Origin: a virus
Length of the DNA stretch: 62,566 nucleotides
IMG/VR virus record: IMGVR_UViG_3300027779_000030
Coordinates: 1 to 62,566 of that record
Direction: 5' to 3' (one strand)
Made by a program: the position numbers and the translations under genes. Below the pieces are notes generated by a model. It saw only the letters and a list, made by a program, of their open reading frames with translations. It was not told the DNA's origin and did not search any database. The first letter of the stretch is position 1. Every line of letters begins with the position of its first letter. This document shows positions 1-62,566 of this stretch, in pieces.

Positions 1-981
1 ATTTGGTGTTGTATATAACGGAGAATTTGATATGACTACCCCACTAGTATCAGATATTGCCCAAGATGTTTCTCCTGGGTAAGTATCAGGTATTACAGTT
101 ATAAGTAAGTTAGTTTCTCCAAATGGGCAAGATTGTCCTGAATATTGACAAGTACCATCATCTGAATTAGCCCATGGGTTATAGTTAATTGCTGTAGAAT
201 CAATACATCCGCCAAAACAATCTCCAGTTATTATGGTTAGAGTATCAGTATATGAACCATCGGCCAACTGTCCTTGGAAGTAATATGTAGTATTAGATTG
301 TTGATTATTCCATAATAATCCAGTATTAGAAAAATTTGCGGGATAAGGATACCACGTGGAACCTAATGTATTAATATCGGATGATTTTGTATATGCTGCC
401 ACTTGGCAATTTGGATTTGGCATATTAGACCAGTGATAATGTATTTTATTATTATTCCCATCGCAATACGTTTCTACCCATAGAGTATCGAGTCCTGCAC
501 ATGGTGGATATATACATAAACTATCAACTCCCCATGATGAGTTTGGATCATAGTTTGTAGCTATTGGATTCATACATCCTCCGTAAGGAGGAGCACATGG
601 TGCAATAGTTAAAGATTCAATATAACTATATCCATAATTACCTTCAGCGTAAGCTAAAGTATCTTCACATATATTTGAAAGTAGTACATGTCCAATAACT
701 CCAGCCCAGCTTAATCCATCTCCATATGAATCGTTTACAGTAAGAGTATAATTTCCTGAAACTAGAGAATCAATAAATATTGTTGTATCTGATAAACCAT
801 TATAATAAGGTCCTCCACTTGCAATAACTACAGTATTTGCATCTTGTAAAGTCCAAGTGCATTCTGATGCATACCCATCGAAATCAAATTCGAGGTGTGC
901 CCAAGTATCAGGGTTCTGTGCAAAACTATTAGATATGCACAAGACCATGGCAGTAATAGTTAGTAATATGTTCTTTAACAT
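1..981 (-). CDS. Secreted protein with Bacteroidota GC-x-DP-type repeats (3' end cut by window edge)
   Basis: The frame is open from an ATG at 981 to base 1, so the C-terminus lies outside the window. The start MLKNILLTITAMVLCISNSF-AQ is a signal peptide with a likely cleavage after the Ala before Gln. The mature part contains a segment with ASGGPYYNGLSD and a SYGDGL motif, as in Bacteroidota secreted proteins. It also has two Cys-bounded repeats, GCMNPIATNYDPN (about 540-575) and GCIDSTAINYNPWANSDDG (about 150-215), each followed by a closing Cys-x-Tyr. These match the GC-x-DP-x-A-x-NY-x-P-x-A-x-x-DDG-x-C repeat family of extracellular Bacteroidota proteins. The role is unknown; an envelope-displayed or released adhesin-like protein is an inference. 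It follows the lytic gene at 3445-1010 by 28 bases and is probably co-transcribed. Confidence 0.85.
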   Translation of the reverse strand, partial: MLKNILLTITAMVLCISNSFAQNPDTWAHLEFDFDGYASECTWTLQDANTVVIASGGPYYNGLSDTTIFIDSLVSGNYTLTVNDSYGDGLSWAGVIGHVLLSNICEDTLAYAEGNYGYSYIESLTIAPCAPPYGGCMNPIATNYDPNSSWGVDSLCIYPPCAGLDTLWVETYCDGNNNKIHYHWSNMPNPNCQVAAYTKSSDINTLGSTWYPYPANFSNTGLLWNNQQSNTTYYFQGQLADGSYTDTLTIITGDCFGGCIDSTAINYNPWANSDDGTCQYSGQSCPFGETNLLITVIPDTYPGETSWAISDTSGVVISNSPLYTTPN

Positions 982-1009
982 ATGTAAAAAGTTTTTTTAA
1001 TCGTAGCCA

Positions 1010-3445
1010 TTAAGCTGATGTTGTTTTTATATCTAATCGCTTTTCAATCTTTCTAGCTGATGTGATTTGTTTAGCTGCATCCCTTCCCCATCCTGCATTA
1101 GCTCTTGCACACATTTGTACAGCCTCATCTGATGTCCTAAATGAGTTGGGATCTATACTTCTACTCTTTAACCTATTCAATAGGAAAAGAACTGCTACTT
1201 TTGCTGCTAGATTTATGTCATTAAGTTTATCTGGATTAGATACAATATCCACTCCAGTTTCTTTTGCATATTTCTTATACGATTGCTTAAATGTAACTTG
1301 GTTAAATCCTCTTCCTCTATATTTATATCCGTCTCCAGGTAATACTGGGTCGTCAGATTTATTATTCCAGGTGTGGTATCCATTTTTAACTGATATGTGA
1401 CCGTATATTGTGTCATAAAAAGCAACATCATCTTTCTTTAATACATCTACTTCTGCTACGGTTAAATGTTTAAGTGTGCCTTTAAAAACAGACTTTAGGT
1501 ATGAACCTCCACTTCTGCTATATGAATATTCATTTTTAGGAACGAATGAGGTTTCTTTTCCAATAACTGATAAGAAACCAATTATTGTATTAGGGTTAGT
1601 TATTCCATGTTGTTTTGCTACTGTTTCTAATACCGCTATATTTTTAGCGGCAGCTCCCGTATAATTATGAGTTATGCTTGATTCTCCCGTTCTAACAATA
1701 TAGTTATTACTATCGGTATATGCCGATGTTCCATACCAGTGATTAAAGTAGTTTACAATAATCTTAGCCCATGCTTTTTCTGTAACATCTTGCTCAGATC
1801 CCGCTTCTTTATATAAAAATACCTTATTATTTTCTAGTTTGCAGACTCCTAAGTCTTGCCCTCTTCTATTAGATACGCTATATTCAATTTTATCTTTTCT
1901 ATTACCTTTTCTAAAGTATAAGACTCTTTTTTCTTCCCTATCCCATATTTCAAATTTCTTTGCTCCATATCTGGCGGAACTTTTCTTCTTTGATGTAGAT
2001 TTAGTTCTACCGGTCAAAACTTCTGCTGTTTCCGAATTAACCTCTCCGGTCACAGTTAGGTTGTTATCTTTTTGGAATTTTTTGATTTGTCCTCTAGTTT
2101 CTTTTCCAATTTTTCCATCCACTCCATATTTTGGAAGAGGATATCCTTTTTGAACCAGTGCTAATTGTATTTCTTTGACTTCATCGGTGTTTGACCCAAA
2201 TGATTCTGTTTTTACAGGTTTAACTTTATTAGTGTTTGTAATCTTTCCTTCTGTTACATACTTTTTATAAAATTGGGATGGAAATTCAAAATGTCCCTGC
2301 TCAATTCTTTCTACTATTTGTTTTGATTCCTCTAATTGTCGGCTTAGGCTTTCCCATCTACCATCATTGTAGAATTTAGCCATTCCCGGGCTTCCATATG
2401 TAAATACTACGGTTCCCTCTTGAGAAGGAAAATTAGATAGACTAAAATTCTTAGGTATAGATGGATCTATTAATCCGATTTTATCTACGTTACATCTATT
2501 TGCAACCTTAAATACTAGAAGTGCTCCTAGTGAGAATCCAGTTAAGTATATTTCCCCGACTCCCCTATCTCTTGCTTTTTTAATATAACTTACTATTGAT
2601 GATGTTGACGCTGCTTTCTTAAGAGCTCCACTTGTATCTGAATCAAAGGTAACAACCTCCCATGTTTTTTGTATTTCACTAGGAATATGTTTCTTTAGCT
2701 TTTCTCCAGAATAATTTTTTCCTCCAATAGCAATTAATATTCCCTTTACTTTATTACCTTCTGGGTTGGTTGATTCTTCTTCAGTAAAATCAGTCGAGGC
2801 ATTTGCTACTTTAGTTGCAATAGCATCTTCAAATTCTTTAGTCCTACTTCCTTTAAAGTAATCAGTAAATCCGATTAGGGAACTTTGAGATAATTTTCTA
2901 TTATGTATTCCAACCCTATGCCCTTCTCCAGATTTTTCATCATTTGTATTTCCCTCTATTGTCTTAAATGTTTTACTACTAACGTCAACTGCAGTTACTA
3001 TACCAGTATGTCCCTTACCACTCCCAGGTCTAGACATTATAAAAACTTGACCTGGCTTAACCAACGATGGGTTATTTCTAGCTGCGTCTATGTTTATTTT
3101 AACATCAGCATCTGATCTATCCCAGTGCCTAAGCACCCCAGCTGTTTGCGGAAGGGTATTAGCAATGTTTAGTGCACTACATAAATCATTGTGCATTGTA
3201 TATACAAATGCCATACACCAAGGGTATCCAGTATTTGGTAATGCTTTTCCGCTTTTATTATTATTAAGACCGGACGTCTTAACGTATCTATCAACATCAG
3301 TACCATGGTTTTTACCACGAGGTACCTCTTTTACTGGATAGTTTTTAACTAGTATTTCAGCAAATTTTTCTCCTGCTTCAGTAGGATCTTCAATAGATAG
3401 GGCATTTTCATGCAGCCAATTTTCAAAACTTGTAAATCTTTTCAT
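1010..3445 (-). CDS. Multidomain lytic protein: CHAP + alpha/beta-hydrolase + peptidoglycan-binding + GH19-like
   Basis: The 811-residue protein reads as four enzymatic or binding modules. Residues ~45-200 resemble a CHAP amidase/endopeptidase, with Cys77 (YPWCMAF), His146 (GKGHTGIV) and an EGN motif at 164-166. Residues ~230-395 look like an alpha/beta-hydrolase, with nucleophile elbow GFSLG (Ser305) and plausible Asp327 and His385 partners. Residues ~418-478 form a PG_binding_1 domain (VDGKIGKETRGQIKKFQ). Residues ~600-790 resemble GH19 chitinase/lysozyme, with Glu631 in GKETSF and the YRGRGFNQVTF signature at ~709. There is no signal peptide. The N-terminus MKRFTSFENWLHE|NA resembles T4 capsid-targeting peptides. 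It is probably a virion-borne or endolysin-type wall hydrolase; the hydrolase module could be an esterase or lipase acting on lipid or wall esters. Domain calls are by motif only. Confidence 0.85.
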   Translation of the reverse strand: MKRFTSFENWLHENALSIEDPTEAGEKFAEILVKNYPVKEVPRGKNHGTDVDRYVKTSGLNNNKSGKALPNTGYPWCMAFVYTMHNDLCSALNIANTLPQTAGVLRHWDRSDADVKINIDAARNNPSLVKPGQVFIMSRPGSGKGHTGIVTAVDVSSKTFKTIEGNTNDEKSGEGHRVGIHNRKLSQSSLIGFTDYFKGSRTKEFEDAIATKVANASTDFTEEESTNPEGNKVKGILIAIGGKNYSGEKLKKHIPSEIQKTWEVVTFDSDTSGALKKAASTSSIVSYIKKARDRGVGEIYLTGFSLGALLVFKVANRCNVDKIGLIDPSIPKNFSLSNFPSQEGTVVFTYGSPGMAKFYNDGRWESLSRQLEESKQIVERIEQGHFEFPSQFYKKYVTEGKITNTNKVKPVKTESFGSNTDEVKEIQLALVQKGYPLPKYGVDGKIGKETRGQIKKFQKDNNLTVTGEVNSETAEVLTGRTKSTSKKKSSARYGAKKFEIWDREEKRVLYFRKGNRKDKIEYSVSNRRGQDLGVCKLENNKVFLYKEAGSEQDVTEKAWAKIIVNYFNHWYGTSAYTDSNNYIVRTGESSITHNYTGAAAKNIAVLETVAKQHGITNPNTIIGFLSVIGKETSFVPKNEYSYSRSGGSYLKSVFKGTLKHLTVAEVDVLKKDDVAFYDTIYGHISVKNGYHTWNNKSDDPVLPGDGYKYRGRGFNQVTFKQSYKKYAKETGVDIVSNPDKLNDINLAAKVAVLFLLNRLKSRSIDPNSFRTSDEAVQMCARANAGWGRDAAKQITSARKIEKRLDIKTTSA

Positions 3446-3450
3446 ATCTT

Positions 3451-3462
3451 AATTATTTATCT
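3451..3462 (-). promoter_or_regulatory. Weak late-type motif before the lytic gene
   Basis: AGATAAATAATT on the minus strand. The core lies only 15 nt from the ATG at 3445 and overlaps the stop of the Nudix gene. It may be a promoter for the 811-residue gene, or chance. Confidence 0.3.
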
Positions 3463-3951
3463 TACTCGATCTAGTATAATTAACTGGGATCGATTGATTA
3501 TTTCATACGCTTTATCGACTGGTACAAATCCTGCCCAATCAATTTCTTCTATTTGAATATCTTCTTTATTAACGGTTAGTTCTGACATGCCTAACTCAGA
3601 TAAATCATCTACTCTATAGATATAATAATATAACTGCCAAGACACTTCTCCCTTTCTATTATAGGAGTTGGCAACGTTTACCTCTTTATCTAAAACTCTA
3701 GGATTTATAGATATTCCGGTTTCTTCTTTTACTTCTCGTACAGCAGCTTCTAGGTAATCCTCTCCATTTTCAATTCCACCCTTAGGAATACCATATGCAT
3801 TTCTTTCTTTATTTGAGTCGGATGCATGTACTAATAATATATTATTTTTATATAGTATACATACGCCTGCTGCTTTTTTAATCCCTCCACTCTTAGATTC
3901 AGTTATCCTTTTTAACTTATTTCTACTATTATATCGCTTAACTCTTATCAT
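3457..3951 (-). CDS. Nudix hydrolase
   Basis: The 164-residue protein carries a complete Nudix box, GGIENGEDYLEAAVREVKEE followed by TGI, matching GX5EX7REUXEEXGU. The acidic residues that bind the metal are all present. Nudix enzymes hydrolyse nucleoside diphosphates linked to another moiety (mutagenic dNTPs, NAD(H), ADP-ribose, RNA 5' ends or dinucleoside polyphosphates); the substrate cannot be told from sequence. The start overlaps the 3' end of the bS21 gene by 14 bases, so translation is probably coupled. It is the third gene of the ATP-grasp/bS21/Nudix unit read from the late-type promoter at 4990-5004. Confidence 0.92.
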   Translation of the reverse strand: MIRVKRYNSRNKLKRITESKSGGIKKAAGVCILYKNNILLVHASDSNKERNAYGIPKGGIENGEDYLEAAVREVKEETGISINPRVLDKEVNVANSYNRKGEVSWQLYYYIYRVDDLSELGMSELTVNKEDIQIEEIDWAGFVPVDKAYEIINRSQLIILDRVR

Positions 3952-4120
3952 ATCTATTTTTATATTTTGCCTTACTTAATTGTTCTCTTCTACGTTGGGA
4001 TTTTTTCTTGAACGTTCTTCTTTCTCTAAGTTCTCTAATCGTTCCTATTTTATCCACTTTTTGTCTATATGCCTTAAGTACGTAATCTATCCTCTTACCT
4101 TTAGTTTTAATAATTATCAT
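3938..4120 (-). CDS. rpsU: Phage-encoded ribosomal protein bS21 homologue
   Basis: The 60-residue, very basic protein aligns over its whole length with bS21 of the Bacteroidota type. It has the MIII-K start, D12-Y-V-L-K-A-Y, K24-x-GT-x-R-E-L-R-E-R-R-T-F at 24-37, and K-S-x-R-R-R-x-Q-L-x-K-A-x-Y at 40-53. Tyr53 falls at the position of the conserved Tyr (about 54) that in Flavobacterium johnsoniae helps bS21 hide the anti-Shine-Dalgarno end of 16S rRNA. bS21 sits at the mRNA exit of the 30S subunit and is loosely held, so a phage copy can replace the host protein. The ATG overlaps the TGA of the upstream ATP-grasp-like gene (ATGA). Identification is from memory of the family, without a database search. 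Confidence 0.85.
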   Translation of the reverse strand: MIIIKTKGKRIDYVLKAYRQKVDKIGTIRELRERRTFKKKSQRRREQLSKAKYKNRYDKS

Positions 4121-4977
4121 TTACTTAAATATTTTGAATAATCAATGGTGTGCTTTGATTTAAATAACAATGCATCATATTGTTTATCTTTAAAGTAAGG
4201 AGCTACGTTTTCTTTTATTATTTTATGTTTTACCCAATTTGGAAAATTAGATTGATAAAAATCAGAGTATGCAGATTCATACATTTCTACTGCTTGATAT
4301 GGATTAATATTAGATACTTCCTCTATTTTATCTAGGTATATTTTTCCGTCGCTTGATTCTATTAATCGTATAGAATAAAAATCTAGGTCATATTTAGAAT
4401 ATATGTCCTTTGATATAGATTTTAATTCATTTAAGTAGTCAAATCTTTTTAACTTGCAATCTATTCTATATTTGTTTATTATTTCCTCTAAACAAATAGG
4501 AGAATCTTTAAATACTATTGCTTTGAATCTTGTATTTGGAATAATATCTTCTGAGAATGTTTTATATATTGAATTTGATTTTTTAAGCTTTCCTATTGTT
4601 TTATACCTATTCTCAGATGTTTCATTTTTTGCGACTACTGGAAATTTAAGCTTTTTTATATTTTTTATATCACTTACTCTCTTAGGAATATAGTCATTTT
4701 CAAAAAGATCTTCATATACCGATTCACTATTTGGAATAGAAGAAAGACCATATGTAAACACGTCATTCTCATTAATTATTGAATAATCTAGTGAGAATGA
4801 GTTACACATTATTACTGGTCTACTGTTATCTAATTCATTAAATTCGAAAACATTAGAAATATTATCAAAGTATGCGTATTCTAGTTTTTCATTGGATGCC
4901 ATAATTACCCTATTTAAATAGGAATTCGGATCTTTTGAAATAAGCTTAGAATATTCACCAAACGTCTTAAGCACCAT
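4117..4977 (-). CDS. Putative ATP-grasp-like protein
   Basis: No family is certain for this 286-residue protein, but the order of motifs suggests an ATP-grasp fold. A lysine-bearing strand FPVVAKNE (~111-118) would contact nucleotide. It is followed by an EDII...RFKAIVFKD pair of strands (~144-158) and a late acidic segment DLDFYSIRLIESSDGKIYLD (~197-216) running into IEEVSNINP, reminiscent of the metal-binding E-x-N of RimK/carboxylate-amine ligases. If correct, it would ligate an amine to a carboxylate using ATP. Being first in an overlapping operon with bS21 raises the possibility that a ribosomal protein is a substrate, but nothing in the sequence shows this. It could also be a degenerate or unrelated protein. 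Confidence 0.45.
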   Translation of the reverse strand: MVLKTFGEYSKLISKDPNSYLNRVIMASNEKLEYAYFDNISNVFEFNELDNSRPVIMCNSFSLDYSIINENDVFTYGLSSIPNSESVYEDLFENDYIPKRVSDIKNIKKLKFPVVAKNETSENRYKTIGKLKKSNSIYKTFSEDIIPNTRFKAIVFKDSPICLEEIINKYRIDCKLKRFDYLNELKSISKDIYSKYDLDFYSIRLIESSDGKIYLDKIEEVSNINPYQAVEMYESAYSDFYQSNFPNWVKHKIIKENVAPYFKDKQYDALLFKSKHTIDYSKYLSK

Positions 4978-4989
4978 ATAATTGTTTCA

Positions 4990-5004
4990 TTTTTATTATT
5001 TATA
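4990..5004 (-). promoter_or_regulatory. Late-type promoter motif, ATP-grasp/bS21/Nudix operon
   Basis: Read on the minus strand the site is TATAAATAATAAAAA, identical in its first eight bases to the T4 late promoter TATAAATA. The ATAAATA core begins 26 nt before the ATG at 4977. Confidence 0.65.
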
Positions 5005-5008
5005 GTAA

Positions 5009-5024
5009 GATAAATAAAATAAAA
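5009..5024 (+). promoter_or_regulatory. Late-type promoter motif
   Basis: GATAAATAAAATAAAA, identical to the sites at 14507-14522 and 61049-61064. The core begins 25 nt before the ATG at 5035. It is back to back with the minus-strand site at 4990-5004. Confidence 0.65.
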
Positions 5025-5034
5025 TTGACGAGTA

Positions 5035-6141
5035 ATGATCAAATCATTTAATTCATGGGACGATGTTAATGAAGCTAAGATTAGAGGAAAGCAGATATTA
5101 AGGTCCCCGAGTGGAAAAAGACAAAAGATTGCATTTAAAGTCCAAGCGGATAATAAATTTTTAATTAAAATCATTCATATGAATGATATTATTGTGGATG
5201 GAAAAATGACATTGGAAGGAGCTAAAGCTATAACTAATTTTATTAATAGTCAACTTGCCTTAGTAAATACTATCGGAAAAATAGATTCTACTTTTTTTAG
5301 TACTAAGTTTATTATATACACAGTAAAGAAAGACACTAATCGACAAGAAAAAGTTCAATTTACAATAGTATCAGATTCAGAACACCCAGAAATTCCAGCA
5401 GATACTCAATTTATATCTAGTGAAGATGCTGCTGCTCTTTTAGTAGCATATAATGCAACTAATACAGACGCAGTTGATTCAGGATTAAATGATGTTGTTG
5501 TTGATAATGAAGAAACAGTAGTAGTTGATGACACTGATGATGAACCGGAAATTGTAGAAGATGAAGGATCTGAAGAAGATGCAGAAGGATCTGAAGAAAT
5601 TGACGAAGAACTTTGGGTAAATGGATATAAGTTTATGTATACAATGAGAACTAACATGAAGACATACCTAATGAAGTTTGTAGAAGGTGGAGCAATTGAT
5701 GCTAACGTTAAAGGAGAAGATTCTCCAAATGGAGCAGTTTCTTGGGAAGATCCAAAAATTATGTGGTACACTGATTTAGATAATGCAGATGCAGGAACTA
5801 CATATGCTAAATGGGTGGATGAAGGAGCTCCTTTATATATTGATCAAGAAATTACTCATAAAATGGATGTAGACTTCTTTACTAAAATGTTTACCGATGA
5901 AGAATATAGAGATTCAATACTTAAAAAATATAATGATGAGTATGGTGATTCTGAAGTAAATTTAGAGAATATTAAAAATATGTTATATTATAAAGATAAT
6001 ACTAGGATTTTTCCATCTACTGTTAAAGGTAACGTAACAACTGGTGATGAGGTTGTAGCTACTACAGGAAAAGAAGTAGACATCGCTGCTGCTAAAGAAT
6101 ATGAAGATAACATAGTAAAAACTAAAAGAAAAACTTATTAA
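5035..6141 (+). CDS. Acidic protein of unknown function, possible internal virion protein
   Basis: No recognisable family. The 368-residue protein has an N-terminal ~115-residue segment with regular beta/alpha character, an extremely acidic linker (~155-195, runs of Glu/Asp with DDTDDEPEIVEDEGSEEDA), and a C-terminal part rich in Tyr, Trp and Asp. The start MIKSFNSWDDVNEA resembles the capsid-targeting N-termini of T4 internal proteins (MKTYQEFIAEA), with VNE|A at the place of the I-A-E|A cleavage site. It is the first gene of a two-gene plus-strand unit. A scaffold-like or capsid-internal role is inference. Confidence 0.8.
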   Translation: MIKSFNSWDDVNEAKIRGKQILRSPSGKRQKIAFKVQADNKFLIKIIHMNDIIVDGKMTLEGAKAITNFINSQLALVNTIGKIDSTFFSTKFIIYTVKKDTNRQEKVQFTIVSDSEHPEIPADTQFISSEDAAALLVAYNATNTDAVDSGLNDVVVDNEETVVVDDTDDEPEIVEDEGSEEDAEGSEEIDEELWVNGYKFMYTMRTNMKTYLMKFVEGGAIDANVKGEDSPNGAVSWEDPKIMWYTDLDNADAGTTYAKWVDEGAPLYIDQEITHKMDVDFFTKMFTDEEYRDSILKKYNDEYGDSEVNLENIKNMLYYKDNTRIFPSTVKGNVTTGDEVVATTGKEVDIAAAKEYEDNIVKTKRKTY

Positions 6142-6156
6142 AATAAATATAAAACA
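6142..6156 (+). promoter_or_regulatory. Weak late-type motif between the two plus-strand genes
   Basis: AATAAATATAAAACA lies between the stop at 6141 and the ATG at 6158. The core is only 15 nt from the ATG, closer than the usual 25-32, so it may not be functional. Confidence 0.25.
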
Positions 6157-6157
6157 A

Positions 6158-7783
6158 ATGTATAACCCTAACTTTTATAGAAATTATGGAACATATTTAG
6201 TAGAACAATCTACTGTTGTTTCTGATGAACTTGATCCTAGACTAAAGGGATACTTAGAAAACGACTCTTTCTTAGAGCACATTATGCCTGAATTAGAGAA
6301 TACTCCTGATGGGGAAACTAAGGAAATAGTAATAGTCGATAAAAATGAATTTGGAATATTAGATGAGGATAAGATATATCTAAAAGTTGATAAGTCTAAT
6401 CCGCAAGCTCCTATTTTTAGCATGTGGATATTAAATGACGAATATATTTATGGTGGTATTGATTTTGATTTACTTTCTACTATTGTACATAATGCTGCTG
6501 ATGAAGGATCTGTTATTGGTTATGTTGGAAATCTAATAGGCTCTATATTTGGAGCTGGAGATGCTGGGGATTCTGGGACAGATGAAGATACAATAGTTGC
6601 AGCAAGTGCTGCCCTTCATCAACTTGCTCATGAGAAAAGCATAGATGCAATGTTATACTTTGATAAGTTAGAAGAAATATACGCTGGAAAATATGGAGAA
6701 AGTTTAAAAGATATGCTAGAGACTGAATTTTCTGGAAGAGCAGAAGTTTCTGCATTACAAGCATTTAGGAGAGAAATTACTCCTTCAGTTTTAAGAGGAA
6801 TGAATCCTTTAACTATATTAGGAGATATTGCATTAACTGTAGTTACTCTTGGAGGATCTTCTGCATTTATGGCAGGATTAAGAGGAGCAACAGGAGGTGT
6901 TCAAGCCGCCAAAGGAATGAAAGGTATAAAGGGAGCAACTGTATTAGCCAGAGGAAGTGCTGCTATTGGATCAGGAGTAGGTGCTATATCTAGAGTAACT
7001 GGAATGGCTAAGCTATTTCAGAAAATGGGGCCAGCCGTTAGATTAAGAACTCTAACATCAGTAGGCGTTAAAACTGGTCATCCAATAAAGGTAATAAGCA
7101 CTAAGGGAGTAACCAGCATGAAGACTTTAGATCTATCAACAGATGTTACTAAATATTTAAAAGGCGCACAAAAGGCAACATTGGGTAAAAATCAATTAGC
7201 CTCGGCTCAATATGTTACTGTAATATCAAAAGGTGGAACGAAAAATGCCATGTTGTGGTCTGGTGTATTTGCTGGATCTGCTCCAAAAACACAAATCGCT
7301 ATTGCTACTGCAGGTAAACTAGCTGCTCCAGCAACAATTGCAGCAATGCACTCAGAAGCAGGAGGAGGAGAAGCTGCACCAGAAGCAAGCTTAGGAGCTA
7401 AAGGAGCAGAAGCTATGGGATGGTACGATACTCAAACTGCAGATCCTAGATCATTTATTGAAGCTCAAAAAGGAGCAGCAGCTACAGGTTTAGCTGAAAT
7501 AATATTTGATCTAAAGAAAGGTAGTGGTCTTTTTGGAAATACAACAAACCAGGAAGAATTACTAATGGCTTTAACTATTTTAAGTTTAGATGGAAAAGGA
7601 GCTAAAGAAGTTCAAGTAGCATATAAGAAACTTGATGGTGAAATGAACGTATACGCAGTACTAGATGATGAACTTGGGGGAGATATGTCAATGTTTGCAA
7701 AAGCACATTGGACTGCATGTACAGGAGAAGGAGCAGAGTATGCAGCTGGAATCAAGAATATTAGAGCAAGAATTAAAAAATAA
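6158..7783 (+). CDS. Gly/Ala-rich hydrophobic-core protein, putative internal or injected virion protein
   Basis: The 541-residue protein has no clear family. The N-terminus MYNPNFYRNYGTYLVE|QS fits the capsid-targeting pattern (L-x-E followed by a small or polar residue). Around residues 115-140 there is a Gly-rich hydrophobic stretch (VIGYVGNLIGSIFGAGDAG). Residues ~205-300 are rich in Gly, Ala and Val (MNPLTILGDIALTVVTLGGS), as in membrane-active proteins. The C-terminal ~90 residues (NQEELLMALTILSLDG...) resemble an alpha-helical repeat. The domain style is shared with the 634-residue protein at 8468-10372, though sequence identity is not obvious. An injected, membrane-inserting role is inferred. 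The gene is closed by the terminator at 7809-7837. Confidence 0.8.
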   Translation: MYNPNFYRNYGTYLVEQSTVVSDELDPRLKGYLENDSFLEHIMPELENTPDGETKEIVIVDKNEFGILDEDKIYLKVDKSNPQAPIFSMWILNDEYIYGGIDFDLLSTIVHNAADEGSVIGYVGNLIGSIFGAGDAGDSGTDEDTIVAASAALHQLAHEKSIDAMLYFDKLEEIYAGKYGESLKDMLETEFSGRAEVSALQAFRREITPSVLRGMNPLTILGDIALTVVTLGGSSAFMAGLRGATGGVQAAKGMKGIKGATVLARGSAAIGSGVGAISRVTGMAKLFQKMGPAVRLRTLTSVGVKTGHPIKVISTKGVTSMKTLDLSTDVTKYLKGAQKATLGKNQLASAQYVTVISKGGTKNAMLWSGVFAGSAPKTQIAIATAGKLAAPATIAAMHSEAGGGEAAPEASLGAKGAEAMGWYDTQTADPRSFIEAQKGAAATGLAEIIFDLKKGSGLFGNTTNQEELLMALTILSLDGKGAKEVQVAYKKLDGEMNVYAVLDDELGGDMSMFAKAHWTACTGEGAEYAAGIKNIRARIKK

Positions 7784-7808
7784 GTATTATTAAATACGTT
7801 TATATTTT

Positions 7809-7837
7809 AAAAGAGAGCAATTAGCTCTCTTTTTTTT
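7809..7837 (+). terminator. Intrinsic terminator between convergent genes
   Basis: A ten-base perfect stem (AAAAGAGAGC / GCTCTCTTTT) with loop AATTA is followed by a T tract. The stop codon of the convergent minus-strand methyltransferase gene lies in the loop, so the element ends plus-strand transcripts just inside the opposite gene. It may act more weakly in the other direction. Confidence 0.9.
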
Positions 7838-8468
7838 GTATTCTAGATTTGATCTTATCTAAAATCTTTAATTTTTTATCGATTGATGGCCGTGATATTT
7901 CTCCATCTTTAGTATGGTAATATATGGATTTTTTACCATATGATGTTAAATACTCATCTTTTATATCAGATTCACATCTATCAAATATATCCTTTCTTGA
8001 AATTACAAAACATCCGTCTGGTATTTTAGAATACATTTTACTTTCATATATTGGATCATTGTACATTGTATTATCAATGTAGATGACAGTAGCATCTGAT
8101 ATATCAGAGTCAAAGAAAGATTCATTCAATATTGATATATTAGAATAGTCTAAATCTGGATAATCTATTTTAATATCATCTATGAATAAACATCTTTCCT
8201 TACTATATTCTATGCCCACTGACTTAAATACTTTATATTTTAATCCAATATGTATGGGTATTTTTCCAGTTCCACTTCCTAGATCATAGAATATTGTAGT
8301 ACTATTAAAGTAATCTTTAAATTTTTCAACTATTGCATCTATCGCATCAAAATTGCTTTCTCCGTATACGAGATGTTTTACTTCTAATCCTACTGTTTGA
8401 TTTGAATACTTTCCTCTAGATTTTATGGCGTGTATTTCCTTAAGGATTACATCTAACGGGTTGTTCAT
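7821..8468 (-). CDS. Class I SAM-dependent methyltransferase, DOT1-like motif I
   Basis: The 215-residue protein shows a clear SAM-binding motif I, FYDLGSGTGKIPIHIG (~57-72). This is followed by motif II VGIEYSKERC (~80-89) and a motif IV-like strand ATVIYIDNTM. The DLGSG...GIE arrangement is seen in DOT1-like lysine methyltransferases as well as in other small class I enzymes, so the substrate (protein, DNA or small molecule) is open. The ATG overlaps the last base of the upstream gene at 8468, so the two are co-translated. A phage protein-methyltransferase acting on host or virion proteins is one possibility. Confidence 0.85.
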   Translation of the reverse strand: MNNPLDVILKEIHAIKSRGKYSNQTVGLEVKHLVYGESNFDAIDAIVEKFKDYFNSTTIFYDLGSGTGKIPIHIGLKYKVFKSVGIEYSKERCLFIDDIKIDYPDLDYSNISILNESFFDSDISDATVIYIDNTMYNDPIYESKMYSKIPDGCFVISRKDIFDRCESDIKDEYLTSYGKKSIYYHTKDGEISRPSIDKKLKILDKIKSRIQKKES

Positions 8469-10372
8469 TAGAATGGCTTAATATGCTTTAGTGTATTATT
8501 TTCAGCAATAGACTCAAATAGTCCCGAGCTTGTTCCTATATCCATTCTATCTACTCTTTCTTTTATTGTAGGATCTTCCGCTATAATATCCTTATAGAAT
8601 TTTTGAACGTCGTCTGGAATCTTATCTTTTGTTCCAGAAGTATAGTATACAACGTCCCCAATTCCAGGTAAACCAAATCGTTCGGCCTGAAGCCGTTGAT
8701 TCTCTTTAAGAACTTCTTGTCCTGGTGAGTTTGTTATTGCATCTACATATGGAACATCATATGATTGATTAGGATTTTCTTCAAGATTCTTATTCATTAT
8801 ATCTTGCATAGTGGTAGATACTGCAACGTTTCCAATAGCTTCTAATTCACTGTCGCTTAGATCCATTCCTTGCATATTCGCAAATAACTTATATATTTGT
8901 TTTCCGATAAACATAGGGATTTGTTTGGTTACAATAAATCCGCCAATCACTTTGCTTCCTACTCTATTTACGAGACCCATTGCTTCACCAGCTGCTTTGT
9001 TTATTCCCGCTATAGATCGATACAGGTCTACTATATGATCTGAATTCTTTGCCATTAGCTCAGTTGTCTCTTTTCCAATTATTCCTCCCCATCTTTTTGC
9101 TATATGATCTGAATTTTTTATGAACGCGGCTGGAAGTTCAGCCACTACTTTACCTGATACATCTTTAACTAGTAATCCAGCAGTTCCCTGCGTTACCTCT
9201 TTTCCTATATTTTTAGAAATAGTACCTGCAACAATTTCAGTTCCTGGTTTTGATGCAGCTTTAAAGAAATCATCTAAACTATGAGTAGCTATTTTTGCAC
9301 TTGCTTTTGTAAAGTCGTCAGAAAACTTAAGAGTTTTAGTTACATATCCGTCAAATAATTTAGCAATAGAGTTAAAGAATTTTTGAAGAGGTTTTCCTAT
9401 AAAAGGAACCCAGCTTACAAGTTTTCCTATAAAATCTCTAAAGAATCTACTGATAAATCCCCTTAATCCAGGAAGTACTTTTTTACTAGATTTTGCCATA
9501 TAATCTAAGGCCTTTATACTATCAGGGGATGCCTTTGCTAAAAGTTTCACTGCGTCATCAGATACCTTTGTAGATTTTCCCATTACGGTAGCAATCTTTA
9601 TGGCTTCTGCTCCAGTCTTACTTCCTGCTTTAAATATTCCTGCAAAAATGTTTCCTGCGAATGGTAGCATTGCTGCTACAAATGATATTGTTGCTAATAC
9701 CCATTTTCCTCTTACCATGTATATAATACCGTTTAAAACATCGGCGATCATACCAACTGGTCCAAAGAAATCACCAATTAAACCAACTACATCTAATACT
9801 AGGTGAAGTATTCCAATAGCACTTCCATTCTCGGTGATTGCATTAAATAACTTCTTTAGTAATCCCCACCATCCTCCTTCGTGAGTAAGTATTCCAGAAG
9901 TATCTGTAGTACTTTTAATATTACCAAGTAAATCATCCACATCATTTGGACCTCTTTTTAATGAGGCTGCATTATCTATAGATGATGTTATTTGTTCTAA
10001 TATTGCTTCTTTATTTTTACCGTTTAATGATTTAAATCCTTCGAAAAGTTCAGACATTGCACTTTTTAATTCACCCATATCGGATTCATTAATGTGAGAT
10101 TCAGCCATATCAAATAATAGATTCTTACTCTCAGTCAATCCTTTATAATAATCTTGAGATGTTGATTTATTTCTTTTTAATATTAAATCTAGTTCTAAAT
10201 TAAATTTTAGATCCTCAGGTATTGATTCTTCTGCTCTATTTAAAAGCTCTGCTTCCTTAGATATATTTTCTAATGAAAATAAATTTTCAAATATTTCTTC
10301 TGTTCCTTCAAATATATTATTTAAGTGGCCACAAAAGATTTCTGGAGTTTGATATGCTGCAATGTGCTTCAT
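8468..10372 (-). CDS. Large protein with toxin-like hydrophobic core, putative internal virion protein
   Basis: The 634-residue protein has a helical N-terminal region (~1-165). A hydrophobic Gly-rich core follows at ~180-255 (HLVLDVVGLIGDFFGPVGMI and VLATISFVAAMLPFAGNIFA). This closely recalls the LDVLGLIPGVGEIADG-type segment that precedes toxin domains in polymorphic toxins. Several amphipathic Lys-rich segments follow to ~470. No toxin catalytic domain is evident at the C-terminus, which ends in an unremarkable ~100-residue region. The N-terminus contains NNIFE|G, compatible with gp21-type processing. The family similarity is by pattern only. A role in membrane penetration during DNA entry is inferred. 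Confidence 0.8.
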   Translation of the reverse strand: MKHIAAYQTPEIFCGHLNNIFEGTEEIFENLFSLENISKEAELLNRAEESIPEDLKFNLELDLILKRNKSTSQDYYKGLTESKNLLFDMAESHINESDMGELKSAMSELFEGFKSLNGKNKEAILEQITSSIDNAASLKRGPNDVDDLLGNIKSTTDTSGILTHEGGWWGLLKKLFNAITENGSAIGILHLVLDVVGLIGDFFGPVGMIADVLNGIIYMVRGKWVLATISFVAAMLPFAGNIFAGIFKAGSKTGAEAIKIATVMGKSTKVSDDAVKLLAKASPDSIKALDYMAKSSKKVLPGLRGFISRFFRDFIGKLVSWVPFIGKPLQKFFNSIAKLFDGYVTKTLKFSDDFTKASAKIATHSLDDFFKAASKPGTEIVAGTISKNIGKEVTQGTAGLLVKDVSGKVVAELPAAFIKNSDHIAKRWGGIIGKETTELMAKNSDHIVDLYRSIAGINKAAGEAMGLVNRVGSKVIGGFIVTKQIPMFIGKQIYKLFANMQGMDLSDSELEAIGNVAVSTTMQDIMNKNLEENPNQSYDVPYVDAITNSPGQEVLKENQRLQAERFGLPGIGDVVYYTSGTKDKIPDDVQKFYKDIIAEDPTIKERVDRMDIGTSSGLFESIAENNTLKHIKPF

Positions 10373-10386
10373 GCTTAACTATCTAT

Positions 10387-10401
10387 TTTTTATTATTTAT
10401 T
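10387..10401 (-). promoter_or_regulatory. Late-type promoter motif
   Basis: AATAAATAATAAAAA on the minus strand. The core begins exactly 28 nt before the ATG at 10372. The rest of the 112-base intergenic region (10373-10484) holds no gene that can be recognised. Confidence 0.7.
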
Positions 10402-10484
10402 CCTAATAGATTGATAAAATAGTTAGATAGTTTAATGTTGTGAATGGCAAGATTTGAGCATATGACTCCCGTGCTCGATATTAT

Positions 10485-11492
10485 TTACTTAATAGAATTA
10501 AATATCCTCTGTAGTTCTTCTTTTTGCCTATTTAAAAGATCCTTTGAGTTAGAATCATATGCAGATATTAATTTTTTAATATCTTCTTTATTTTTTACAT
10601 ATAATAAATCTTTTAAGATTGGGTCCTCTATTAAAGTACGATTAGGATCATATTCTATTTGTATTGCGGCTAAGCAATTTGAAGCAAGAGTTTCATAAAA
10701 CCTATATGTTGTAACATTATCAAGGTGTTCCTCATCTCCAGTTATTAGTGAGACTTTAACGGTGTCCAGCTTATTCATTAAATCATCATGTTTTAATTTC
10801 TTAATAAATTCAGCTGGAACTTTATTAGATTTATATCCGATTAATAGATTATTAGTATCTTCTGGAAAATATTTTCTTAATTGATTCTCTCTAAAGGAAC
10901 CTCTCTTATCTCCATAATATACTAAATCCCATTCTTTTTCTTGAGGTAAATCTAATTGTTCTTTGTCTGAAAACCTATGTTTAAAAATATATGTAAACCA
11001 ATCTACCCTTTTCCAATTCTTAGGAGTATATCCTAAGAATTTATCTATTTTTGTTCCTGGGAATAGATAAATTGCCTCCTCCAATATCTTAGACCAACTT
11101 TCTATTGAGTCTGTGCATATATTAAATCTATTTGATATGATCTCTGCATAATTTAAAGGGGGTATCCTAGGGTCATTTACTAGCATATATATCTTACCTT
11201 CATATTTTGCTAAATCGTTACATATCTTTTCACAATGGTCTCCAAGAACTCCTCCAAAAAAATTAGGAGTACTTAGTTGCAATATTACTGCCCCATATTC
11301 TGAAAAATCTGTACTTTCGTAATCTATATAAAAATCTAAATCTTTAGTATTTCTATTCTTTTTACCAACGACGTCGACAGTTGCTCCCTTTTCTTCCATT
11401 AATTTCTTAAAGAACATCGCTTCTAGTCCTCTATGATTTTTATTATTATATGTAAGATTAGCAAGTACTGAAGTTATAGCTACTTTCTTCAT
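10485..11492 (-). CDS. Putative GT-B-type glycosyltransferase
   Basis: The 335-residue protein begins with MKKVAITSVLANL, a Rossmann-like first strand, and has alternating strand/helix pattern throughout. The C-terminal half (WDLVYYGDKRGSFRENQLRK, then TTYRFYETLASNCLAAIQ) has the layout of the second Rossmann domain of GT-B enzymes, where a late Glu in R-x-Y-E commonly binds the sugar-nucleotide. T4-like phages often glucosylate DNA with GT-B enzymes (alpha- and beta-glucosyltransferase), so DNA modification is possible. A virion- or host-surface target is equally open. It is the last gene of the AsnA-like/DUF6378-like/GT operon; its ATG overlaps the previous stop (ATGA). Confidence 0.6.
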   Translation of the reverse strand: MKKVAITSVLANLTYNNKNHRGLEAMFFKKLMEEKGATVDVVGKKNRNTKDLDFYIDYESTDFSEYGAVILQLSTPNFFGGVLGDHCEKICNDLAKYEGKIYMLVNDPRIPPLNYAEIISNRFNICTDSIESWSKILEEAIYLFPGTKIDKFLGYTPKNWKRVDWFTYIFKHRFSDKEQLDLPQEKEWDLVYYGDKRGSFRENQLRKYFPEDTNNLLIGYKSNKVPAEFIKKLKHDDLMNKLDTVKVSLITGDEEHLDNVTTYRFYETLASNCLAAIQIEYDPNRTLIEDPILKDLLYVKNKEDIKKLISAYDSNSKDLLNRQKEELQRIFNSIK

Positions 11493-11773
11493 TTCTTATT
11501 TTTTTCTTTAATATAGTTATCTAGGCCGCCTAAATATGCGACGCAATCTAATAGGTTGTCTTCTCTATAATTATATGAATGTCTTGAAAGTTTTAATCCA
11601 ACTAATACAGCGTAAATATCCTCAGCTTCAAAATTCTTGCCAGTCATACCACTTGCTATTTTTGCAGCTCTTTCCATCCCTTCACTAAAGGGTCCATACA
11701 TTCTTTCTTTTTCTTCTGACCGATTATTGATTATCTCGTCAGCTTCTCTAAGTATTGATCTTTTCTTTGCCAT
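11489..11773 (-). CDS. DUF6378-like small phage protein
   Basis: The 94-residue protein has the layout of a family common in phages: an N-terminal helix ending in an R-x-x-x-YG motif (KERMYGPFSEG), then a helix with a conserved LK-x-x-R (LVGLKLSRHSYN), and a D-x-x-D-x-x-AY-like motif (DNLLDCVAYLGGLDNYI). This resembles all-alpha NTP pyrophosphatase-like proteins that sit near nucleotide-metabolism genes. No activity is established. It overlaps the glycosyltransferase-like gene by four bases and follows the AsnA-like gene by 31 bases. Confidence 0.7.
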   Translation of the reverse strand: MAKKRSILREADEIINNRSEEKERMYGPFSEGMERAAKIASGMTGKNFEAEDIYAVLVGLKLSRHSYNYREDNLLDCVAYLGGLDNYIKEKNKK

Positions 11774-11804
11774 ATCTATATTATACTAATTTTGTTAAGA
11801 TAGT

Positions 11805-12641
11805 TTAAACAGCGGCAAGCTTATTATCTTTTTCTTTTAGTAATTCCCAAGCTCTTCCTAACCTAGTTAAACCAATTCCTCCACCAAATCTAGGGAAGAA
11901 ATCATTATCAAAAAACTCATTTAGCTCTGATTCAACTCTTTCTTTACCAAATAATTCAAATAGTTTATCTGCATATGTTCCTTCCATTATATTATAGAAA
12001 AAATGTTTCATTTCTTTAACGTTAGAGCTGCGTTCTGCCGTGCCAAATGTTTCTTGACCATATAAAATGATGTCGCATTTATTAAATTTACCATCTCCAA
12101 TATATTTCATATTCCAAAAAGGAGATGTTCTAATGGGGAATGTTTCTAATGAGACAGAATGACCTAGTTCCTTCCACATTCGTGATTCATGTTCATCTTC
12201 TAATATTTCTACTCCACCATATTCTTTGCATGTTTCGTCATAGTCTATTTGAGTAGGCGAGTCAAATCCTAGATACTCCAATAATTCAATATTAAGTTTT
12301 TTAAGGTCGGTAAAATTTCCTTTAGATTCAAATTCAAACATTGGAAATATTTTCTCATGTCTTCCGGGGATAGGATCCTGCTCATTTCTATAAGAAGTGG
12401 ATACACAAAAGCATCCTTCCCATTCTGGATTTTTTAATAGCTCATATTCTAACCACATTTGTCCAGTCTGTGGTAATGGCCATACTATCCCATCATATGT
12501 AAAGGTTGAAACTGAATGAGGATTTTCACATGCAGCAAGAATAGATTTTCTTGATTGTGAGGGTACTTCTACAAAATTTTTAGTCAAAAAAAAATCCCTC
12601 AGCTTCTGAGAGATTTCGTGATAAGTTTTCGTTTTTTTCAT
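11805..12641 (-). CDS. Asparagine synthetase A / class II aminoacyl-tRNA synthetase-like enzyme
   Basis: The chosen ATG at 12641 follows a run of ten A residues; a GTG at 12665 would add eight residues but overlaps a palindrome. The 278-residue protein is a stand-alone class II aaRS catalytic core without an anticodon-binding domain. Motif 2 is SYRNEQDPIPGRHEKIFPMF (~83-102). The Asp/Asn-type strand IILYGQETFGTAERS (~191-205) follows, and motif 3 is RFGGGIGLTRLGRAW (~251-265). The GGGIG-x-(S/T)-R form of motif 3 is that of AsnA (GGGIGQSR). The remainder is closer to AsnRS/AspRS, as in archaeal asparagine synthetases derived from AsnRS. Asparagine synthesis from Asp is the favoured role; aminoacylation of another acceptor (EpmA-like) is possible. 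Confidence 0.75.
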   Translation of the reverse strand: MKKTKTYHEISQKLRDFFLTKNFVEVPSQSRKSILAACENPHSVSTFTYDGIVWPLPQTGQMWLEYELLKNPEWEGCFCVSTSYRNEQDPIPGRHEKIFPMFEFESKGNFTDLKKLNIELLEYLGFDSPTQIDYDETCKEYGGVEILEDEHESRMWKELGHSVSLETFPIRTSPFWNMKYIGDGKFNKCDIILYGQETFGTAERSSNVKEMKHFFYNIMEGTYADKLFELFGKERVESELNEFFDNDFFPRFGGGIGLTRLGRAWELLKEKDNKLAAV

Positions 12642-12652
12642 TTTTTTTTTAG

Positions 12653-12667
12653 TTGTGTTAAACACAA
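12653..12667. promoter_or_regulatory. 15-bp palindrome at the start of the AsnA-like operon (candidate operator)
   Basis: TTGTGTT-A-AACACAA is a perfect 7-1-7 dyad, 11 bases upstream of the chosen ATG. The one-base centre cannot form a hairpin, so protein binding is more likely than RNA structure. The rest of the intergenic region (12668-12738) has no late-type motif. Confidence 0.4.
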
Positions 12668-12738
12668 TTAAAATTAATGATTCGTAAAATATTTTATGTC
12701 CTTCTATAAATACAATGGATCAATAAAAACTACAAGTT
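12668..12738. other. Intergenic region upstream of the metabolic operon
   Basis: It lies between the palindrome at 12653-12667 and the stop of the 584-residue gene at 12739. It has no late-type ATAAATA motif in the direction of the operon and no hairpin. A host-type promoter could lie here, but I see no clear -33/-7 pair. Confidence 0.4.
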
Positions 12739-14493
12739 TTATGCGTCTGCTAAAGGCTTACTAGCATCCTCACCTTTTGGACTAATTATCTTTCCGTCTA
12801 CAACAGTATATCCCTCGGCTTTCGCGTCTTTCCATCCGTCTCCAAATCTGTTTTTAAGTATTTCATCAGAAGTTAATTCCTTTTCCCCTTCAGATTCCAT
12901 CACATATCCATTAGATACTGTAATGTATCGCTCTTTAAACATTGAAACTTGATCTAGTACATTTTCCTTAATCTTTTCTAGCTTAGAAATCTTAGAAGTA
13001 TCTAGTCCTTTATGAGAAAGTGCCTCATCTAATTTAGTTACAGTTTCTTCTAATTTAGAAATATTCTCTTGTAATTTATATTTCTTCTTTTCTTGTTTAA
13101 GCTTTTTTCTATAATCTTTAGTTAATTCAGTTCCAAAAGTATTTTTAATATCATATTTATAATTTCCTAAGAAGTATTCATATAATTCTAAAGAATTTAC
13201 TTTTTTCCAATCTCTGTCTGCTGCATTTGTATGTTCACATAAGAAATAACTTCCTTTTAATTTAAAAACTGTTGATTCTTTTAAAGTTCTATGGTTTGAT
13301 GCTTTTTTAATAAATTCAAAATTAGAGAAAGAATCTAGGTTTTCGAAAATTATATTAGTTAGTGCATTAACTTCGTTAGATTCCATAACTAGGGCCTCAC
13401 TTATATTAACCGTTTTTGCATTCTCAACTACCTCATCATTAATTAATAAATCTAAATTGTTATCTGCATTTATAGCAAATCCCATTTTAAAATTTCTAAC
13501 TAAAGAAGATTCTACTCCAGAATGATTTTCAGATTTCTTAAATCCTAATTTAGCATAAGACTCGCATAGTGTATAAAAATTAGAATGACTTTCTTTTACA
13601 TATTCCGGGCTTAATGTAGATATAATAAATCCTCCAGCATTTATATGAACTTTACTTTCGTTTCCAGTTAATTCTTTAGATTCTGAAATACTTATGAATC
13701 TATCGTCATGATATATAACAACACCGTTGCTTCCTTTGGTTGCTGGTGCAATAACGTTATCTACTCTGGTATTTCCATCCCCGTTTCCAATTGTAAATAC
13801 ATCAGAATTTTGCGATTCTAGTGCTTTAAGATTTTCAACAAGTGAATTAACAATAGGAAGATCTAAATCTTTAAATTTCATTTTAATAGCATCGGACGTA
13901 TATTTTCCATTAACTAAACACTCTTTTAAATAATCACATACTGTATCATATAATGGAAAATTAACTCCTCCTTTCATCTGATTAATAGAGTAAAGAACTT
14001 CTAAGTTTTTTCTATTTTCATCTATTTTATTTTCTATATCAGATATAGCTAATTCAACAGATTTTTCAACAAGGTGAGATCTAAAATCCTTAACAAATTG
14101 AGGATATAAAGTAAATTCTTTAATTCCAGAGTTTATTTGCACTAAATATGAATCTACCTTTTGACTAATTAATGGATTAGAGTAAGCAGTTGATTCTTTG
14201 ATTGACCCAAGCTTTTCAGCTAATCTTCCAACCTTTGACATTTCTAATATTTTAAAATCAATAGTTTCATCATTCTTGTCGAATTTTTTGATGATATCCT
14301 TTAATTTAGAATTATTAGAATTCTTACTTATCTCATCAAGTGAAGATCTAAGTTTATTATAGATAGCATCAGGATTTTCTCCGTTCTTAATTGAGCTTGA
14401 CGCTGATTCTGTAACCATTTTTACAAGTGAATTTTTTTTCAATTCACCGTCTGTGTTTAATTCAACTATTACGTTGTCTACGAAATTTCTCAT
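12739..14493 (-). CDS. Putative structural or internal virion protein, unknown family
   Basis: No family recognised for this 584-residue protein. The first ~215 residues are alpha-helical and charged. The centre (~235-420) looks like mixed alpha/beta with motifs VVIYHDDRFISIS and VHINAGGFIISTL. Residues ~455-520 form a Lys/Glu-rich coiled coil (KLKQEKKKYKLQENISKLEE and following). The N-terminus MRNFVDNVIVE|LN contains an I-x-E site. It has its own late-type promoter and stands alone as a transcription unit before the metabolic operon, which suggests a virion protein. Confidence 0.75.
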   Translation of the reverse strand: MRNFVDNVIVELNTDGELKKNSLVKMVTESASSSIKNGENPDAIYNKLRSSLDEISKNSNNSKLKDIIKKFDKNDETIDFKILEMSKVGRLAEKLGSIKESTAYSNPLISQKVDSYLVQINSGIKEFTLYPQFVKDFRSHLVEKSVELAISDIENKIDENRKNLEVLYSINQMKGGVNFPLYDTVCDYLKECLVNGKYTSDAIKMKFKDLDLPIVNSLVENLKALESQNSDVFTIGNGDGNTRVDNVIAPATKGSNGVVIYHDDRFISISESKELTGNESKVHINAGGFIISTLSPEYVKESHSNFYTLCESYAKLGFKKSENHSGVESSLVRNFKMGFAINADNNLDLLINDEVVENAKTVNISEALVMESNEVNALTNIIFENLDSFSNFEFIKKASNHRTLKESTVFKLKGSYFLCEHTNAADRDWKKVNSLELYEYFLGNYKYDIKNTFGTELTKDYRKKLKQEKKKYKLQENISKLEETVTKLDEALSHKGLDTSKISKLEKIKENVLDQVSMFKERYITVSNGYVMESEGEKELTSDEILKNRFGDGWKDAKAEGYTVVDGKIISPKGEDASKPLADA

Positions 14494-14506
14494 TTCTATG
14501 TAATTA

Positions 14507-14522
14507 TTTTATTTTATTTATC
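14507..14522 (-). promoter_or_regulatory. Late-type promoter motif
   Basis: GATAAATAAAATAAAA on the minus strand, identical to 5009-5024 and 61049-61064. The core begins exactly 28 nt before the ATG at 14493. Confidence 0.7.
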
Positions 14523-14558
14523 TTATTTTATAGCAAATAAAACAAAGATAGCATGCTA

Positions 14559-16535
14559 TTACGAGTTAGATACGTTTGTTTTAATTGTCTTTGGCATCTT
14601 AGAAAATCTTCTATTTACAACTGAAGCAACTCCTCGTTTCTTAATAAACCAAGACCTGCTCTTCTTTTTCTTTTGTATTTCGTTGTACTTTTCTAGTTTT
14701 TCTAATTTAGCTTCGTAATCAGCTAACTTTTGTTCTAGTTGTTGTCTTTCTTCTGCTTCATTCTTTGCAGCAGATACTGCTGCGTCTACATCGGACTGCT
14801 GTGTCGCTTTCCTCCACTCTCCAGTATATAATAGGCTTTCAGAATTATCCTGAGATACCGAGGTTATATATACAGTTTGATTATCAGAAGAAAGAATATT
14901 TTTACTATCTCCCTTAGATACTAAAAACGTTAATATTCCACTTGCTAATGATTCTAACTTATCGCTATTTGAATTAGAAATAGATACTTTTCCATTATCG
15001 GTATCAAATACTAAATTATATTTAGATGCGTTTGAGTTTAAATCCAATGGAGCTGCTTTTTGATCTATTATATCATATACCTTTAGCTTAACTGTATTAT
15101 CAAATGGAGATAATATAAATCGCAGTTTGCCTGGCTTAAATATTACTTCGTCAGCGAGATCTCTTTTCTTAGCCATTTTAGAAACATTTGATATACTTAT
15201 ATTATTATTACTAAAGTAAACAGGAACATATTCGGTAGATTTAGTAGGTTCTAGTGATTCTGGAGTAACTTCTTCATCAAATCCAGGAGCAAAGGTTGGC
15301 TCTATGAATAACTTAGTAGATTCAAAGTTCTTCTGTATTAATTTATTATATACTTTTTGCGATTGTGGTTCAGATGCTAATGGTATATTAATTAAGTTTG
15401 TTCCATATTTTTTAGGAGATAACATAGTGAAGGATGCTTCTCTTATTATCTGTTCCCCATTCAATCTATTTGTTAATCTGCATATTAGATCAGCTGACAT
15501 GCTTACTGCATGATCTGCATTTTTAAGTATCGGTCTAAATAATAAAGGTTCATCATAATCGCCTTCTTGGAATATAACTTGTCTAGATGTATTAATAAAT
15601 CCGGATCCTACCTGTTCAAATATACTAAGCTGGTGTACAATAATCCAATCATTCGATGGATTTCTTCCATTTAAAGTAGCAACTAAATCTTCTGGGAATG
15701 CTGAGTTAAATGTCATATAGTATTCTAAATAGTCCCCCGCTGTAGATTCTGCTATATACGCTCCTACTCCATTAAATTCATTATCTTGAGATAAAGTTGA
15801 CGTATAACTCTCAGATATTTCAAACACATCATACTCTACCCCAACATTTGTATGCATTTTCTCTTTCTTACTGCACTCAGCTAACGTAATTTCAATTGGA
15901 GCATTAGTTATAAATCCGTGGCTAATTCCAGATGTTCCAGTTTGCGGCGTAATTGCGGCAGCAAAAGTAGTAGCTGGATTTGGAGAAGTTGTATACTCTT
16001 CATTTATATTCTTAATTGATGGAACCTTTATATCAATATATCTGTCATATGTAGAATTTGCGATGAATAACGGCTTAGGATTAAATGTAATAAGCTCAAC
16101 TGAGGTTTCAGGAGCAAATAATATATTTGCAAATACGTGAGTTGCTGTATTATTCATTTCATTTTTAATACTTAAAAGTAATCCTTTGAATCCTTCAAAA
16201 TCAAAACCCGTAATAAAATGAAATCTAACTTTATCATATACTACATTAAATCCTGATACTGTTGCTTCTTCTATATTTGCATCATAATCTATATAGTTTG
16301 GTATAATTTCTGCATCTGTGTATGCAAACCTATTATTCCCAATTGGAACAGCAGACATATCTAGTATATTTTTAGTAGTTAATACCGAGGCATCAGTATT
16401 AAATATCTGAAGTAATCCTGTTTCTGTATTTTTTAATAGGGTTACATCATCAGTCATATAGTTTAACGAACCCATTGGTTCGAACATATATTCAACTAAA
16501 CAATATGGGGTTAAACTTATAAATCTGCTTTGCAT
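14559..16535 (-). CDS. Putative virion structural protein, unknown family
   Basis: The 658-residue protein is largely beta-rich (residues 1-560), with many Asn, Ser and Thr, as in baseplate or fibre proteins. It ends in a charged coiled coil (~580-620, NEAEERQQLEQKLADYEAKL) and a very basic tail (KKKKSRSWFIKKRG...RRFSKMPK). The basic tail could bind DNA or a partner protein. No catalytic motif was seen. It lies downstream of the small secreted/membrane genes at 16551-17440 with a 15-base gap and probably belongs to the transcription unit starting at 20071. Confidence 0.75.
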   Translation of the reverse strand: MQSRFISLTPYCLVEYMFEPMGSLNYMTDDVTLLKNTETGLLQIFNTDASVLTTKNILDMSAVPIGNNRFAYTDAEIIPNYIDYDANIEEATVSGFNVVYDKVRFHFITGFDFEGFKGLLLSIKNEMNNTATHVFANILFAPETSVELITFNPKPLFIANSTYDRYIDIKVPSIKNINEEYTTSPNPATTFAAAITPQTGTSGISHGFITNAPIEITLAECSKKEKMHTNVGVEYDVFEISESYTSTLSQDNEFNGVGAYIAESTAGDYLEYYMTFNSAFPEDLVATLNGRNPSNDWIIVHQLSIFEQVGSGFINTSRQVIFQEGDYDEPLLFRPILKNADHAVSMSADLICRLTNRLNGEQIIREASFTMLSPKKYGTNLINIPLASEPQSQKVYNKLIQKNFESTKLFIEPTFAPGFDEEVTPESLEPTKSTEYVPVYFSNNNISISNVSKMAKKRDLADEVIFKPGKLRFILSPFDNTVKLKVYDIIDQKAAPLDLNSNASKYNLVFDTDNGKVSISNSNSDKLESLASGILTFLVSKGDSKNILSSDNQTVYITSVSQDNSESLLYTGEWRKATQQSDVDAAVSAAKNEAEERQQLEQKLADYEAKLEKLEKYNEIQKKKKSRSWFIKKRGVASVVNRRFSKMPKTIKTNVSNS

Positions 16536-16550
16536 TAGTATTTGATATTT

Positions 16551-16937
16551 TTATTGAGCAACGTTATAAACAATCCAAGATGAAAGAGTAATTGTCGCGC
16601 ATCCGGCAATAAATCCGACCCATGGTTTGTTATACCATTTATCTACTTTTTTTAATCGATCATCATATAATTTAATTTGATCATTTAGTAATAATATTTG
16701 AACATCTTTATAATTAATAATTGTGCTATCTTGTAGCATCAACATTCTATAATTACTTAATTGGATATTCAAATCATTTATTAAAATTGTCTTAACTTCA
16801 TCCTGTTCTTTTAAAGTATCTATTGCTAGAAATACTTCTTCTAGCTCTACTTTAGAAATACTGATGCTATCTTGAGAAGTTTGAGAATACGCATTAACTG
16901 AAAACAATAATGCTATTATAAATATTAAATTTTTCAT
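16551..16937 (-). CDS. Secreted coiled-coil protein with C-terminal membrane segment, spanin-like architecture
   Basis: The 128-residue protein has a signal peptide MKNLIFIIALLFSVNAYSQ, cleaved probably before Gln or Thr. A periplasmic coiled coil (~28-105) is rich in Leu and Ile heptads. A C-terminal hydrophobic segment (WVGFIAGCATITLSSWIVY, ~107-125) would anchor it. This signal-coil-TM layout is frequent in small proteins near lysis genes of Bacteroidota phages and would suit a spanin-like bridge between membranes. The ATG overlaps the TGA of the preceding secreted protein gene (ATGA). The function is inferred from architecture only. Confidence 0.75.
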   Translation of the reverse strand: MKNLIFIIALLFSVNAYSQTSQDSISISKVELEEVFLAIDTLKEQDEVKTILINDLNIQLSNYRMLMLQDSTIINYKDVQILLLNDQIKLYDDRLKKVDKWYNKPWVGFIAGCATITLSSWIVYNVAQ

Positions 16938-17440
16938 CTTACTCTAATATATTTTTTGTTATTTCTAATGTACATTTGTCCTACATTTACTTCTACTAAT
17001 TCTCTACCTAACATATCATACATGATACCATTATCTTCCCAAGTGAATTGTAATTCACTTATTCCAGTTGGATTACCCATGTTAAGTAATACCCATGAAT
17101 AAGAAAATCCATCATATACTAACGAGTCACAATCTGTACATACGTAAGTTGCTCCCATAAAATATATGTAAGCGTCGTAACATAATTTAACCGTATCAGT
17201 TGTTAATATACTTGTAAACATTGCGGTATCGCCTGACCCTGTATAACATGTTGATGAATTACAAGCTGACCAACTCCATATAACAGAATCTGCTAAATTT
17301 AATAGTGATGACGCATTTCCTGTTGCCATTAATGTTTGTGTTCCTGGTACAACCGTATACGATAATGAATCACAGTAACTTACTTGTGCTTGGGCTTGTA
17401 GTCCTATAACTACTAATAATGCTGCTAATAATTTCTTCAT
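16934..17440 (-). CDS. Small secreted protein with T9SS type A-like C-terminal tail
   Basis: The ATG at 17440 gives a clean signal peptide (MKKLLAALLVVIGLQAQAQ); a Met 13 codons upstream would bury it behind a charged leader. The mature ~149 residues carry several Cys pairs (SACNSSTC, VCTDC) typical of exported Bacteroidota proteins. The C-terminus reads GIMYDMLGRELVEVNVGQMY followed by IRNNKKYIRVR. The YDMLGRE...G-x-x-Y-I-R-N...K pattern resembles the type A sorting tail of the Bacteroidota type IX secretion system. If it is functional, the protein would cross the outer membrane through host T9SS and be surface-attached or released. The role in infection is unknown. Confidence 0.8.
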   Translation of the reverse strand: MKKLLAALLVVIGLQAQAQVSYCDSLSYTVVPGTQTLMATGNASSLLNLADSVIWSWSACNSSTCYTGSGDTAMFTSILTTDTVKLCYDAYIYFMGATYVCTDCDSLVYDGFSYSWVLLNMGNPTGISELQFTWEDNGIMYDMLGRELVEVNVGQMYIRNNKKYIRVR

Positions 17441-17441
17441 A

Positions 17442-17744
17442 TTATTTCTTTTTATTTCTATATTTTTTTTCAAAATCATCTAATGTATCTTTTGATTTTT
17501 TAGTGTTTTTTACTTTATCTTTAGATTTTTTAATCTTAGTAGATTGCTTTTTAATCTTTTCCTTTGTTACTTTTTTATCAACATCTACCTTTTTAATCTT
17601 TTCCTTAACCTCATCTACTTCTTCTTCTTTTTTTCTTACTAATTTTTTAAATTTAATTTTACCAGCCGCTGGTGATATAACAAGTAAGAATATAGCGCCG
17701 ATTACTCCGACTACCAATAATATTATTTTCCAAATCTTTTTCAT
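17442..17744 (-). CDS. Small membrane-anchored, Lys-rich coiled-coil protein
   Basis: The 100-residue protein has an N-terminal membrane segment (KIILLVVGVIGAIFLLVI, ~5-22). An almost continuous Lys/Glu/Asp coiled coil follows (residues ~30-100), ending in KKYRNKKK. This is the topology of an inner-membrane spanin or a lysis accessory protein, but no family is recognised. It lies three bases after the 17748-17990 coiled-coil gene and one base before the T9SS-like secreted gene. Confidence 0.7.
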   Translation of the reverse strand: MKKIWKIILLVVGVIGAIFLLVISPAAGKIKFKKLVRKKEEEVDEVKEKIKKVDVDKKVTKEKIKKQSTKIKKSKDKVKNTKKSKDTLDDFEKKYRNKKK

Positions 17745-17747
17745 AGT

Positions 17748-17990
17748 TTAAATATTTTTTAATGCTTCTATAAGAGAGCCCATTGTTACCTCTTCTCCAC
17801 ATTGCTCTTCTATATTATTTATAATACGAGCTTCACGTTCTCTTAAGTTATATAATTTACTTAAAAGATTATCTCTTTTTTTACTTATAGTTATTATTTC
17901 TGACTCAAGCTCGTCCAATTCTCCCCTAACTTCGCTAAACAAGTCTCTTATCTCTACTATTTTATCTATATTTTCTTTTTCTATTTTCAT
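17748..17990 (-). CDS. Small coiled-coil protein, unknown function
   Basis: The 80-residue, highly charged protein is predicted to be a single coiled coil over residues ~5-62 (NIDKIVEIRDLFSEVRGELD and following), then a short helix with one Cys. Its ATG overlaps the TAA of the upstream 693-residue gene by one base (TAATG), so the two are translated together. It may be a partner or chaperone of that protein. Confidence 0.7.
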   Translation of the reverse strand: MKIEKENIDKIVEIRDLFSEVRGELDELESEIITISKKRDNLLSKLYNLREREARIINNIEEQCGEEVTMGSLIEALKNI

Positions 17991-20071
17991 TATTCTACTA
18001 TTTTGACATCAAGAGGACCAAGTAATAAGTTTTCTATTCTTCTTAATCTATTTTCTAGTCCCGACGTATTAAAATTATTTGATTGCATACTTTTATTTTC
18101 AGAATTTTCTTCGTTGCTTGTATTATTATTAGTTGTCGAACTATCTAAACTACTATTTGAATTATCTGTACTCGACGTTGAGCTTTTAGAAGTATTTGAG
18201 CTAGAGCTTTCACTATTTGATTCGACATTAGATGTTGATTGTGGAACCTGGCTTGACGTTACAAGAGGAGCAAATGATTTATCTAAAGTATTCACTTCTT
18301 TATTCACTTCTAATGAGCTCGTATTAGTATTAGTAGATATATCTGTTATACTGTCAGTAACTCCTGAGGTTCCCCCGGTTACAAAACTTTTAAGAAGATT
18401 ATTAGTACTGCTTGACGAGTTAGATAGTGCATTAGATGTGATGTTAGACATTCCCTCGTTAATAGGATTATTAATACTTGATATGTTTTCTGTTAAACTA
18501 GGGTTGAGCAGCGAAATATCTCCTCCAGTTTTAAATAAACCACCCTTATTAGATATATTGCTAAATATGTTGGAGTTATTTATTGCGCCGGTAACCTCAT
18601 CACCAAGCGAAGTTTTTTCTGTTGTAATCTCATCAATTGGAGAAACAGCAGGATCAGTTTGACTTATATCTTGAGATGGAGAAGAGATAGATTTAACAGT
18701 ACCATCATCTCCAGAATCTGATATTGAGATTGGGGCAATATTAGATTCAACATCCAGGCCTGAGTCGCTAGGATTTAATATTTGATTTGTACCTGCGTCT
18801 ACTGATTCTTGATTATTCTCTATATTTGTATTACTGTCTACTGATTCTTGATTATTCTCTATATTTGTAATAACATCGCCTTCGTTTATAACAGATTGCG
18901 ATGTAGTAGATACTTCACCAACTCCCCCTTCAATTTGGGAGTCTAATATTGCAGATTCAATAGGCTGAACTTCAGGGGCACTTGCTTCTATTTTAGAAGT
19001 AGTTTCTACATCTTCTAATTTATTAATAGCTGACCATGTTTTTGGCCCGACAATTCCATCTGGGGATAACCCGTTTGCTTTTTGAAACTCTTTTACTGCC
19101 TTTTTAGTAATTGGGCCGAATTTTCCATCTGACTCTATACCGAGAGATTTCTGTAGAAATTCAACATCTTCTCCTTTACTTCCATACTTAATAAGTTTCC
19201 TAGGGGTAGATTCTTCAATATTTATAGAAGGCTCAATTATCTCACTAATATCCTTCTTTGGCTTATCTTCAGATTCATTTATTGGGGTTTCAATAGGACC
19301 GAACTCTTCCTCCTCCTTTACTTTTTCTTCTTCTTTCTCTATCGCATCTTCGTTAAGTAAGTCAAAAACCTTTTCTTCAGTGACAGTATCCTCTTTTACT
19401 TCCTCTTCTTCTATTACTTCGACTGGAGCTACCTCGTCCAGCTTTACATCATCTACTTTATTCTTTAGTGGATTTCCATGTTCCTTACATGCTTCATATA
19501 GTTCAACACTACTAGATATTCCTCTTGGTGGATCAGGAAATGCATTATAGTCAAGGACCATTGATATATCATCTTGATTATCTTCATCATATTCATCCGG
19601 AAAAAATTCCCTAAATAGTTTATCTGAATCTTTAAATACTCCACTTGACATAGATTCTGCCATAGTAGAACCTATTGCTGTCATATACTTACTAAACCAA
19701 TATTCTCCTCCTGCTTCCTTTAGGGCAATATATCGATTAACTGAATCTTTTGCTCCTTGGAGTTGTATTGGAGCATTCTTTCTTTTAAAGAGAGCTCTAA
19801 CTTCGTCTTCAAATGCTCCTTGAAATAAGGTACTTAGGTGATTATTAAATAATATATTATTAAATACTCCATTTTCTGGAAAGGTATCAGCAACTATTTT
19901 TGCATCACCATCTGCTCCATATTCAGTCGCCGCGGATATTGCCGCATTTCTAAGTTTAGTAAATTCCTCTAATTGAGATTCCTTTTTAGATACCCGATCT
20001 TTCTGTTTAGATATTTGATCGTTTGATTTACTATCAAATAATTTAATAAATGCGTCTAATTTTACTCCCAC
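17990..20071 (-). CDS. Peptidoglycan-binding protein with long Ser/Asn/Thr-rich tail
   Basis: The GTG start at 20071 is supported by the late motif exactly 28 nt upstream and by the coherent N-terminus MGVKLDAFIKLFDSK. Residues ~1-185 are helical. Residues ~205-285 are extremely acidic. Residues ~290-355 form a PG_binding_1 domain (KYGSKGEDVEFLQKSLGIES, DGKFGPITKKAVKEFQKANG, then PDGIVGPKTW). The remaining ~300 residues are low-complexity Ser, Asn, Thr, including a duplicated NIENNQESVD, and end in a coiled coil (ENRLRRIENLLLG). No catalytic domain is visible. A tail or baseplate part that touches the cell wall is the best guess. Confidence 0.75.
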   Translation of the reverse strand: MGVKLDAFIKLFDSKSNDQISKQKDRVSKKESQLEEFTKLRNAAISAATEYGADGDAKIVADTFPENGVFNNILFNNHLSTLFQGAFEDEVRALFKRKNAPIQLQGAKDSVNRYIALKEAGGEYWFSKYMTAIGSTMAESMSSGVFKDSDKLFREFFPDEYDEDNQDDISMVLDYNAFPDPPRGISSSVELYEACKEHGNPLKNKVDDVKLDEVAPVEVIEEEEVKEDTVTEEKVFDLLNEDAIEKEEEKVKEEEEFGPIETPINESEDKPKKDISEIIEPSINIEESTPRKLIKYGSKGEDVEFLQKSLGIESDGKFGPITKKAVKEFQKANGLSPDGIVGPKTWSAINKLEDVETTSKIEASAPEVQPIESAILDSQIEGGVGEVSTTSQSVINEGDVITNIENNQESVDSNTNIENNQESVDAGTNQILNPSDSGLDVESNIAPISISDSGDDGTVKSISSPSQDISQTDPAVSPIDEITTEKTSLGDEVTGAINNSNIFSNISNKGGLFKTGGDISLLNPSLTENISSINNPINEGMSNITSNALSNSSSSTNNLLKSFVTGGTSGVTDSITDISTNTNTSSLEVNKEVNTLDKSFAPLVTSSQVPQSTSNVESNSESSSSNTSKSSTSSTDNSNSSLDSSTTNNNTSNEENSENKSMQSNNFNTSGLENRLRRIENLLLGPLDVKIVE
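18797..18869 (-). repeat. 34-bp perfect direct repeat, period 39
   Basis: Bases 18797-18830 and 18836-18869 are identical. Each encodes NIENNQESVD plus flanking residues, so the coding frame is kept (39 bases, 13 codons). It is a recent tandem duplication within the low-complexity tail of the peptidoglycan-binding protein. Confidence 0.9.
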
Positions 20072-20085
20072 TAATAGTTAGATTA

Positions 20086-20100
20086 TTTTTATTATTTATT
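20086..20100 (-). promoter_or_regulatory. Late-type promoter motif
   Basis: AATAAATAATAAAAA on the minus strand. The core begins exactly 28 nt before the GTG at 20071, which supports that start. Confidence 0.7.
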
Positions 20101-20313
20101 TGTTTTTAGGTGAGAAGGTAATCCTACTTTGGTTTGTGAATTAGGGGCATTAAGATTCGCCTGTTCTCTTATCTTTTTATTTTCTTCCTCAATATCCTTA
20201 TTGATTATATTTAAAAGAAGAGAATATTCTAAATATTCCATATTATATAAAGTATCGAAGCTTTGGTTAAGCTTCACCGCCATTCGAGCATTAAGCTCAA
20301 ATAAGTTCATCAA
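20092..20313 (-). CDS. Small helical protein next to the baseplate-assembly gene
   Basis: The 73-residue protein starts MMNLFELNARM and overlaps the end of the gp26-like gene by 17 bases. It is all helical (FDTLYNMEYLEYSLLLNIIN) with a polar tail, a look common among small tail-assembly chaperones and T4 gp51-like factors. No family can be assigned with confidence. Its 3' end overlaps the late promoter of the next gene. Confidence 0.65.
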   Translation of the reverse strand: MMNLFELNARMAVKLNQSFDTLYNMEYLEYSLLLNIINKDIEEENKKIREQANLNAPNSQTKVGLPSHLKTNK

Positions 20314-21319
20314 ATCTAGCTGAAATAACGAAAATATCTTTGACAGTGAAGCTTCCTCCCAAAAAAATCGAACTGGTTATTTGGGATTTACAGCTTTCAC
20401 ATACGCACGTTACTTTATTTACCGATGCTTTCTTTAAATCCTCTGTAAATTTATGTATTGCTAAAAATTTATTTTGAGACCAGCTATTAGATCGTATCTT
20501 CAAAGAATGAATTACTTCTCTATTTAGATTTCTAAAATCGTTTAATATATATGGAGAAAAATTATAAAAGGATTCGTCTATATCAATTCCTTTTTTGGAT
20601 TCTCCCTGTCTATATTCTCGAATAGCATTAGTTATTCCTATATTTGGCATACTAAATTCAAGAGTCTCGTTTAATTTTTCAGAAGGTATCACAAATTTCT
20701 TATCCGTATCAGAGTACCATTTCTGTAAATCAGTAGGAATATCAAAGCCTAGTAAATTCTGGCTTCCTACTTGAACCCTATTAACACTCCCACATTTAGT
20801 ATTAGAGCATTTAATATTTGCCATTAATTTATTCTCATTATTAGGAAAAGTTAATTCTTGAATTCTAAAAAGTAAATGAAACTTATCTACTTCTAAGAAA
20901 TCATTTAGATTAAAGTGAATTGGTTTACCTTTTACCTTAAACTTCGTACATTTATTTAAAATAAATCCTATTTTTTCCCTGACATCAATTGGATCATGTT
21001 CATCCATAGTGGACCAGTGTCTAATTTCTTTAGTCTTAGCTGATTTTATAAGAAGTTCTGCTCCTTCTGGATAGAACATTCCTTTACTTGGGAGAAGTGA
21101 GAAACTAAGTAGCTTCCAAGGAGATTCCTCAGCTGCAGTTAATCCTGGGCCTTCCTCAAGCCCTTTTATCTTACCTAGACTAGTTGACACGCTAGGAGAT
21201 GTTGCTTGTTTGTTTTTCTCAACCGTAACTTCAACAGCAGTATTAATCTGATTTTCCTCATCTATACTGTCTAAGTGAGAAAATGCATCACTGTCGGTCA
21301 CGTTTTTACGTTTTGCCAT
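20297..21319 (-). CDS. T4 gp26-like baseplate assembly protein with zinc-finger cysteines
   Basis: The ATG at 21319 (MAKRKNVTDSDAF) is chosen over a Met at 21358, which lies inside the upstream terminator. The 340-residue protein has the features of the T4_baseplate family (PF12322). These are a SLLPSKGMFYPEGAELLIKS opening, a helix-rich centre (REKIGFILNKCTKFKV...FLEVDKFHLLFRIQELTF), and Cys pairs CSNTKCG and CVCESC that would bind zinc. T4 gp26 family proteins act in baseplate hub or wedge assembly and are not always retained in the virion. The chosen start gives the protein no late-type motif of its own. Confidence 0.7.
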   Translation of the reverse strand: MAKRKNVTDSDAFSHLDSIDEENQINTAVEVTVEKNKQATSPSVSTSLGKIKGLEEGPGLTAAEESPWKLLSFSLLPSKGMFYPEGAELLIKSAKTKEIRHWSTMDEHDPIDVREKIGFILNKCTKFKVKGKPIHFNLNDFLEVDKFHLLFRIQELTFPNNENKLMANIKCSNTKCGSVNRVQVGSQNLLGFDIPTDLQKWYSDTDKKFVIPSEKLNETLEFSMPNIGITNAIREYRQGESKKGIDIDESFYNFSPYILNDFRNLNREVIHSLKIRSNSWSQNKFLAIHKFTEDLKKASVNKVTCVCESCKSQITSSIFLGGSFTVKDIFVISARFDELI

Positions 21320-21346
21320 AATAAAAATGTTTTTTATTTTATATAC

Positions 21347-21378
21347 AAAAAAAGACAATAGTTTTAGAAGCTATTGTC
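21347..21378 (-). terminator. Intrinsic terminator after the 21413-21883 gene
   Basis: On the minus strand the stem GACAATAG / CTATTGTC (8 perfect pairs) with a nine-base loop is followed by seven T residues. It separates the 21413-22916 unit from the gp26-like gene. The remaining bases of the gap (21379-21412) hold nothing recognisable. Confidence 0.85.
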
Positions 21379-21412
21379 TTACTTTGATATTTGTTAAGAT
21401 TATAATAAATAG

Positions 21413-21883
21413 TTAGGATCTTAGAAATTGGGAAAATGTAAGAGCTCGGTTAACTGATTCAAAGATTCTTTCCATAGTATCTACATAAATTTCCTGTACT
21501 TTTCCAGTTTTAGGCTCTACTATGTATACTCGTATTGTATGGTTTCTTCTATCTACTTTTACGTTTTTTAACTTTCCAATTACTACTTTTCCATTGTTTG
21601 ATTTAAGTTGAGAATTAACTAAAATACCTCTGATTAGATCCCCAGGCTGGTAGTGAAATTTTATCTTATTTATGTTTTGGTCAAATTCTCCAATTCCTGG
21701 ATCTCCATGTCTAGACATATCACTTAGCGGTAGTTGTTTTATTGAAACTCCTGGAGTAAACTGGCTTCTTCCTACTGTAAAATTAAAATCTCCTTTTGCG
21801 CCATAAAAGGGTAATCCTCGCATATTATCGCGATTTTGAAAGTTTCCTAACGCACTATTATTTTGTTCCTGAAGCTTCTTCAT
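21413..21883 (-). CDS. Putative structural protein, unknown family
   Basis: No family recognised for this 156-residue, basic protein. The first half contains Gly/Phe-rich loops (GLPFYGAKGDFNFTVGRSQF). The second half is a compact beta-sheet segment (YQPGDLIRGILVNSQLK, then KVVIGKLKNVKVD) that resembles an OB or SH3-like barrel, ending in a helix (FESVNRALTFSQFLRS). It is the last gene of a three-gene unit read from 22916 and is followed by a strong terminator. Confidence 0.65.
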   Translation of the reverse strand: MKKLQEQNNSALGNFQNRDNMRGLPFYGAKGDFNFTVGRSQFTPGVSIKQLPLSDMSRHGDPGIGEFDQNINKIKFHYQPGDLIRGILVNSQLKSNNGKVVIGKLKNVKVDRRNHTIRVYIVEPKTGKVQEIYVDTMERIFESVNRALTFSQFLRS

Positions 21884-21905
21884 GTTTTATAATAAGTATG
21901 ATATT

Positions 21906-22334
21906 TTATCCTAGTCCAAGTATTTGCAATGGAGGAGCTGCCAATCTCTTTCCATATACGGTATACCCTGATCCGACTGTTGTTTCGTTTCCAGCGCTAT
22001 CACAAAATGCAAACCTTCTAATATATACATCTTTTATTAGTGTAGTTCCACAAAAACTGGGACTGCTTGGATCATAGTATGCAAGCGCATATAAAATCCC
22101 AGGAGCGGCTAAATCCATTTGATGTGTCCATATTGCCATATGAGTAGTTCCTCCACCTCCAATTCTTACACATTCTAATTCTACGATAGGACCTGATCCT
22201 ATTCCAACCTTTCCTCCAGATGGACCTACTTGCCAATATCCTAACTTACCACCTCGCTTATCATCGGTTATTTTATGACAATTATAATCTGTTTGTTCGG
22301 TTAGGACTAATATTTCGGTTGCTGATGTTAACAT
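21906..22334 (-). CDS. Small beta-rich protein, putative virion component
   Basis: The 142-residue protein is Gly-, Tyr- and Cys-rich and predicted all-beta (for example GKLGYWQVGPSGGKVGIGSG and THMAIWTHQMDLAAPGILYA). It has no signal peptide or catalytic motif. A decoration, baseplate or fibre-attachment protein would fit the look and the neighbourhood, but no family is recognised. Confidence 0.65.
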   Translation of the reverse strand: MLTSATEILVLTEQTDYNCHKITDDKRGGKLGYWQVGPSGGKVGIGSGPIVELECVRIGGGGTTHMAIWTHQMDLAAPGILYALAYYDPSSPSFCGTTLIKDVYIRRFAFCDSAGNETTVGSGYTVYGKRLAAPPLQILGLG

Positions 22335-22346
22335 AATTAATTTAAT

Positions 22347-22916
22347 TTATTTTTCTGCTTTTCCATAAGTTATTAAACCATTTACTTTAACTTCAAACAA
22401 AGTATTTGGGTTTACTATCTTTATCTTATTTATCAATTGATCCGCATCATTAGATTTAGGATTAGTGATTAATGTAAATAAGTTGTGCATTGGATATTGT
22501 TTATACTGAAGAGACTGTGCATCTTCTATCCATAATTGGACATTCTTATCTTTAATATCTATTTCTTCTCCATTTGTATCTAATTTAGGGTAATCTATTT
22601 TAATTATTATACCTCTAACATATAACTTACCTTCATCTAAAACAGGTGATGGAGATCCTATATTTGTTATTTCATTGTTAAATATTTCTAGCTCTCCATT
22701 ATTAATAGCGGCATGTAGGTGAATACAAGCGTGACCATCAACCGGAGAAACAAAATCAGATAAATCTAAAGATCCTAATGTTGCCCCGGATCCTTTCTCA
22801 AATATTCCAAATTCTTTGCTATCCGTCAGTTGGAGGACAGCACTATGGTCCCCACAATCTTCACATATATCTCTAATTTTAGGAATACTTGAATTAGTTG
22901 TTACATAAGTTGGCAT
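22347..22916 (-). CDS. Putative structural protein with Cys/His cluster, unknown family
   Basis: The 189-residue protein begins with a beta-rich segment bearing C-x-x-C (DICEDCGDH) and, further on, CIHLH, so a bound metal is possible. The second half has strand-rich ILIKIDYP-like segments. No family match. The late-type motif upstream lies inside the -1 frame extension of the preceding gene, and its core is exactly 28 nt before this ATG, so this gene can be expressed independently. Confidence 0.65.
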   Translation of the reverse strand: MPTYVTTNSSIPKIRDICEDCGDHSAVLQLTDSKEFGIFEKGSGATLGSLDLSDFVSPVDGHACIHLHAAINNGELEIFNNEITNIGSPSPVLDEGKLYVRGIIIKIDYPKLDTNGEEIDIKDKNVQLWIEDAQSLQYKQYPMHNLFTLITNPKSNDADQLINKIKIVNPNTLFEVKVNGLITYGKAEK

Positions 22917-22923
22917 ATTATTG

Positions 22924-23316
22924 TTAATTCTTTTGTTTATTTATCCCCCCAGGATAATTCTTTTCGTCTTTTTTATCTACTCTAGATGATAAATCAGACT
23001 TATGTTTACTATAATGTTCAAATATTTCTCTTTGAGGAACGCCGTCATATAGTCCTTTGGTTCTTAGCCAATAGTTGAGAGCTAATTGATAATCTAGTTC
23101 TTTTGTTAAATTAGAGCTGACTACTGATTGTTTCTTTGATGGAGATGCAACTATTCCACTATCTCTTAAAAATTGCTTATCCTTACTAATTGCCTCCTCT
23201 TGTCTTATCTTTTCTTCTTGAGCGTCATCAAACCAATCATCGACATCGATATGGTCGTCTATTACCCCGATTGAGGTGTCAATTTTTAAATTGGTTGAAT
23301 CGTCTGACTTAACTAC
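22924..23316 (-). CDS. 130-codon extension frame with no start codon (-1 frameshift product of the 23313-23912 gene)
   Basis: This open frame starts with no ATG, GTG or TTG anywhere in its 130 codons and ends with TAA, seven bases before the next gene. It encodes a charged, soluble-looking segment (for example DDHIDVDDWFDDAQEEKI, then LDYQLALNYWLRTKGLYDG). Composition and codon use look like those of the neighbours, so it is unlikely to be noise. The only evident route to translation is a -1 shift at the A-AAA-AAG site at 23316-23322, giving a 329-residue fusion to the membrane protein upstream. The alternative is an artefactual or mutational loss of one A from the nine-A run. Confidence 0.7.
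   Translation of the reverse strand, partial: VVKSDDSTNLKIDTSIGVIDDHIDVDDWFDDAQEEKIRQEEAISKDKQFLRDSGIVASPSKKQSVVSSNLTKELDYQLALNYWLRTKGLYDGVPQREIFEHYSKHKSDLSSRVDKKDEKNYPGGINKQKN
22931..22946 (-). promoter_or_regulatory. Late-type promoter motif inside the frameshift extension
   Basis: GGATAAATAAACAAAA on the minus strand. The core begins exactly 28 nt before the ATG at 22916. Confidence 0.6.
23294..23313 (-). other. Possible stimulatory stem-loop after the slippery site
   Basis: On the minus strand GTTAAGTC-AGAC-GATTCAAC can fold into a stem of eight pairs with one A-C mismatch and one G-U pair. It starts two bases after the slippery heptamer. It is weak and A/T-rich, so its role is tentative. 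Confidence 0.3.
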
Positions 23317-23912
23317 TTTTTTTTTGAGTCAGGCTCATAAAAGGTATTTGGAAAATCTTTTGACATTTGCTCCTTTATCTCGCCAGGTGATTGTGGAGCA
23401 GGATCAACTATATTATTAGATTCTTCTTCTTCTTTTTGTAAATTTTCAGTAAATTGAATATAGAAATGAAGTGCAGTAAGTGACATTATTGGAAGAGTAC
23501 CCCCTTGAATCGCTGCTAATAATCTTCGATGATCAACCATTTCCCAATCAAAGAATAGTGGGCTAATTAATTCGACCCAAGAGGCGAATGCCTCGCTAGT
23601 TATATTTATTTCTTTATATTCAAAATATATATTTCCAATTATTTGAATTATAGTAACCATTATGAATAAGAACCATATTGATCCCTTTCCTATTTTAATT
23701 GATGCGGCTGCTACACATGCAATAGCAAAAAATTCAACAGCTACTGATAGATATATTGCCCAGCTTAAAGGGTTTCCGAGATCATACCAACTAACAACAT
23801 GGCTAATTGACATAATAACAACAAGAAGTATTGGAAGTAGGAATGAATTTCTAATAATTGTATTCCTATTGTCTCCGATCCAACCTATAAATCTAGCTAA
23901 TCGGCTAATCAT
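23313..23912 (-). CDS. Multi-pass membrane protein (zero-frame product, 199 aa)
   Basis: The 199-residue protein has three to four membrane segments: ~20-42 (FLLPILLVVIMSISHVVSW), ~48-70 (LSWAIYLSVAVEFFAIACV), ~77-96 (IWFLFIMVTIIQIIGNIYF) and possibly ~128-150. A charged C-terminus follows. The last sense codons are A-AAA-AAG directly before TAG, the classical bacterial -1 slippery sequence, so a fraction of ribosomes may continue into the frame at 22924-23316. The family is unknown; a holin-like or envelope role is possible, given the adjoining membrane/coiled-coil gene at 23905, which overlaps this start by eight bases. Confidence 0.8.
   Translation of the reverse strand: MISRLARFIGWIGDNRNTIIRNSFLLPILLVVIMSISHVVSWYDLGNPLSWAIYLSVAVEFFAIACVAAASIKIGKGSIWFLFIMVTIIQIIGNIYFEYKEINITSEAFASWVELISPLFFDWEMVDHRRLLAAIQGGTLPIMSLTALHFYIQFTENLQKEEEESNNIVDPAPQSPGEIKEQMSKDFPNTFYEPDSKKK
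23316..23322 (-). other. -1 ribosomal frameshift slippery heptamer A-AAA-AAG
   Basis: In the zero frame the codons are TCA AAA AAA AAG TAG, so the heptamer X-XXY-YYZ is in register. The stop codon follows it immediately, which favours slipping by pausing. The -1 frame continues as GTA GTT AAG for 130 codons. Confidence 0.65.
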
Positions 23913-24222
23913 TTTGTTCTATCTTATTTTTAATTTGAGATAGACTGATTTTTCCTCTATCTAAGTCATCCTCATATATTAAATAATCAAGCATTACCCG
24001 TTCCATTATATCGTTTGCTTCTTTTGAAGATACTGACTTATTTTCTAATACTTTTATTCTATTCGTTAAAGAATCTACAGCGTTAGACAAATCAATGTGA
24101 TTCTGCTCAATAATATTATTTGTTTTTATTATTTTATTACCAGTACATCCTCTTCCTAGAAATAAAAATAGAAATAGGATTGCAAATACTTGCCATGCCC
24201 AGTTTTTTATAAATTGTTTCAT
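23905..24222 (-). CDS. Single-pass membrane protein with periplasmic coiled coil
   Basis: The 105-residue protein starts MKQFIKNWAWQVFAILFLFL, giving a membrane segment at ~9-26 that ends in a Gly-Arg-Gly-Cys. A coiled-coil region follows (~38-62, SLTNRIKVLE), then an acidic helical tail. An inner-membrane spanin or holin partner is a reasonable guess from topology. The motif GRGC is not a good lipobox. The gene overlaps the next membrane gene by eight bases. Confidence 0.7.
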   Translation of the reverse strand: MKQFIKNWAWQVFAILFLFLFLGRGCTGNKIIKTNNIIEQNHIDLSNAVDSLTNRIKVLENKSVSSKEANDIMERVMLDYLIYEDDLDRGKISLSQIKNKIEQND

Positions 24223-24349
24223 TTTTAACCGATTATTTTTGTTAAAATTTAACTTATTTTGTTTATATTATTTATACTTCACTTGCAGTAAGTGTTTTTA
24301 ATAGGGAATGCAGCAAAATATCAAAATATAGCCTATTTTAACAATTTTA
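24223..24349. other. 127-base intergenic region
   Basis: It contains a late-type motif (24261-24277) and a small hairpin (24280-24294, CACTT-GCAGT-AAGTG) followed by five T on the plus strand. No plus-strand gene precedes it, so the hairpin is not an obvious terminator. No gene was found. Confidence 0.6.
24261..24277 (-). promoter_or_regulatory. Late-type promoter motif (distant)
   Basis: GTATAAATAATATAAAC on the minus strand contains the full TATAAATA. Its core is 53 nt from the ATG at 24222, further than at other sites, so a longer leader is expected. Confidence 0.5.
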
Positions 24350-24817
24350 TCATTGTGTAATAAGAAATATCCCTGCAATTATCGGAGAAATTGCTAATAT
24401 TGTAAAATATATTATGCTATATATTAATCTTCTTAAAGAATACTCTCTAAATGCAAATTTTATCTCTATTATATAGCCGTAGTGATCTAAGCTTTGAATT
24501 CGATCGTAATCTGCAGCAATTGAATCTAATATTCCTTCTTTTTTAAGAAATTCTGTAAATATTTTCATTTTGTCTTGAACAAACTTCAGTTCTACAGTTT
24601 CCTGTGAAGATTCCCCATATAGAAGTAGTTCAGGATTAAGATCTACTCCAAAGTACAGCTTATCCTGTTTAAGAGTTAGGCCAACTTGCTCTAATTTTCC
24701 ATTTTCTTTTAATTCTTCAAGAATTGTTTTATACTTTTTGTAATATTTCAATTCAGTTATACAATACTTTAGATAATTGTATACGCTTTTAGGTTTTATA
24801 TAATTTAATATGTTCAT
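24350..24817 (-). CDS. Phage protein with C-terminal membrane anchor, unknown function
   Basis: The 155-residue protein has a helical, Lys-rich N-terminus and a central segment LTLKQDKLYFGVDLNPELLL that recalls a widespread phage family (VGL-x-x-D-x-x-x-x-Y-x-VV-x-LPPE). A C-terminal membrane segment follows (SIIYFTILAISPIIAGIFLI, ~132-152). The function of that family is not known to me. It overlaps the sigma-factor gene by four bases. Confidence 0.65.
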   Translation of the reverse strand: MNILNYIKPKSVYNYLKYCITELKYYKKYKTILEELKENGKLEQVGLTLKQDKLYFGVDLNPELLLYGESSQETVELKFVQDKMKIFTEFLKKEGILDSIAADYDRIQSLDHYGYIIEIKFAFREYSLRRLIYSIIYFTILAISPIIAGIFLITQ

Positions 24818-25491
24818 AAGTCGAATATGTGATTTAGTGTTTCTTTAAATGATGGATTTTTTTTCAATACCTTCTCCTTTAGATCAATTCTAACTTTTCT
24901 TAGCTTAGTTTTTACGGTATTCTCATTTATGTTATATTTTATAGCAATATTTTTAACTTTTTCTTTCTTTAACATCTTATCTATTGCTATATTTTTTAAT
25001 AAGTTGTCTTTTATTCCATTAATTTCATCAATAGTTATATTATATAATCTATCCCACTCGTGCTCAGTTTCGTGAAATATGTCAATATAATGATTTCCAT
25101 CTTTTTCTAGCCATGAAGTATCTCCACTATTTCCACCTTCAGAGTTACTTCTACTATATAATGTTGAAATAGAAGTAATTGGATTCCTTTTCTTTTGATA
25201 TAAGAAGAAAAGCGTTTCATTTCTAGCTATTGTATATATCCAAGTGGTAAATCTTCCTTTTTCTATATTAAATTTAGATATATTATTGAATATCTTTTTT
25301 AAAGTCCACTGTAACGCTTCGTCCGTGTCCTCATTGTTTTTACAATATTGCCATATATAATATCTAAGCTTGGGATATATTAATTGAGCTAATTCGTTTC
25401 TTTCCCTTTCTGTAATTTTATTATCAACTAATTTCTGTGATATTTCGTTAATTCTTTCGTTAATTATTTTATTAGTAGTTTCAAATCCCAT
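24814..25491 (-). CDS. ECF-like sigma-70 family factor, candidate late-gene sigma
   Basis: The 225-residue protein has the two-domain layout of ECF sigma factors. Region 2 spans ~25-95 (LRYYIWQYCKNNEDTDEALQ; KGRFTTWIYTIARNETLFFL), including the F-x-x-W-x-x-x-I-A-R-N core. Region 4 spans ~158-212 with a helix-turn-helix (VKNIAIKYNINENTVKTKLR) and a basic end. Sigma-2 would bind the -10 element, sigma-4 the -35. It lies among terminase and baseplate genes. The conserved ATAAATA motif in front of late genes, which has no obvious -35 partner, makes it the best candidate for a T4 gp55 counterpart. That link is inferred. Confidence 0.85.
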   Translation of the reverse strand: MGFETTNKIINERINEISQKLVDNKITERERNELAQLIYPKLRYYIWQYCKNNEDTDEALQWTLKKIFNNISKFNIEKGRFTTWIYTIARNETLFFLYQKKRNPITSISTLYSRSNSEGGNSGDTSWLEKDGNHYIDIFHETEHEWDRLYNITIDEINGIKDNLLKNIAIDKMLKKEKVKNIAIKYNINENTVKTKLRKVRIDLKEKVLKKNPSFKETLNHIFDL

Positions 25492-25492
25492 A

Positions 25493-25813
25493 TTATTCCG
25501 TGTGTTGTTTTTTATTATTAGTAGATAGATTATTTATGATATTTACACAAGTTTGACATTTTTCATATTCTTCAAGATCAGGGTTTTTATAGAAATCGAT
25601 ACATCTATTTAATAACGTCACAACTTTATCTCTAGTTAATTTCCAAATGTGTTCTTTACCATTAATAGTTATATTTACCACATTTATTTCTGAAATTTCA
25701 TCTTTTGTGTAATTATCTTGTATAGATGCTAATATATTATCATATATTTCCATCTTATAGTCTTGAAAAATTTGATCTATTGTTATTTCTCCGGTGAAGT
25801 TTAATTTTCGCAT
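25493..25813 (-). CDS. Small protein of unknown function with one C-x-x-C
   Basis: The 106-residue protein is mixed alpha/beta with a short beta hairpin (INVVNITINGKEHIWKLT) and a helical C-terminus bearing KCQTC. No family recognised. It stands one base upstream of the sigma-factor gene and 39 bases downstream of the terminase gene, so a regulatory or sigma-partner role is possible but unsupported. Confidence 0.65.
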   Translation of the reverse strand: MRKLNFTGEITIDQIFQDYKMEIYDNILASIQDNYTKDEISEINVVNITINGKEHIWKLTRDKVVTLLNRCIDFYKNPDLEEYEKCQTCVNIINNLSTNNKKQHTE

Positions 25814-25852
25814 AAATATGTCTTTGTACTATAATTATACTAAAAAGTCTAA

Positions 25853-27826
25853 TTAAGATTTAAAAAAACTGTCATTTATTTTTTTTATCTTGTTTAGTGT
25901 ATTAATATCAAATATATTCGTTTCACCTTTATTTTTAGGATAATTGTGTCCTGCGTCATTTAATTTCCTAAGTTCATCAAAGTCAAAGGTTGACCTTCGT
26001 TTACCTGCATTATTAATATTAAATATTTTTTCTTCTAAGTCTTTTACGTATTCATCATCTTGTCTCTCAAATGTTTCTATACCAACGTCCCAAAATTGAG
26101 AAGAGTCAAATAGTGAAGATATATTAATTGATGTCATTGCCAAATCATCATTTCCATTTTGTCCCCTGTATATTCCGCCTTTAGACTTTCCAAATGCCAT
26201 AAGTTCCATTATTGTTGTATAGTCATTTGGAATTATTCTATTAATAGTTACTAAATATCTAAATTTTTCACAGTATTTAATTTTATTAGAAGGACCCAAT
26301 CTTAATCCTGGTTTAAAGTTAACTGCCGCTTGTGTATGCTTAGTCTGTACTATTTGTCCTCCCCAATACTTATCGTTTTCTCTAAATCTATTTAATAATA
26401 TATCTCCCTTATGATTTAACTCTAAAACAATTCTAGTTTGATCAGTGTTAAATATATCATATATTATATGTTCGCATGCAGTCGCGAATTCATTTATATC
26501 GATTTGATTAGATCTTAAATATCCAATTTGAACTAAAGATATTGTATCTAATTCGGATTTTATTATCTCTTTCTTTTTTAATAATTCCCTGACTGGCATC
26601 GCAACTGCTTTAAATATATTGAGAACTGAAAAATCTCCACCTACTCCATCGGCAGTATCTATGCTAAATATAAAATTACTTTCATCTTCTTTAAAATCAG
26701 CCATTGTTTTATTAACGTAGCTTTTATGTAGAAATAGATATTCATTTATATAGTTAAGATCCTCATCTAATATTAGATTTGGATTTTCATACTCAGTTTT
26801 AATATTATCTAACTTTTTTAAATCTTTAGAATTTAGTAGAAGTTTATCTGATGAAAAGAACTGTAGACCATATTCTTGATTAAATGCTTCTATTGATCCT
26901 AGATCTGCAATAGTTTTTTCTTTCCAATTATCTTCCCTTCCTTCTACTTGCCACCAATCTACTCTTAATGGAACGTAGCTAGATTTTCCATCTATTGCAT
27001 CTTTCCATATGTCCCAAAATTTATTTTTACCATTTGGGGTAGATGTTATTATTATTTTACCATTTGGATCAGCGGTAACCGTTGGAAATATTGCTCTATA
27101 GAATTCATCAAGGTTTGCGTCATTTATATGAGCAAACTCATCGATGTATAAAAGATTAACAGTTAATCCAATACCTGATTTTTTAGTAGTAGTTCTTCCA
27201 ACTAATCGGCTGTTTGAATCAAAGGAAACGGAGCTTTGATTTATAACCTGTATCCCAGGTTTCATAAAAAACGGAAGTCCTTCTAATGATATTTTAAACT
27301 TATCTATTAGTTCCTTTGTTGTTGTAAAATTGTCAGCAACACATAAGGCAGTTTTATCTGTTTGAAATAATAGGTACCATAATATAAACAGCGACGATGT
27401 TACTGTTTTACCTACCTGCCTACTTGCCATCACTATATTTAATTTAGAAAGTCTAAAGGTATCAAGCATTTGATCTTGATAATCCCGCAATCCTTCAATT
27501 TCATTTATTAATTTTCTTCCATTGTTGGTTTGTATAATACAATAGTTATTTACAAAATATAGAATACTTGCTCTACATTTTGATAATTCTTCCATTTCAC
27601 CCGGAGTATATTCAAATGGTAAACTATCTCTTCTTAAATTTAAATCATTGTCTTTGAATGGAGAATTACTTAAGCTTCTAATATCTGCGCGCCCATTGTT
27701 TATATCATCAACTAGTTTGTTAATTTTTTCAGTAGACCAAATATAACTATTATCCTTAGAGTCTCCACCGATTGATGATACTTTTATTGACGAAAATCCG
27801 CCAGAACTTGACATTATATCTCTCAT
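25853..27826 (-). CDS. terL: Terminase large subunit (T4 gp17-like)
   Basis: The 657-residue protein has the N-terminal packaging ATPase and the C-terminal RNase H-like nuclease of gp17. The Walker A variant is MASRQVGKT (~133-141). Walker B is LLYIDEFAHI (~225-234), and the coupling motif is IITSTPNGKN (~258-267). The nuclease motif FIFSIDTADGVGGDFS (~386-401) supplies the first acidic residue. RIVLELNHKG (~460) and NGNDDLAMTSIN (~580) provide later acidic residues. It translocates DNA into the prohead and cuts the concatemer. The gene is preceded by the small subunit with a ten-base gap. Two possible starts (MRDIM) lie close together; the first is used here. Confidence 0.95.
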   Translation of the reverse strand: MRDIMSSSGGFSSIKVSSIGGDSKDNSYIWSTEKINKLVDDINNGRADIRSLSNSPFKDNDLNLRRDSLPFEYTPGEMEELSKCRASILYFVNNYCIIQTNNGRKLINEIEGLRDYQDQMLDTFRLSKLNIVMASRQVGKTVTSSLFILWYLLFQTDKTALCVADNFTTTKELIDKFKISLEGLPFFMKPGIQVINQSSVSFDSNSRLVGRTTTKKSGIGLTVNLLYIDEFAHINDANLDEFYRAIFPTVTADPNGKIIITSTPNGKNKFWDIWKDAIDGKSSYVPLRVDWWQVEGREDNWKEKTIADLGSIEAFNQEYGLQFFSSDKLLLNSKDLKKLDNIKTEYENPNLILDEDLNYINEYLFLHKSYVNKTMADFKEDESNFIFSIDTADGVGGDFSVLNIFKAVAMPVRELLKKKEIIKSELDTISLVQIGYLRSNQIDINEFATACEHIIYDIFNTDQTRIVLELNHKGDILLNRFRENDKYWGGQIVQTKHTQAAVNFKPGLRLGPSNKIKYCEKFRYLVTINRIIPNDYTTIMELMAFGKSKGGIYRGQNGNDDLAMTSINISSLFDSSQFWDVGIETFERQDDEYVKDLEEKIFNINNAGKRRSTFDFDELRKLNDAGHNYPKNKGETNIFDINTLNKIKKINDSFFKS

Positions 27827-27836
27827 ATGTATATTA

Positions 27837-28571
27837 TTATATTATCTCAGTTAAATCAATGAAATCGTCATTCTTCCTATTCTCATCTTCACTTATTTCA
27901 ATATTATTATCTCGCATAAGCTTTGCTTTATTATTAGGATTAACTAAATTGTCCGATGGTTCTACAGATACTGCCTGAACACTAGGCTCAGCTAAATTTT
28001 CTATTACATTTTTTGTACCGATAGATATAAAGAACTTTCCTTCTGTGTCCTTAGATGGGACTTGTGTATCATCCGGATTAACAGGATAATCGTCATTTAA
28101 CTTTTTATACGTATCTTCTAAGAATAGTATATAATTTGCTTGCATCTTAGTGATGTTTGCCATCTTATCTTGCAGTTGCCCCATTACCTCTAATAGCCTA
28201 GGGTGAGTATTACCAGCTGCAATCTCTTCCATTATTTTTATAACTGTTATCTTTAAAGTCTTTAATTGAAAAAATAGATTAGATATATTAATTGTATCTA
28301 ACTCTTTTTTATGCCTAGCATAATCGTTTTTTTCAAATATCCCAATATCTACAAAGTTTTTAAATAGAGAATCAGTTATGCTCTTTGCTTTTTGAGTAAA
28401 TTGATCACTCATTTCTTCAAAATCATAGGGACTTTCCCTCTGAAGCTCACTTGCTAATTCATTGTTTATTAAAAGATCTTCGGAAGGCTCAGCACTAATA
28501 TTATTAAGTAGAGACTCTATTTCATTCTTTAGGTCCTTCCTAGTTTCTTTGTTTAGTTTACCTTTTGACAT
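27837..28571 (-). CDS. terS: Terminase small subunit (T4 gp16-like)
   Basis: The 244-residue protein has the layout of gp16. The central helical segment IMEEIAAGNTHPRLLEVMGQ followed by LQDKMANITKMQANYI aligns in spacing with gp16's [20 protein letters not shown]...TTTNREILKL. A later FISIGTKNVIENL resembles gp16's VFMGSPTELMDEIG, and an acidic tail follows. Oligomeric small terminase regulates ATPase activity and DNA choice. It precedes the large subunit by ten bases, the usual order in T4-like phages. The longer N-terminus (about 90 residues) is unusual. Confidence 0.7.
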   Translation of the reverse strand: MSKGKLNKETRKDLKNEIESLLNNISAEPSEDLLINNELASELQRESPYDFEEMSDQFTQKAKSITDSLFKNFVDIGIFEKNDYARHKKELDTINISNLFFQLKTLKITVIKIMEEIAAGNTHPRLLEVMGQLQDKMANITKMQANYILFLEDTYKKLNDDYPVNPDDTQVPSKDTEGKFFISIGTKNVIENLAEPSVQAVSVEPSDNLVNPNNKAKLMRDNNIEISEDENRKNDDFIDLTEII

Positions 28572-28816
28572 TAATTAAATTTATTTTCGTGTTTGTCTAG
28601 AGCAGGATTCGCCCATATTTTAATTTGTTTTACACTATCTATCCATCGATATATTACATCATTTAAGTATGTTATAAATTTATCTAAGGGTAAATTAATC
28701 CCAAACATTTGACCTGAAAGTGTATTCTTCATAATCTTATCTTTGTAATCATACCCAAGATGTATACGTTTTTCTCGTCTTTCGTATATTTTTCTATATA
28801 TGCTGTCTTTAGTCAT
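28571..28816 (-). CDS. Small basic protein upstream of the terminase genes
   Basis: The 81-residue protein begins MTKDSIYRKIYERREKRIHL and is helical and basic. It lies seven bases after the gp6-like gene and its last base overlaps the first base of the small terminase ATG. No family recognised. A role in baseplate assembly or packaging is suggested by position only. Confidence 0.65.
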   Translation of the reverse strand: MTKDSIYRKIYERREKRIHLGYDYKDKIMKNTLSGQMFGINLPLDKFITYLNDVIYRWIDSVKQIKIWANPALDKHENKFN

Positions 28817-28823
28817 GTCTATA

Positions 28824-30491
28824 TTATTTTTTTAACATCATAGGCCTAGGAACAATCTCATTTATTTTAATATTGACTGCGCCTAAAGAATCATCAGATA
28901 GTCCTTCTGCATATACATTTCCATGTCGATCCTTAAATCCTCCTCTTATTAAAGGTAGTTCTTGTTGTTTTATTATTATATCATTGAATTCATCTAATCC
29001 TACCGTTTTAGCTTTTGAATTCTTTGATTTTGAGATCTCATTCTTTTCTCCAAGTATTGTTATTGCTACGGAATCAACTCCATTCACTTCTTCTAGTATT
29101 TTAATTAGATCACTTTTTGGTATTCTCTTTCTTCTAGTATTTTCTATAAAGTAATTAGCCAGACCTAGAGTTATATCCTTTTTAATTATTTCTATGGATA
29201 CATCATCAAATGCAATAATAGTTAAATTTATTACATACTTAATGACTATTGGATCAACAATTTTAACATCTGTTGATATTAACTTAGTTCCAGATTTTTC
29301 AATATATCTTAAAAGTTGAGACTTTTGATAATCTCCTAGTACAAACCTATTTAAATCTGCTCCAAAATAATCTTGGGATATTGAAAATGACTTTCTAATG
29401 TCCGGTATTAGAAATAGATTTAGCATTCTCTCATCTAATTCATCTAGAAATACATCTATCATAGAGAACATTTTTAGTTTACGTAAAACTATTTCATAGT
29501 GATCTGGGTTAACTAGAGCAAAGCTTTTAGATGTATGTGGTGCAATTAATCTAGTTAATTCTGAATCTTCTGGGTTTACTCCAAAAAATGGAGCGTGTTT
29601 TGTGGATATATCAATATATTCATTTAACTCTACTTCGTCTCCAAGTATTGTAAATCCTGTATCTTCAAATTTAAATCGTATTTTAGAAGTATCATCAGTT
29701 CTTATATTTCCTCTAGGTCCTTCATTCACTAAATATTCAACAATAACCTCTGTTCCAGGTTTTGGAATTTTACCAAAGTGTCCGTTTCCAAAATATATAT
29801 CTAATCCGGTAGTTATTCCAGTTTTAGCAATAAACCCTTTTGCGTTTCTAGGGATATCTAACATAGACTCATATTTTTTCCATTTTTCTCCGTTTACATA
29901 TACATTTACAAAAAAGTTATCTATAAAGAAATTTTGAGGACTTCCTATTGAGAAGCTTTGTATCGCTACTCCCTTAGCTATTACTGTTTGCGTCTCGAGT
30001 ATTCCCTGTCTAATAGGAAGATTTATTCCATCATCTTCTCCATTTAATGAGAACTTTATTTCATCCTGTGGTAAATCTAATATGTATTGCAACCCATTCG
30101 ATTCGCAGATTAATTTAGTTAGATTAGGAATTATTACAAAATCTACAGGTACCTCAACTGCATCTTCGTTTATTCTTAAGGATATTTGACCAGTAGCTGA
30201 CATTGCTCGAGATGGATTATGTCCAGCTAAAGAGGCTAGTGAATAAATTGATGTAAGTCTGCTTGCTTCATTAATATTTAATTCAGTAATAGAATCCTCT
30301 ATATAATAAAAGACAAGTTGTGTCAAATTTTCTATTACTATAAGTATTTGACCAAACGGGGATGCCGCAGTAAAAACAGATTTACTTTGATTAAATCTTT
30401 TTGTTAGATAGTTTATTGTGTCCATAAGAATGTCCTCTACTTGGACACTCAGACTTCGAAGTACTTTATATTTTCCTAATGTTGTCGCCAT
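28824..30491 (-). CDS. Baseplate wedge protein, gp6/baseplate-J-like
   Basis: The 555-residue protein carries the baseplate-J core: GNGHFGKIPKPGTEVIVEYL (~234-253) and NEGPRGNI, the Y-x-x-x-x-G-x-x-GN signature of wedge proteins. A helical N-terminal region (~1-100) and a C-terminal ~120 residues with a ferredoxin-like look (VIKYVINLTIIAFDDVSIEI) follow the gp6 pattern. gp6 dimers form the inner ring of the T4 baseplate that joins the wedges. The gene has its own promoter and heads a unit running through the terminase and sigma genes. Confidence 0.75.
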   Translation of the reverse strand: MATTLGKYKVLRSLSVQVEDILMDTINYLTKRFNQSKSVFTAASPFGQILIVIENLTQLVFYYIEDSITELNINEASRLTSIYSLASLAGHNPSRAMSATGQISLRINEDAVEVPVDFVIIPNLTKLICESNGLQYILDLPQDEIKFSLNGEDDGINLPIRQGILETQTVIAKGVAIQSFSIGSPQNFFIDNFFVNVYVNGEKWKKYESMLDIPRNAKGFIAKTGITTGLDIYFGNGHFGKIPKPGTEVIVEYLVNEGPRGNIRTDDTSKIRFKFEDTGFTILGDEVELNEYIDISTKHAPFFGVNPEDSELTRLIAPHTSKSFALVNPDHYEIVLRKLKMFSMIDVFLDELDERMLNLFLIPDIRKSFSISQDYFGADLNRFVLGDYQKSQLLRYIEKSGTKLISTDVKIVDPIVIKYVINLTIIAFDDVSIEIIKKDITLGLANYFIENTRRKRIPKSDLIKILEEVNGVDSVAITILGEKNEISKSKNSKAKTVGLDEFNDIIIKQQELPLIRGGFKDRHGNVYAEGLSDDSLGAVNIKINEIVPRPMMLKK

Positions 30492-30501
30492 GTTAACTTT
30501 T

Positions 30502-30521
30502 CCTATTTATATTATTTATAC
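30502..30521 (-). promoter_or_regulatory. Late-type promoter motif (double core)
   Basis: GTATAAATAATATAAATAGG on the minus strand holds two TATAAATA cores nine bases apart. The first core begins exactly 28 nt before the ATG at 30491. Confidence 0.7.
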
Positions 30522-30563
30522 TGCGAATATTTATTTTAGATTATTAAAACGTTAGTTAATTTA

Positions 30564-30580
30564 GATAAATAAAATAAACA
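30564..30580 (+). promoter_or_regulatory. Late-type promoter motif
   Basis: GATAAATAAAATAAACA on the plus strand, divergent from the site at 30502-30521. The core begins 30 nt before the ATG at 30595. Confidence 0.65.
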
Positions 30581-30594
30581 TATTATATATTGAT

Positions 30595-31905
30595 ATGATA
30601 GATATTGACAAAAATATTAAAGAATCTAAGATTTCATTTATCTTTGAATTTAAGTCCCCAACTAGGAGAAGAGATCTAGCGTCTAAATTATCTAAAAATC
30701 TTGGTAAAAAAGTAAAGTGGTTTAAAGGAGTAAATGAATCGTTTAGAGCAAATGATTCTATATACAAGCTTTCTAATAAGTATTCAGAGTTTTCAAAAAC
30801 CTTTGTATTTGAAACAGGCTTCATGAAATATCACGACGGCATACACTGTATGTTAAAAACTATGAATTTAATAGATCATTTTGGATTTACCTGTGATAGA
30901 TGCGAAATGAAGGTAAATATAAGAGCAAATGAAGATTCATCCAACAGTATTAAACTTGATAGGCTTAATAAGTTTAAATATTTAATTGGACTTGAAGAAA
31001 ATAGCCTACTTGACATGTGGAATACAGATAGTAACGAAAGACAAAAATTATATCATGATCAACATATGTATATTAGTGCAAAAAATCCATATTCTACATA
31101 TATGACAACCAAAGTAGTAGAAAATATGGATCCTAAATTATTTTCTTTTCCATATTCGGAGTTTTTTGGTCATAATTTTTCGAAATTAGATGAAGGTTAT
31201 TTACAAATTAATTACATTGGTGGAAAAGATTATCATAAACGTAAAACTGAAGCTAGAAAAACTATTGATTTAGTTATTGGAAGAGTATATGAGACTTTAA
31301 ATAACAATTATGATTATAATTTAAATGAAAAGAGAAAAATAGAAAAAATAGTAGAATCTTATAAGGATGCAGTAGATTCGACTAAAAACTATTCTACCTT
31401 TTCTAAATCTTATCCAAAGATTAATCTATATTATGACATGACCAACGAAGAATTTAGATTAGACAATAATTTTAGTAATATAAGAGAAAAGTTATTTCAA
31501 CTTGTTGTATTTGGAAAAGTGGAAGAGGCTTTAATCAATTATGATAATGAAAGAAAGGTATTTCAAGTAAAAGACGCTAAAATAGATAGAAATATTATAG
31601 TTGAAGATTTTGAATTTTATAACTGCCAAATAAACGCTGACGCAAAGGGATGTTTATTTGAAAATTGTACTATCCGAAATTCTAAACTAGAAGATTGTGA
31701 TATATTAACATCAAATTACATTAAAAATTCTAAGATACTGGATTGTAAATATCATGGATCAGGTAATAGTATTGTAAACAGTTATATTGATAATAAGGTA
31801 GATTATATGATAGATGCGGATCTTAGAAAATGTATCGTTGCTTCTGGAAAGTTTAAATTATCTGCGAGTATAGACAAGGACACCTCTTTTTTTAATATAC
31901 ATTAA
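30595..31905 (+). CDS. Putative amidoligase-like protein with C-terminal beta-helix
   Basis: The 436-residue protein has a segment at ~71-135 (FETGFMKYHDGIHCMLKTMN, then CDRCEMKVNI and KLDRLNKFKYLIGLEENSLL) whose order resembles phage amidoligase-fold proteins. There the corresponding C-G-x-H-V-x-I motif precedes a helix that leads to a Glu. Here the His position is Lys. A later segment (YLQINYIGGKDYHKRKTEAR, ~203-222) fits the terminal strand of that fold. Residues ~335-430 contain short repeats of F-x-N-C-x-I-x-x-S-x-L-x-x-C type, a small right-handed beta-helix or pentapeptide-like end. Function is uncertain; the amidoligase relation is tentative. Confidence 0.75.
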   Translation: MIDIDKNIKESKISFIFEFKSPTRRRDLASKLSKNLGKKVKWFKGVNESFRANDSIYKLSNKYSEFSKTFVFETGFMKYHDGIHCMLKTMNLIDHFGFTCDRCEMKVNIRANEDSSNSIKLDRLNKFKYLIGLEENSLLDMWNTDSNERQKLYHDQHMYISAKNPYSTYMTTKVVENMDPKLFSFPYSEFFGHNFSKLDEGYLQINYIGGKDYHKRKTEARKTIDLVIGRVYETLNNNYDYNLNEKRKIEKIVESYKDAVDSTKNYSTFSKSYPKINLYYDMTNEEFRLDNNFSNIREKLFQLVVFGKVEEALINYDNERKVFQVKDAKIDRNIIVEDFEFYNCQINADAKGCLFENCTIRNSKLEDCDILTSNYIKNSKILDCKYHGSGNSIVNSYIDNKVDYMIDADLRKCIVASGKFKLSASIDKDTSFFNIH

Positions 31906-31963
31906 TAATTTATCTAAATAATACAATCTTAATGGTAACATAAATCTTATGCACTATAATTGT

Positions 31964-31980
31964 GATAAATAAATAAAAAT
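31964..31980 (+). promoter_or_regulatory. Late-type promoter motif
   Basis: GATAAATAAATAAAAAT on the plus strand. The core begins 27 nt before the ATG at 31992. An earlier ATG at 31981 is out of frame and would make only a short peptide. Confidence 0.65.
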
Positions 31981-31991
31981 ATGGATATTAA

Positions 31992-33665
31992 ATGCCAATT
32001 TATAAGAAACTAGAGGGTATAAGAAAATTAAGCAATTCTAGCCTAACCGCGTTAGTCGATGTTACTAATATAAACTTTAAAGATTTATCTGCTGCAACGC
32101 TAGAATTTTTAAAGAATATAAAATATGATGAAACTTTAAATTCCGCAAATCTTAAGACCGGAAACTTTGAATATGTTAATATATCTGATAAACTTTCCCT
32201 TAAATTAGACAATATACCTACCTTTACGATAGATTCACTTGGTAGAGCAGAAGGACAAGAATTATTAGTTAAAGTATCTGAATCAAAAAGACATAGATTC
32301 ACTGATTTTAACGACTGGCCTGATGTTGGAGTTCCAGGAGAAGTAATATATACAGGTATTCAAAATCAAAAACCAGAATTTGGCGAAGATTTTATAGGAT
32401 ATTTAGATACAAGAGGATGGGTAAGTCTTACTAATTTAAATAGCTCAGTTACTCAATTGATATTAGATGTATTATCAGGAAGTCCAGCTATTGCACCCAT
32501 TGTTCCTTTAGGAAGTGGATCAGTATGGTCTGGACCTTTAGGATTAGAAAACGTATTTGTTCCCACGAATAATACTTTATATTATACTGATGTAAATGGT
32601 GATATTTTTGATATATTAACAGATCACGTATGGGCGCTCAACGGAAATGATGCAAGTTTTATACCTACTGGTAATTGTATTATTGGAGATATTATTAATA
32701 ATGGATCTTTAAGATATGTCGACGGAAACCAAACTACTGGGTACGTTCTTACTAGTGATGCTTTAGGTAATGCATCATGGCAACCTGCCCCTAGCGGAGG
32801 TAGCGGAAGTGGGGGAGCAGCTGCTTCATATGTTACAGTTGTTGATTTTATTGCTAATTCTACTGAATTAATATCTCATAATTTAGGAACTACTGATGTT
32901 CACGTTCAATTAGTTGATTTAGATACAAACGATTTAATACAAGCGCATATTGATGGATATACTTCAAATACGTTAGATATAACATTTACTTCAGATAATC
33001 AAAATGTAAAAGTAATTATTTTAGCAGGAGGAGCATCTTCTCTTACTGAAATTTGTGGAGTTCCAATTCAATGTGGATCTCCTGGACCAACTGATGGAGA
33101 TACTCTTGTATATAATTCATCATTAAATATTTGGGAATTAACCACAGCTTCTTCTGGAGGTAGTACTCTTACCTTTCAGAGAACATTCACAGCAGATGAA
33201 TTAATAAGTATGGACTATATAACACCATCTGATCCTTATGCAGGAATAGAAATTTTACCACCACCTGGTGCTGGTAAGTGTTATGTGAAAAAATCAAATT
33301 TTGTTGTGATTACTTATTCCTATGATGGAGATATTTTTAATACCGTTGATCCAGATTTGTTATTGGCCATATATTGGCCAGAGGCTGGACCAGCTGGAGG
33401 TGCACCTGATCCTATTTCTTACCTAGGATTAGAATCTTCTATGGGTGAAAGTTTAAACATAGGTTCTGCTACAGAACCCACAGCACTATTAGCTGATTGG
33501 AATATGGGTGGACAAGATCATAGTATATCTGCCCCAGGTTTTATTAATCAGCCTTGGTATATAGGAACACGGGGATCACTAACAAAAAACTCTGTAGCAA
33601 CTGAAGGAACTATTTCAATACGATTCCAATACGCCATTGAAGATATTTCAGATATCTGGCCATAA
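31992..33665 (+). CDS. Tail fibre or adhesin-like structural protein
   Basis: The 557-residue protein is beta-rich with Gly/Ser linkers (for example PSGGSGSGGAAASY at ~270). Its repeats of T-x-G-Y-V-L-T-S-D-x-x-G-N-A-x-W-x-P resemble the shaft of phage fibres. After the linker lie a C-terminal half with an H-x-L-G-T-T-D-V-x-V-x-L segment (typical of tail-fibre knob-attachment repeats) and a beta-sandwich ending in DISDIWP. No catalytic motif was seen. It is followed on the same strand by the giant fibre, so both probably belong to one adhesive apparatus. Confidence 0.7.
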   Translation: MPIYKKLEGIRKLSNSSLTALVDVTNINFKDLSAATLEFLKNIKYDETLNSANLKTGNFEYVNISDKLSLKLDNIPTFTIDSLGRAEGQELLVKVSESKRHRFTDFNDWPDVGVPGEVIYTGIQNQKPEFGEDFIGYLDTRGWVSLTNLNSSVTQLILDVLSGSPAIAPIVPLGSGSVWSGPLGLENVFVPTNNTLYYTDVNGDIFDILTDHVWALNGNDASFIPTGNCIIGDIINNGSLRYVDGNQTTGYVLTSDALGNASWQPAPSGGSGSGGAAASYVTVVDFIANSTELISHNLGTTDVHVQLVDLDTNDLIQAHIDGYTSNTLDITFTSDNQNVKVIILAGGASSLTEICGVPIQCGSPGPTDGDTLVYNSSLNIWELTTASSGGSTLTFQRTFTADELISMDYITPSDPYAGIEILPPPGAGKCYVKKSNFVVITYSYDGDIFNTVDPDLLLAIYWPEAGPAGGAPDPISYLGLESSMGESLNIGSATEPTALLADWNMGGQDHSISAPGFINQPWYIGTRGSLTKNSVATEGTISIRFQYAIEDISDIWP

Positions 33666-33735
33666 AGTAAAACAATCTCCTATTTTGCTTATATAAATAT
33701 TCAACCTTATGCCTATTTAGAAAATATAATCGCCA

Positions 33736-33762
33736 ATTCTTTTAATAAATAACTAAAAGAAT
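33736..33762 (+). promoter_or_regulatory. Inverted repeat with late-type motif in its loop
   Basis: ATTCTTTTA and TAAAAGAAT are perfect nine-base arms around a nine-base loop. The loop carries ATAAATAAC, the late-type core, which begins exactly 28 nt before the ATG at 33773. No T tract follows, so it is not a standard terminator. Confidence 0.5.
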
Positions 33763-33772
33763 CGAATAATAG

Positions 33773-36700
33773 ATGTCAATTACTAAAGAATACCATGATT
33801 TACGAGTATATGGCGAAATAACATCAGAAGGTTTAACTATTCAAAGTCCAATAGGGGCAGCCGATGGATATACATTTCCATCTGCGGATGGCCTACCTAA
33901 TCAAATACTTGCTACTAATGGATTTGGACAGTTATCATTTCAAAATGCAACATCGCTTGCTTTAACAACGGATGATGTACCTGAAGGATTAATCAACTTA
34001 TATTTTACAGAAGAAAGAGTAGACGATAGAATAGCTGCTTTAATTCAAAACGGAATAGGAATAAATTGGACCTACGACGACCCTAGTAATACATTTACAG
34101 GTAATGTTACTCTTACTCCTTTTGACACAGATGATTTATCTGAAGGAGCTACTAATTTATATTTTACAAACGAAAGGGTAGATGATAGAGTTGCCCAGTT
34201 AATTATAAATGGGACTGGTTTAACTTGGACATATAATGATGTTGCTAATACTCTTCAAGGAGTGGTCAGCCTTTCTCCTTTTACATCAGACGATCTTATT
34301 GAAGGAAGTACTAATTTATATTTTACGGACGAAGCAGCTCAAGATGCAGCTGCTGCTATGATTCAAAATGCTACTGGAATTTCATGGACATATAATGATT
34401 TAGGAAATACTCTTACTCCAACTATAATTCTTGGAGATTTCACAACAGATGATTTACCACAAGGTATGTCTAATTTATATCTTACGGATGAAGCAATAGA
34501 TGATAGAGTAGCACTATTAGTTCATGATACTGCTACTGTTACTTGGGTATATAACGATATTGCAAATACATTAGAAGCTAATGCAGCCACTCCGGTTAAA
34601 ATTCAAAAGGGTGGAAGTTTAGTAAGTGGAGACCGAGATACTATAAATTTTATAGAAGGAACAGATATAACACTAGCAGTTGCTGATGATTCAGTTAACG
34701 GAAGAGTAGATGTTACAATTTCATATAGTGGAATCCCAGGAACTGGAGGAGTAACTGTTAATACTTCTGAAGGATTAACAACAGACAGCATTACATCAAC
34801 CGTTGAATTTGGAGATGAAATTGGAGGCGGAGGGGCATTTTTTACATCTGACAGAGAAGTAAACTTAAATGGTAAATATTTAGAATTTCTAGGAACGCCA
34901 TATATGGACGTCATACTGTCTAGTAAGGGAGATGGAGCAGTAGGTATTGGTTCACTTTTTGAAGATGATTTGTCTTCGATGCTTCACCTCCACGGTACAA
35001 CAAGAGGAAATCACTCTAACTTAGTTGAAAAAACTACTTTATTATTAAGTGGATTAACAACAGAGAATGATGTTCATTATCCAATTCAAGTATTTCACGC
35101 AAATTTAGATAATGATAATAATGGAACTCACATTACTTTATATGATGAACATGTTTTAGATAATTGCCAGATGATAGGAGAAACTCGATATGACGGATAT
35201 ATCTATGGAAATAATTTATTAGTGGCAGGATCACCTGGAGTAGCCGCTACGGGAATAAGTACCTTGAGTAATAGTCTTAATGAACCATTACTTAATACTT
35301 TCTCCACTCACGTAAATACAGTAGAAGGAGAAACCTTAAATCTTTGGCCAGGATTTAGTGAAGATGCCTTCTTCCCATTATCATTAGACGAGCTAAAAAA
35401 TACATCTGTTGATGCTGCATTTAAAGCCGAATATGACGCATTTAAAGTATTTACATGTTCTTTAGCTGTTGAACCAGAATATGATATATCAACCGAATTT
35501 GCTAAAAGCTTATCAACTGCTGCTGAGATTACCGCAAAACTAGCAGAAGTAAATTCTAAAATATCTGAATCTAAATCTGAATATGACGAGCAAATAACCT
35601 TAATAACTATTCAAATAGAAGCAAATGAGGCAGCTAAGAAAGTAGCAGAAGATAGTTTATTAGATTTACAAAGTATGAAGGCTGAACTGGAAGAAACTTT
35701 AGAGAAGTTGAACTCTGAGAAAGTAGAAGCTGAATCCGCACTAGCCGAAGCACAAGCCGCTTTAGAAGAACTAAATGCGGAAAGAACCATTGCATTAGAC
35801 GCATATAACGCTCAAGATAAAATTTATGAAGATTTAATTGCATTACTAGATGCCTTAATTGCAAGATACACATCATCAGAAGCTGACCTGATTTCAGATA
35901 TATCAGCAGAAGACCAAGCTTTAATCGCAAGTCTGCTATCAGATATAGCAGACGGAGTAGAGGGAACTGAATTTGAAGAAGAATGGACTAATCTTCTTAC
36001 ATTTTTAGGAGTAGGAACTAACACTATATTAGATGCTATAAATGAATGTCAAAATTTTAAAGCACTTATTGTTCAAGCAAAAGCAGATGCCGATGAATCT
36101 GAATCAAATGCAGTTTCATTATATAATGAAACTAAAAACGATCTAGATATTGTTATTGAAGAAAATACATCCCTTATTGCTGATATTCAATCACAAATAG
36201 CTGAAAATCAAGAAACGCTAGATACGGTAACTTTGGATATTGAGGCAACTGAGCTAACTATTGCAGAGTTAACTTCGTCAATAGAAGAGCAAAATTCACA
36301 GAAGAAGGCATGGGCAGATTGTTCTGCTGAACTAGAAACAAAGATTCCAGCCTGGTTAATCCTATCTGATACTCTTCAAATATTATTAGATACTAACGGA
36401 GACAGCGGATTCATAGATTGTAATAATATAAGTTACGCTGAGTATTATATTGGAGGTACTCCTTATTGCTTAGACGATGCGACAGAAGTATATGGAATAA
36501 CATTAGATCGTAAGTATACTAAGTTTGGACAAGGATGGCTATATGGAGCAGATATCGAAGAGCTTGGTTATGGAGAAGAGGTTGAGTATGAATTAGGACA
36601 TTCAAATGCCTCTGTTGTAATTGGAACAACTAATCCAAAAGATGAAGAAAAATGTGAGGTACCTACTGCAATGCTTGATGTTTATGGAAATAGTATTACT

Positions 36701-39700
36701 GATTCTGGAAAATTTACTCAATATCCTTTTATAAGATTTAGAGGAATGCCACAGGCCAATACTTTTTCAAACGTTTATGTTGATAAGCATGGATATTTAT
36801 GGCAAACGAAAGGTGGAGGACAGGAACCTATGGGTGGGTTACATGAAAAGATGATTGAAGCGTCTATTTCTGACGGAGATATAGATAATTTAAAATATCA
36901 CTATAAGCTAGACGGTGAACCTGGACCTTTATCAACTAGAGATTCGATACTGGATTCAGTTGGAACCGGCGGTTTAATATTATCTACTAATAATGGACTA
37001 AACTCAATAGACAGAAACTTTTCTGTATTAAATCAATCTTTAAGACTTGGGGGAGATAGCGTTCTCCATGCGACAGTAGATGGAACTATTCCTGCATTTG
37101 CAAATAGTATATCTATCCACGCATATTTTGATAAAGTAAATACAGGATCTCACCAACTTATTATGGCTATTGCAGATGATACTGATGGTATTGTTATGCA
37201 TGAAAAAGATGGTAAGTTATATGCTGGTGTATATACCTCTTCCGGTGGAGAAGGAAATCAGGCAATTTGTGAAACTTTAATATTAGAAAAGAAATGGTAT
37301 CATATTTCTTTAGTATTCGATACTGGTGATCAGAGTGTAAAATTATATTTAGATAAAATATTAGTAAACACGATATCACTAGCTAGTTTACCAAATATTA
37401 GTGGAGGTATATCTGGACTTATTGATAATACTATGATGGTAGGCGGAATATTTGGAACAGCTAGGCTTCCATATGGAAATACATCATCTGTTTCTTATAC
37501 TAGTGAGCTTGCTCCGCACACCCAATCATTTAAAGGGTATATAGATGATATTCGGATATATTGGGATGCTTTAACTGCATCTGAAGTTCAAGCACTCGGC
37601 ACTGTTATTGAAGCATCAGCATCTGTAAGGTTAGGCGGAGATTTAATTGAAGCTACTGATATTAATGTTAATAACTCTAATTTTAAGATAAAGTCGGACT
37701 CTTTAAATACTAATTATTTAAATATTGGATCATATCAAAATGAAGAATCAAGAGCTGCTTCTGAGGATTTAAATAAGGAATTAGATAAGCTTACTGATGA
37801 CTACAACACCCATAATGCAAAATTAGATGATGTATTAGCAAAATCAAATGAGGTACTATCCGACTCTAAATCATCAGATAAGGACAAAGAATCCGCTCAG
37901 ACTGATTTAGATAACACATTATTAGATAAAGCTGCAACTAAAAGTAAATATGACGAATCTAAAACTGAGTATGATCAGCGAATATCTGAGGAAGATGCTA
38001 GCGGAGATCCTATTTGGGAAGTTGGATGCGCTGAAAATCTCATTAATAACGGACCAGTTGATACTATGCTATCTAAAAACGGTAAGCTAGCCGCAACAGA
38101 AAATATTCAAATTAGAATAGGAGAAGTCAGTAATAGTTATGAATCTACTTTTTCAAGTACTAGCTTTACACCAGAAGGATTATTTTATACTTTAAGAAAC
38201 AGTAATGATAATACTGGAACTGGAGTTAAGTTCCAGATTGGAAATTACGTTACTAATGAGTGGATAACTGATGGTAGAGCAATATTAATAAATACATCAG
38301 CTACTCAAGGAGAAACTTTTTATAATTCTTCTCATTATGCTAGACATAATTCAATACATAAAGGTAATGAGACCCAAGGTCAAACTGGCGGGGCTAATTA
38401 CGGAGGAGCAGGTCAAATAAAGTCAGAGTATTTTTCATGGAATTATACCTCGCCCACTTCACCAGGTCCTATTAATCTATATACTAATCCAGATACCCAA
38501 GAAGAGATTGTTATAAGTCCTGCTAAAAATACAGGTCATTTTTTCTTTGAATCCGTTGTTATGGGAATGGGAGAATGCGAACCTAATTCAATTACAATAA
38601 AATTAAAAGGAAGTGCTAGAGTTGATGCTGGTGGAAACGCTGCTTTAATCGGATCAGTAACTAAAACTGTTGAGTCAACTAATGGCGTATCCGGAGCAAC
38701 AACTGCAGATTATGTTATTGCATCTGGGACTCTTGGAATACAGGTTAGTGGAGAAGTAGACGATATTATGATGTGGTCTGCAAATACAATTATACACGGA
38801 ATGACTTGGAATTCAGGTCAACTTGGAGACTGCGCAAAAGCTGAACAAAGCGTATATATTAAATGCGATGCAGATGGCGGAGAAGGAGAAGATAATTCAT
38901 GTGGAGATGGAACGGAACAAATAACAACCCTAGGATTAGTAGGAGGATGGAATAACTTTAGATATGGATGCTGCTGGTACATATTAAATCCTGAGGGAGT
39001 AGCAGACGATTCAGTTACAACAATAGATCCTGATATGATTACTCCTCATTCTAATGGAGAGGCAACATGCGAATCAATTGCTGGATTATATGGAACAACT
39101 TGGGAAAATTGCGTAACTAAAGAAACTAAAGTTTCTCTATGTTGCACAGATGAAATTAATCATCCAGCTGATGTAGTAATCAGTAACTTATTCGATCTAG
39201 ACGGTGTTATAATGGAAGGATGTTGGAAGAAAATAGGATATGCTACTACTGAATCAATTACTGCTCAGTGTCCAGAGGAATTCATAGTTCCTAATCGAGC
39301 ATGTGAAGACGATGATTGTCAGCCCCCTAGCGGATATTCATGGTTCTTATGTGAAGGCCAAGAAGGATGTGAAATCTCAGACTTTAAATTAGAAGAACAA
39401 ATAGCAGGTTCCGAAATCGGGACTGAAAAAGCAAGATTCCAATGCTGCTGGTATGAATATAGAGAATTAGAATCTAGTTCTAATTCAGTTACTATTCCTG
39501 GCCACATTCCTTTATCTGAATCTACATGTGCAGACGCAATAAAGATAGATGGAATACAATGGAAAAAATGTGGATCTGAAGAATTAAGATATAGTGTATG
39601 TTGTCCATCTGAAACTCAATATATGTTGGGAGATATTATAGATAATCTTAGAGATGCTGGATGCAAGTCTAATCTACCTGGATGTTGGGAATATCTTGGA

Positions 39701-40669
39701 GCAATTGCTATACCAGAAGATGGACCTACGGCATGTTGTCCTGCGGAATCGTGGAATGTTTTAGATAATGGAGAATGCCCAGAACAATGTACTGATTCTG
39801 ACGAATACTTTGTATTAATAGAATGCCAAGAAGAGGAAGAACTAAAAAAAGCACCGGAGGGAAATACAATTCAAGCGGGAGCCCAGTCTGGATATATAGG
39901 AAACGGTACTGAGATTGTAATATATGACGGAAAATGCTGGACGGTCAAATCTGGAGGAGAATCACAATTTGACTCTCTTACTTTAATAGACTTTACTATT
40001 GGAGATTGTATATGCTGTATTAATCGATCTTGCGTAGTAGCTACAAAATATGTAGATTGTGAAGCGGCAGATCTTACAATTACAGTATTATCATGTGGAG
40101 ATCTTTCTCCAGGAGATTGGATTGATATATCAGGAGAATGTTATAACATAACAGACGGAGAACCAGATCTAAATAACTGTATATCATATGCGTATACTAA
40201 AGTTGAAAACTGCGAAGTATGTGCAAGAGGAGGAGTAGATGTTAAATTTACACAAGATGGAGAAGATGGAAAAAAATATAAAATGGAGCTTAAATCTAAA
40301 GAGAAAGAGATTGCCTTAAGAAAATTCGAATTAGATGCTGAACCTGCTGACGGCGCTAAAATTAGCATTGCCTCTATTGAGGCCGAAGTATTTGATTCTG
40401 AAACTTGGACAAGCACTGTTGTATCAGACGAAGAATTACGTGGAGATGGTACAACAGATTGGACCGTAACCGATGGAGAAGGTTTTCCAAATCCAGCTAC
40501 TCTACCGTTAGATGTATATGTTGAATCAGCAGATATCGAGTTTGATAAAGAAGTAGATCTAGAAATAGCAGATATTAAGAATCAAGTATGGACAAGAGAT
40601 GATGGTTCTGTAATACCTTCTGGCAATATTGTTATAACAATTGAATTAGCAGACGATGGTAAAAAATAG
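33773..40669 (+). CDS. Giant tail fibre with LamG-like, coiled-coil and cysteine-rich modules
   Basis: The 2298-residue protein starts with a small fibre domain and then four ~52-residue repeats (~65-270). Each repeat contains the TDDLxEGxTNLYFTxER motif of phage fibres followed by TWTYNDxANTL. A long coiled coil spans ~590-850. A LamG/concanavalin-like sandwich spans ~1045-1275 (KWYHISLVFDTGDQSVKLYL; YIDDIRIYWDALT). A second coiled coil lies at ~1325-1410. From ~1680 to ~2150 comes a Cys-rich region of repeated C-C-W-Y, C-C-x-x-E and G-C-W modules. A beta-rich tail ends the protein. It is probably the main receptor-binding fibre, binding glycans or host surface proteins. Confidence 0.85.
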   Translation: MSITKEYHDLRVYGEITSEGLTIQSPIGAADGYTFPSADGLPNQILATNGFGQLSFQNATSLALTTDDVPEGLINLYFTEERVDDRIAALIQNGIGINWTYDDPSNTFTGNVTLTPFDTDDLSEGATNLYFTNERVDDRVAQLIINGTGLTWTYNDVANTLQGVVSLSPFTSDDLIEGSTNLYFTDEAAQDAAAAMIQNATGISWTYNDLGNTLTPTIILGDFTTDDLPQGMSNLYLTDEAIDDRVALLVHDTATVTWVYNDIANTLEANAATPVKIQKGGSLVSGDRDTINFIEGTDITLAVADDSVNGRVDVTISYSGIPGTGGVTVNTSEGLTTDSITSTVEFGDEIGGGGAFFTSDREVNLNGKYLEFLGTPYMDVILSSKGDGAVGIGSLFEDDLSSMLHLHGTTRGNHSNLVEKTTLLLSGLTTENDVHYPIQVFHANLDNDNNGTHITLYDEHVLDNCQMIGETRYDGYIYGNNLLVAGSPGVAATGISTLSNSLNEPLLNTFSTHVNTVEGETLNLWPGFSEDAFFPLSLDELKNTSVDAAFKAEYDAFKVFTCSLAVEPEYDISTEFAKSLSTAAEITAKLAEVNSKISESKSEYDEQITLITIQIEANEAAKKVAEDSLLDLQSMKAELEETLEKLNSEKVEAESALAEAQAALEELNAERTIALDAYNAQDKIYEDLIALLDALIARYTSSEADLISDISAEDQALIASLLSDIADGVEGTEFEEEWTNLLTFLGVGTNTILDAINECQNFKALIVQAKADADESESNAVSLYNETKNDLDIVIEENTSLIADIQSQIAENQETLDTVTLDIEATELTIAELTSSIEEQNSQKKAWADCSAELETKIPAWLILSDTLQILLDTNGDSGFIDCNNISYAEYYIGGTPYCLDDATEVYGITLDRKYTKFGQGWLYGADIEELGYGEEVEYELGHSNASVVIGTTNPKDEEKCEVPTAMLDVYGNSITDSGKFTQYPFIRFRGMPQANTFSNVYVDKHGYLWQTKGGGQEPMGGLHEKMIEASISDGDIDNLKYHYKLDGEPGPLSTRDSILDSVGTGGLILSTNNGLNSIDRNFSVLNQSLRLGGDSVLHATVDGTIPAFANSISIHAYFDKVNTGSHQLIMAIADDTDGIVMHEKDGKLYAGVYTSSGGEGNQAICETLILEKKWYHISLVFDTGDQSVKLYLDKILVNTISLASLPNISGGISGLIDNTMMVGGIFGTARLPYGNTSSVSYTSELAPHTQSFKGYIDDIRIYWDALTASEVQALGTVIEASASVRLGGDLIEATDINVNNSNFKIKSDSLNTNYLNIGSYQNEESRAASEDLNKELDKLTDDYNTHNAKLDDVLAKSNEVLSDSKSSDKDKESAQTDLDNTLLDKAATKSKYDESKTEYDQRISEEDASGDPIWEVGCAENLINNGPVDTMLSKNGKLAATENIQIRIGEVSNSYESTFSSTSFTPEGLFYTLRNSNDNTGTGVKFQIGNYVTNEWITDGRAILINTSATQGETFYNSSHYARHNSIHKGNETQGQTGGANYGGAGQIKSEYFSWNYTSPTSPGPINLYTNPDTQEEIVISPAKNTGHFFFESVVMGMGECEPNSITIKLKGSARVDAGGNAALIGSVTKTVESTNGVSGATTADYVIASGTLGIQVSGEVDDIMMWSANTIIHGMTWNSGQLGDCAKAEQSVYIKCDADGGEGEDNSCGDGTEQITTLGLVGGWNNFRYGCCWYILNPEGVADDSVTTIDPDMITPHSNGEATCESIAGLYGTTWENCVTKETKVSLCCTDEINHPADVVISNLFDLDGVIMEGCWKKIGYATTESITAQCPEEFIVPNRACEDDDCQPPSGYSWFLCEGQEGCEISDFKLEEQIAGSEIGTEKARFQCCWYEYRELESSSNSVTIPGHIPLSESTCADAIKIDGIQWKKCGSEELRYSVCCPSETQYMLGDIIDNLRDAGCKSNLPGCWEYLGAIAIPEDGPTACCPAESWNVLDNGECPEQCTDSDEYFVLIECQEEEELKKAPEGNTIQAGAQSGYIGNGTEIVIYDGKCWTVKSGGESQFDSLTLIDFTIGDCICCINRSCVVATKYVDCEAADLTITVLSCGDLSPGDWIDISGECYNITDGEPDLNNCISYAYTKVENCEVCARGGVDVKFTQDGEDGKKYKMELKSKEKEIALRKFELDAEPADGAKISIASIEAEVFDSETWTSTVVSDEELRGDGTTDWTVTDGEGFPNPATLPLDVYVESADIEFDKEVDLEIADIKNQVWTRDDGSVIPSGNIVITIELADDGKK
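33965..34580 (+). repeat. Four-fold ~52-residue fibre repeat
   Basis: The repeat units begin near residues 65, 117, 169 and 223 of the giant fibre. Each contains TDDL/V-x-E/Q-G-x-x-N-L-Y-F/L-T-x-E followed by W-x-Y-x-D/N-x-x-N-T. The third repeat has lost the R-V-D-D-R part (AAQDAAAAM instead). Confidence 0.85.
38820..40230 (+). repeat. Cysteine-rich region of the giant fibre
   Basis: The region encodes ~470 residues with many Cys in pairs and triplets (CCWYILN, CCTDE, QCCWYEY, VCCPSE, CCPAE, CICCIN). The modules GCWKKIG and GCWEYLG and the CC-x-YE pattern recur, so this is a repeated fold held by disulfides or metal. Confidence 0.75.
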
Positions 40670-40693
40670 ACTAGATATTAGTAAAATTTAGAT

Positions 40694-41209
40694 ATGATAA
40701 TTGGACCATATACCTCAAAAATAGAAAGAAGTCTTGATATAGAAATAGACGGAGTCAAGAAAATGAACCCGAGTTATTTTCCAGATCCCGATGAGGATCT
40801 TGTTTCTTTAGCTAGATTAGATCTAGGAGTAGAGCGACCTACTGAACATAGATCAGCTAGTGAAGGAAAAATAAATGTTGATTGGAGTCTAGAAATAAAA
40901 GATGCTATATACGGAATATATTCTATGTCTATTATAGTAGACCGGGTTTATGGATATATACAAGTTGAAGATATTCCAACCAATTCTTTAGGAGAAGATC
41001 CAGATGAAGATCTAGAAGATTTTGAAATAGAGTTCGATTCTAAAGATAAATCTAAGGGAGAATGGACAATTACAGTAGAGGATAATTTAGGAGGAACTAA
41101 TTATTATGGTGCAGAAGATAGAGATCCATTTAAACTATATGACGGATTCGGCATAGGGGAAGTTTCTATAGATTTTAGCGATAATACTATTATAGTATAT
41201 ATTAATTAA
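40694..41209 (+). CDS. Small acidic protein after the giant fibre
   Basis: The 171-residue, very acidic protein has an N-terminal beta-hairpin ([20 protein letters not shown]) and [15 protein letters not shown] repeats. Its sequence [20 protein letters not shown] resembles the beta-rich tail of the preceding fibre (SADIEFDKEVDLEIADIKNQ), so it may be a fibre-associated chaperone or cap. Its stop overlaps the stop of the convergent 41206-41754 gene. No terminator is seen between them. Confidence 0.65.
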
Positions 41210-41754
41210 TCAAAATCAATATCTAATTTAAAATCTAAGTATTTAAACTTAGCAGTGAAAGTCCTAAATTCTGGAGTGACTGAACTATATGATAATTTTA
41301 TACCATCCTGACCATATAGGATTGGCTTATTAAACACTATTGATGAAACTAAATATCCTTCATTACTTAAAAGAGAAAGTCTCATAGGTGAAAAGGTTTG
41401 ATTCCTATTTGCAAAATCTATATAGTTTAAAGAGTTATCTATAAATATCCAATAATTTAAAAAAGCATCTGCCATTTTAAAAGTTAAAGTAAATTCTCTA
41501 GTAAATAAATCTTCTACTGGAACTGAATTCTTATATTCTTGTTTCTTACCTCTGGTTCTAGTTTGTTGAGCCAATTGCATATTCCATCCTGGAAATTCAA
41601 TCTGTTGAATTGTAGATGACATAAAATCCTCAATTGTATCGTAAGGAAGAATTAAACTTTGGTAATACTTTTTATATTTCTCCTTAACACTTTCTGCGAA
41701 AAAATCAGGAGGAAAAAAGAAGGCAAAGCCGTTATTTCTAGCGTTTAAAATCAT
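41206..41754 (-). CDS. Tail tube-like or tube-cap protein
   Basis: The 182-residue protein has the look of the T4 gp19/gp48/gp54 tube fold: helix [18 protein letters not shown] near the N-terminus, QIEFPGWN, then antiparallel strands ([20 protein letters not shown]) and a closing [17 protein letters not shown]. Members stack to form the tail tube or cap the baseplate. It could be the tube protein or one of its homologues; sequence similarity is not strong. A late-type motif lies upstream, the core 26 nt before the ATG. Confidence 0.55.
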
Positions 41755-41765
41755 TTAGTAGCTTT

Positions 41766-41782
41766 ATTTTTTTTATTTATTC
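41766..41782 (-). promoter_or_regulatory. Late-type promoter motif
   Basis: On the minus strand GAATAAATAAAAAAAAT. The core begins 26 nt before the ATG at 41754. It overlaps the end of the upstream gene (stop at 41777). Confidence 0.5.
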
Positions 41783-42562
41783 AGTTGGTGGAAAATCAGG
41801 ATCTATCCATGCATCACTAATTGTTGTTCCACTATCTTGTATTTTTTTAGTTATACCAAACTGGTTTATTACGTTTCCTTTATACATAGTTGCACTCTCG
41901 TCAAAGCTAGGAAAATATGTTTCCATAGATATTGAAAAAGAAGTATTTACATAAGTATCATCATTATAATTAAATGCATATTTCTTATCATTACTCATTG
42001 ATTCTGGGAATTTTATTTGTCCTGGAATTCTTATTCCTCTATATTGGAAATATACTACTTCATTTTTATAATAAAAATCAAATATTTTTTCAGTTATTTT
42101 AAATGTTTTATTTAAATTATCTGTTATAATTTTTATATCGAAATTTAAATCCATAGGTAAACTATATAATCTAGAAGAAAATGCTTTCATTTCCTTTTGA
42201 TCATTTTTATTTCTTTGCTCTTGAGTAAAGGTTCCCCTTACAAACTTATTAGTGATATCTGATGACTTTATAGAAAACGTATTTAAAGTTACAATACCTC
42301 TCGGCACAACCTCATAATTTCCTTCTGCAAGTGATGGGTATTTACAATCATTCGGTAAATCTACAAAAAAATCTTGCATAAATCCTTGATTTCCTGCAAA
42401 GTTATAGAAGAAAGGTACTTCATGTTTTTCTACTTTGTCTCCACGAACTAAGTCTATTATAATTCTACGGTTTAAAACGTCTAAGACAGATAAGGTAGCA
42501 TTTCTTAGAAAAATGTCTTGAACGTTACCGTTCATTATATTTTCGTGATTTGATTTTTGCAT
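41777..42562 (-). CDS. Tail sheath stabiliser/completion protein, gp15-like
   Basis: The 261-residue protein matches the layout of gp15-type tail terminators (PF16724): an opening RIIIDLVRGDKVEKHEVPFF, then YSLPMDLNFDIKIITDNLNK with KITEKIFDFYY, and a beta-rich end (SFSISMETYFPSFDESATM). The family caps the tail at the head end and holds the sheath. A second Met at codon 10 is possible, but the late motif 20 nt upstream of the first ATG favours it. Confidence 0.55.
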   Translation of the reverse strand: MQKSNHENIMNGNVQDIFLRNATLSVLDVLNRRIIIDLVRGDKVEKHEVPFFYNFAGNQGFMQDFFVDLPNDCKYPSLAEGNYEVVPRGIVTLNTFSIKSSDITNKFVRGTFTQEQRNKNDQKEMKAFSSRLYSLPMDLNFDIKIITDNLNKTFKITEKIFDFYYKNEVVYFQYRGIRIPGQIKFPESMSNDKKYAFNYNDDTYVNTSFSISMETYFPSFDESATMYKGNVINQFGITKKIQDSGTTISDAWIDPDFPPTE

Positions 42563-42568
42563 AATATA

Positions 42569-42583
42569 TTTTTATTATTTATT
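42569..42583 (-). promoter_or_regulatory. Late-type promoter motif
   Basis: AATAAATAATAAAAA on the minus strand, identical to sites at 10387, 20086 and 44744. The core begins 20 nt before the ATG at 42562, slightly closer than usual. Confidence 0.6.
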
Positions 42584-44725
42584 TTTAGCAATATATGGAA
42601 GATTAAGCTGAGGCTTACAGTTATCTATTATAAGAAGTTTTGACTCGTCTTTAATATATTGTTGACTTAATATAAATTCATGTTGATCTTCCTTTATCAT
42701 AGTATTAAATAGCCGAATATTTGATATCCACATATTTGATGATGGTATATAATACTTACTATTAGTTAAGCTAAACTCAGATTGTGGTATGGCTGACTTT
42801 GATTCTAAAATAAGGTTAAATTCATTATGATTAATTATGTCGGCTGGATCTTCAGATATTGAATATATGTACATTCCACATTGATTAAATTCGTTTGATA
42901 TAGACACAACAATAGCATACCATTCTCCTGATTTTAAATTAGATACAGTTGCACTCTTATTTGTTGAATTTATATCAACAGATAGAGTAAAGTCTCCTTC
43001 TGGTTCATCGTTGAAGTATTTAGAAAACTGACCAGATATTTTAAATCCTTTTTGAGTTTCATTATCATATCCATTTAAAAATTGAACAACATCACTTCCT
43101 GTATTTAGATTAAAAAGCGTAGTATATGATAAGTTTTGTACACCTTCTGAATTGAATTCTGGAATTGAGTTATATAATATAGAAGTTTCTCTAATTTTAA
43201 ATTTAACGACATCGTTTCCATTAGTATCTAATCCATGCATAATATTTCTTTGATTCGCAAAAGATAGGCCATTATATGCTTCTATTCTAATATACCTACC
43301 TGTCTCTGATTGTCCAATGTGGTCAGGTATAGTATCTAGCGGCGCTCTTACTTTAATATATCTAGAATCATTATCTTTAACATTTTTATCTGTTGTTATT
43401 AGCGCATTATTTCTCCATGCTTTAAATGGGCCACTTCCTTGATATGCTAAAAGAACATCATATTTTTTACTACAATTATCATTTAAGCTAGGTAAATTTT
43501 GAACTATTATTGATTCTGATGTAAGAGGAGAGCCTTCTAAAAGCTCATATGTTGAAGTTGTATATGTAATTGCACTTAAATCATAATAATTTTCAACTAG
43601 ACTTGCATGATTATATGTATACTTAAGAGGTCTAATTGTTAAATCTGGATGTATTGCATTTCTAGAAGAATCAAACTTTTGAGATATTGTATCATATTGT
43701 TTTGGCATGGTGCCATCTTTTATATCATTTTCAACGTCTTCTCCAAATAATTGTTCTGCACTACTTACTATATTATCTAGGAAGTGTCTGCTATCATCCT
43801 GTAATAGCATATCAATATTTGGGTTGTATTTTTTAAGTGATACTTTCCACATCGTAGGTTCCATCATGAATCCCCTATGCAAATAACTTCCCTGCACCTC
43901 ATACATTCTATTAATTAATGGAAAATATAAAAAGTCTCGATATCTAGGTTGAGATTTTTTACCAAATACTGATTGAAAATATCTATGATCTACATGAACT
44001 TCGAATGGAAGTTCAAAATCTAAACCAAAATCGGCAAACTTTGGTTGATTACTAGGGAAAGCGTTTTTAGGTACCGCTACCTTTAAACATTTTCTATCTA
44101 CATTTTTAAATAGTGTCCATTCTTTAAATACAAAATCTCCACTATCTGACTCTGGTAATGTTCTAAAGTATACTACTTCATGGCCAAACATAACATTTGT
44201 ATAAAAAGATAGTTCTTTAAACATTCCAATAGCGCTATCTACATTATATGGTTTAAAAGATGGATCTGTTTTAGCTATTATTGATGTACATCCTTCATCA
44301 CTACATTGAGTTTGAGGAGAATAAGTATTTTGGGTAGGTGAGGTTTGTGCAAATCTTAATTTTATTTCATTTATTTGTATAATAGACCCAAGCTCTTCAC
44401 AGGTTCCATCATCATATTCGTACTTTATTTCAAAATAAAATTCAGAGCAATCTTCAAATATAATATCACCAGCTTCTCCTAAATCACCCGGCTCTACTTG
44501 ATACCATAGCGACCAGTCGTGCCTATTTCTTGAATATCTAAAATATCTATTCAATTTACTAAGATCTATTGCACTAGGATCTGCTATAATAAGATCCTCT
44601 AAGAACTCAGTAAATCCAGTTATATCTGTCGTTGGATCGAGAGTAGAAAAAATTCTATAGTTTTTACTAAAAGTTAAAGAATTTTTTTCCGGATCTATTA
44701 ATAATTTTAAAGTGAGATTAGCCAT
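42575..44725 (-). CDS. Large structural protein, probable baseplate or fibre component
   Basis: The 716-residue protein is beta-rich. Residues ~20-130 contain a distinct domain with WSLWYQVEPGDL and Cys pairs (C-x4-C-x3-C type near TQCSDEGCTSI). The last ~200 residues have a LamG-like sandwich (GEWYAIVVSISNEFNQCGMY; NMWISNIRLFNTMIKEDQHE), like the one in the giant fibre. This suggests a carbohydrate- or surface-contacting part. It lies next to the gp15-like gene and has its own late-type promoter. The family is not recognised. Confidence 0.7.
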   Translation of the reverse strand: MANLTLKLLIDPEKNSLTFSKNYRIFSTLDPTTDITGFTEFLEDLIIADPSAIDLSKLNRYFRYSRNRHDWSLWYQVEPGDLGEAGDIIFEDCSEFYFEIKYEYDDGTCEELGSIIQINEIKLRFAQTSPTQNTYSPQTQCSDEGCTSIIAKTDPSFKPYNVDSAIGMFKELSFYTNVMFGHEVVYFRTLPESDSGDFVFKEWTLFKNVDRKCLKVAVPKNAFPSNQPKFADFGLDFELPFEVHVDHRYFQSVFGKKSQPRYRDFLYFPLINRMYEVQGSYLHRGFMMEPTMWKVSLKKYNPNIDMLLQDDSRHFLDNIVSSAEQLFGEDVENDIKDGTMPKQYDTISQKFDSSRNAIHPDLTIRPLKYTYNHASLVENYYDLSAITYTTSTYELLEGSPLTSESIIVQNLPSLNDNCSKKYDVLLAYQGSGPFKAWRNNALITTDKNVKDNDSRYIKVRAPLDTIPDHIGQSETGRYIRIEAYNGLSFANQRNIMHGLDTNGNDVVKFKIRETSILYNSIPEFNSEGVQNLSYTTLFNLNTGSDVVQFLNGYDNETQKGFKISGQFSKYFNDEPEGDFTLSVDINSTNKSATVSNLKSGEWYAIVVSISNEFNQCGMYIYSISEDPADIINHNEFNLILESKSAIPQSEFSLTNSKYYIPSSNMWISNIRLFNTMIKEDQHEFILSQQYIKDESKLLIIDNCKPQLNLPYIAKNK

Positions 44726-44743
44726 TAATAATATGTTTTATAG

Positions 44744-44758
44744 TTTTTATTATTTATT
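44744..44758 (-). promoter_or_regulatory. Late-type promoter motif (left of a divergent pair)
   Basis: AATAAATAATAAAAA on the minus strand. The core begins 32 nt before the ATG at 44725. It is the mirror image of the site at 44799-44813. Confidence 0.75.
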
Positions 44759-44798
44759 CGTTGCATTTTTATTAAACTGAATGACTTTAGTTCGGTAA

Positions 44799-44813
44799 AA
44801 TAAATAATAAAAA
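44799..44813 (+). promoter_or_regulatory. Late-type promoter motif (right of a divergent pair)
   Basis: AATAAATAATAAAAA on the plus strand. The core begins exactly 28 nt before the ATG at 44828. Confidence 0.75.
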
Positions 44814-44827
44814 GATAGATTGAGCAA

Positions 44828-45631
44828 ATGAAGAAGGAACACGTACTAGATCCACTATGGATAACTAAAGGAAGTCCGGGATTAGATCCCGAATATTATA
44901 AGTATATATTATTGGCTGCCAATAAGAAATATAGAGAAAAATTAGAAGGTGGAGATATCTCTAGCTTTTATGAAATAGTGTTTCATGCTCTAAATTTAAA
45001 CAATCTAGCGGTTGATGGGAGTGTATTTAAGTTTAATATGACTCCAGTTTGGGATAATCCTAGATTAAAGGAAATACGAAAAAACTTAAGAAAATTATAT
45101 CAATTACCAGAAGATCTTGTTGAAATTCTAAAGAGCGCAAATTTTTTACTTACTAGCTTAATAGTTGATTATTTAGATGAAATGTTAGAGGCATCTGATA
45201 AATGTAAGGTATATTTTGTTAACCATAACATACATAATCAAAAAGAAATATTTATAGTAATAACTAAAAAGAATAGTGTTGATTATAGTGTATGGAAGTT
45301 AAGATTTGATAGAAGATTTAAATTTGGACACTCTATTGAAAGAATACGAAGAGTTGAATTGAATACATTAGAAGACAATGCCCTTAAGGATGCAGTAGAC
45401 AAGCTAGGTGATCCCCAATTAAATAACATGGATGCTAATACTAATATATGTTTTGCTATCACAGAGGGCAACGAGAATGAATCTAATATAGCTTCATTTA
45501 TTGCAAATACTATAATATTTAGTAATGGTATTCTTAAGAAGCATGCATTTAACCCTAGAGTATTAGACGATCTATTTCAACTTGTTAAAGTTGAGCGTGT
45601 TATGCCATTTACCATGAAATCATTAGGATAA
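44828..45631 (+). CDS. Protein of unknown function, lone plus-strand gene in the tail region
   Basis: The 267-residue, largely helical protein starts MKKEHVLDPLWITKGSPGLD. The central helices (LRKLYQLPEDLVEILKSANF) and a mixed alpha/beta C-terminus (KEIFIVITKKNSVDYSVWKL) suggest a globular cytosolic protein rather than a fibre. No family recognised. It is flanked by minus-strand tail genes and ends four bases before the convergent fibre stop; its own late-type promoter is perfect. It could be an assembly chaperone for the adjoining fibre. Confidence 0.7.
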   Translation: MKKEHVLDPLWITKGSPGLDPEYYKYILLAANKKYREKLEGGDISSFYEIVFHALNLNNLAVDGSVFKFNMTPVWDNPRLKEIRKNLRKLYQLPEDLVEILKSANFLLTSLIVDYLDEMLEASDKCKVYFVNHNIHNQKEIFIVITKKNSVDYSVWKLRFDRRFKFGHSIERIRRVELNTLEDNALKDAVDKLGDPQLNNMDANTNICFAITEGNENESNIASFIANTIIFSNGILKKHAFNPRVLDDLFQLVKVERVMPFTMKSLG

Positions 45632-45634
45632 TTT

Positions 45635-48600
45635 CTAGAATCCTGGAAGAGCTTTTATTATCCAATGTACTTCCATATTTAATGGAACAATAGAGGTTGT
45701 GATTGCATTCCCTTCTAAATCACTAGACTGGGCATCTGAACTAGTTAGTAAGTTGATTTCGTGACTATGTGTTCCTCCTGCCTGTAGTGTTAAAGTGCTC
45801 GCGTTATCTGCTTCTCTTGTAAGGCGGTTCATGCCAGATCCTCCAATAGCTGTTGGAATTGTGTGAGTATGCGCTCCATCGCTATAAGTATTACCTTCAA
45901 CTAAGTGAGTATGCGGAGGTAAATTAGCTTCTGTTATCATAGTATTAACAGCATCGTTGCCTCCTAGGTGTCCTAATCCTCCACCTCCATATCCTCCACC
46001 ACCTGTTCCCATTAAATATCTATTAGCAAGATCCGGTAAAGTTATTTCAACCAAAGTTCCACCCCATTTACCAGGTGTTGATGTAACCCAATTTAGTGGT
46101 GTGCCTATTGCTACTAATTCTGGGTAACCAGAAGCATTGAATGTTTGTCCATTCATCTTTAACCATCCTACCGGTTCATCTTCTCCTACATATGCAACTA
46201 TTGTTCCAACCGGAGAACTCATCCCAGATGGCATTCCATTAACTGTCATGTTTCCAGTAACATTTAAATCATTAGTACTTAAGCTACATCCGACATTCAC
46301 GCTATTTCCAATATTAGCAGATCCATGAACTTCTAAGTTTTGTCCTATTTTAGCGTCAATTGTATGTATTGAATCTGCACTTACTTCTCCAGCATTAATA
46401 TGATCAGATTCTATTCCGTCAAGCTCTAGAGTTAGTAATCCTCCTTGTCCAGCAAATAAATCATTTTGGTTCCCTTGTGATAAGTATATATTATTTCCTA
46501 CTATAACAAACCTAGTGCAGTATGCAAGAGCTTCATCTAGCTTAGTAGTTAAGTCATGTGTCCATAATTTTTTAGGATTAGATGGAGATTTTACATCTAC
46601 TTTAGTTACACACATTTGCTTACCAATAGAGGTTCCACTATATTGGTTTTGATTATCCATAATATTAGACGTATGTAAAATATATAAGCTATTACCAACT
46701 AATTTACAATCGGTTGCTTGCACATTCTGATAATCGGTGTACGCCCATAGTGCGGTAAGATCATTAATTTGCTGTGTTGGAGTATCCCAAGCTTCTCCTA
46801 CACCAAGCGGCTCAGATACACATTGTGCAATTTTTAATGTATTACCAAATGCTGCGTATATATAAGTTCCATCTGTATCTATTGTTCCAAAATGATTCAT
46901 GGTACCTAATTGTTTATAATTATCTCTATTAATAGTAGCTCCAGTACCTTGAGTATCCCATAGTGCATTAGATTCTGCTTGATGCGAAACCCATCCTGCC
47001 ATATTATCATCTGATAAACAGGATTTTGTAAACGCGTGTATTGAAACTTTATATCCATCGAATGAGATAGAGCTACCTGCTGTACCTCCTGGTACTTCCG
47101 CGCATCCTTCTGATGGAATTGAGTTTCCATTATACGAAGTATATTGACAACAGCTACCGTCTCCGGCATATCCTGGAGTAGGATCTCCTCCCCCTCCGCT
47201 CTTGGTTCCTAATTCAAGAGTCAGTGTATATAATCTCTTGCTATCACTACACATATCCATGTGATGTGATTGAGGCAAATTAGAACCTGCCATTTCTAAT
47301 CCTATAATTCCATTCAAAGAAGGAGCTTGGGGATTTTCTGGATCAGATATACCAATCGGTATAATAGTTGCCGCCAGACCCATATTATTTACTGAATCGT
47401 TTGGAAACATGATATTTGTTAAAGAATAAGGAGTAAAATCAAAAGTATCATGTCCCCAATCTTTAAGATTATTAGTTGCAACATATGCAACATCCCCATC
47501 TAACTCTAACCTCCACGCTCCAGATAATGCAGAGTTCTGCGATCCCACAGTTTGATCTGGTGAAGATGGAACAGGGGAAGACAAGTAATCGTTTACGTGA
47601 CCAATTCCTTGAAATCCAGCAGGATTAATTTTGGCTACTTGAAAATATGTTCTGGTGAAAGCGTTAGGATCACACATATTGACCTTAACTGATCCTCTCA
47701 TAGCATTGTGCACAGAATATATGTATTTACCATCTGATTTCATATCAGCTAAATTAGCTCCATGAAATCTTTTCCCATTATTGTTATTCCAAGTAGGATT
47801 AGCTGTCGTGCCTGTGTCATATACAGTTCCCTGTGGTAGAATCTCTGACATTGCAGACCCAAATGAGGCGTTATTAAGATTAATAGGGGAATCTTTATCT
47901 CCTCCTATTCCATATCTAGCTATTGTACATCCTCCGCTATTATTTACGGGATCTCCATTAACGTTAGACTTTGTAAAATTAGAATTACATGCGAGTATTT
48001 CATTATCTACTACAATTATTGATGTATTTCCAAATTGATTATCCAATTCAGGCTGAGGATCATTATCTAATCGAAGAAGACTACCCACGCCTGCATGAGG
48101 GGTTCCTGCTCCAATCTGTTCGATATTTCCATCATTTTGAAAAGTATTTCCATCTATAAGTACTCCATCTACACTATCTCCTTTTATCATTAAATAGTTG
48201 CGCTCTAATCCAGGAACAGAAATATATCTATCTGGTGCATTATAATTAGCCCAACTATATGTACTTCCTAAATCTATAGCGATACCTATTGTTCCAGCAG
48301 AAGTGAATCCATCATATCCAAAACTTATTCCATCTATCCATCTATTTCCATTGTTTGATTCACCAATAGCTTCTCTTGGTCCTATTCTAGTTATAAATTT
48401 AACTCTATCTTCTGTTAGACCATCGGTATTATATTTAGAAGATAAAAACTCAAACATTGAATTATAATCTAATTGGGATAGTCCTTGAGCTTCAGTAGTA
48501 GTCATTGAAAGATGACCGACATTTATAGGTTCAGTTTGATTTACCGCCCAAACCGCAGATCCACTCAAATCATTAGTATAGTGTCGAAATTTTAAATTGT

Positions 48601-49291
48601 GTTTAAGCTCAGTCAATCTCATCGTAGCAGAAATTGGGTCTGTATATAAAGTACCTAACTCTAGATGATATCTTTGAGGAATACCTGAGGTAAAGTCTAC
48701 ATGAATTTTTTGTATTGCATCATATAAAACGTCTTCAGCTGGCCAATTATCAATATTGTATACTGTCTCATTAAAATTATTAAGATAGAAAATATCGTTG
48801 TTTGTCGCAATACTTCCAATCATATCAGATGCTGAATCACTTGCAGTATTTCCTCTATTTGGAAAGAGTATATATCTATTGTCTAATGGGGAAGCATCTC
48901 CTAGTCCTCTAATAAAAGTTGCTCCGGAAGCCGCTAAATAATTATTGACTACTGTTTCTAAATCTATAAGTAATTCCCAAGTATTAGTTGCTGCATCATA
49001 TTGATAAATTGTGCTATTATCTACATCTATATAGAAATCATTATCTTGTAAATCTATAAAGGTATTTGAGTTAGGGTTGCCACTTCCGACAAACCACTTA
49101 TTACCATCGTCTCCTTGTAATCCCTGAGGACCAAGGGGACCTGCTGCTCCAAGTGAGCCTGTTATTCCGGTTGGGCCCGGTAACCCTATTCCTAATTCTA
49201 ATAATTTATTAAAATTAAAATTAATTTTATCTACAGTGATTTCTTGAGCATCACTATCAAATAGTTCCTTTAGATTTATTCTTATTGGCAT
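45635..49291 (-). CDS. Tail fibre with collagen-like neck, beta-propeller-like domain and gp12-type collar end
   Basis: The 1218-residue protein has an N-terminal attachment helix, then a Gly-x-Y stretch (~36-62, GPTGITGSLGAAGPLGPQG). A large beta domain spans ~150-500. At ~510-955 there is a series of YIYSVHN / VAYVATNN / RLYTLTL / YIYAAFG / SLYILHT / NIYLSQG strands, as in LVIVD-type or YVTN-type beta-propellers. The C-terminal ~200 residues carry a phage collar domain (GTIVAYVGEDEPVGWLKMNG), LPDLANRYLMGTG and three H-x-H motifs (PPHTH, AHTHTI, THSHEI) as found in T4 gp12/gp37 tips where metal is bound. It is probably a receptor-binding short fibre. Confidence 0.8.
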   Translation of the reverse strand: MPIRINLKELFDSDAQEITVDKINFNFNKLLELGIGLPGPTGITGSLGAAGPLGPQGLQGDDGNKWFVGSGNPNSNTFIDLQDNDFYIDVDNSTIYQYDAATNTWELLIDLETVVNNYLAASGATFIRGLGDASPLDNRYILFPNRGNTASDSASDMIGSIATNNDIFYLNNFNETVYNIDNWPAEDVLYDAIQKIHVDFTSGIPQRYHLELGTLYTDPISATMRLTELKHNLKFRHYTNDLSGSAVWAVNQTEPINVGHLSMTTTEAQGLSQLDYNSMFEFLSSKYNTDGLTEDRVKFITRIGPREAIGESNNGNRWIDGISFGYDGFTSAGTIGIAIDLGSTYSWANYNAPDRYISVPGLERNYLMIKGDSVDGVLIDGNTFQNDGNIEQIGAGTPHAGVGSLLRLDNDPQPELDNQFGNTSIIVVDNEILACNSNFTKSNVNGDPVNNSGGCTIARYGIGGDKDSPINLNNASFGSAMSEILPQGTVYDTGTTANPTWNNNNGKRFHGANLADMKSDGKYIYSVHNAMRGSVKVNMCDPNAFTRTYFQVAKINPAGFQGIGHVNDYLSSPVPSSPDQTVGSQNSALSGAWRLELDGDVAYVATNNLKDWGHDTFDFTPYSLTNIMFPNDSVNNMGLAATIIPIGISDPENPQAPSLNGIIGLEMAGSNLPQSHHMDMCSDSKRLYTLTLELGTKSGGGGDPTPGYAGDGSCCQYTSYNGNSIPSEGCAEVPGGTAGSSISFDGYKVSIHAFTKSCLSDDNMAGWVSHQAESNALWDTQGTGATINRDNYKQLGTMNHFGTIDTDGTYIYAAFGNTLKIAQCVSEPLGVGEAWDTPTQQINDLTALWAYTDYQNVQATDCKLVGNSLYILHTSNIMDNQNQYSGTSIGKQMCVTKVDVKSPSNPKKLWTHDLTTKLDEALAYCTRFVIVGNNIYLSQGNQNDLFAGQGGLLTLELDGIESDHINAGEVSADSIHTIDAKIGQNLEVHGSANIGNSVNVGCSLSTNDLNVTGNMTVNGMPSGMSSPVGTIVAYVGEDEPVGWLKMNGQTFNASGYPELVAIGTPLNWVTSTPGKWGGTLVEITLPDLANRYLMGTGGGGYGGGGLGHLGGNDAVNTMITEANLPPHTHLVEGNTYSDGAHTHTIPTAIGGSGMNRLTREADNASTLTLQAGGTHSHEINLLTSSDAQSSDLEGNAITTSIVPLNMEVHWIIKALPGF

Positions 49292-49292
49292 A

Positions 49293-52200
49293 TTATATAA
49301 AATTCATTTTTATCTTAGGGCTTATTAAAATACCAGAGTTTAATTTCTTATTAAATTCGAATTCTAATACTAACCTATCTATTTTATTTATTCTTAAATT
49401 TTTGTTTAGTTTGTATCCTAAGTCGAAGCGTTGAGTATCGTCTAAAAAAGTAAAGCCTATTGCATTCTGATTAGATGATGTTGACCCATTAATTAGTGAT
49501 TTATCTTCTTTATCATAAAATTCTACATCAATTAGTTGATATAGTTTTATTATATTTTGCTTGATATATTCTTTTACATATTCTTCAATTGAATCATAGT
49601 TTCCAATGTATTCTGGAGAATTTTCTAGAAATGTGGTAAATGGTGCAGAAATTCCATCGGTTATTAAATATGATGTAAGTATATTTTCAAGATTTATAAA
49701 GCCTTTTATCTTTTTATCTTCCTCAACTATCGCAAGTTCTATCTCATCTTTATTAATTAAATTAATATCCGTATGATTAGTTATGATTGGATTTTCTAAC
49801 TCTAATTCATCTCTAAGAGAAATTAATTTTGATAGAAAACCATAATCTTCTTCTATTCTAAGAGATCCAGAAACGGGAGACTTATTATCTTTAGTAGAAT
49901 ATTTATGATGGAAGCCATAATCCCAATTGGAATTTAATAAGAAATAGTCACTTCTTCCGATAGCAATTTCGTTTACTGCTTCGTATCTAGGATCGTATTT
50001 TTCATCGGCCTCTAATGAAAGTATTTTCGAATCAGATACCTTAATGTGATTAAAGTTAGATATCTTTAAAAAATTATCTATATTAATATTAAACCTAGTG
50101 TTACTTAGGGTTAGCGGAGAAATATCATTGTTGTTAAAATTAAATGTAGAATTGAATGCGAATAAGTTTTTAACTAGCGGAGAAAATCCACCATCATACC
50201 TGTTTATTTCATATGAGTTATCCATTGATGCTCTTTCATATTTAAAACCTACTATATTTTCAGAAGAAACGTTTGCTGGGATATCATCATCAATCTGAGC
50301 AATAACAGCATTCGTTTTAGATATATTTGAAACATTTGGTATTTCGCAATAAAAACTATTACTTGACTCTAATACTGAATTAGTTCCATCAAAAGTATAC
50401 GATTTATATTCAATAAAATTATCAAGCGTATTAATATATGATTTAAATTTTCCAAAAGATAGCTTACTTAATAAGGATTGATAATATAGTTCTCCTCCTG
50501 CTATAATTTTAAATATAGCAGAATCTCTATAATATGCAGCAGGTAAGGCAGCAGGAATATTTGAGGTCACATTATTGCCTTCGGAAATTATTTTTATTGT
50601 TGGAGCTTGTTGGTTATAATATTTAACAAAATCTATTCCTGCAGATTCTAAATAGCTCTCATTATAATTAAGTACTCCGCCATTAGTATTATCTAAAAAG
50701 TAGTCTAATCCTGTTGCATATGAGTGATATGAAAGAAAGGTACTTGTTGTTGTTCTATTAATTTCATCAGATAAATTAGATGGATAACTCGGGATATTAG
50801 TATTAGCCATTCCATTAATAATAGTTGGTGTTGAAGGTTGAAATGCACCAGTTGCACTCAAGTCTATTTTTTGCGTAAGCTTTACATTAGAAAAACTACT
50901 TGAGAAAGTATTATATTTTTTATTTTTTAACGAATATAACAAAGTATGATTCATATTAGAAACCCCAGTAAGATCAAAAGATAAACGGTAGTCTCCTGAT
51001 ATAGAATCAAATGGCAAGGTATAATCTTGTAAAAACGTATTTGTTTCTAAGAAATTAGTATTGTTTACTGAATCTCCATTTTGAATAGAAGGGGATGGAG
51101 ATGCTATTGATAAATCAAAATTCTTCAACCAAAATGAGTCAACGTCTTCAATTGCCCCTAAGTTCAATTCAATTAATAGAATTATATACTTAAATGTTTT
51201 ATGTTCTATCATTCTATATCGTATCGGCGGGACTTCGTCGTTTTCTATATCTTCCCTAGACGTTGTTAAAATAGTACTAAATTTGTAATCATCAAATCTA
51301 TTAGAATTTGGATTAGATTCAGGTTTTCCATCTGGACCTAAGTTAGTTGCTGATATAAAGTCTTTAAATTTAATATTAAATCCTTTAAAGAATGTCGAAT
51401 ATTCCCCTAGATCATTCTTATTAATTTTAGAATATCTAATTTGAGTTTTTCCTACTTCTTCTGTAAAAAAAGTTGGAGTATATGTAAAATAATTTATAAA
51501 ATAGTCTTTATCTGATACCGCTTGAGAAATATCAAATTTAGTATCAAAATATGAGTTATTTAATTTTACAGTTTGAATATCGTCTATATAATTAAACTTA
51601 GATTCAATATAGAACCATTCATGTGTAAATTTTGAAGGATTTTGAGAAATATCATCGTGGTCTGGTGAAAAATTATTAAAACCGAACACAAGTTCAGAAT
51701 TAAGCCTATATGGATTACTTCTAGAATCAAGACCATCCGCTTTAGCCCATTTTGTAATATATGGCAGTATCTTAGACTTTAGCGCGAAATCTTTTGAAAA
51801 ATTTTCTTTGTAGTAGTCATACTCTGTTTTTGCAATACCATTAATATACTTTATTTTTTTAGTATAGTCATCACTATTTGATTCTTCAACAACTCGATCT
51901 GGATCTTTAAGTAAGAAAAATCCTGGGAATTCTGGAATTCCCCCACTTTGGTCATTTGAAGGAATATCATATCTATTTCCTGCGCCAGTAGAAGGATCAT
52001 ATGGAATATGAGTGGATAGATCAGCATTTTGTCCGCTATATGAAATAACTGGGTTTCCGGAAGTAACTTCATATGATGCCCCTGATGTTGTTGTAAAAAT
52101 ATCTCCCCCGTTGTATTGATTGCCGTCGCTTACTAATATTGAACCATCCCCATATACCTGATATTCATACTCATTACTTAATAAATTTACATTAGGAGGA

Positions 52201-54362
52201 ATGAAATAATAGTAATATAGATCAATAAGAGGAAAGTTTAAATATTCACTTGAATAAAAATCAAAGTCAAAATCAGATATCGGAAAGAAGGAAATTAATC
52301 CAAACGAAGGATTATGCTTTTTAAACATAATAAATTCACCATATTTAATATCTGGACTATCATCGGATTCTAAAGTTACTACTGTTTTCTCAAAGAAGTC
52401 ATCTATTATTATTTTTTTTGTATCATAGTTATTTGGAGCATTTGCCTCTGCTTTAGTTATTGCTATCTCAGTTATTACATCAATATTACTTGATATTTTT
52501 TTAATCTTAGACCAGCCTACGTTAGTTTTAACTAGAATATCTGATTTATCATTTAAAATTTTAGTATAGTGACCTGAATCAATTAATAATCTATTATCAT
52601 CATCTAGTGATCCTCCTTGAAAATTAATTAAATTTCCAGAAAGAGTAAATCCAGTTATTCCATTTATTGTTATTCCATCCCAGGCCCCAGTTGGAGAATT
52701 AAATTCTAGTTTAAAAGATTCATCTAATTCTCCTGCGATATTGCTTTTTATGAATATGTAGTCATTTATTGGAAATGATCTAAAGTTTCTTATTCTAATA
52801 TTATTAAGGCAACCAGATATTGCATTCGATACATCTTCAGGGGTACCGGTTGTATCAAAATAAAATATATCGAATCCTACGATATTATCAATGTCATGAT
52901 AATAGTAATAATCTCCTGGGTTAGGACATTGAGAATATCCGTTAGTTCCAGTAAGTAAGTCAAATCTACCACCTGCATCAGTTTGGGTTCCATTTGGGTG
53001 GTATATTTTAATTGTATCTAGTTGAGATACACTCTCTAGCTTAAGATATGAGTGAGAAAATCCTCTATTCTTTGACACTGTTCCCTTATCCTGTAAAAAT
53101 TCTTCTTTTGGTCCAAAGAATTTTCCTATATCGATATTTTTATTTGACATTCTTATTTTAGAAGTAAATACCTCTTGTCCTAAATCATCTCTTTCTATTG
53201 TATATGGGGAATCTAATTTAGGTATATATAAGTTATTATCTCTATCTTGTATATAGTTAAAGAACATATTACTTTGATCTGAAAAAATATTCTCAAAATC
53301 CGATAGATATAGGCTATTCATTTTAATAGGAAGAATTGCCCCATCTGAATTTTCTTGATTTATTACAATATCTTCATTTTCAAAAAATTCTCTTCTAAAC
53401 CTAGGGCTGTTTTCCCATGATCCTCTTTCTAAATACGCTCTCTTTAAATCGATATCTAGTTTATCTAATTCTAATGCGTTTACATATACCCCAAAATATC
53501 TATTAAAGTCATATACTTCTGATGTTTCATCATCAAATAAAAATTCAAAGTTTATAATATTTGGAAATATTACTCCGTTTCTCTCAAATCCTAATGTTAT
53601 AAACTCTTCAAAATACTTTAAAGGATTTGATGATGAGTATAAAGAATCTAGAAGTTCTCCTCTATTTCCAAGAACTCCGGAATCATATAGTATCCCATTA
53701 AATGTTGTAAATTCATCCTCCTCATACTTAGCCGAGATAGGACTTTTTGGAAAATTGGAATCGTTATAATAGTCTCTAATATATTTTCCAACAGTAGTAT
53801 CTTTTCCAATATCAAATGTTTTTACGATTGACGACGTCTTAAATAATTCTTTTAGATAGTCTTCTTTATTCTCAGGATAATTGGACTTAAGCTCCGTTAT
53901 TTTTTTATTTAAAGGGTTTTCAATTTTAAATATTACAAAATAATCTGGGATATTATCCTTTAAGTATAGTGGAGCAAAATAAGACATCTTTTCATCATAT
54001 CTCCTATTGCTTAAATATTTTGCGCCGCTAAAGTAGTGAGAGAAATCATATTGATCTTTGAAATCATTGGATGTTTTAGTAGAATCAAATGATTCTGACA
54101 TAGAAAAGACTAATTCACTAGCAGTTGATCCTCCATTAAAGAATCTATACATATTACCCGCCATGGATATTGAGGGGTCTATTGCTACTCTTTTATAAGA
54201 ATCTTTTGATAGATGTTCATTAGCATCAATTGAGTTAAACCACATCTTATCCTGATCGTTAATTGTAAATTTAATATTTCCAGTTAACTTAGGATTGGTC
54301 CTAACTAGTTGAAAACTAGATTCATCTTCAAGTATTTTAAGATAGTCTATATTTCTTGCCAT
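49293..54362 (-). CDS. Very large baseplate or tail structural protein (1689 aa), unknown family
   Basis: Predicted mostly beta with many aromatic, Asn and Ser residues and long acidic loops. Near the N-terminus are NIKFTINDQDKMWFNSIDAN and LKDNIPDYFVIFKIENPLN. No transmembrane, signal or catalytic motif was found. The size, composition and place between the 1185-residue gene and the gp12-like fibre suggest a baseplate scaffold or periphery protein comparable in role to T4 gp7/gp10. The relation is not established. It is separated from its neighbours by four bases upstream and one base downstream, one operon. Confidence 0.75.
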   Translation of the reverse strand: MARNIDYLKILEDESSFQLVRTNPKLTGNIKFTINDQDKMWFNSIDANEHLSKDSYKRVAIDPSISMAGNMYRFFNGGSTASELVFSMSESFDSTKTSNDFKDQYDFSHYFSGAKYLSNRRYDEKMSYFAPLYLKDNIPDYFVIFKIENPLNKKITELKSNYPENKEDYLKELFKTSSIVKTFDIGKDTTVGKYIRDYYNDSNFPKSPISAKYEEDEFTTFNGILYDSGVLGNRGELLDSLYSSSNPLKYFEEFITLGFERNGVIFPNIINFEFLFDDETSEVYDFNRYFGVYVNALELDKLDIDLKRAYLERGSWENSPRFRREFFENEDIVINQENSDGAILPIKMNSLYLSDFENIFSDQSNMFFNYIQDRDNNLYIPKLDSPYTIERDDLGQEVFTSKIRMSNKNIDIGKFFGPKEEFLQDKGTVSKNRGFSHSYLKLESVSQLDTIKIYHPNGTQTDAGGRFDLLTGTNGYSQCPNPGDYYYYHDIDNIVGFDIFYFDTTGTPEDVSNAISGCLNNIRIRNFRSFPINDYIFIKSNIAGELDESFKLEFNSPTGAWDGITINGITGFTLSGNLINFQGGSLDDDNRLLIDSGHYTKILNDKSDILVKTNVGWSKIKKISSNIDVITEIAITKAEANAPNNYDTKKIIIDDFFEKTVVTLESDDSPDIKYGEFIMFKKHNPSFGLISFFPISDFDFDFYSSEYLNFPLIDLYYYYFIPPNVNLLSNEYEYQVYGDGSILVSDGNQYNGGDIFTTTSGASYEVTSGNPVISYSGQNADLSTHIPYDPSTGAGNRYDIPSNDQSGGIPEFPGFFLLKDPDRVVEESNSDDYTKKIKYINGIAKTEYDYYKENFSKDFALKSKILPYITKWAKADGLDSRSNPYRLNSELVFGFNNFSPDHDDISQNPSKFTHEWFYIESKFNYIDDIQTVKLNNSYFDTKFDISQAVSDKDYFINYFTYTPTFFTEEVGKTQIRYSKINKNDLGEYSTFFKGFNIKFKDFISATNLGPDGKPESNPNSNRFDDYKFSTILTTSREDIENDEVPPIRYRMIEHKTFKYIILLIELNLGAIEDVDSFWLKNFDLSIASPSPSIQNGDSVNNTNFLETNTFLQDYTLPFDSISGDYRLSFDLTGVSNMNHTLLYSLKNKKYNTFSSSFSNVKLTQKIDLSATGAFQPSTPTIINGMANTNIPSYPSNLSDEINRTTTSTFLSYHSYATGLDYFLDNTNGGVLNYNESYLESAGIDFVKYYNQQAPTIKIISEGNNVTSNIPAALPAAYYRDSAIFKIIAGGELYYQSLLSKLSFGKFKSYINTLDNFIEYKSYTFDGTNSVLESSNSFYCEIPNVSNISKTNAVIAQIDDDIPANVSSENIVGFKYERASMDNSYEINRYDGGFSPLVKNLFAFNSTFNFNNNDISPLTLSNTRFNINIDNFLKISNFNHIKVSDSKILSLEADEKYDPRYEAVNEIAIGRSDYFLLNSNWDYGFHHKYSTKDNKSPVSGSLRIEEDYGFLSKLISLRDELELENPIITNHTDINLINKDEIELAIVEEDKKIKGFINLENILTSYLITDGISAPFTTFLENSPEYIGNYDSIEEYVKEYIKQNIIKLYQLIDVEFYDKEDKSLINGSTSSNQNAIGFTFLDDTQRFDLGYKLNKNLRINKIDRLVLEFEFNKKLNSGILISPKIKMNFI

Positions 54363-54366
54363 TTAA

Positions 54367-57300
54367 TTAAAAATTTATTGAAACATTACCCCTAGATGGC
54401 ACAATTGGTGCATCTAAAGTAGTTTCTTTCTTATATTGCGAACTAATTTCAATGTCAAATGAGAAAGGTGCTTCGTCTTTTACTCCTATATCTATTCCTA
54501 TCTTTTTAGCATATTTTATATTATTTAGAGGTGCAGTACTAAATCTATAACCTCCAATATTTCCTAATTTATCAGATGCTCTAAACTGATAAAGAACAGG
54601 AATATTTATAGAGTTCTCTGATCCCATTGATATTTCTTTTATTGAAAGAGATGGGTGGTTCCCATCAACTGATATGTCTGGATAATCATTAGGAAAAACA
54701 AATAAGTAATTACCACATGTATATTTTCCTATTAAAAATTCATCGTCCGGTTTAAATCCTATTCTTGTTGGATAGTGATCTGCAGTTCTAGTTAAATTAC
54801 TCACAAATGTAGAAATAGTATTTCTATTTGATTGAACATAATGTTTTTGACCAAGTATTCCAGTATCTTCATTTACTGATGTTTCCATAAATGTAGCATG
54901 AGATATTGGAAGATATGCTTGGGTTGTAACTGGGTTAAACTCAGGCTCAAAGAAATCTTTAAGTGATGTGCCAAGTGTGATGTCATACGCTGCACCGAAG
55001 TTTTGTATTGATGGATGCTCTATGTGAATACAAAATTCTGATTGAACTCCACCTCCATCTGGGGTATTAGCAACAGCCGAAGTACCTACCCAAATATTAG
55101 TATTTGGAACCCCATCGTTTGAATAAGGAGCAGCAATTCCCGCTGGAACAAAAGGAACATAGTGTTGTCCTTGAATTGGAACATCCTCTCCTCCAACTGA
55201 AACTCCATCATATGCGTATGCGGTTAACGCAGGAGCAACTGATGTAGATGAATACAGAGCATCAGATAATCCATAATTAAAATATCTAGAATATAGATAT
55301 TGACTCTTTACTTGTGAAGATTGATATCCGGTTAAATGGATATCCCCTGATGTTTCTCCTTCTGTTGCACTATTAATTGAAAGAGAGGCAAGATCATATC
55401 TTCTATTTACATGATAATCAGAAGTAGGAAAACTACCGGGATCTGATAGCGGAGCAATTTGATCAATCCCTCCCATTAAGCTTGATACTAGTTCTAATTT
55501 AGTTGCTGACGTGTTTTCTATCGATATTACATATTGCTTAGTTATTACTTTCCCATCATTATATACTGTAACTCCTCCTGATGTATCTGCAATTTCATCC
55601 CTATAGAATCCTGCAAATAATTTTAAGGTATCTCCAGTCGTTACTTCTGATACATTTCCTTTATCATCAATTACTGTTACTTTTAAAGTTCCCTTGGCAT
55701 CTGTAATGGATTGCTGTAGTCCCTCTATTATATTTTGCATTGCCTTAACTTGTGCATAAAGGTCTATCGTTTTTCCTTCAGATGTGTAAAATCCGCTAGA
55801 TATATCCTCTGCTTTGTGAGAAAAGAATCGTTCACCTGTCGTAAATTGATTTTGTAAGTGAAGATCTAAACCTCTTGTTGTCAGTTCATCTTCAAAATCT
55901 AAACGAGCTTCTTCAGCAAATGTTTTTTGAGATATAATCGATGCTTCTTCAGCTGATTCTATATCTTCTGGAAAAGATACTTGAATTGATTTAGACCAAA
56001 CAGATTCTGCCGCATTATCTGGCCAACCTGCCTCAGATAATGATTTTATTTGTGTCTCAACCGTTTCTCCCTTTCTAATTGGAATATCTAATTGGTTTAT
56101 GTTTACCTCGTCCGCGTTGGAGAGATCTTCTGTAGTCCATATATATAAACCGGTAGATGAGTCTAGTTCTTTTCTTCTAGCCTTGGTTAAAACTTCACTC
56201 CATGGAGAAAATACTGCAAATTTAGATTCTCCTCCTTCTTTAATTCTAGATTGTTTTGCGTTAGGCGCTGTTCCTTTTTTACTTAGATATCTATATCTTA
56301 TTTTAAATTGAACAACTTCTTGTTTTCCATACTTATTTTCCTTTGCCTCAGGTATTGGCCAAAATCCTCTTACTCTATATTTTGGCGTACGAATGAATGC
56401 AGGTCTTGTTGATATATCTAAAGTTATTTCTTTAACTGCACTTGTTAATTGAGATTGGAGAGTTGCTTTTTGTTCAACTGAACTCTTTATCTTTTTTTCA
56501 ATTCTCTTCTTTTCCGATGAGGTTTTTTGAGAATCGTTTAATCTAGATTTTAAATCATCTATTTTCTTAGTATTTTCTTTTACTTTTACCTTTAGACTTT
56601 CTTTTTCGGCTATTTTATTTTGTATTACCTTTTGATCTTCATCTTCTTTTATATGTTCATCTATTTGAACAACAGAAAAATCAGATGGATTTAGTGCTGG
56701 AATATTTGGATCTTCAGCAATAGCTGCTGGTATCTTTCTTTCCTTTGCCGCATTTAAAAGTATTAAACCAAAATCTGCTACAAAATTGTTATAGTAAGAT
56801 TCCAAAGTAGTTTCACTCTCATCCTCCAGGGTAATTTTTAGAGAATTTGTATATACTCCAAATCCATTAGAATAATCGTCTACTGTTAAATTATTTGATT
56901 TACTTATTGGCTTTATGAAAATTACCTGTCTTTCGTTATATCCTACATTAACTTGTAATTCAGGAGTTCTATATTTTATTGGTTTTAATTTTAAAACATC
57001 TGCTCCTATTGTTATGGGGTCGATCCCGAAAATTCTTTCTAATAATATTTCTGTGTTTGTCTTATCAACTGATACTATTTTGTATTCTGAGTCATTATCT
57101 GTCATTAGAACATCACCGGCTGCTAGCATTCTATTATTTACTGTATCTTCTAGAACATCAGTATAGTTTAAAGTACTAACTTTATATCTTCTAGTAACTA
57201 AAGAAACAACATCATTAGATGATGCGAGAGTAGTATCTACTTCTTCTTCAAATATCTTTATTACATCAAATGATCCTTTTAATCTGTTTATTGGTACCTC

Positions 57301-57924
57301 TAAATCTATAGTATTATCATCTTCAAAATAATCTATTCCCTGTTCATCTAACGAAATCTTTATAGACTCTAAAGATATGTCATTCATTTCTCTATAGTTA
57401 CTATCAAAGAATGTTAATTCATCGTCGTCCTCAGAGTTAACTATTATTCTTTTTACTTGAAATTGATCTATATCATCAGTCAGTATTGAGCTAATATCTA
57501 TTCCTACAAAAAGTAGCGGATTTAAAAATGATTCGAAAAACCAATTATTCTTTACTCCAAATTCAGTTGGGATATTAAGAGAAGTATCTTTTATCTTTTC
57601 TAAGTCCTGTACTAATTTAGATACTTTTTTTAATTCAAACTTTCTGACATCTCCGTTTGCTGATTTAATTCCAATGACTTCATCATTAGCCGATATTAAC
57701 GTATCAAAGTTATTGCTTACGTTTTCTATTTTACTTTTAAGATATCCGAAAGATGGAACATTGATAGTTGTTTCAGTTCCATCGTTTAGGCGCTGCTTTA
57801 TACTTACATTTTCTGACTTAGACTCAAGAATTTTCTCAAGACTAAATAGAAAGGCATTCATATTATCTACATCGACTACTAGTCTAGATAATAAATCTGA
57901 TATTGTGTTTTTATTTTCGCTCAT
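54367..57924 (-). CDS. Large baseplate/tail protein with coiled coil and fibronectin-like section
   Basis: The 1185-residue protein opens with a helical segment (TISDLLSRLVVDVDNMNAFL). A Lys/Glu coiled coil follows at ~425-500 (KVKENTKKIDDLKSRLNDSQ). At ~505-660 there is a beta-sandwich stretch (KYRVRGFWPIPEAKENKYGK; FKIRYRYL) that resembles a fibronectin III fold. A second short coiled coil (~735-755) precedes a beta-rich half with Gly, Ser and Tyr. No catalytic residues were seen. Its ATG overlaps the preceding TAA by one base (TAATG). A baseplate wedge or fibre connector is inferred. Confidence 0.75.
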   Translation of the reverse strand: MSENKNTISDLLSRLVVDVDNMNAFLFSLEKILESKSENVSIKQRLNDGTETTINVPSFGYLKSKIENVSNNFDTLISANDEVIGIKSANGDVRKFELKKVSKLVQDLEKIKDTSLNIPTEFGVKNNWFFESFLNPLLFVGIDISSILTDDIDQFQVKRIIVNSEDDDELTFFDSNYREMNDISLESIKISLDEQGIDYFEDDNTIDLEVPINRLKGSFDVIKIFEEEVDTTLASSNDVVSLVTRRYKVSTLNYTDVLEDTVNNRMLAAGDVLMTDNDSEYKIVSVDKTNTEILLERIFGIDPITIGADVLKLKPIKYRTPELQVNVGYNERQVIFIKPISKSNNLTVDDYSNGFGVYTNSLKITLEDESETTLESYYNNFVADFGLILLNAAKERKIPAAIAEDPNIPALNPSDFSVVQIDEHIKEDEDQKVIQNKIAEKESLKVKVKENTKKIDDLKSRLNDSQKTSSEKKRIEKKIKSSVEQKATLQSQLTSAVKEITLDISTRPAFIRTPKYRVRGFWPIPEAKENKYGKQEVVQFKIRYRYLSKKGTAPNAKQSRIKEGGESKFAVFSPWSEVLTKARRKELDSSTGLYIWTTEDLSNADEVNINQLDIPIRKGETVETQIKSLSEAGWPDNAAESVWSKSIQVSFPEDIESAEEASIISQKTFAEEARLDFEDELTTRGLDLHLQNQFTTGERFFSHKAEDISSGFYTSEGKTIDLYAQVKAMQNIIEGLQQSITDAKGTLKVTVIDDKGNVSEVTTGDTLKLFAGFYRDEIADTSGGVTVYNDGKVITKQYVISIENTSATKLELVSSLMGGIDQIAPLSDPGSFPTSDYHVNRRYDLASLSINSATEGETSGDIHLTGYQSSQVKSQYLYSRYFNYGLSDALYSSTSVAPALTAYAYDGVSVGGEDVPIQGQHYVPFVPAGIAAPYSNDGVPNTNIWVGTSAVANTPDGGGVQSEFCIHIEHPSIQNFGAAYDITLGTSLKDFFEPEFNPVTTQAYLPISHATFMETSVNEDTGILGQKHYVQSNRNTISTFVSNLTRTADHYPTRIGFKPDDEFLIGKYTCGNYLFVFPNDYPDISVDGNHPSLSIKEISMGSENSINIPVLYQFRASDKLGNIGGYRFSTAPLNNIKYAKKIGIDIGVKDEAPFSFDIEISSQYKKETTLDAPIVPSRGNVSINF

Positions 57925-60026
57925 TATCTTATTTTGTCTATTTTAAATGTTAAAGTATCAGGATTTATACAAATTATTTCAAAAATAGGGGTATTTCCCG
58001 ATGGAGTAAAATCTAGGTCATTTAATAGTCCTACTGTTATCCCATATATTCCATTATTCATTTTATTTAAAGCATCTGTTTTAATCTTTAAATTATAAAT
58101 ATCTGGAATTAATTGATCTTCTATTACAATCCTTAGCATTTGACCTTTAGCCCATTTTATTTGGCTATCGTCTATAAATATCTCTAAGTCTCTAGTTAGA
58201 ATTATTGGGTTATTACTATTCTCATGCCTAACATAATTTGAAAAAGTTCCTAGGCTTATTACATTATTGCTAAATATATTTGTAATAGAATTATTAGATA
58301 TATTATATTCCTGGTTTGAATTAACTAATTTAACTCTGTTAGGAGTTCGTCTATCTAAGTTTATTCCATCTCCTGGTCTAATTGTATCGCTAGCATATGA
58401 TATTTCTACGTTTTCTGTGCCATTAATTATACTATTGATTTTAGAATTAACATTATCAATCATATTAGTTAGCTCTCCAGTCTTGTTGAAAATTGCACTG
58501 TTTGCTTCTAAGGAGGTCTCAACATTATCAATTCTTAATTCTAATTCTTTTTGATCTTCAGAATTGATTAACAAGTCTTTTAGTTTTTCAACGTCTTGAG
58601 ATAATTTAGTTAAATCAAGTAGCTTGTCTCCTATTTTAGTCTGTAATTGTTTAAACTCAGTCAAAACATCAGTAAATAGGTCCAACGAGAACGTAGAAAA
58701 ATCGTTTATTGATCTTTCAATAAGTACGTTTTCAATAGATGTATCTAACTTTAGATTTAGTTTAAACGAAAACGCGTTACCATTTATTTTGTTTAATGGG
58801 TCTGGTTTATATTTTGTAATATATGGTATACTAAATTCTAGACCACTTTGTTCAATTTGATCTAGAAAAAGAATTCCATATAAATTAGTTTTAAAGTCTA
58901 GTGGGTTACCTTCGTCATCTAGATTATTAGGATCGTAAGTATCATAGTATACCAGAATTGCATTGAATTGAAAATCTTTATTTGCAACATAGTCATTTAG
59001 CTGGGCAAACACATTTATTTCTGGGTTTTCAGAAGCAAGTTTATAGTTATCTAAATTAAAATCTAGAGATATACCATCTAGATCGGATCTTACGTAATCG
59101 ACAGTCGCTAATCCAAGAGTTTTAGTAACATATTTATTTTCTGCAATATTATATTCCCCGGATAAATTAACGTTATCTGTATAGTATGCATTCTTAACGG
59201 TTTGGTTAAACCAATTCCCAGGAACGGCTGTTCCTCCGTATGTTGATGCCATTTCTGAATATACGCTTCCATCATCTAAATCATAATAAGCTTTTATAGA
59301 TAATCCAAATGGGTGAGTCTCATTAAAATGACGACCAGATAAATATTCAATATCTAAAGGATCGTTTGGATTATTTCCAACTGTCATATTTGGAAAATAA
59401 TTTGAATCAGTAATAGAGTCAAATAAAACGTGTGGAGTGGTTCCTACATTAGTTGGAATATGAATATATACTTCAGTATATGAATTATCTTTTGATTTAA
59501 TTGTATTTACTACATCAATATCCCCAAGGTATTGAACAACTCTATTATATGTACTATTTGTTGTACTCTCCTCGGCAAATCTCTTTTCTGTTCCTAGCGA
59601 TGTTATATTTTTTTCTAAATTATTAGCATCTCTAAATCTAATTGAGCCAGATTCCTTTAGCCACTTCCAAAATACTCGCTCTGAGACTGTTAATTTTTCG
59701 TCTCTGTTATATTGAGGGCGGCCAATCAATAGAGATTCAAAATTCAAAGCATAGCTTTGAAAACTTTGAGCTAAATTCATGTTTTGATCTACGGTTACAC
59801 CATCTATTAAATGGCTTTCACCTTGAGCCATGAATTGAAATTTATTATCCGTTTCTAAAGTATTAGGTACTCCAAATTCAGGGATTCTTAAAAGAGCAAA
59901 TTTAGAAAACCGAACCGCGGTTTCACTATTTGTTAGAGTTATATTAATATCCTCTAATGCACTCTGAAAGGTATAAAAAATTCCTTTTTTATTTAAGATC
60001 GGTTTAAGTAAAGGTGTTACTGCCAT
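57924..60026 (-). CDS. Putative baseplate/tail structural protein with central coiled coil
   Basis: The 700-residue protein has an N-terminal helical/beta domain (MAVTPLLKPILNKKGIFYTF), a beta-rich middle, a long coiled coil at ~468-545 (LTDVLTEFKQLQTKIGDKLL; LELRIDNVETSLEANSAIFN), and a beta-rich C-terminus (~570-700). This is the shape of a trimeric stalk protein. It is the second gene of the 61034 transcription unit, 24 bases after the previous stop. No known family recognised. Confidence 0.75.
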   Translation of the reverse strand: MAVTPLLKPILNKKGIFYTFQSALEDINITLTNSETAVRFSKFALLRIPEFGVPNTLETDNKFQFMAQGESHLIDGVTVDQNMNLAQSFQSYALNFESLLIGRPQYNRDEKLTVSERVFWKWLKESGSIRFRDANNLEKNITSLGTEKRFAEESTTNSTYNRVVQYLGDIDVVNTIKSKDNSYTEVYIHIPTNVGTTPHVLFDSITDSNYFPNMTVGNNPNDPLDIEYLSGRHFNETHPFGLSIKAYYDLDDGSVYSEMASTYGGTAVPGNWFNQTVKNAYYTDNVNLSGEYNIAENKYVTKTLGLATVDYVRSDLDGISLDFNLDNYKLASENPEINVFAQLNDYVANKDFQFNAILVYYDTYDPNNLDDEGNPLDFKTNLYGILFLDQIEQSGLEFSIPYITKYKPDPLNKINGNAFSFKLNLKLDTSIENVLIERSINDFSTFSLDLFTDVLTEFKQLQTKIGDKLLDLTKLSQDVEKLKDLLINSEDQKELELRIDNVETSLEANSAIFNKTGELTNMIDNVNSKINSIINGTENVEISYASDTIRPGDGINLDRRTPNRVKLVNSNQEYNISNNSITNIFSNNVISLGTFSNYVRHENSNNPIILTRDLEIFIDDSQIKWAKGQMLRIVIEDQLIPDIYNLKIKTDALNKMNNGIYGITVGLLNDLDFTPSGNTPIFEIICINPDTLTFKIDKIR

Positions 60027-60050
60027 TTTATCTAAATTAAATTTTTAATA

Positions 60051-61034
60051 TTATTGATAAATCTCCATTCCAACCATAGATGTTATTAATAATCTATCGT
60101 TTGTATTTTGATCTAGTATATAATTAAACGTAGCATTTGCTGCGTGTTCGGTTATTGCCTGTGCTATAACATTAGAGTTAGTTGATCTTATTCCTAAGAA
60201 TAAGGCATTTGAAACAAAATTATTATGCATAACTATTGGGGCATTCAATGCTGCCGCATTTACTCCAGCTTTAAACTTTAATTCTAAGCCAGCTAAGTTT
60301 ATAGTTGATGATATACTTCCTGATGTAGAATTTTCTAAAACATCGACTAAGTAAATAGTAAATGTCGTATTTTGTGCAGGTGGGTTGTTTACATCAAAAT
60401 CAATATATAAGCAGAACTCAGTAATACCTGCATTTAAGGTTGTTGTTCCCGTATCATATACTTGATTTGGACCGATAGCGGTTACACAGCTTAGATTAAC
60501 ATATATGTTTCTTCTAGAAGTATTAGTAAGGGTGATTCTTCCATCTGCTTCATTTGTAACAATATTATACTCTACAGGAACTACTACTGTTTCTTTAGAT
60601 TCTACAATTGAAGAATCATATTTAATAGTATTTGTAAAAGTAGCGGGGCCGGCTGAAGTAAGTGAAGTATTCACAGTTGCTGTGTTTACAGATAAATCAT
60701 TCATTGACGATATCATATCAATATTTAGATGATCTACGTTTAATACTGATTCATCATTTCCGTTCTTTTCTAGTTTTGCTATTATTTGATTAGGTATTCC
60801 TGTTTGAAATATAAATCCTCCATCTTGCATTATAACATTTTGGGTATTTATATTGTTTATCGGATTATCTACTCCTATTGAAATGGTGTTGATATCCATT
60901 TCAAATGTGTTTATTAAGTCTTCCGACTTATCTTTTAGAATTAAAACATTCGAATTATGTATCTGAGCTAAGTCAGTTATAAAATCCGTTTGCAATATTT
61001 CTTGAATTGCTAAATTAATTGGTGAAAATGCCAT
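60051..61034 (-). CDS. Putative tail structural protein, unknown family
   Basis: The 327-residue protein begins with a helix (MAFSPINLAIQEILQTDFIT). It continues as a beta-rich domain with many Thr and Asn residues (NTATVNTSLTSAGPATFTNT), as in fibre shaft and adaptor proteins, and ends in LLITSMVGMEIYQ. There is a late-type motif upstream, so it heads the operon 61034-45635, which holds four more large tail genes. The family is unknown. Confidence 0.7.
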   Translation of the reverse strand: MAFSPINLAIQEILQTDFITDLAQIHNSNVLILKDKSEDLINTFEMDINTISIGVDNPINNINTQNVIMQDGGFIFQTGIPNQIIAKLEKNGNDESVLNVDHLNIDMISSMNDLSVNTATVNTSLTSAGPATFTNTIKYDSSIVESKETVVVPVEYNIVTNEADGRITLTNTSRRNIYVNLSCVTAIGPNQVYDTGTTTLNAGITEFCLYIDFDVNNPPAQNTTFTIYLVDVLENSTSGSISSTINLAGLELKFKAGVNAAALNAPIVMHNNFVSNALFLGIRSTNSNVIAQAITEHAANATFNYILDQNTNDRLLITSMVGMEIYQ

Positions 61035-61048
61035 ATTATCTTAAATTA

Positions 61049-61064
61049 TTTTATTTTATTTATC
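61049..61064 (-). promoter_or_regulatory. Late-type promoter motif heading the large tail operon
   Basis: GATAAATAAAATAAAA on the minus strand, identical to sites at 5009 and 14507. The core begins 29 nt before the ATG at 61034. Confidence 0.7.
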
Positions 61065-61077
61065 ATAAATCGTTAAG

Positions 61078-62566
61078 TTAGTTTATAAGTTTAAGTTTTC
61101 TATTGTCTAACCTTGATTCTATTTTTTTAATATACTGTTGCTTTGTTAAAACGTTTATCATTTTAGGAGCTTCATTTGTATATATGTTATTTTTATTATC
61201 ATATATTTCTACCTTGAGAGCATATCTTCCTAGATCTTTAAATTTCCAAACAAAGAAAGGAACTGATTTTACTTTTACTACTTCTTCTTCTGTTTGAGTA
61301 TTATATAGAGTCCAAGTAAATTTATTTTTTCCATCTATATTGTTGATTGTAAAAAACATTGGGCAATTTTCTGGTATATCAAATGACGTCTCAAAAACTT
61401 TTATATCGTTTATATTAAATGAGTTTTGATCTATAGTAGTGGGTAAATATCCAATCTGTTTATCATTTTCAAACTTCCAACATTTTTTGCCTACCCAAAA
61501 ATTAGGATCTTGAACTGATCCACTTAAGATATCTGATGTTTTCGCGTGTAAAAATAAAGTCTCTTCATCAAACATCGGGTATGTTAATTTTAGATATTCG
61601 ATAAGTCTCCTAGAATATACTTCTTTTGGTAAAAAGAATGTGTATTTGTCAATATTGCACGATCCTCCGGGGCTAGACGTAAGCGGTGAGCCTGGGCTTG
61701 ATGTTGGGATACTTGGACTTGATGCTGGGCTACTTGGACTTCCTCCCCCATCTGAATATATTATGTGATACATTTCCTTGCTTAAATATTCTGCTTGCGC
61801 ATGAACTATATATTGGCAATCAGAATGTCTCCCATCTATTATCTCATAATTGAATAGGTTTATAGCAGGATGGTCGCTATCATTTAAAATAACTATGAGT
61901 TCATCCAATGTATTAAAATTAGGAATAGTATATGTTGAAAATAGAGACATTTTGATAGTTTGTCCTGGTTTTGGGTCAGATATATAAAAACCTGCTTTAA
62001 AGTCGTCTACATAAACATTTCTTGTGAATCTATTGAAGAACATAGATTTAAGACTCACATCTTTGAAATCTTCTAACTTCATAGGATGTCGAGTTCCACC
62101 TATTCCCCAATATTCTTTTTTAGGATGAGATTGAGTCGGATCATTATATGGAATATATGTATTAGAGTCAACATCATATAATTCAGCGTCATATATATTT
62201 TGTCCCATTCCGTATCTATTTTTAAAGAACCATTGCCACTCTAATAAATTCTTATATACGTTTACTTCAGTTATTGCTTTTTCATTATCTAATACATTGA
62301 TTTTTGGATAGTAAAACGGGGATGTTCCAAAGTCTATCATTCTAACATTATCTAAATTATCTATTGAATATTTAAATTTATCTTCTAGTCGAGTTGTCGC
62401 GATAATATGGGGTTTCTGATCTGGATCTACTCTAATTATTTTACTAAATACATTTGTGTTTCCATAGAAGTCATGTAAGTGGGCGATTACCCTATACGTT
62501 CCACTGTATGGTAATATATGTGGTAATTTATGTAAATCTTTTATTTTGCCTCTATATTTAAACTCG
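61078..62566 (-). CDS. Large beta-rich tail protein, 5' end beyond the window
   Basis: The frame runs open from the stop at 61078 to the right edge (E-F-K-Y-R-G-K-I-K at the edge), so the true start is outside. A Met at 62340 is only an internal codon. The visible ~495 residues include an Ig- or PKD-like strand set at the start (LPYSGTYRVIAHLHDFYGNT). A Ser/Pro-rich linker follows (61660-61760, SSPSIPTSSPGSPLTSSPGG) and then a second Ig-like part (FFTINNIDGKNKFTWTLYNT; LGRYALKVEIYDNKNNIY). It ends in a basic helical tail (QQYIKKIESRLDNRKLKLIN). It is likely a fibre or baseplate arm. No family recognised. Confidence 0.75.
   Translation of the reverse strand, partial: EFKYRGKIKDLHKLPHILPYSGTYRVIAHLHDFYGNTNVFSKIIRVDPDQKPHIIATTRLEDKFKYSIDNLDNVRMIDFGTSPFYYPKINVLDNEKAITEVNVYKNLLEWQWFFKNRYGMGQNIYDAELYDVDSNTYIPYNDPTQSHPKKEYWGIGGTRHPMKLEDFKDVSLKSMFFNRFTRNVYVDDFKAGFYISDPKPGQTIKMSLFSTYTIPNFNTLDELIVILNDSDHPAINLFNYEIIDGRHSDCQYIVHAQAEYLSKEMYHIIYSDGGGSPSSPASSPSIPTSSPGSPLTSSPGGSCNIDKYTFFLPKEVYSRRLIEYLKLTYPMFDEETLFLHAKTSDILSGSVQDPNFWVGKKCWKFENDKQIGYLPTTIDQNSFNINDIKVFETSFDIPENCPMFFTINNIDGKNKFTWTLYNTQTEEEVVKVKSVPFFVWKFKDLGRYALKVEIYDNKNNIYTNEAPKMINVLTKQQYIKKIESRLDNRKLKLIN
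61670..61750 (-). repeat. Ser/Pro-rich tandem coding repeat
   Basis: The DNA repeats variants of a nine-base unit that encode S-S-P, S-P-S and T-S-S-P-G. It makes a flexible linker between two folded parts of the partial tail protein and may vary in length between relatives. Confidence 0.7.

Follow-up and report, generated by a model that had tools for sequence, protein, structure and literature searches.

The three overlapping genes at positions 3,457 to 4,977 of IMGVR_UViG_3300027779_000030, a 62.6-kb virus record analysed here over its full length of 62,566 nucleotides (the window) and judged by its gene content to be a fragment, form a conserved cassette in which a ribosomal protein bS21 is encoded between a degenerate protein of ATP-grasp fold and a Nudix hydrolase. 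With a probability of roughly 0.55, we understand the cassette as a late operon that supplies or replaces the bS21 of the host and, in addition, provides two proteins for loading into the virion, namely the Nudix hydrolase and the pseudo-ATP-grasp protein; both the ribosome step and the virion step are ones that we infer. A sequence-only reading of this DNA had recognized the three open reading frames, which lie on the minus strand, with the start of bS21 sharing the 4 nt of an ATGA (4117-4120) with the stop of the upstream 286-residue frame, and had interpreted them as a phage bS21 system. As an observation on the sequence this is confirmed, and it is stronger than was claimed, as the cassette is conserved. 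The features on which the argument draws are the following.

4117..4977, minus strand: putative pseudo-ATP-grasp protein, 286 aa (open reading frame, AlphaFold2 model, Foldseek, active-site columns)
3938..4120, minus strand: ribosomal protein bS21, 60 aa (PF01165, TIGR00030, best PDB match 7jil)
3962..3964, minus strand: codon of bS21 Tyr53, equivalent to Tyr54 of F. johnsoniae bS21 (alignment to 7jil)
3457..3951, minus strand: Nudix hydrolase, 164 aa, Nudix box intact, N-terminus MIRVKRYNSRNKLKRITE, a degraded capsid-targeting-like sequence (PF00293)
4991..5004, minus strand: late-type promoter-like element TATAAATAATAAAA of the cassette (motif and placement statistics)
5010..5017, plus strand: divergent copy ATAAATAA of the element, serving 5035-6141 (placement statistics)
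1010..3445, minus strand: endolysin-like protein (CHAP, PG-binding) downstream of the cassette, with tag MKRFTSFENWLHE and its own ATAAATAA element
5035..6141, plus strand: divergent late protein, function unassigned, tag MIKSFNSWDDVNE (open reading frame, tag census)
6158..7783, plus strand: late protein, function unassigned, tag-like N-terminus MYNPNFYRNYGTYLVE (open reading frame, tag census)
24814..25491, minus strand: phage sigma-70-family sigma factor (phrog_1740, E 5e-13; TIGR02937 above cut-off)

Besides the sigma factor, the window encodes a T4-like large terminase (TerL) and a baseplate wedge protein. The phage is large, uncultured and related to T4, and it probably infects Bacteroidota, the host being suggested by the bS21 only. 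The divergent protein at 5035..6141 is kept next to the cassette in relatives.

The identity of the 60-residue protein is established by profile search, both with Pfam PF01165 (E 1.6e-7; 31.4 bits, cut-off 27) and with the NCBIfam S21p equivalog TIGR00030 (E 2e-8; 34 bits, cut-off 28.95). Its best match in the PDB, and thus closest solved one, is the bS21 of F. johnsoniae (7jil, E 2.1e-9; McNutt et al. 2023, PMC9976891), with E. coli-type entries at E ∼0.02. Tyr53 of the window protein aligns with Tyr54 of 7jil, the Flavobacteriia position to which it had been assigned by the sequence-only reading, and tyrosine is found there in all 17 bS21 proteins encoded in cassettes of this type. Distinct from F. 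johnsoniae bS21, the window protein has a one-residue deletion near residue 8, a basic FKKKS where F-x-K-P-S stands, and a replacement of Phe23, which is shared by 17/17 cassette proteins and falls on one of the phage-specific divergent positions (PMC9723584). A genome scan for cellular relatives of the cassette bS21 found none.

The Tyr54-bearing bS21 of F. johnsoniae conceals the anti-Shine-Dalgarno (anti-SD) sequence, Tyr54 of the Bacteroidia protein stacking on A1534 of 16S rRNA, and ribosomes devoid of bS21 gain translation of the SD-bearing rpsU (PMC9976891). It had been suggested that Tyr53 makes the ribosome favour SD-free phage messages. We reject this on logic, for Bacteroidia ribosomes ignore the SD and the host messages are likewise SD-less (PMC9976891), so that Tyr53 gives no discrimination between phage and host; it should hold the ribosome in its normal, host-like mode. 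An extended SD precedes host rpsU in many Flavobacteriales, whereas the window bS21 start has none and an SD-like 4-mer occurs upstream of bS21 in just one of 17 cassettes. In 13/17 the bS21 start and the upstream stop share 4 or 1 nt; among the remaining four there is one 7-nt overlap, and three abut or leave a gap of ≤2 nt. Phage bS21 would be translated by reinitiation coupling, and, with no SD at its start and this dependence on the preceding stop, it would escape the SD-based autoregulation of host rpsU.

Cassettes were gathered by scans with the Nudix alignment, then with bS21 and then with the ATP-grasp family, which gave a sample of 26 ATP-grasp+Nudix cassettes (two of them, L159 and L161, near-copies). 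The sequence-only reading had made its case dependent on conservation of the trio in related genomes, and the same order is indeed found, with bS21 exactly between the other two genes, in 17/26. From the other nine bS21 is absent, and their contigs, which are fragments, have no PF01165 match in the slot or elsewhere. On the tree of the ATP-grasp and Nudix proteins, the presence of bS21 needs six changes, at least five of them forced by well-supported branches, which is most simply understood if the gene was lost repeatedly from one fixed position. Between the three cassette proteins the distance matrices correlate, as shared descent would give. TerL could be matched over its full length in five cassette phages and is 64-73% identical there to the window's, so that the cassette phages constitute one uncultured lineage. 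A related group has bS21 and Nudix genes without the ATP-grasp gene. In one cassette (L136:4858-5052) bS21 is strongly diverged, at 34 bits compared to 74-101 for the others, and the subclade neighbours have lost the gene; this copy is possibly decaying. In two others that lack bS21 (L027:3557-3964 and L028:3652-4014), an unrelated small protein family fills the gap between the ATP-grasp and Nudix genes.

Phage bS21 proteins are known from freshwater Bacteroidetes phages, where the gene lies on the reverse strand beside those for TerL, portal, protease and major capsid protein, is expressed late and encodes an aromatic residue 54; that of another phage was found incorporated into E. coli 70S ribosomes (PMC9723584). 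The window protein resembles those of the myoviruses of Chen et al. 2022 (clades a-e; PMC9723584) in its Bacteroidota-type sequence, the aromatic residue 54 and the divergence in the Phe23 region, and the late expression reported there has its counterpart here in a late-type element upstream. The gene context is different: bS21 stands alone on the reverse strand among the TerL, portal, protease and capsid genes in the published phages, whereas in the window it belongs to a co-directional overlapping operon with the pseudo-ATP-grasp and Nudix genes, 22 kb from TerL. Three contigs (L117, L121, L102) have an arrangement that, by our own reading of the open reading frames, fits the published description, and in two of these the window TerL has no match. 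On sequence comparison, the cassette adds to the published bS21 phages a lineage whose gene context differs and whose TerL shows no detectable relationship to the published type. Our literature search found no paper joining phage bS21 with an ATP-grasp or Nudix protein. Three giant phages of 635-642 kb (LR745206, LR756502 and LR756504; L006, L007 and L008) have bS21 in other contexts again, and in two of them a DnaJ-like gene adjoins it.

The evidence on bS21 could also be accommodated by a simpler explanation, which we consider rather unlikely while giving it real weight: the phage protein would serve supply or maintenance only, restocking a loosely held, essential 30S protein after host shut-off with no selection of messages, and the neighbouring genes would be unrelated late genes whose synteny belongs to a single lineage. 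The retained Tyr and overall host-like sequence agree with this, as does the occurrence of the gene in unrelated contexts in other phages; the TerL identity of 64-73% in the testable trio phages, moreover, allows for synteny by descent. Two observations fit it poorly, namely the change of the phage-specific divergent Phe23 in 17/17 and the gene order held among bS21-bearing cassettes despite a pairwise ATP-grasp identity as low as 27%. On the reading that we prefer, phage bS21 would enter the host 30S subunits in late infection and there replace or top up host bS21, with initiation staying host-like and the anti-SD sequestered.

Late expression of the cassette is suggested by the element ATAAATAA, of which the window has 24 copies, both strands counted. 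Within 60 nt upstream it is found at 18/45 starts of open reading frames, ∼0.5 being expected; the distance to the start codon is mostly 23-32 nt and exactly 28 in seven cases; on their other strand, these upstream stretches contain two copies. The total of TATAAATA in the window shows no excess over chance, placement alone being significant. Apart from the cassette, ATAAATAA precedes endolysin, baseplate and fibre-like genes, in keeping with the earlier description of a late-type promoter element common to virion genes. Among the relatives, 17/26 have a matching element no more than ∼30 nt before the ATP-grasp gene, a count that leaves out a pattern match in L143 located 9 nt from the start; the remaining relatives have no such element there, and in the two inspected (L070, L136) a same-strand gene directly precedes the cassette. 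Judged by its motif, the cassette element would act as a promoter, and the sigma factor at 24814..25491 is a candidate reader of the ATAAATAA promoters. The messages had been described as leaderless-like and SD-free. The second part holds, with SD-like 4-mers at 1/45 window starts compared to a 9.7% background, a figure that indicates SD absence only; the first part is too strong, because the distance between motif and start codon would leave room for a leader, albeit a short one of ∼12-16 nt, if a -10 element is what the motif represents.

The protein encoded downstream of bS21, and overlapping it by 14 nt (3938-3951), is the Nudix hydrolase that it had been taken for (PF00293, E 3.4e-16). 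It appears active; the Nudix box GX5EX7REUXEEXGU is matched by the window copy and, by pattern, in 25/26 cassettes, L148 being off at one position. New in this study, at the level of sequence, are a capsid-targeting-like tag on most of the cassette Nudix proteins and a similar aromatic pair on all 26 pseudo-ATP-grasp proteins. The tag has the form of M, a few residues and F-x-x-[FY]-[IL]-x-E (e.g., MNFNDFINE, MIKTFSDFLNE, MMNFNEFINE). It is present by pattern in 28/36 distinct cassette Nudix proteins and by eye in 31/36, the three extra ones being L063-type copies in which MIKTFSDFLNE is visible but was trimmed by the script; it is found in 0/5 non-cassette Nudix proteins and in 0.3% of control stretches. 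Applied to the window N-termini alone, the pattern test is weak (4/46 compared to a 1.9% background), and the census of the Nudix family is the real test. All 26 pseudo-ATP-grasp proteins start with [KREN]-x-F-x-x-[YF] and are without the cleavage half. In the window, the endolysin-like protein and the two divergent late proteins are tagged and bS21 is not; the proteins at 1010-3445, 5035-6141 and 6158-7783 have an N-terminal F-x-x-[FWY]...[LIV]xE in common. An endolysin-like protein of another contig (L100:4195-5421), beside bS21 in a different context, has the matching tag FDQFINE.

The spacing seen in the cassette Nudix tag is also that of the capsid targeting sequence of the T4 internal protein IPIII. 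In the T4 sequence, residues 4 and 7 are responsible for targeting, and residues 8 and 10 for processing (PMC9026906). Furthermore, a lineage member with a 207-kb sequence (G017) encodes a Peptidase_S77 (above cut-off) and a Gp23 capsid protein, the latter with LFE, an LxE site, at about residue 54; the window fragment itself has no match to such a prohead protease of the gp21 type. In the same lineage member, a prohead protease-like domain (L170; G017:C1:52985-53314) lies inside a 666-residue open frame that is longer than a protease alone. Because the tag resembles the T4 capsid targeting sequence and a relative encodes the T4-type prohead protease and capsid protein, we predict that the Nudix hydrolase and the pseudo-ATP-grasp protein are virion-loaded. 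The likeness to the T4 internal proteins (PMC9026906) comprises the aromatic-x-x-aromatic-[IL]-x-E that most of the lineage's Nudix proteins carry, as well as a T4-type protease and Gp23 within the lineage; what differs is the cargo, here a Nudix enzyme to which a pseudo-ATP-grasp protein may be added, with packaging predicted from the sequence. Against this reading, the window's own Nudix protein has a degraded tag that ends in ITE and lacks the Phe pair, and its pseudo-ATP-grasp protein, with the N-terminus MVLKTFGEYSK and hence F-x-x-Y spacing, has no cleavage half.

The tag could alternatively be another localization signal, since endolysin-like proteins carry it too. The Nudix hydrolase would then be a cytoplasmic enzyme of the late phase of the infection in which it is made, with products of the ADP-ribose, dinucleotide or capped-RNA kind as conceivable substrates; Nudix proteins of jumbo phages have been proposed to process ADP-ribose (PMC7824862). 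We hold this to be improbable in view of the aromatic and [IL]xE spacing, which is exactly that of the T4 capsid targeting sequence (PMC9026906 and the IPIII sequence), and of the T4-type protease and capsid protein of the lineage with the capsid LxE near residue 54. In the virion-loading scenario, which we retain, the Nudix and pseudo-ATP-grasp proteins would travel inside the capsid as internal (ejection) proteins and do their work when the next infection begins, instead of acting on bS21.

The ATP-grasp fold proposed for the 286-residue protein is confirmed by its structural model, which comprises pre-ATP-grasp, RAGNYA and kinase-like domains. AlphaFold2 gave a pLDDT of 88.1 and a pTM of 0.85 from a 15-sequence alignment (pLDDT 42 with three sequences only), and Foldseek with this model against the PDB returned 415 chains at E ≤0.001, the top matches all being ATP-grasp proteins (PurK, Ddl, LysX/ArgX, synapsin; best E 7.4e-9). 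Sequence searches were less informative: the protein and 14 relatives have no convincing Pfam family match, with R2K matched by none of the 15 family members; a profile search of PDB sequences, based on an alignment of four ATP-grasp family members, found no credible match; and a genome scan for cellular relatives, using a subgroup alignment of the family, found none. A more distant homologue in the 462-kb giant phage LR756500 provides an independent connection to a true ATP-grasp protein. It scores 64 bits with a family HMM built without it, matches Pfam R2K_2 above cut-off and retains the motif ESN as well as the loop KPESGHSGIGIEKF. With the R2K clade, which includes CDC123 (Burroughs et al. 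2015, PMC4431377), the window family shares the ATP-grasp fold, and it is homologous to this R2K_2-scoring protein; unlike that clade, it has lost the nucleotide loop and the catalytic residues. The glycine-rich nucleotide loop is deleted in 26/26 members and the preceding Lys is lost in 24/26, kept only in the window and L136. Gone from all 26 are also the metal-binding catalytic Glu (ExN, last strand), whose Asn partner is variable and a Glu in the window, and the Arg of the ExR motif typical of the ligases, in whose place I, V or T is found. Given the loss of the glycine-rich loop and the catalytic Glu throughout, the protein looks like a pseudo-enzyme. Since K126, G129, D199 and P226 (window numbering) are invariant or nearly so across the family and the active site is lost, it is under constraint, though not as a canonical ATP-grasp ligase.

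Because the pseudo-ATP-grasp protein survives at least five changes in the presence of bS21, the latter is not its obligate partner. By analogy with the eIF2 regulator CDC123, it might still be an exchange or loading factor for bS21; we regard this as a speculative suggestion with little probability, which, if true, would make the cassette a dedicated ribosomal-protein swapping machine that has the Nudix hydrolase as a virion-delivered partner. Least probable is the RimK-like ligase of the sequence-only reading, which would modify a ribosomal protein, be it bS21 or a different one, and in this way bias the ribosome towards phage messages: while LysX/ArgX and RiPP peptide ligases are among the top Foldseek matches, the translational coupling with bS21 is conserved and phage R2K ATP-grasps have been proposed as protein modifiers (PMC4431377, PMC7824862), we reject it on the loss of the active site described above and on retention of the gene in the nine cassettes without bS21, and the bS21+Nudix pair of the related group also speaks against it.

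Our study adds one more phage lineage, apparently a new one, to the short list of those encoding bS21. The 17 naturally diverged cassettes, together with the nine related ones without bS21, represent a test set for phage bS21 on Bacteroidota ribosomes, and the Nudix enzyme and the dead ATP-grasp protein are named as two candidates for virion loading. Near the cassette, the window also encodes on the minus strand a 215-aa protein (7821-8468) that matches the DOT1-like methyltransferase family PF08123 at E 4e-13, which is unexpected for a phage. A further minus-strand gene of the window (10485-11492) encodes a beta-glucosyltransferase-like protein (phrog_7922, E 5e-18), and similar proteins adjoin the cassette in L002 and L003.
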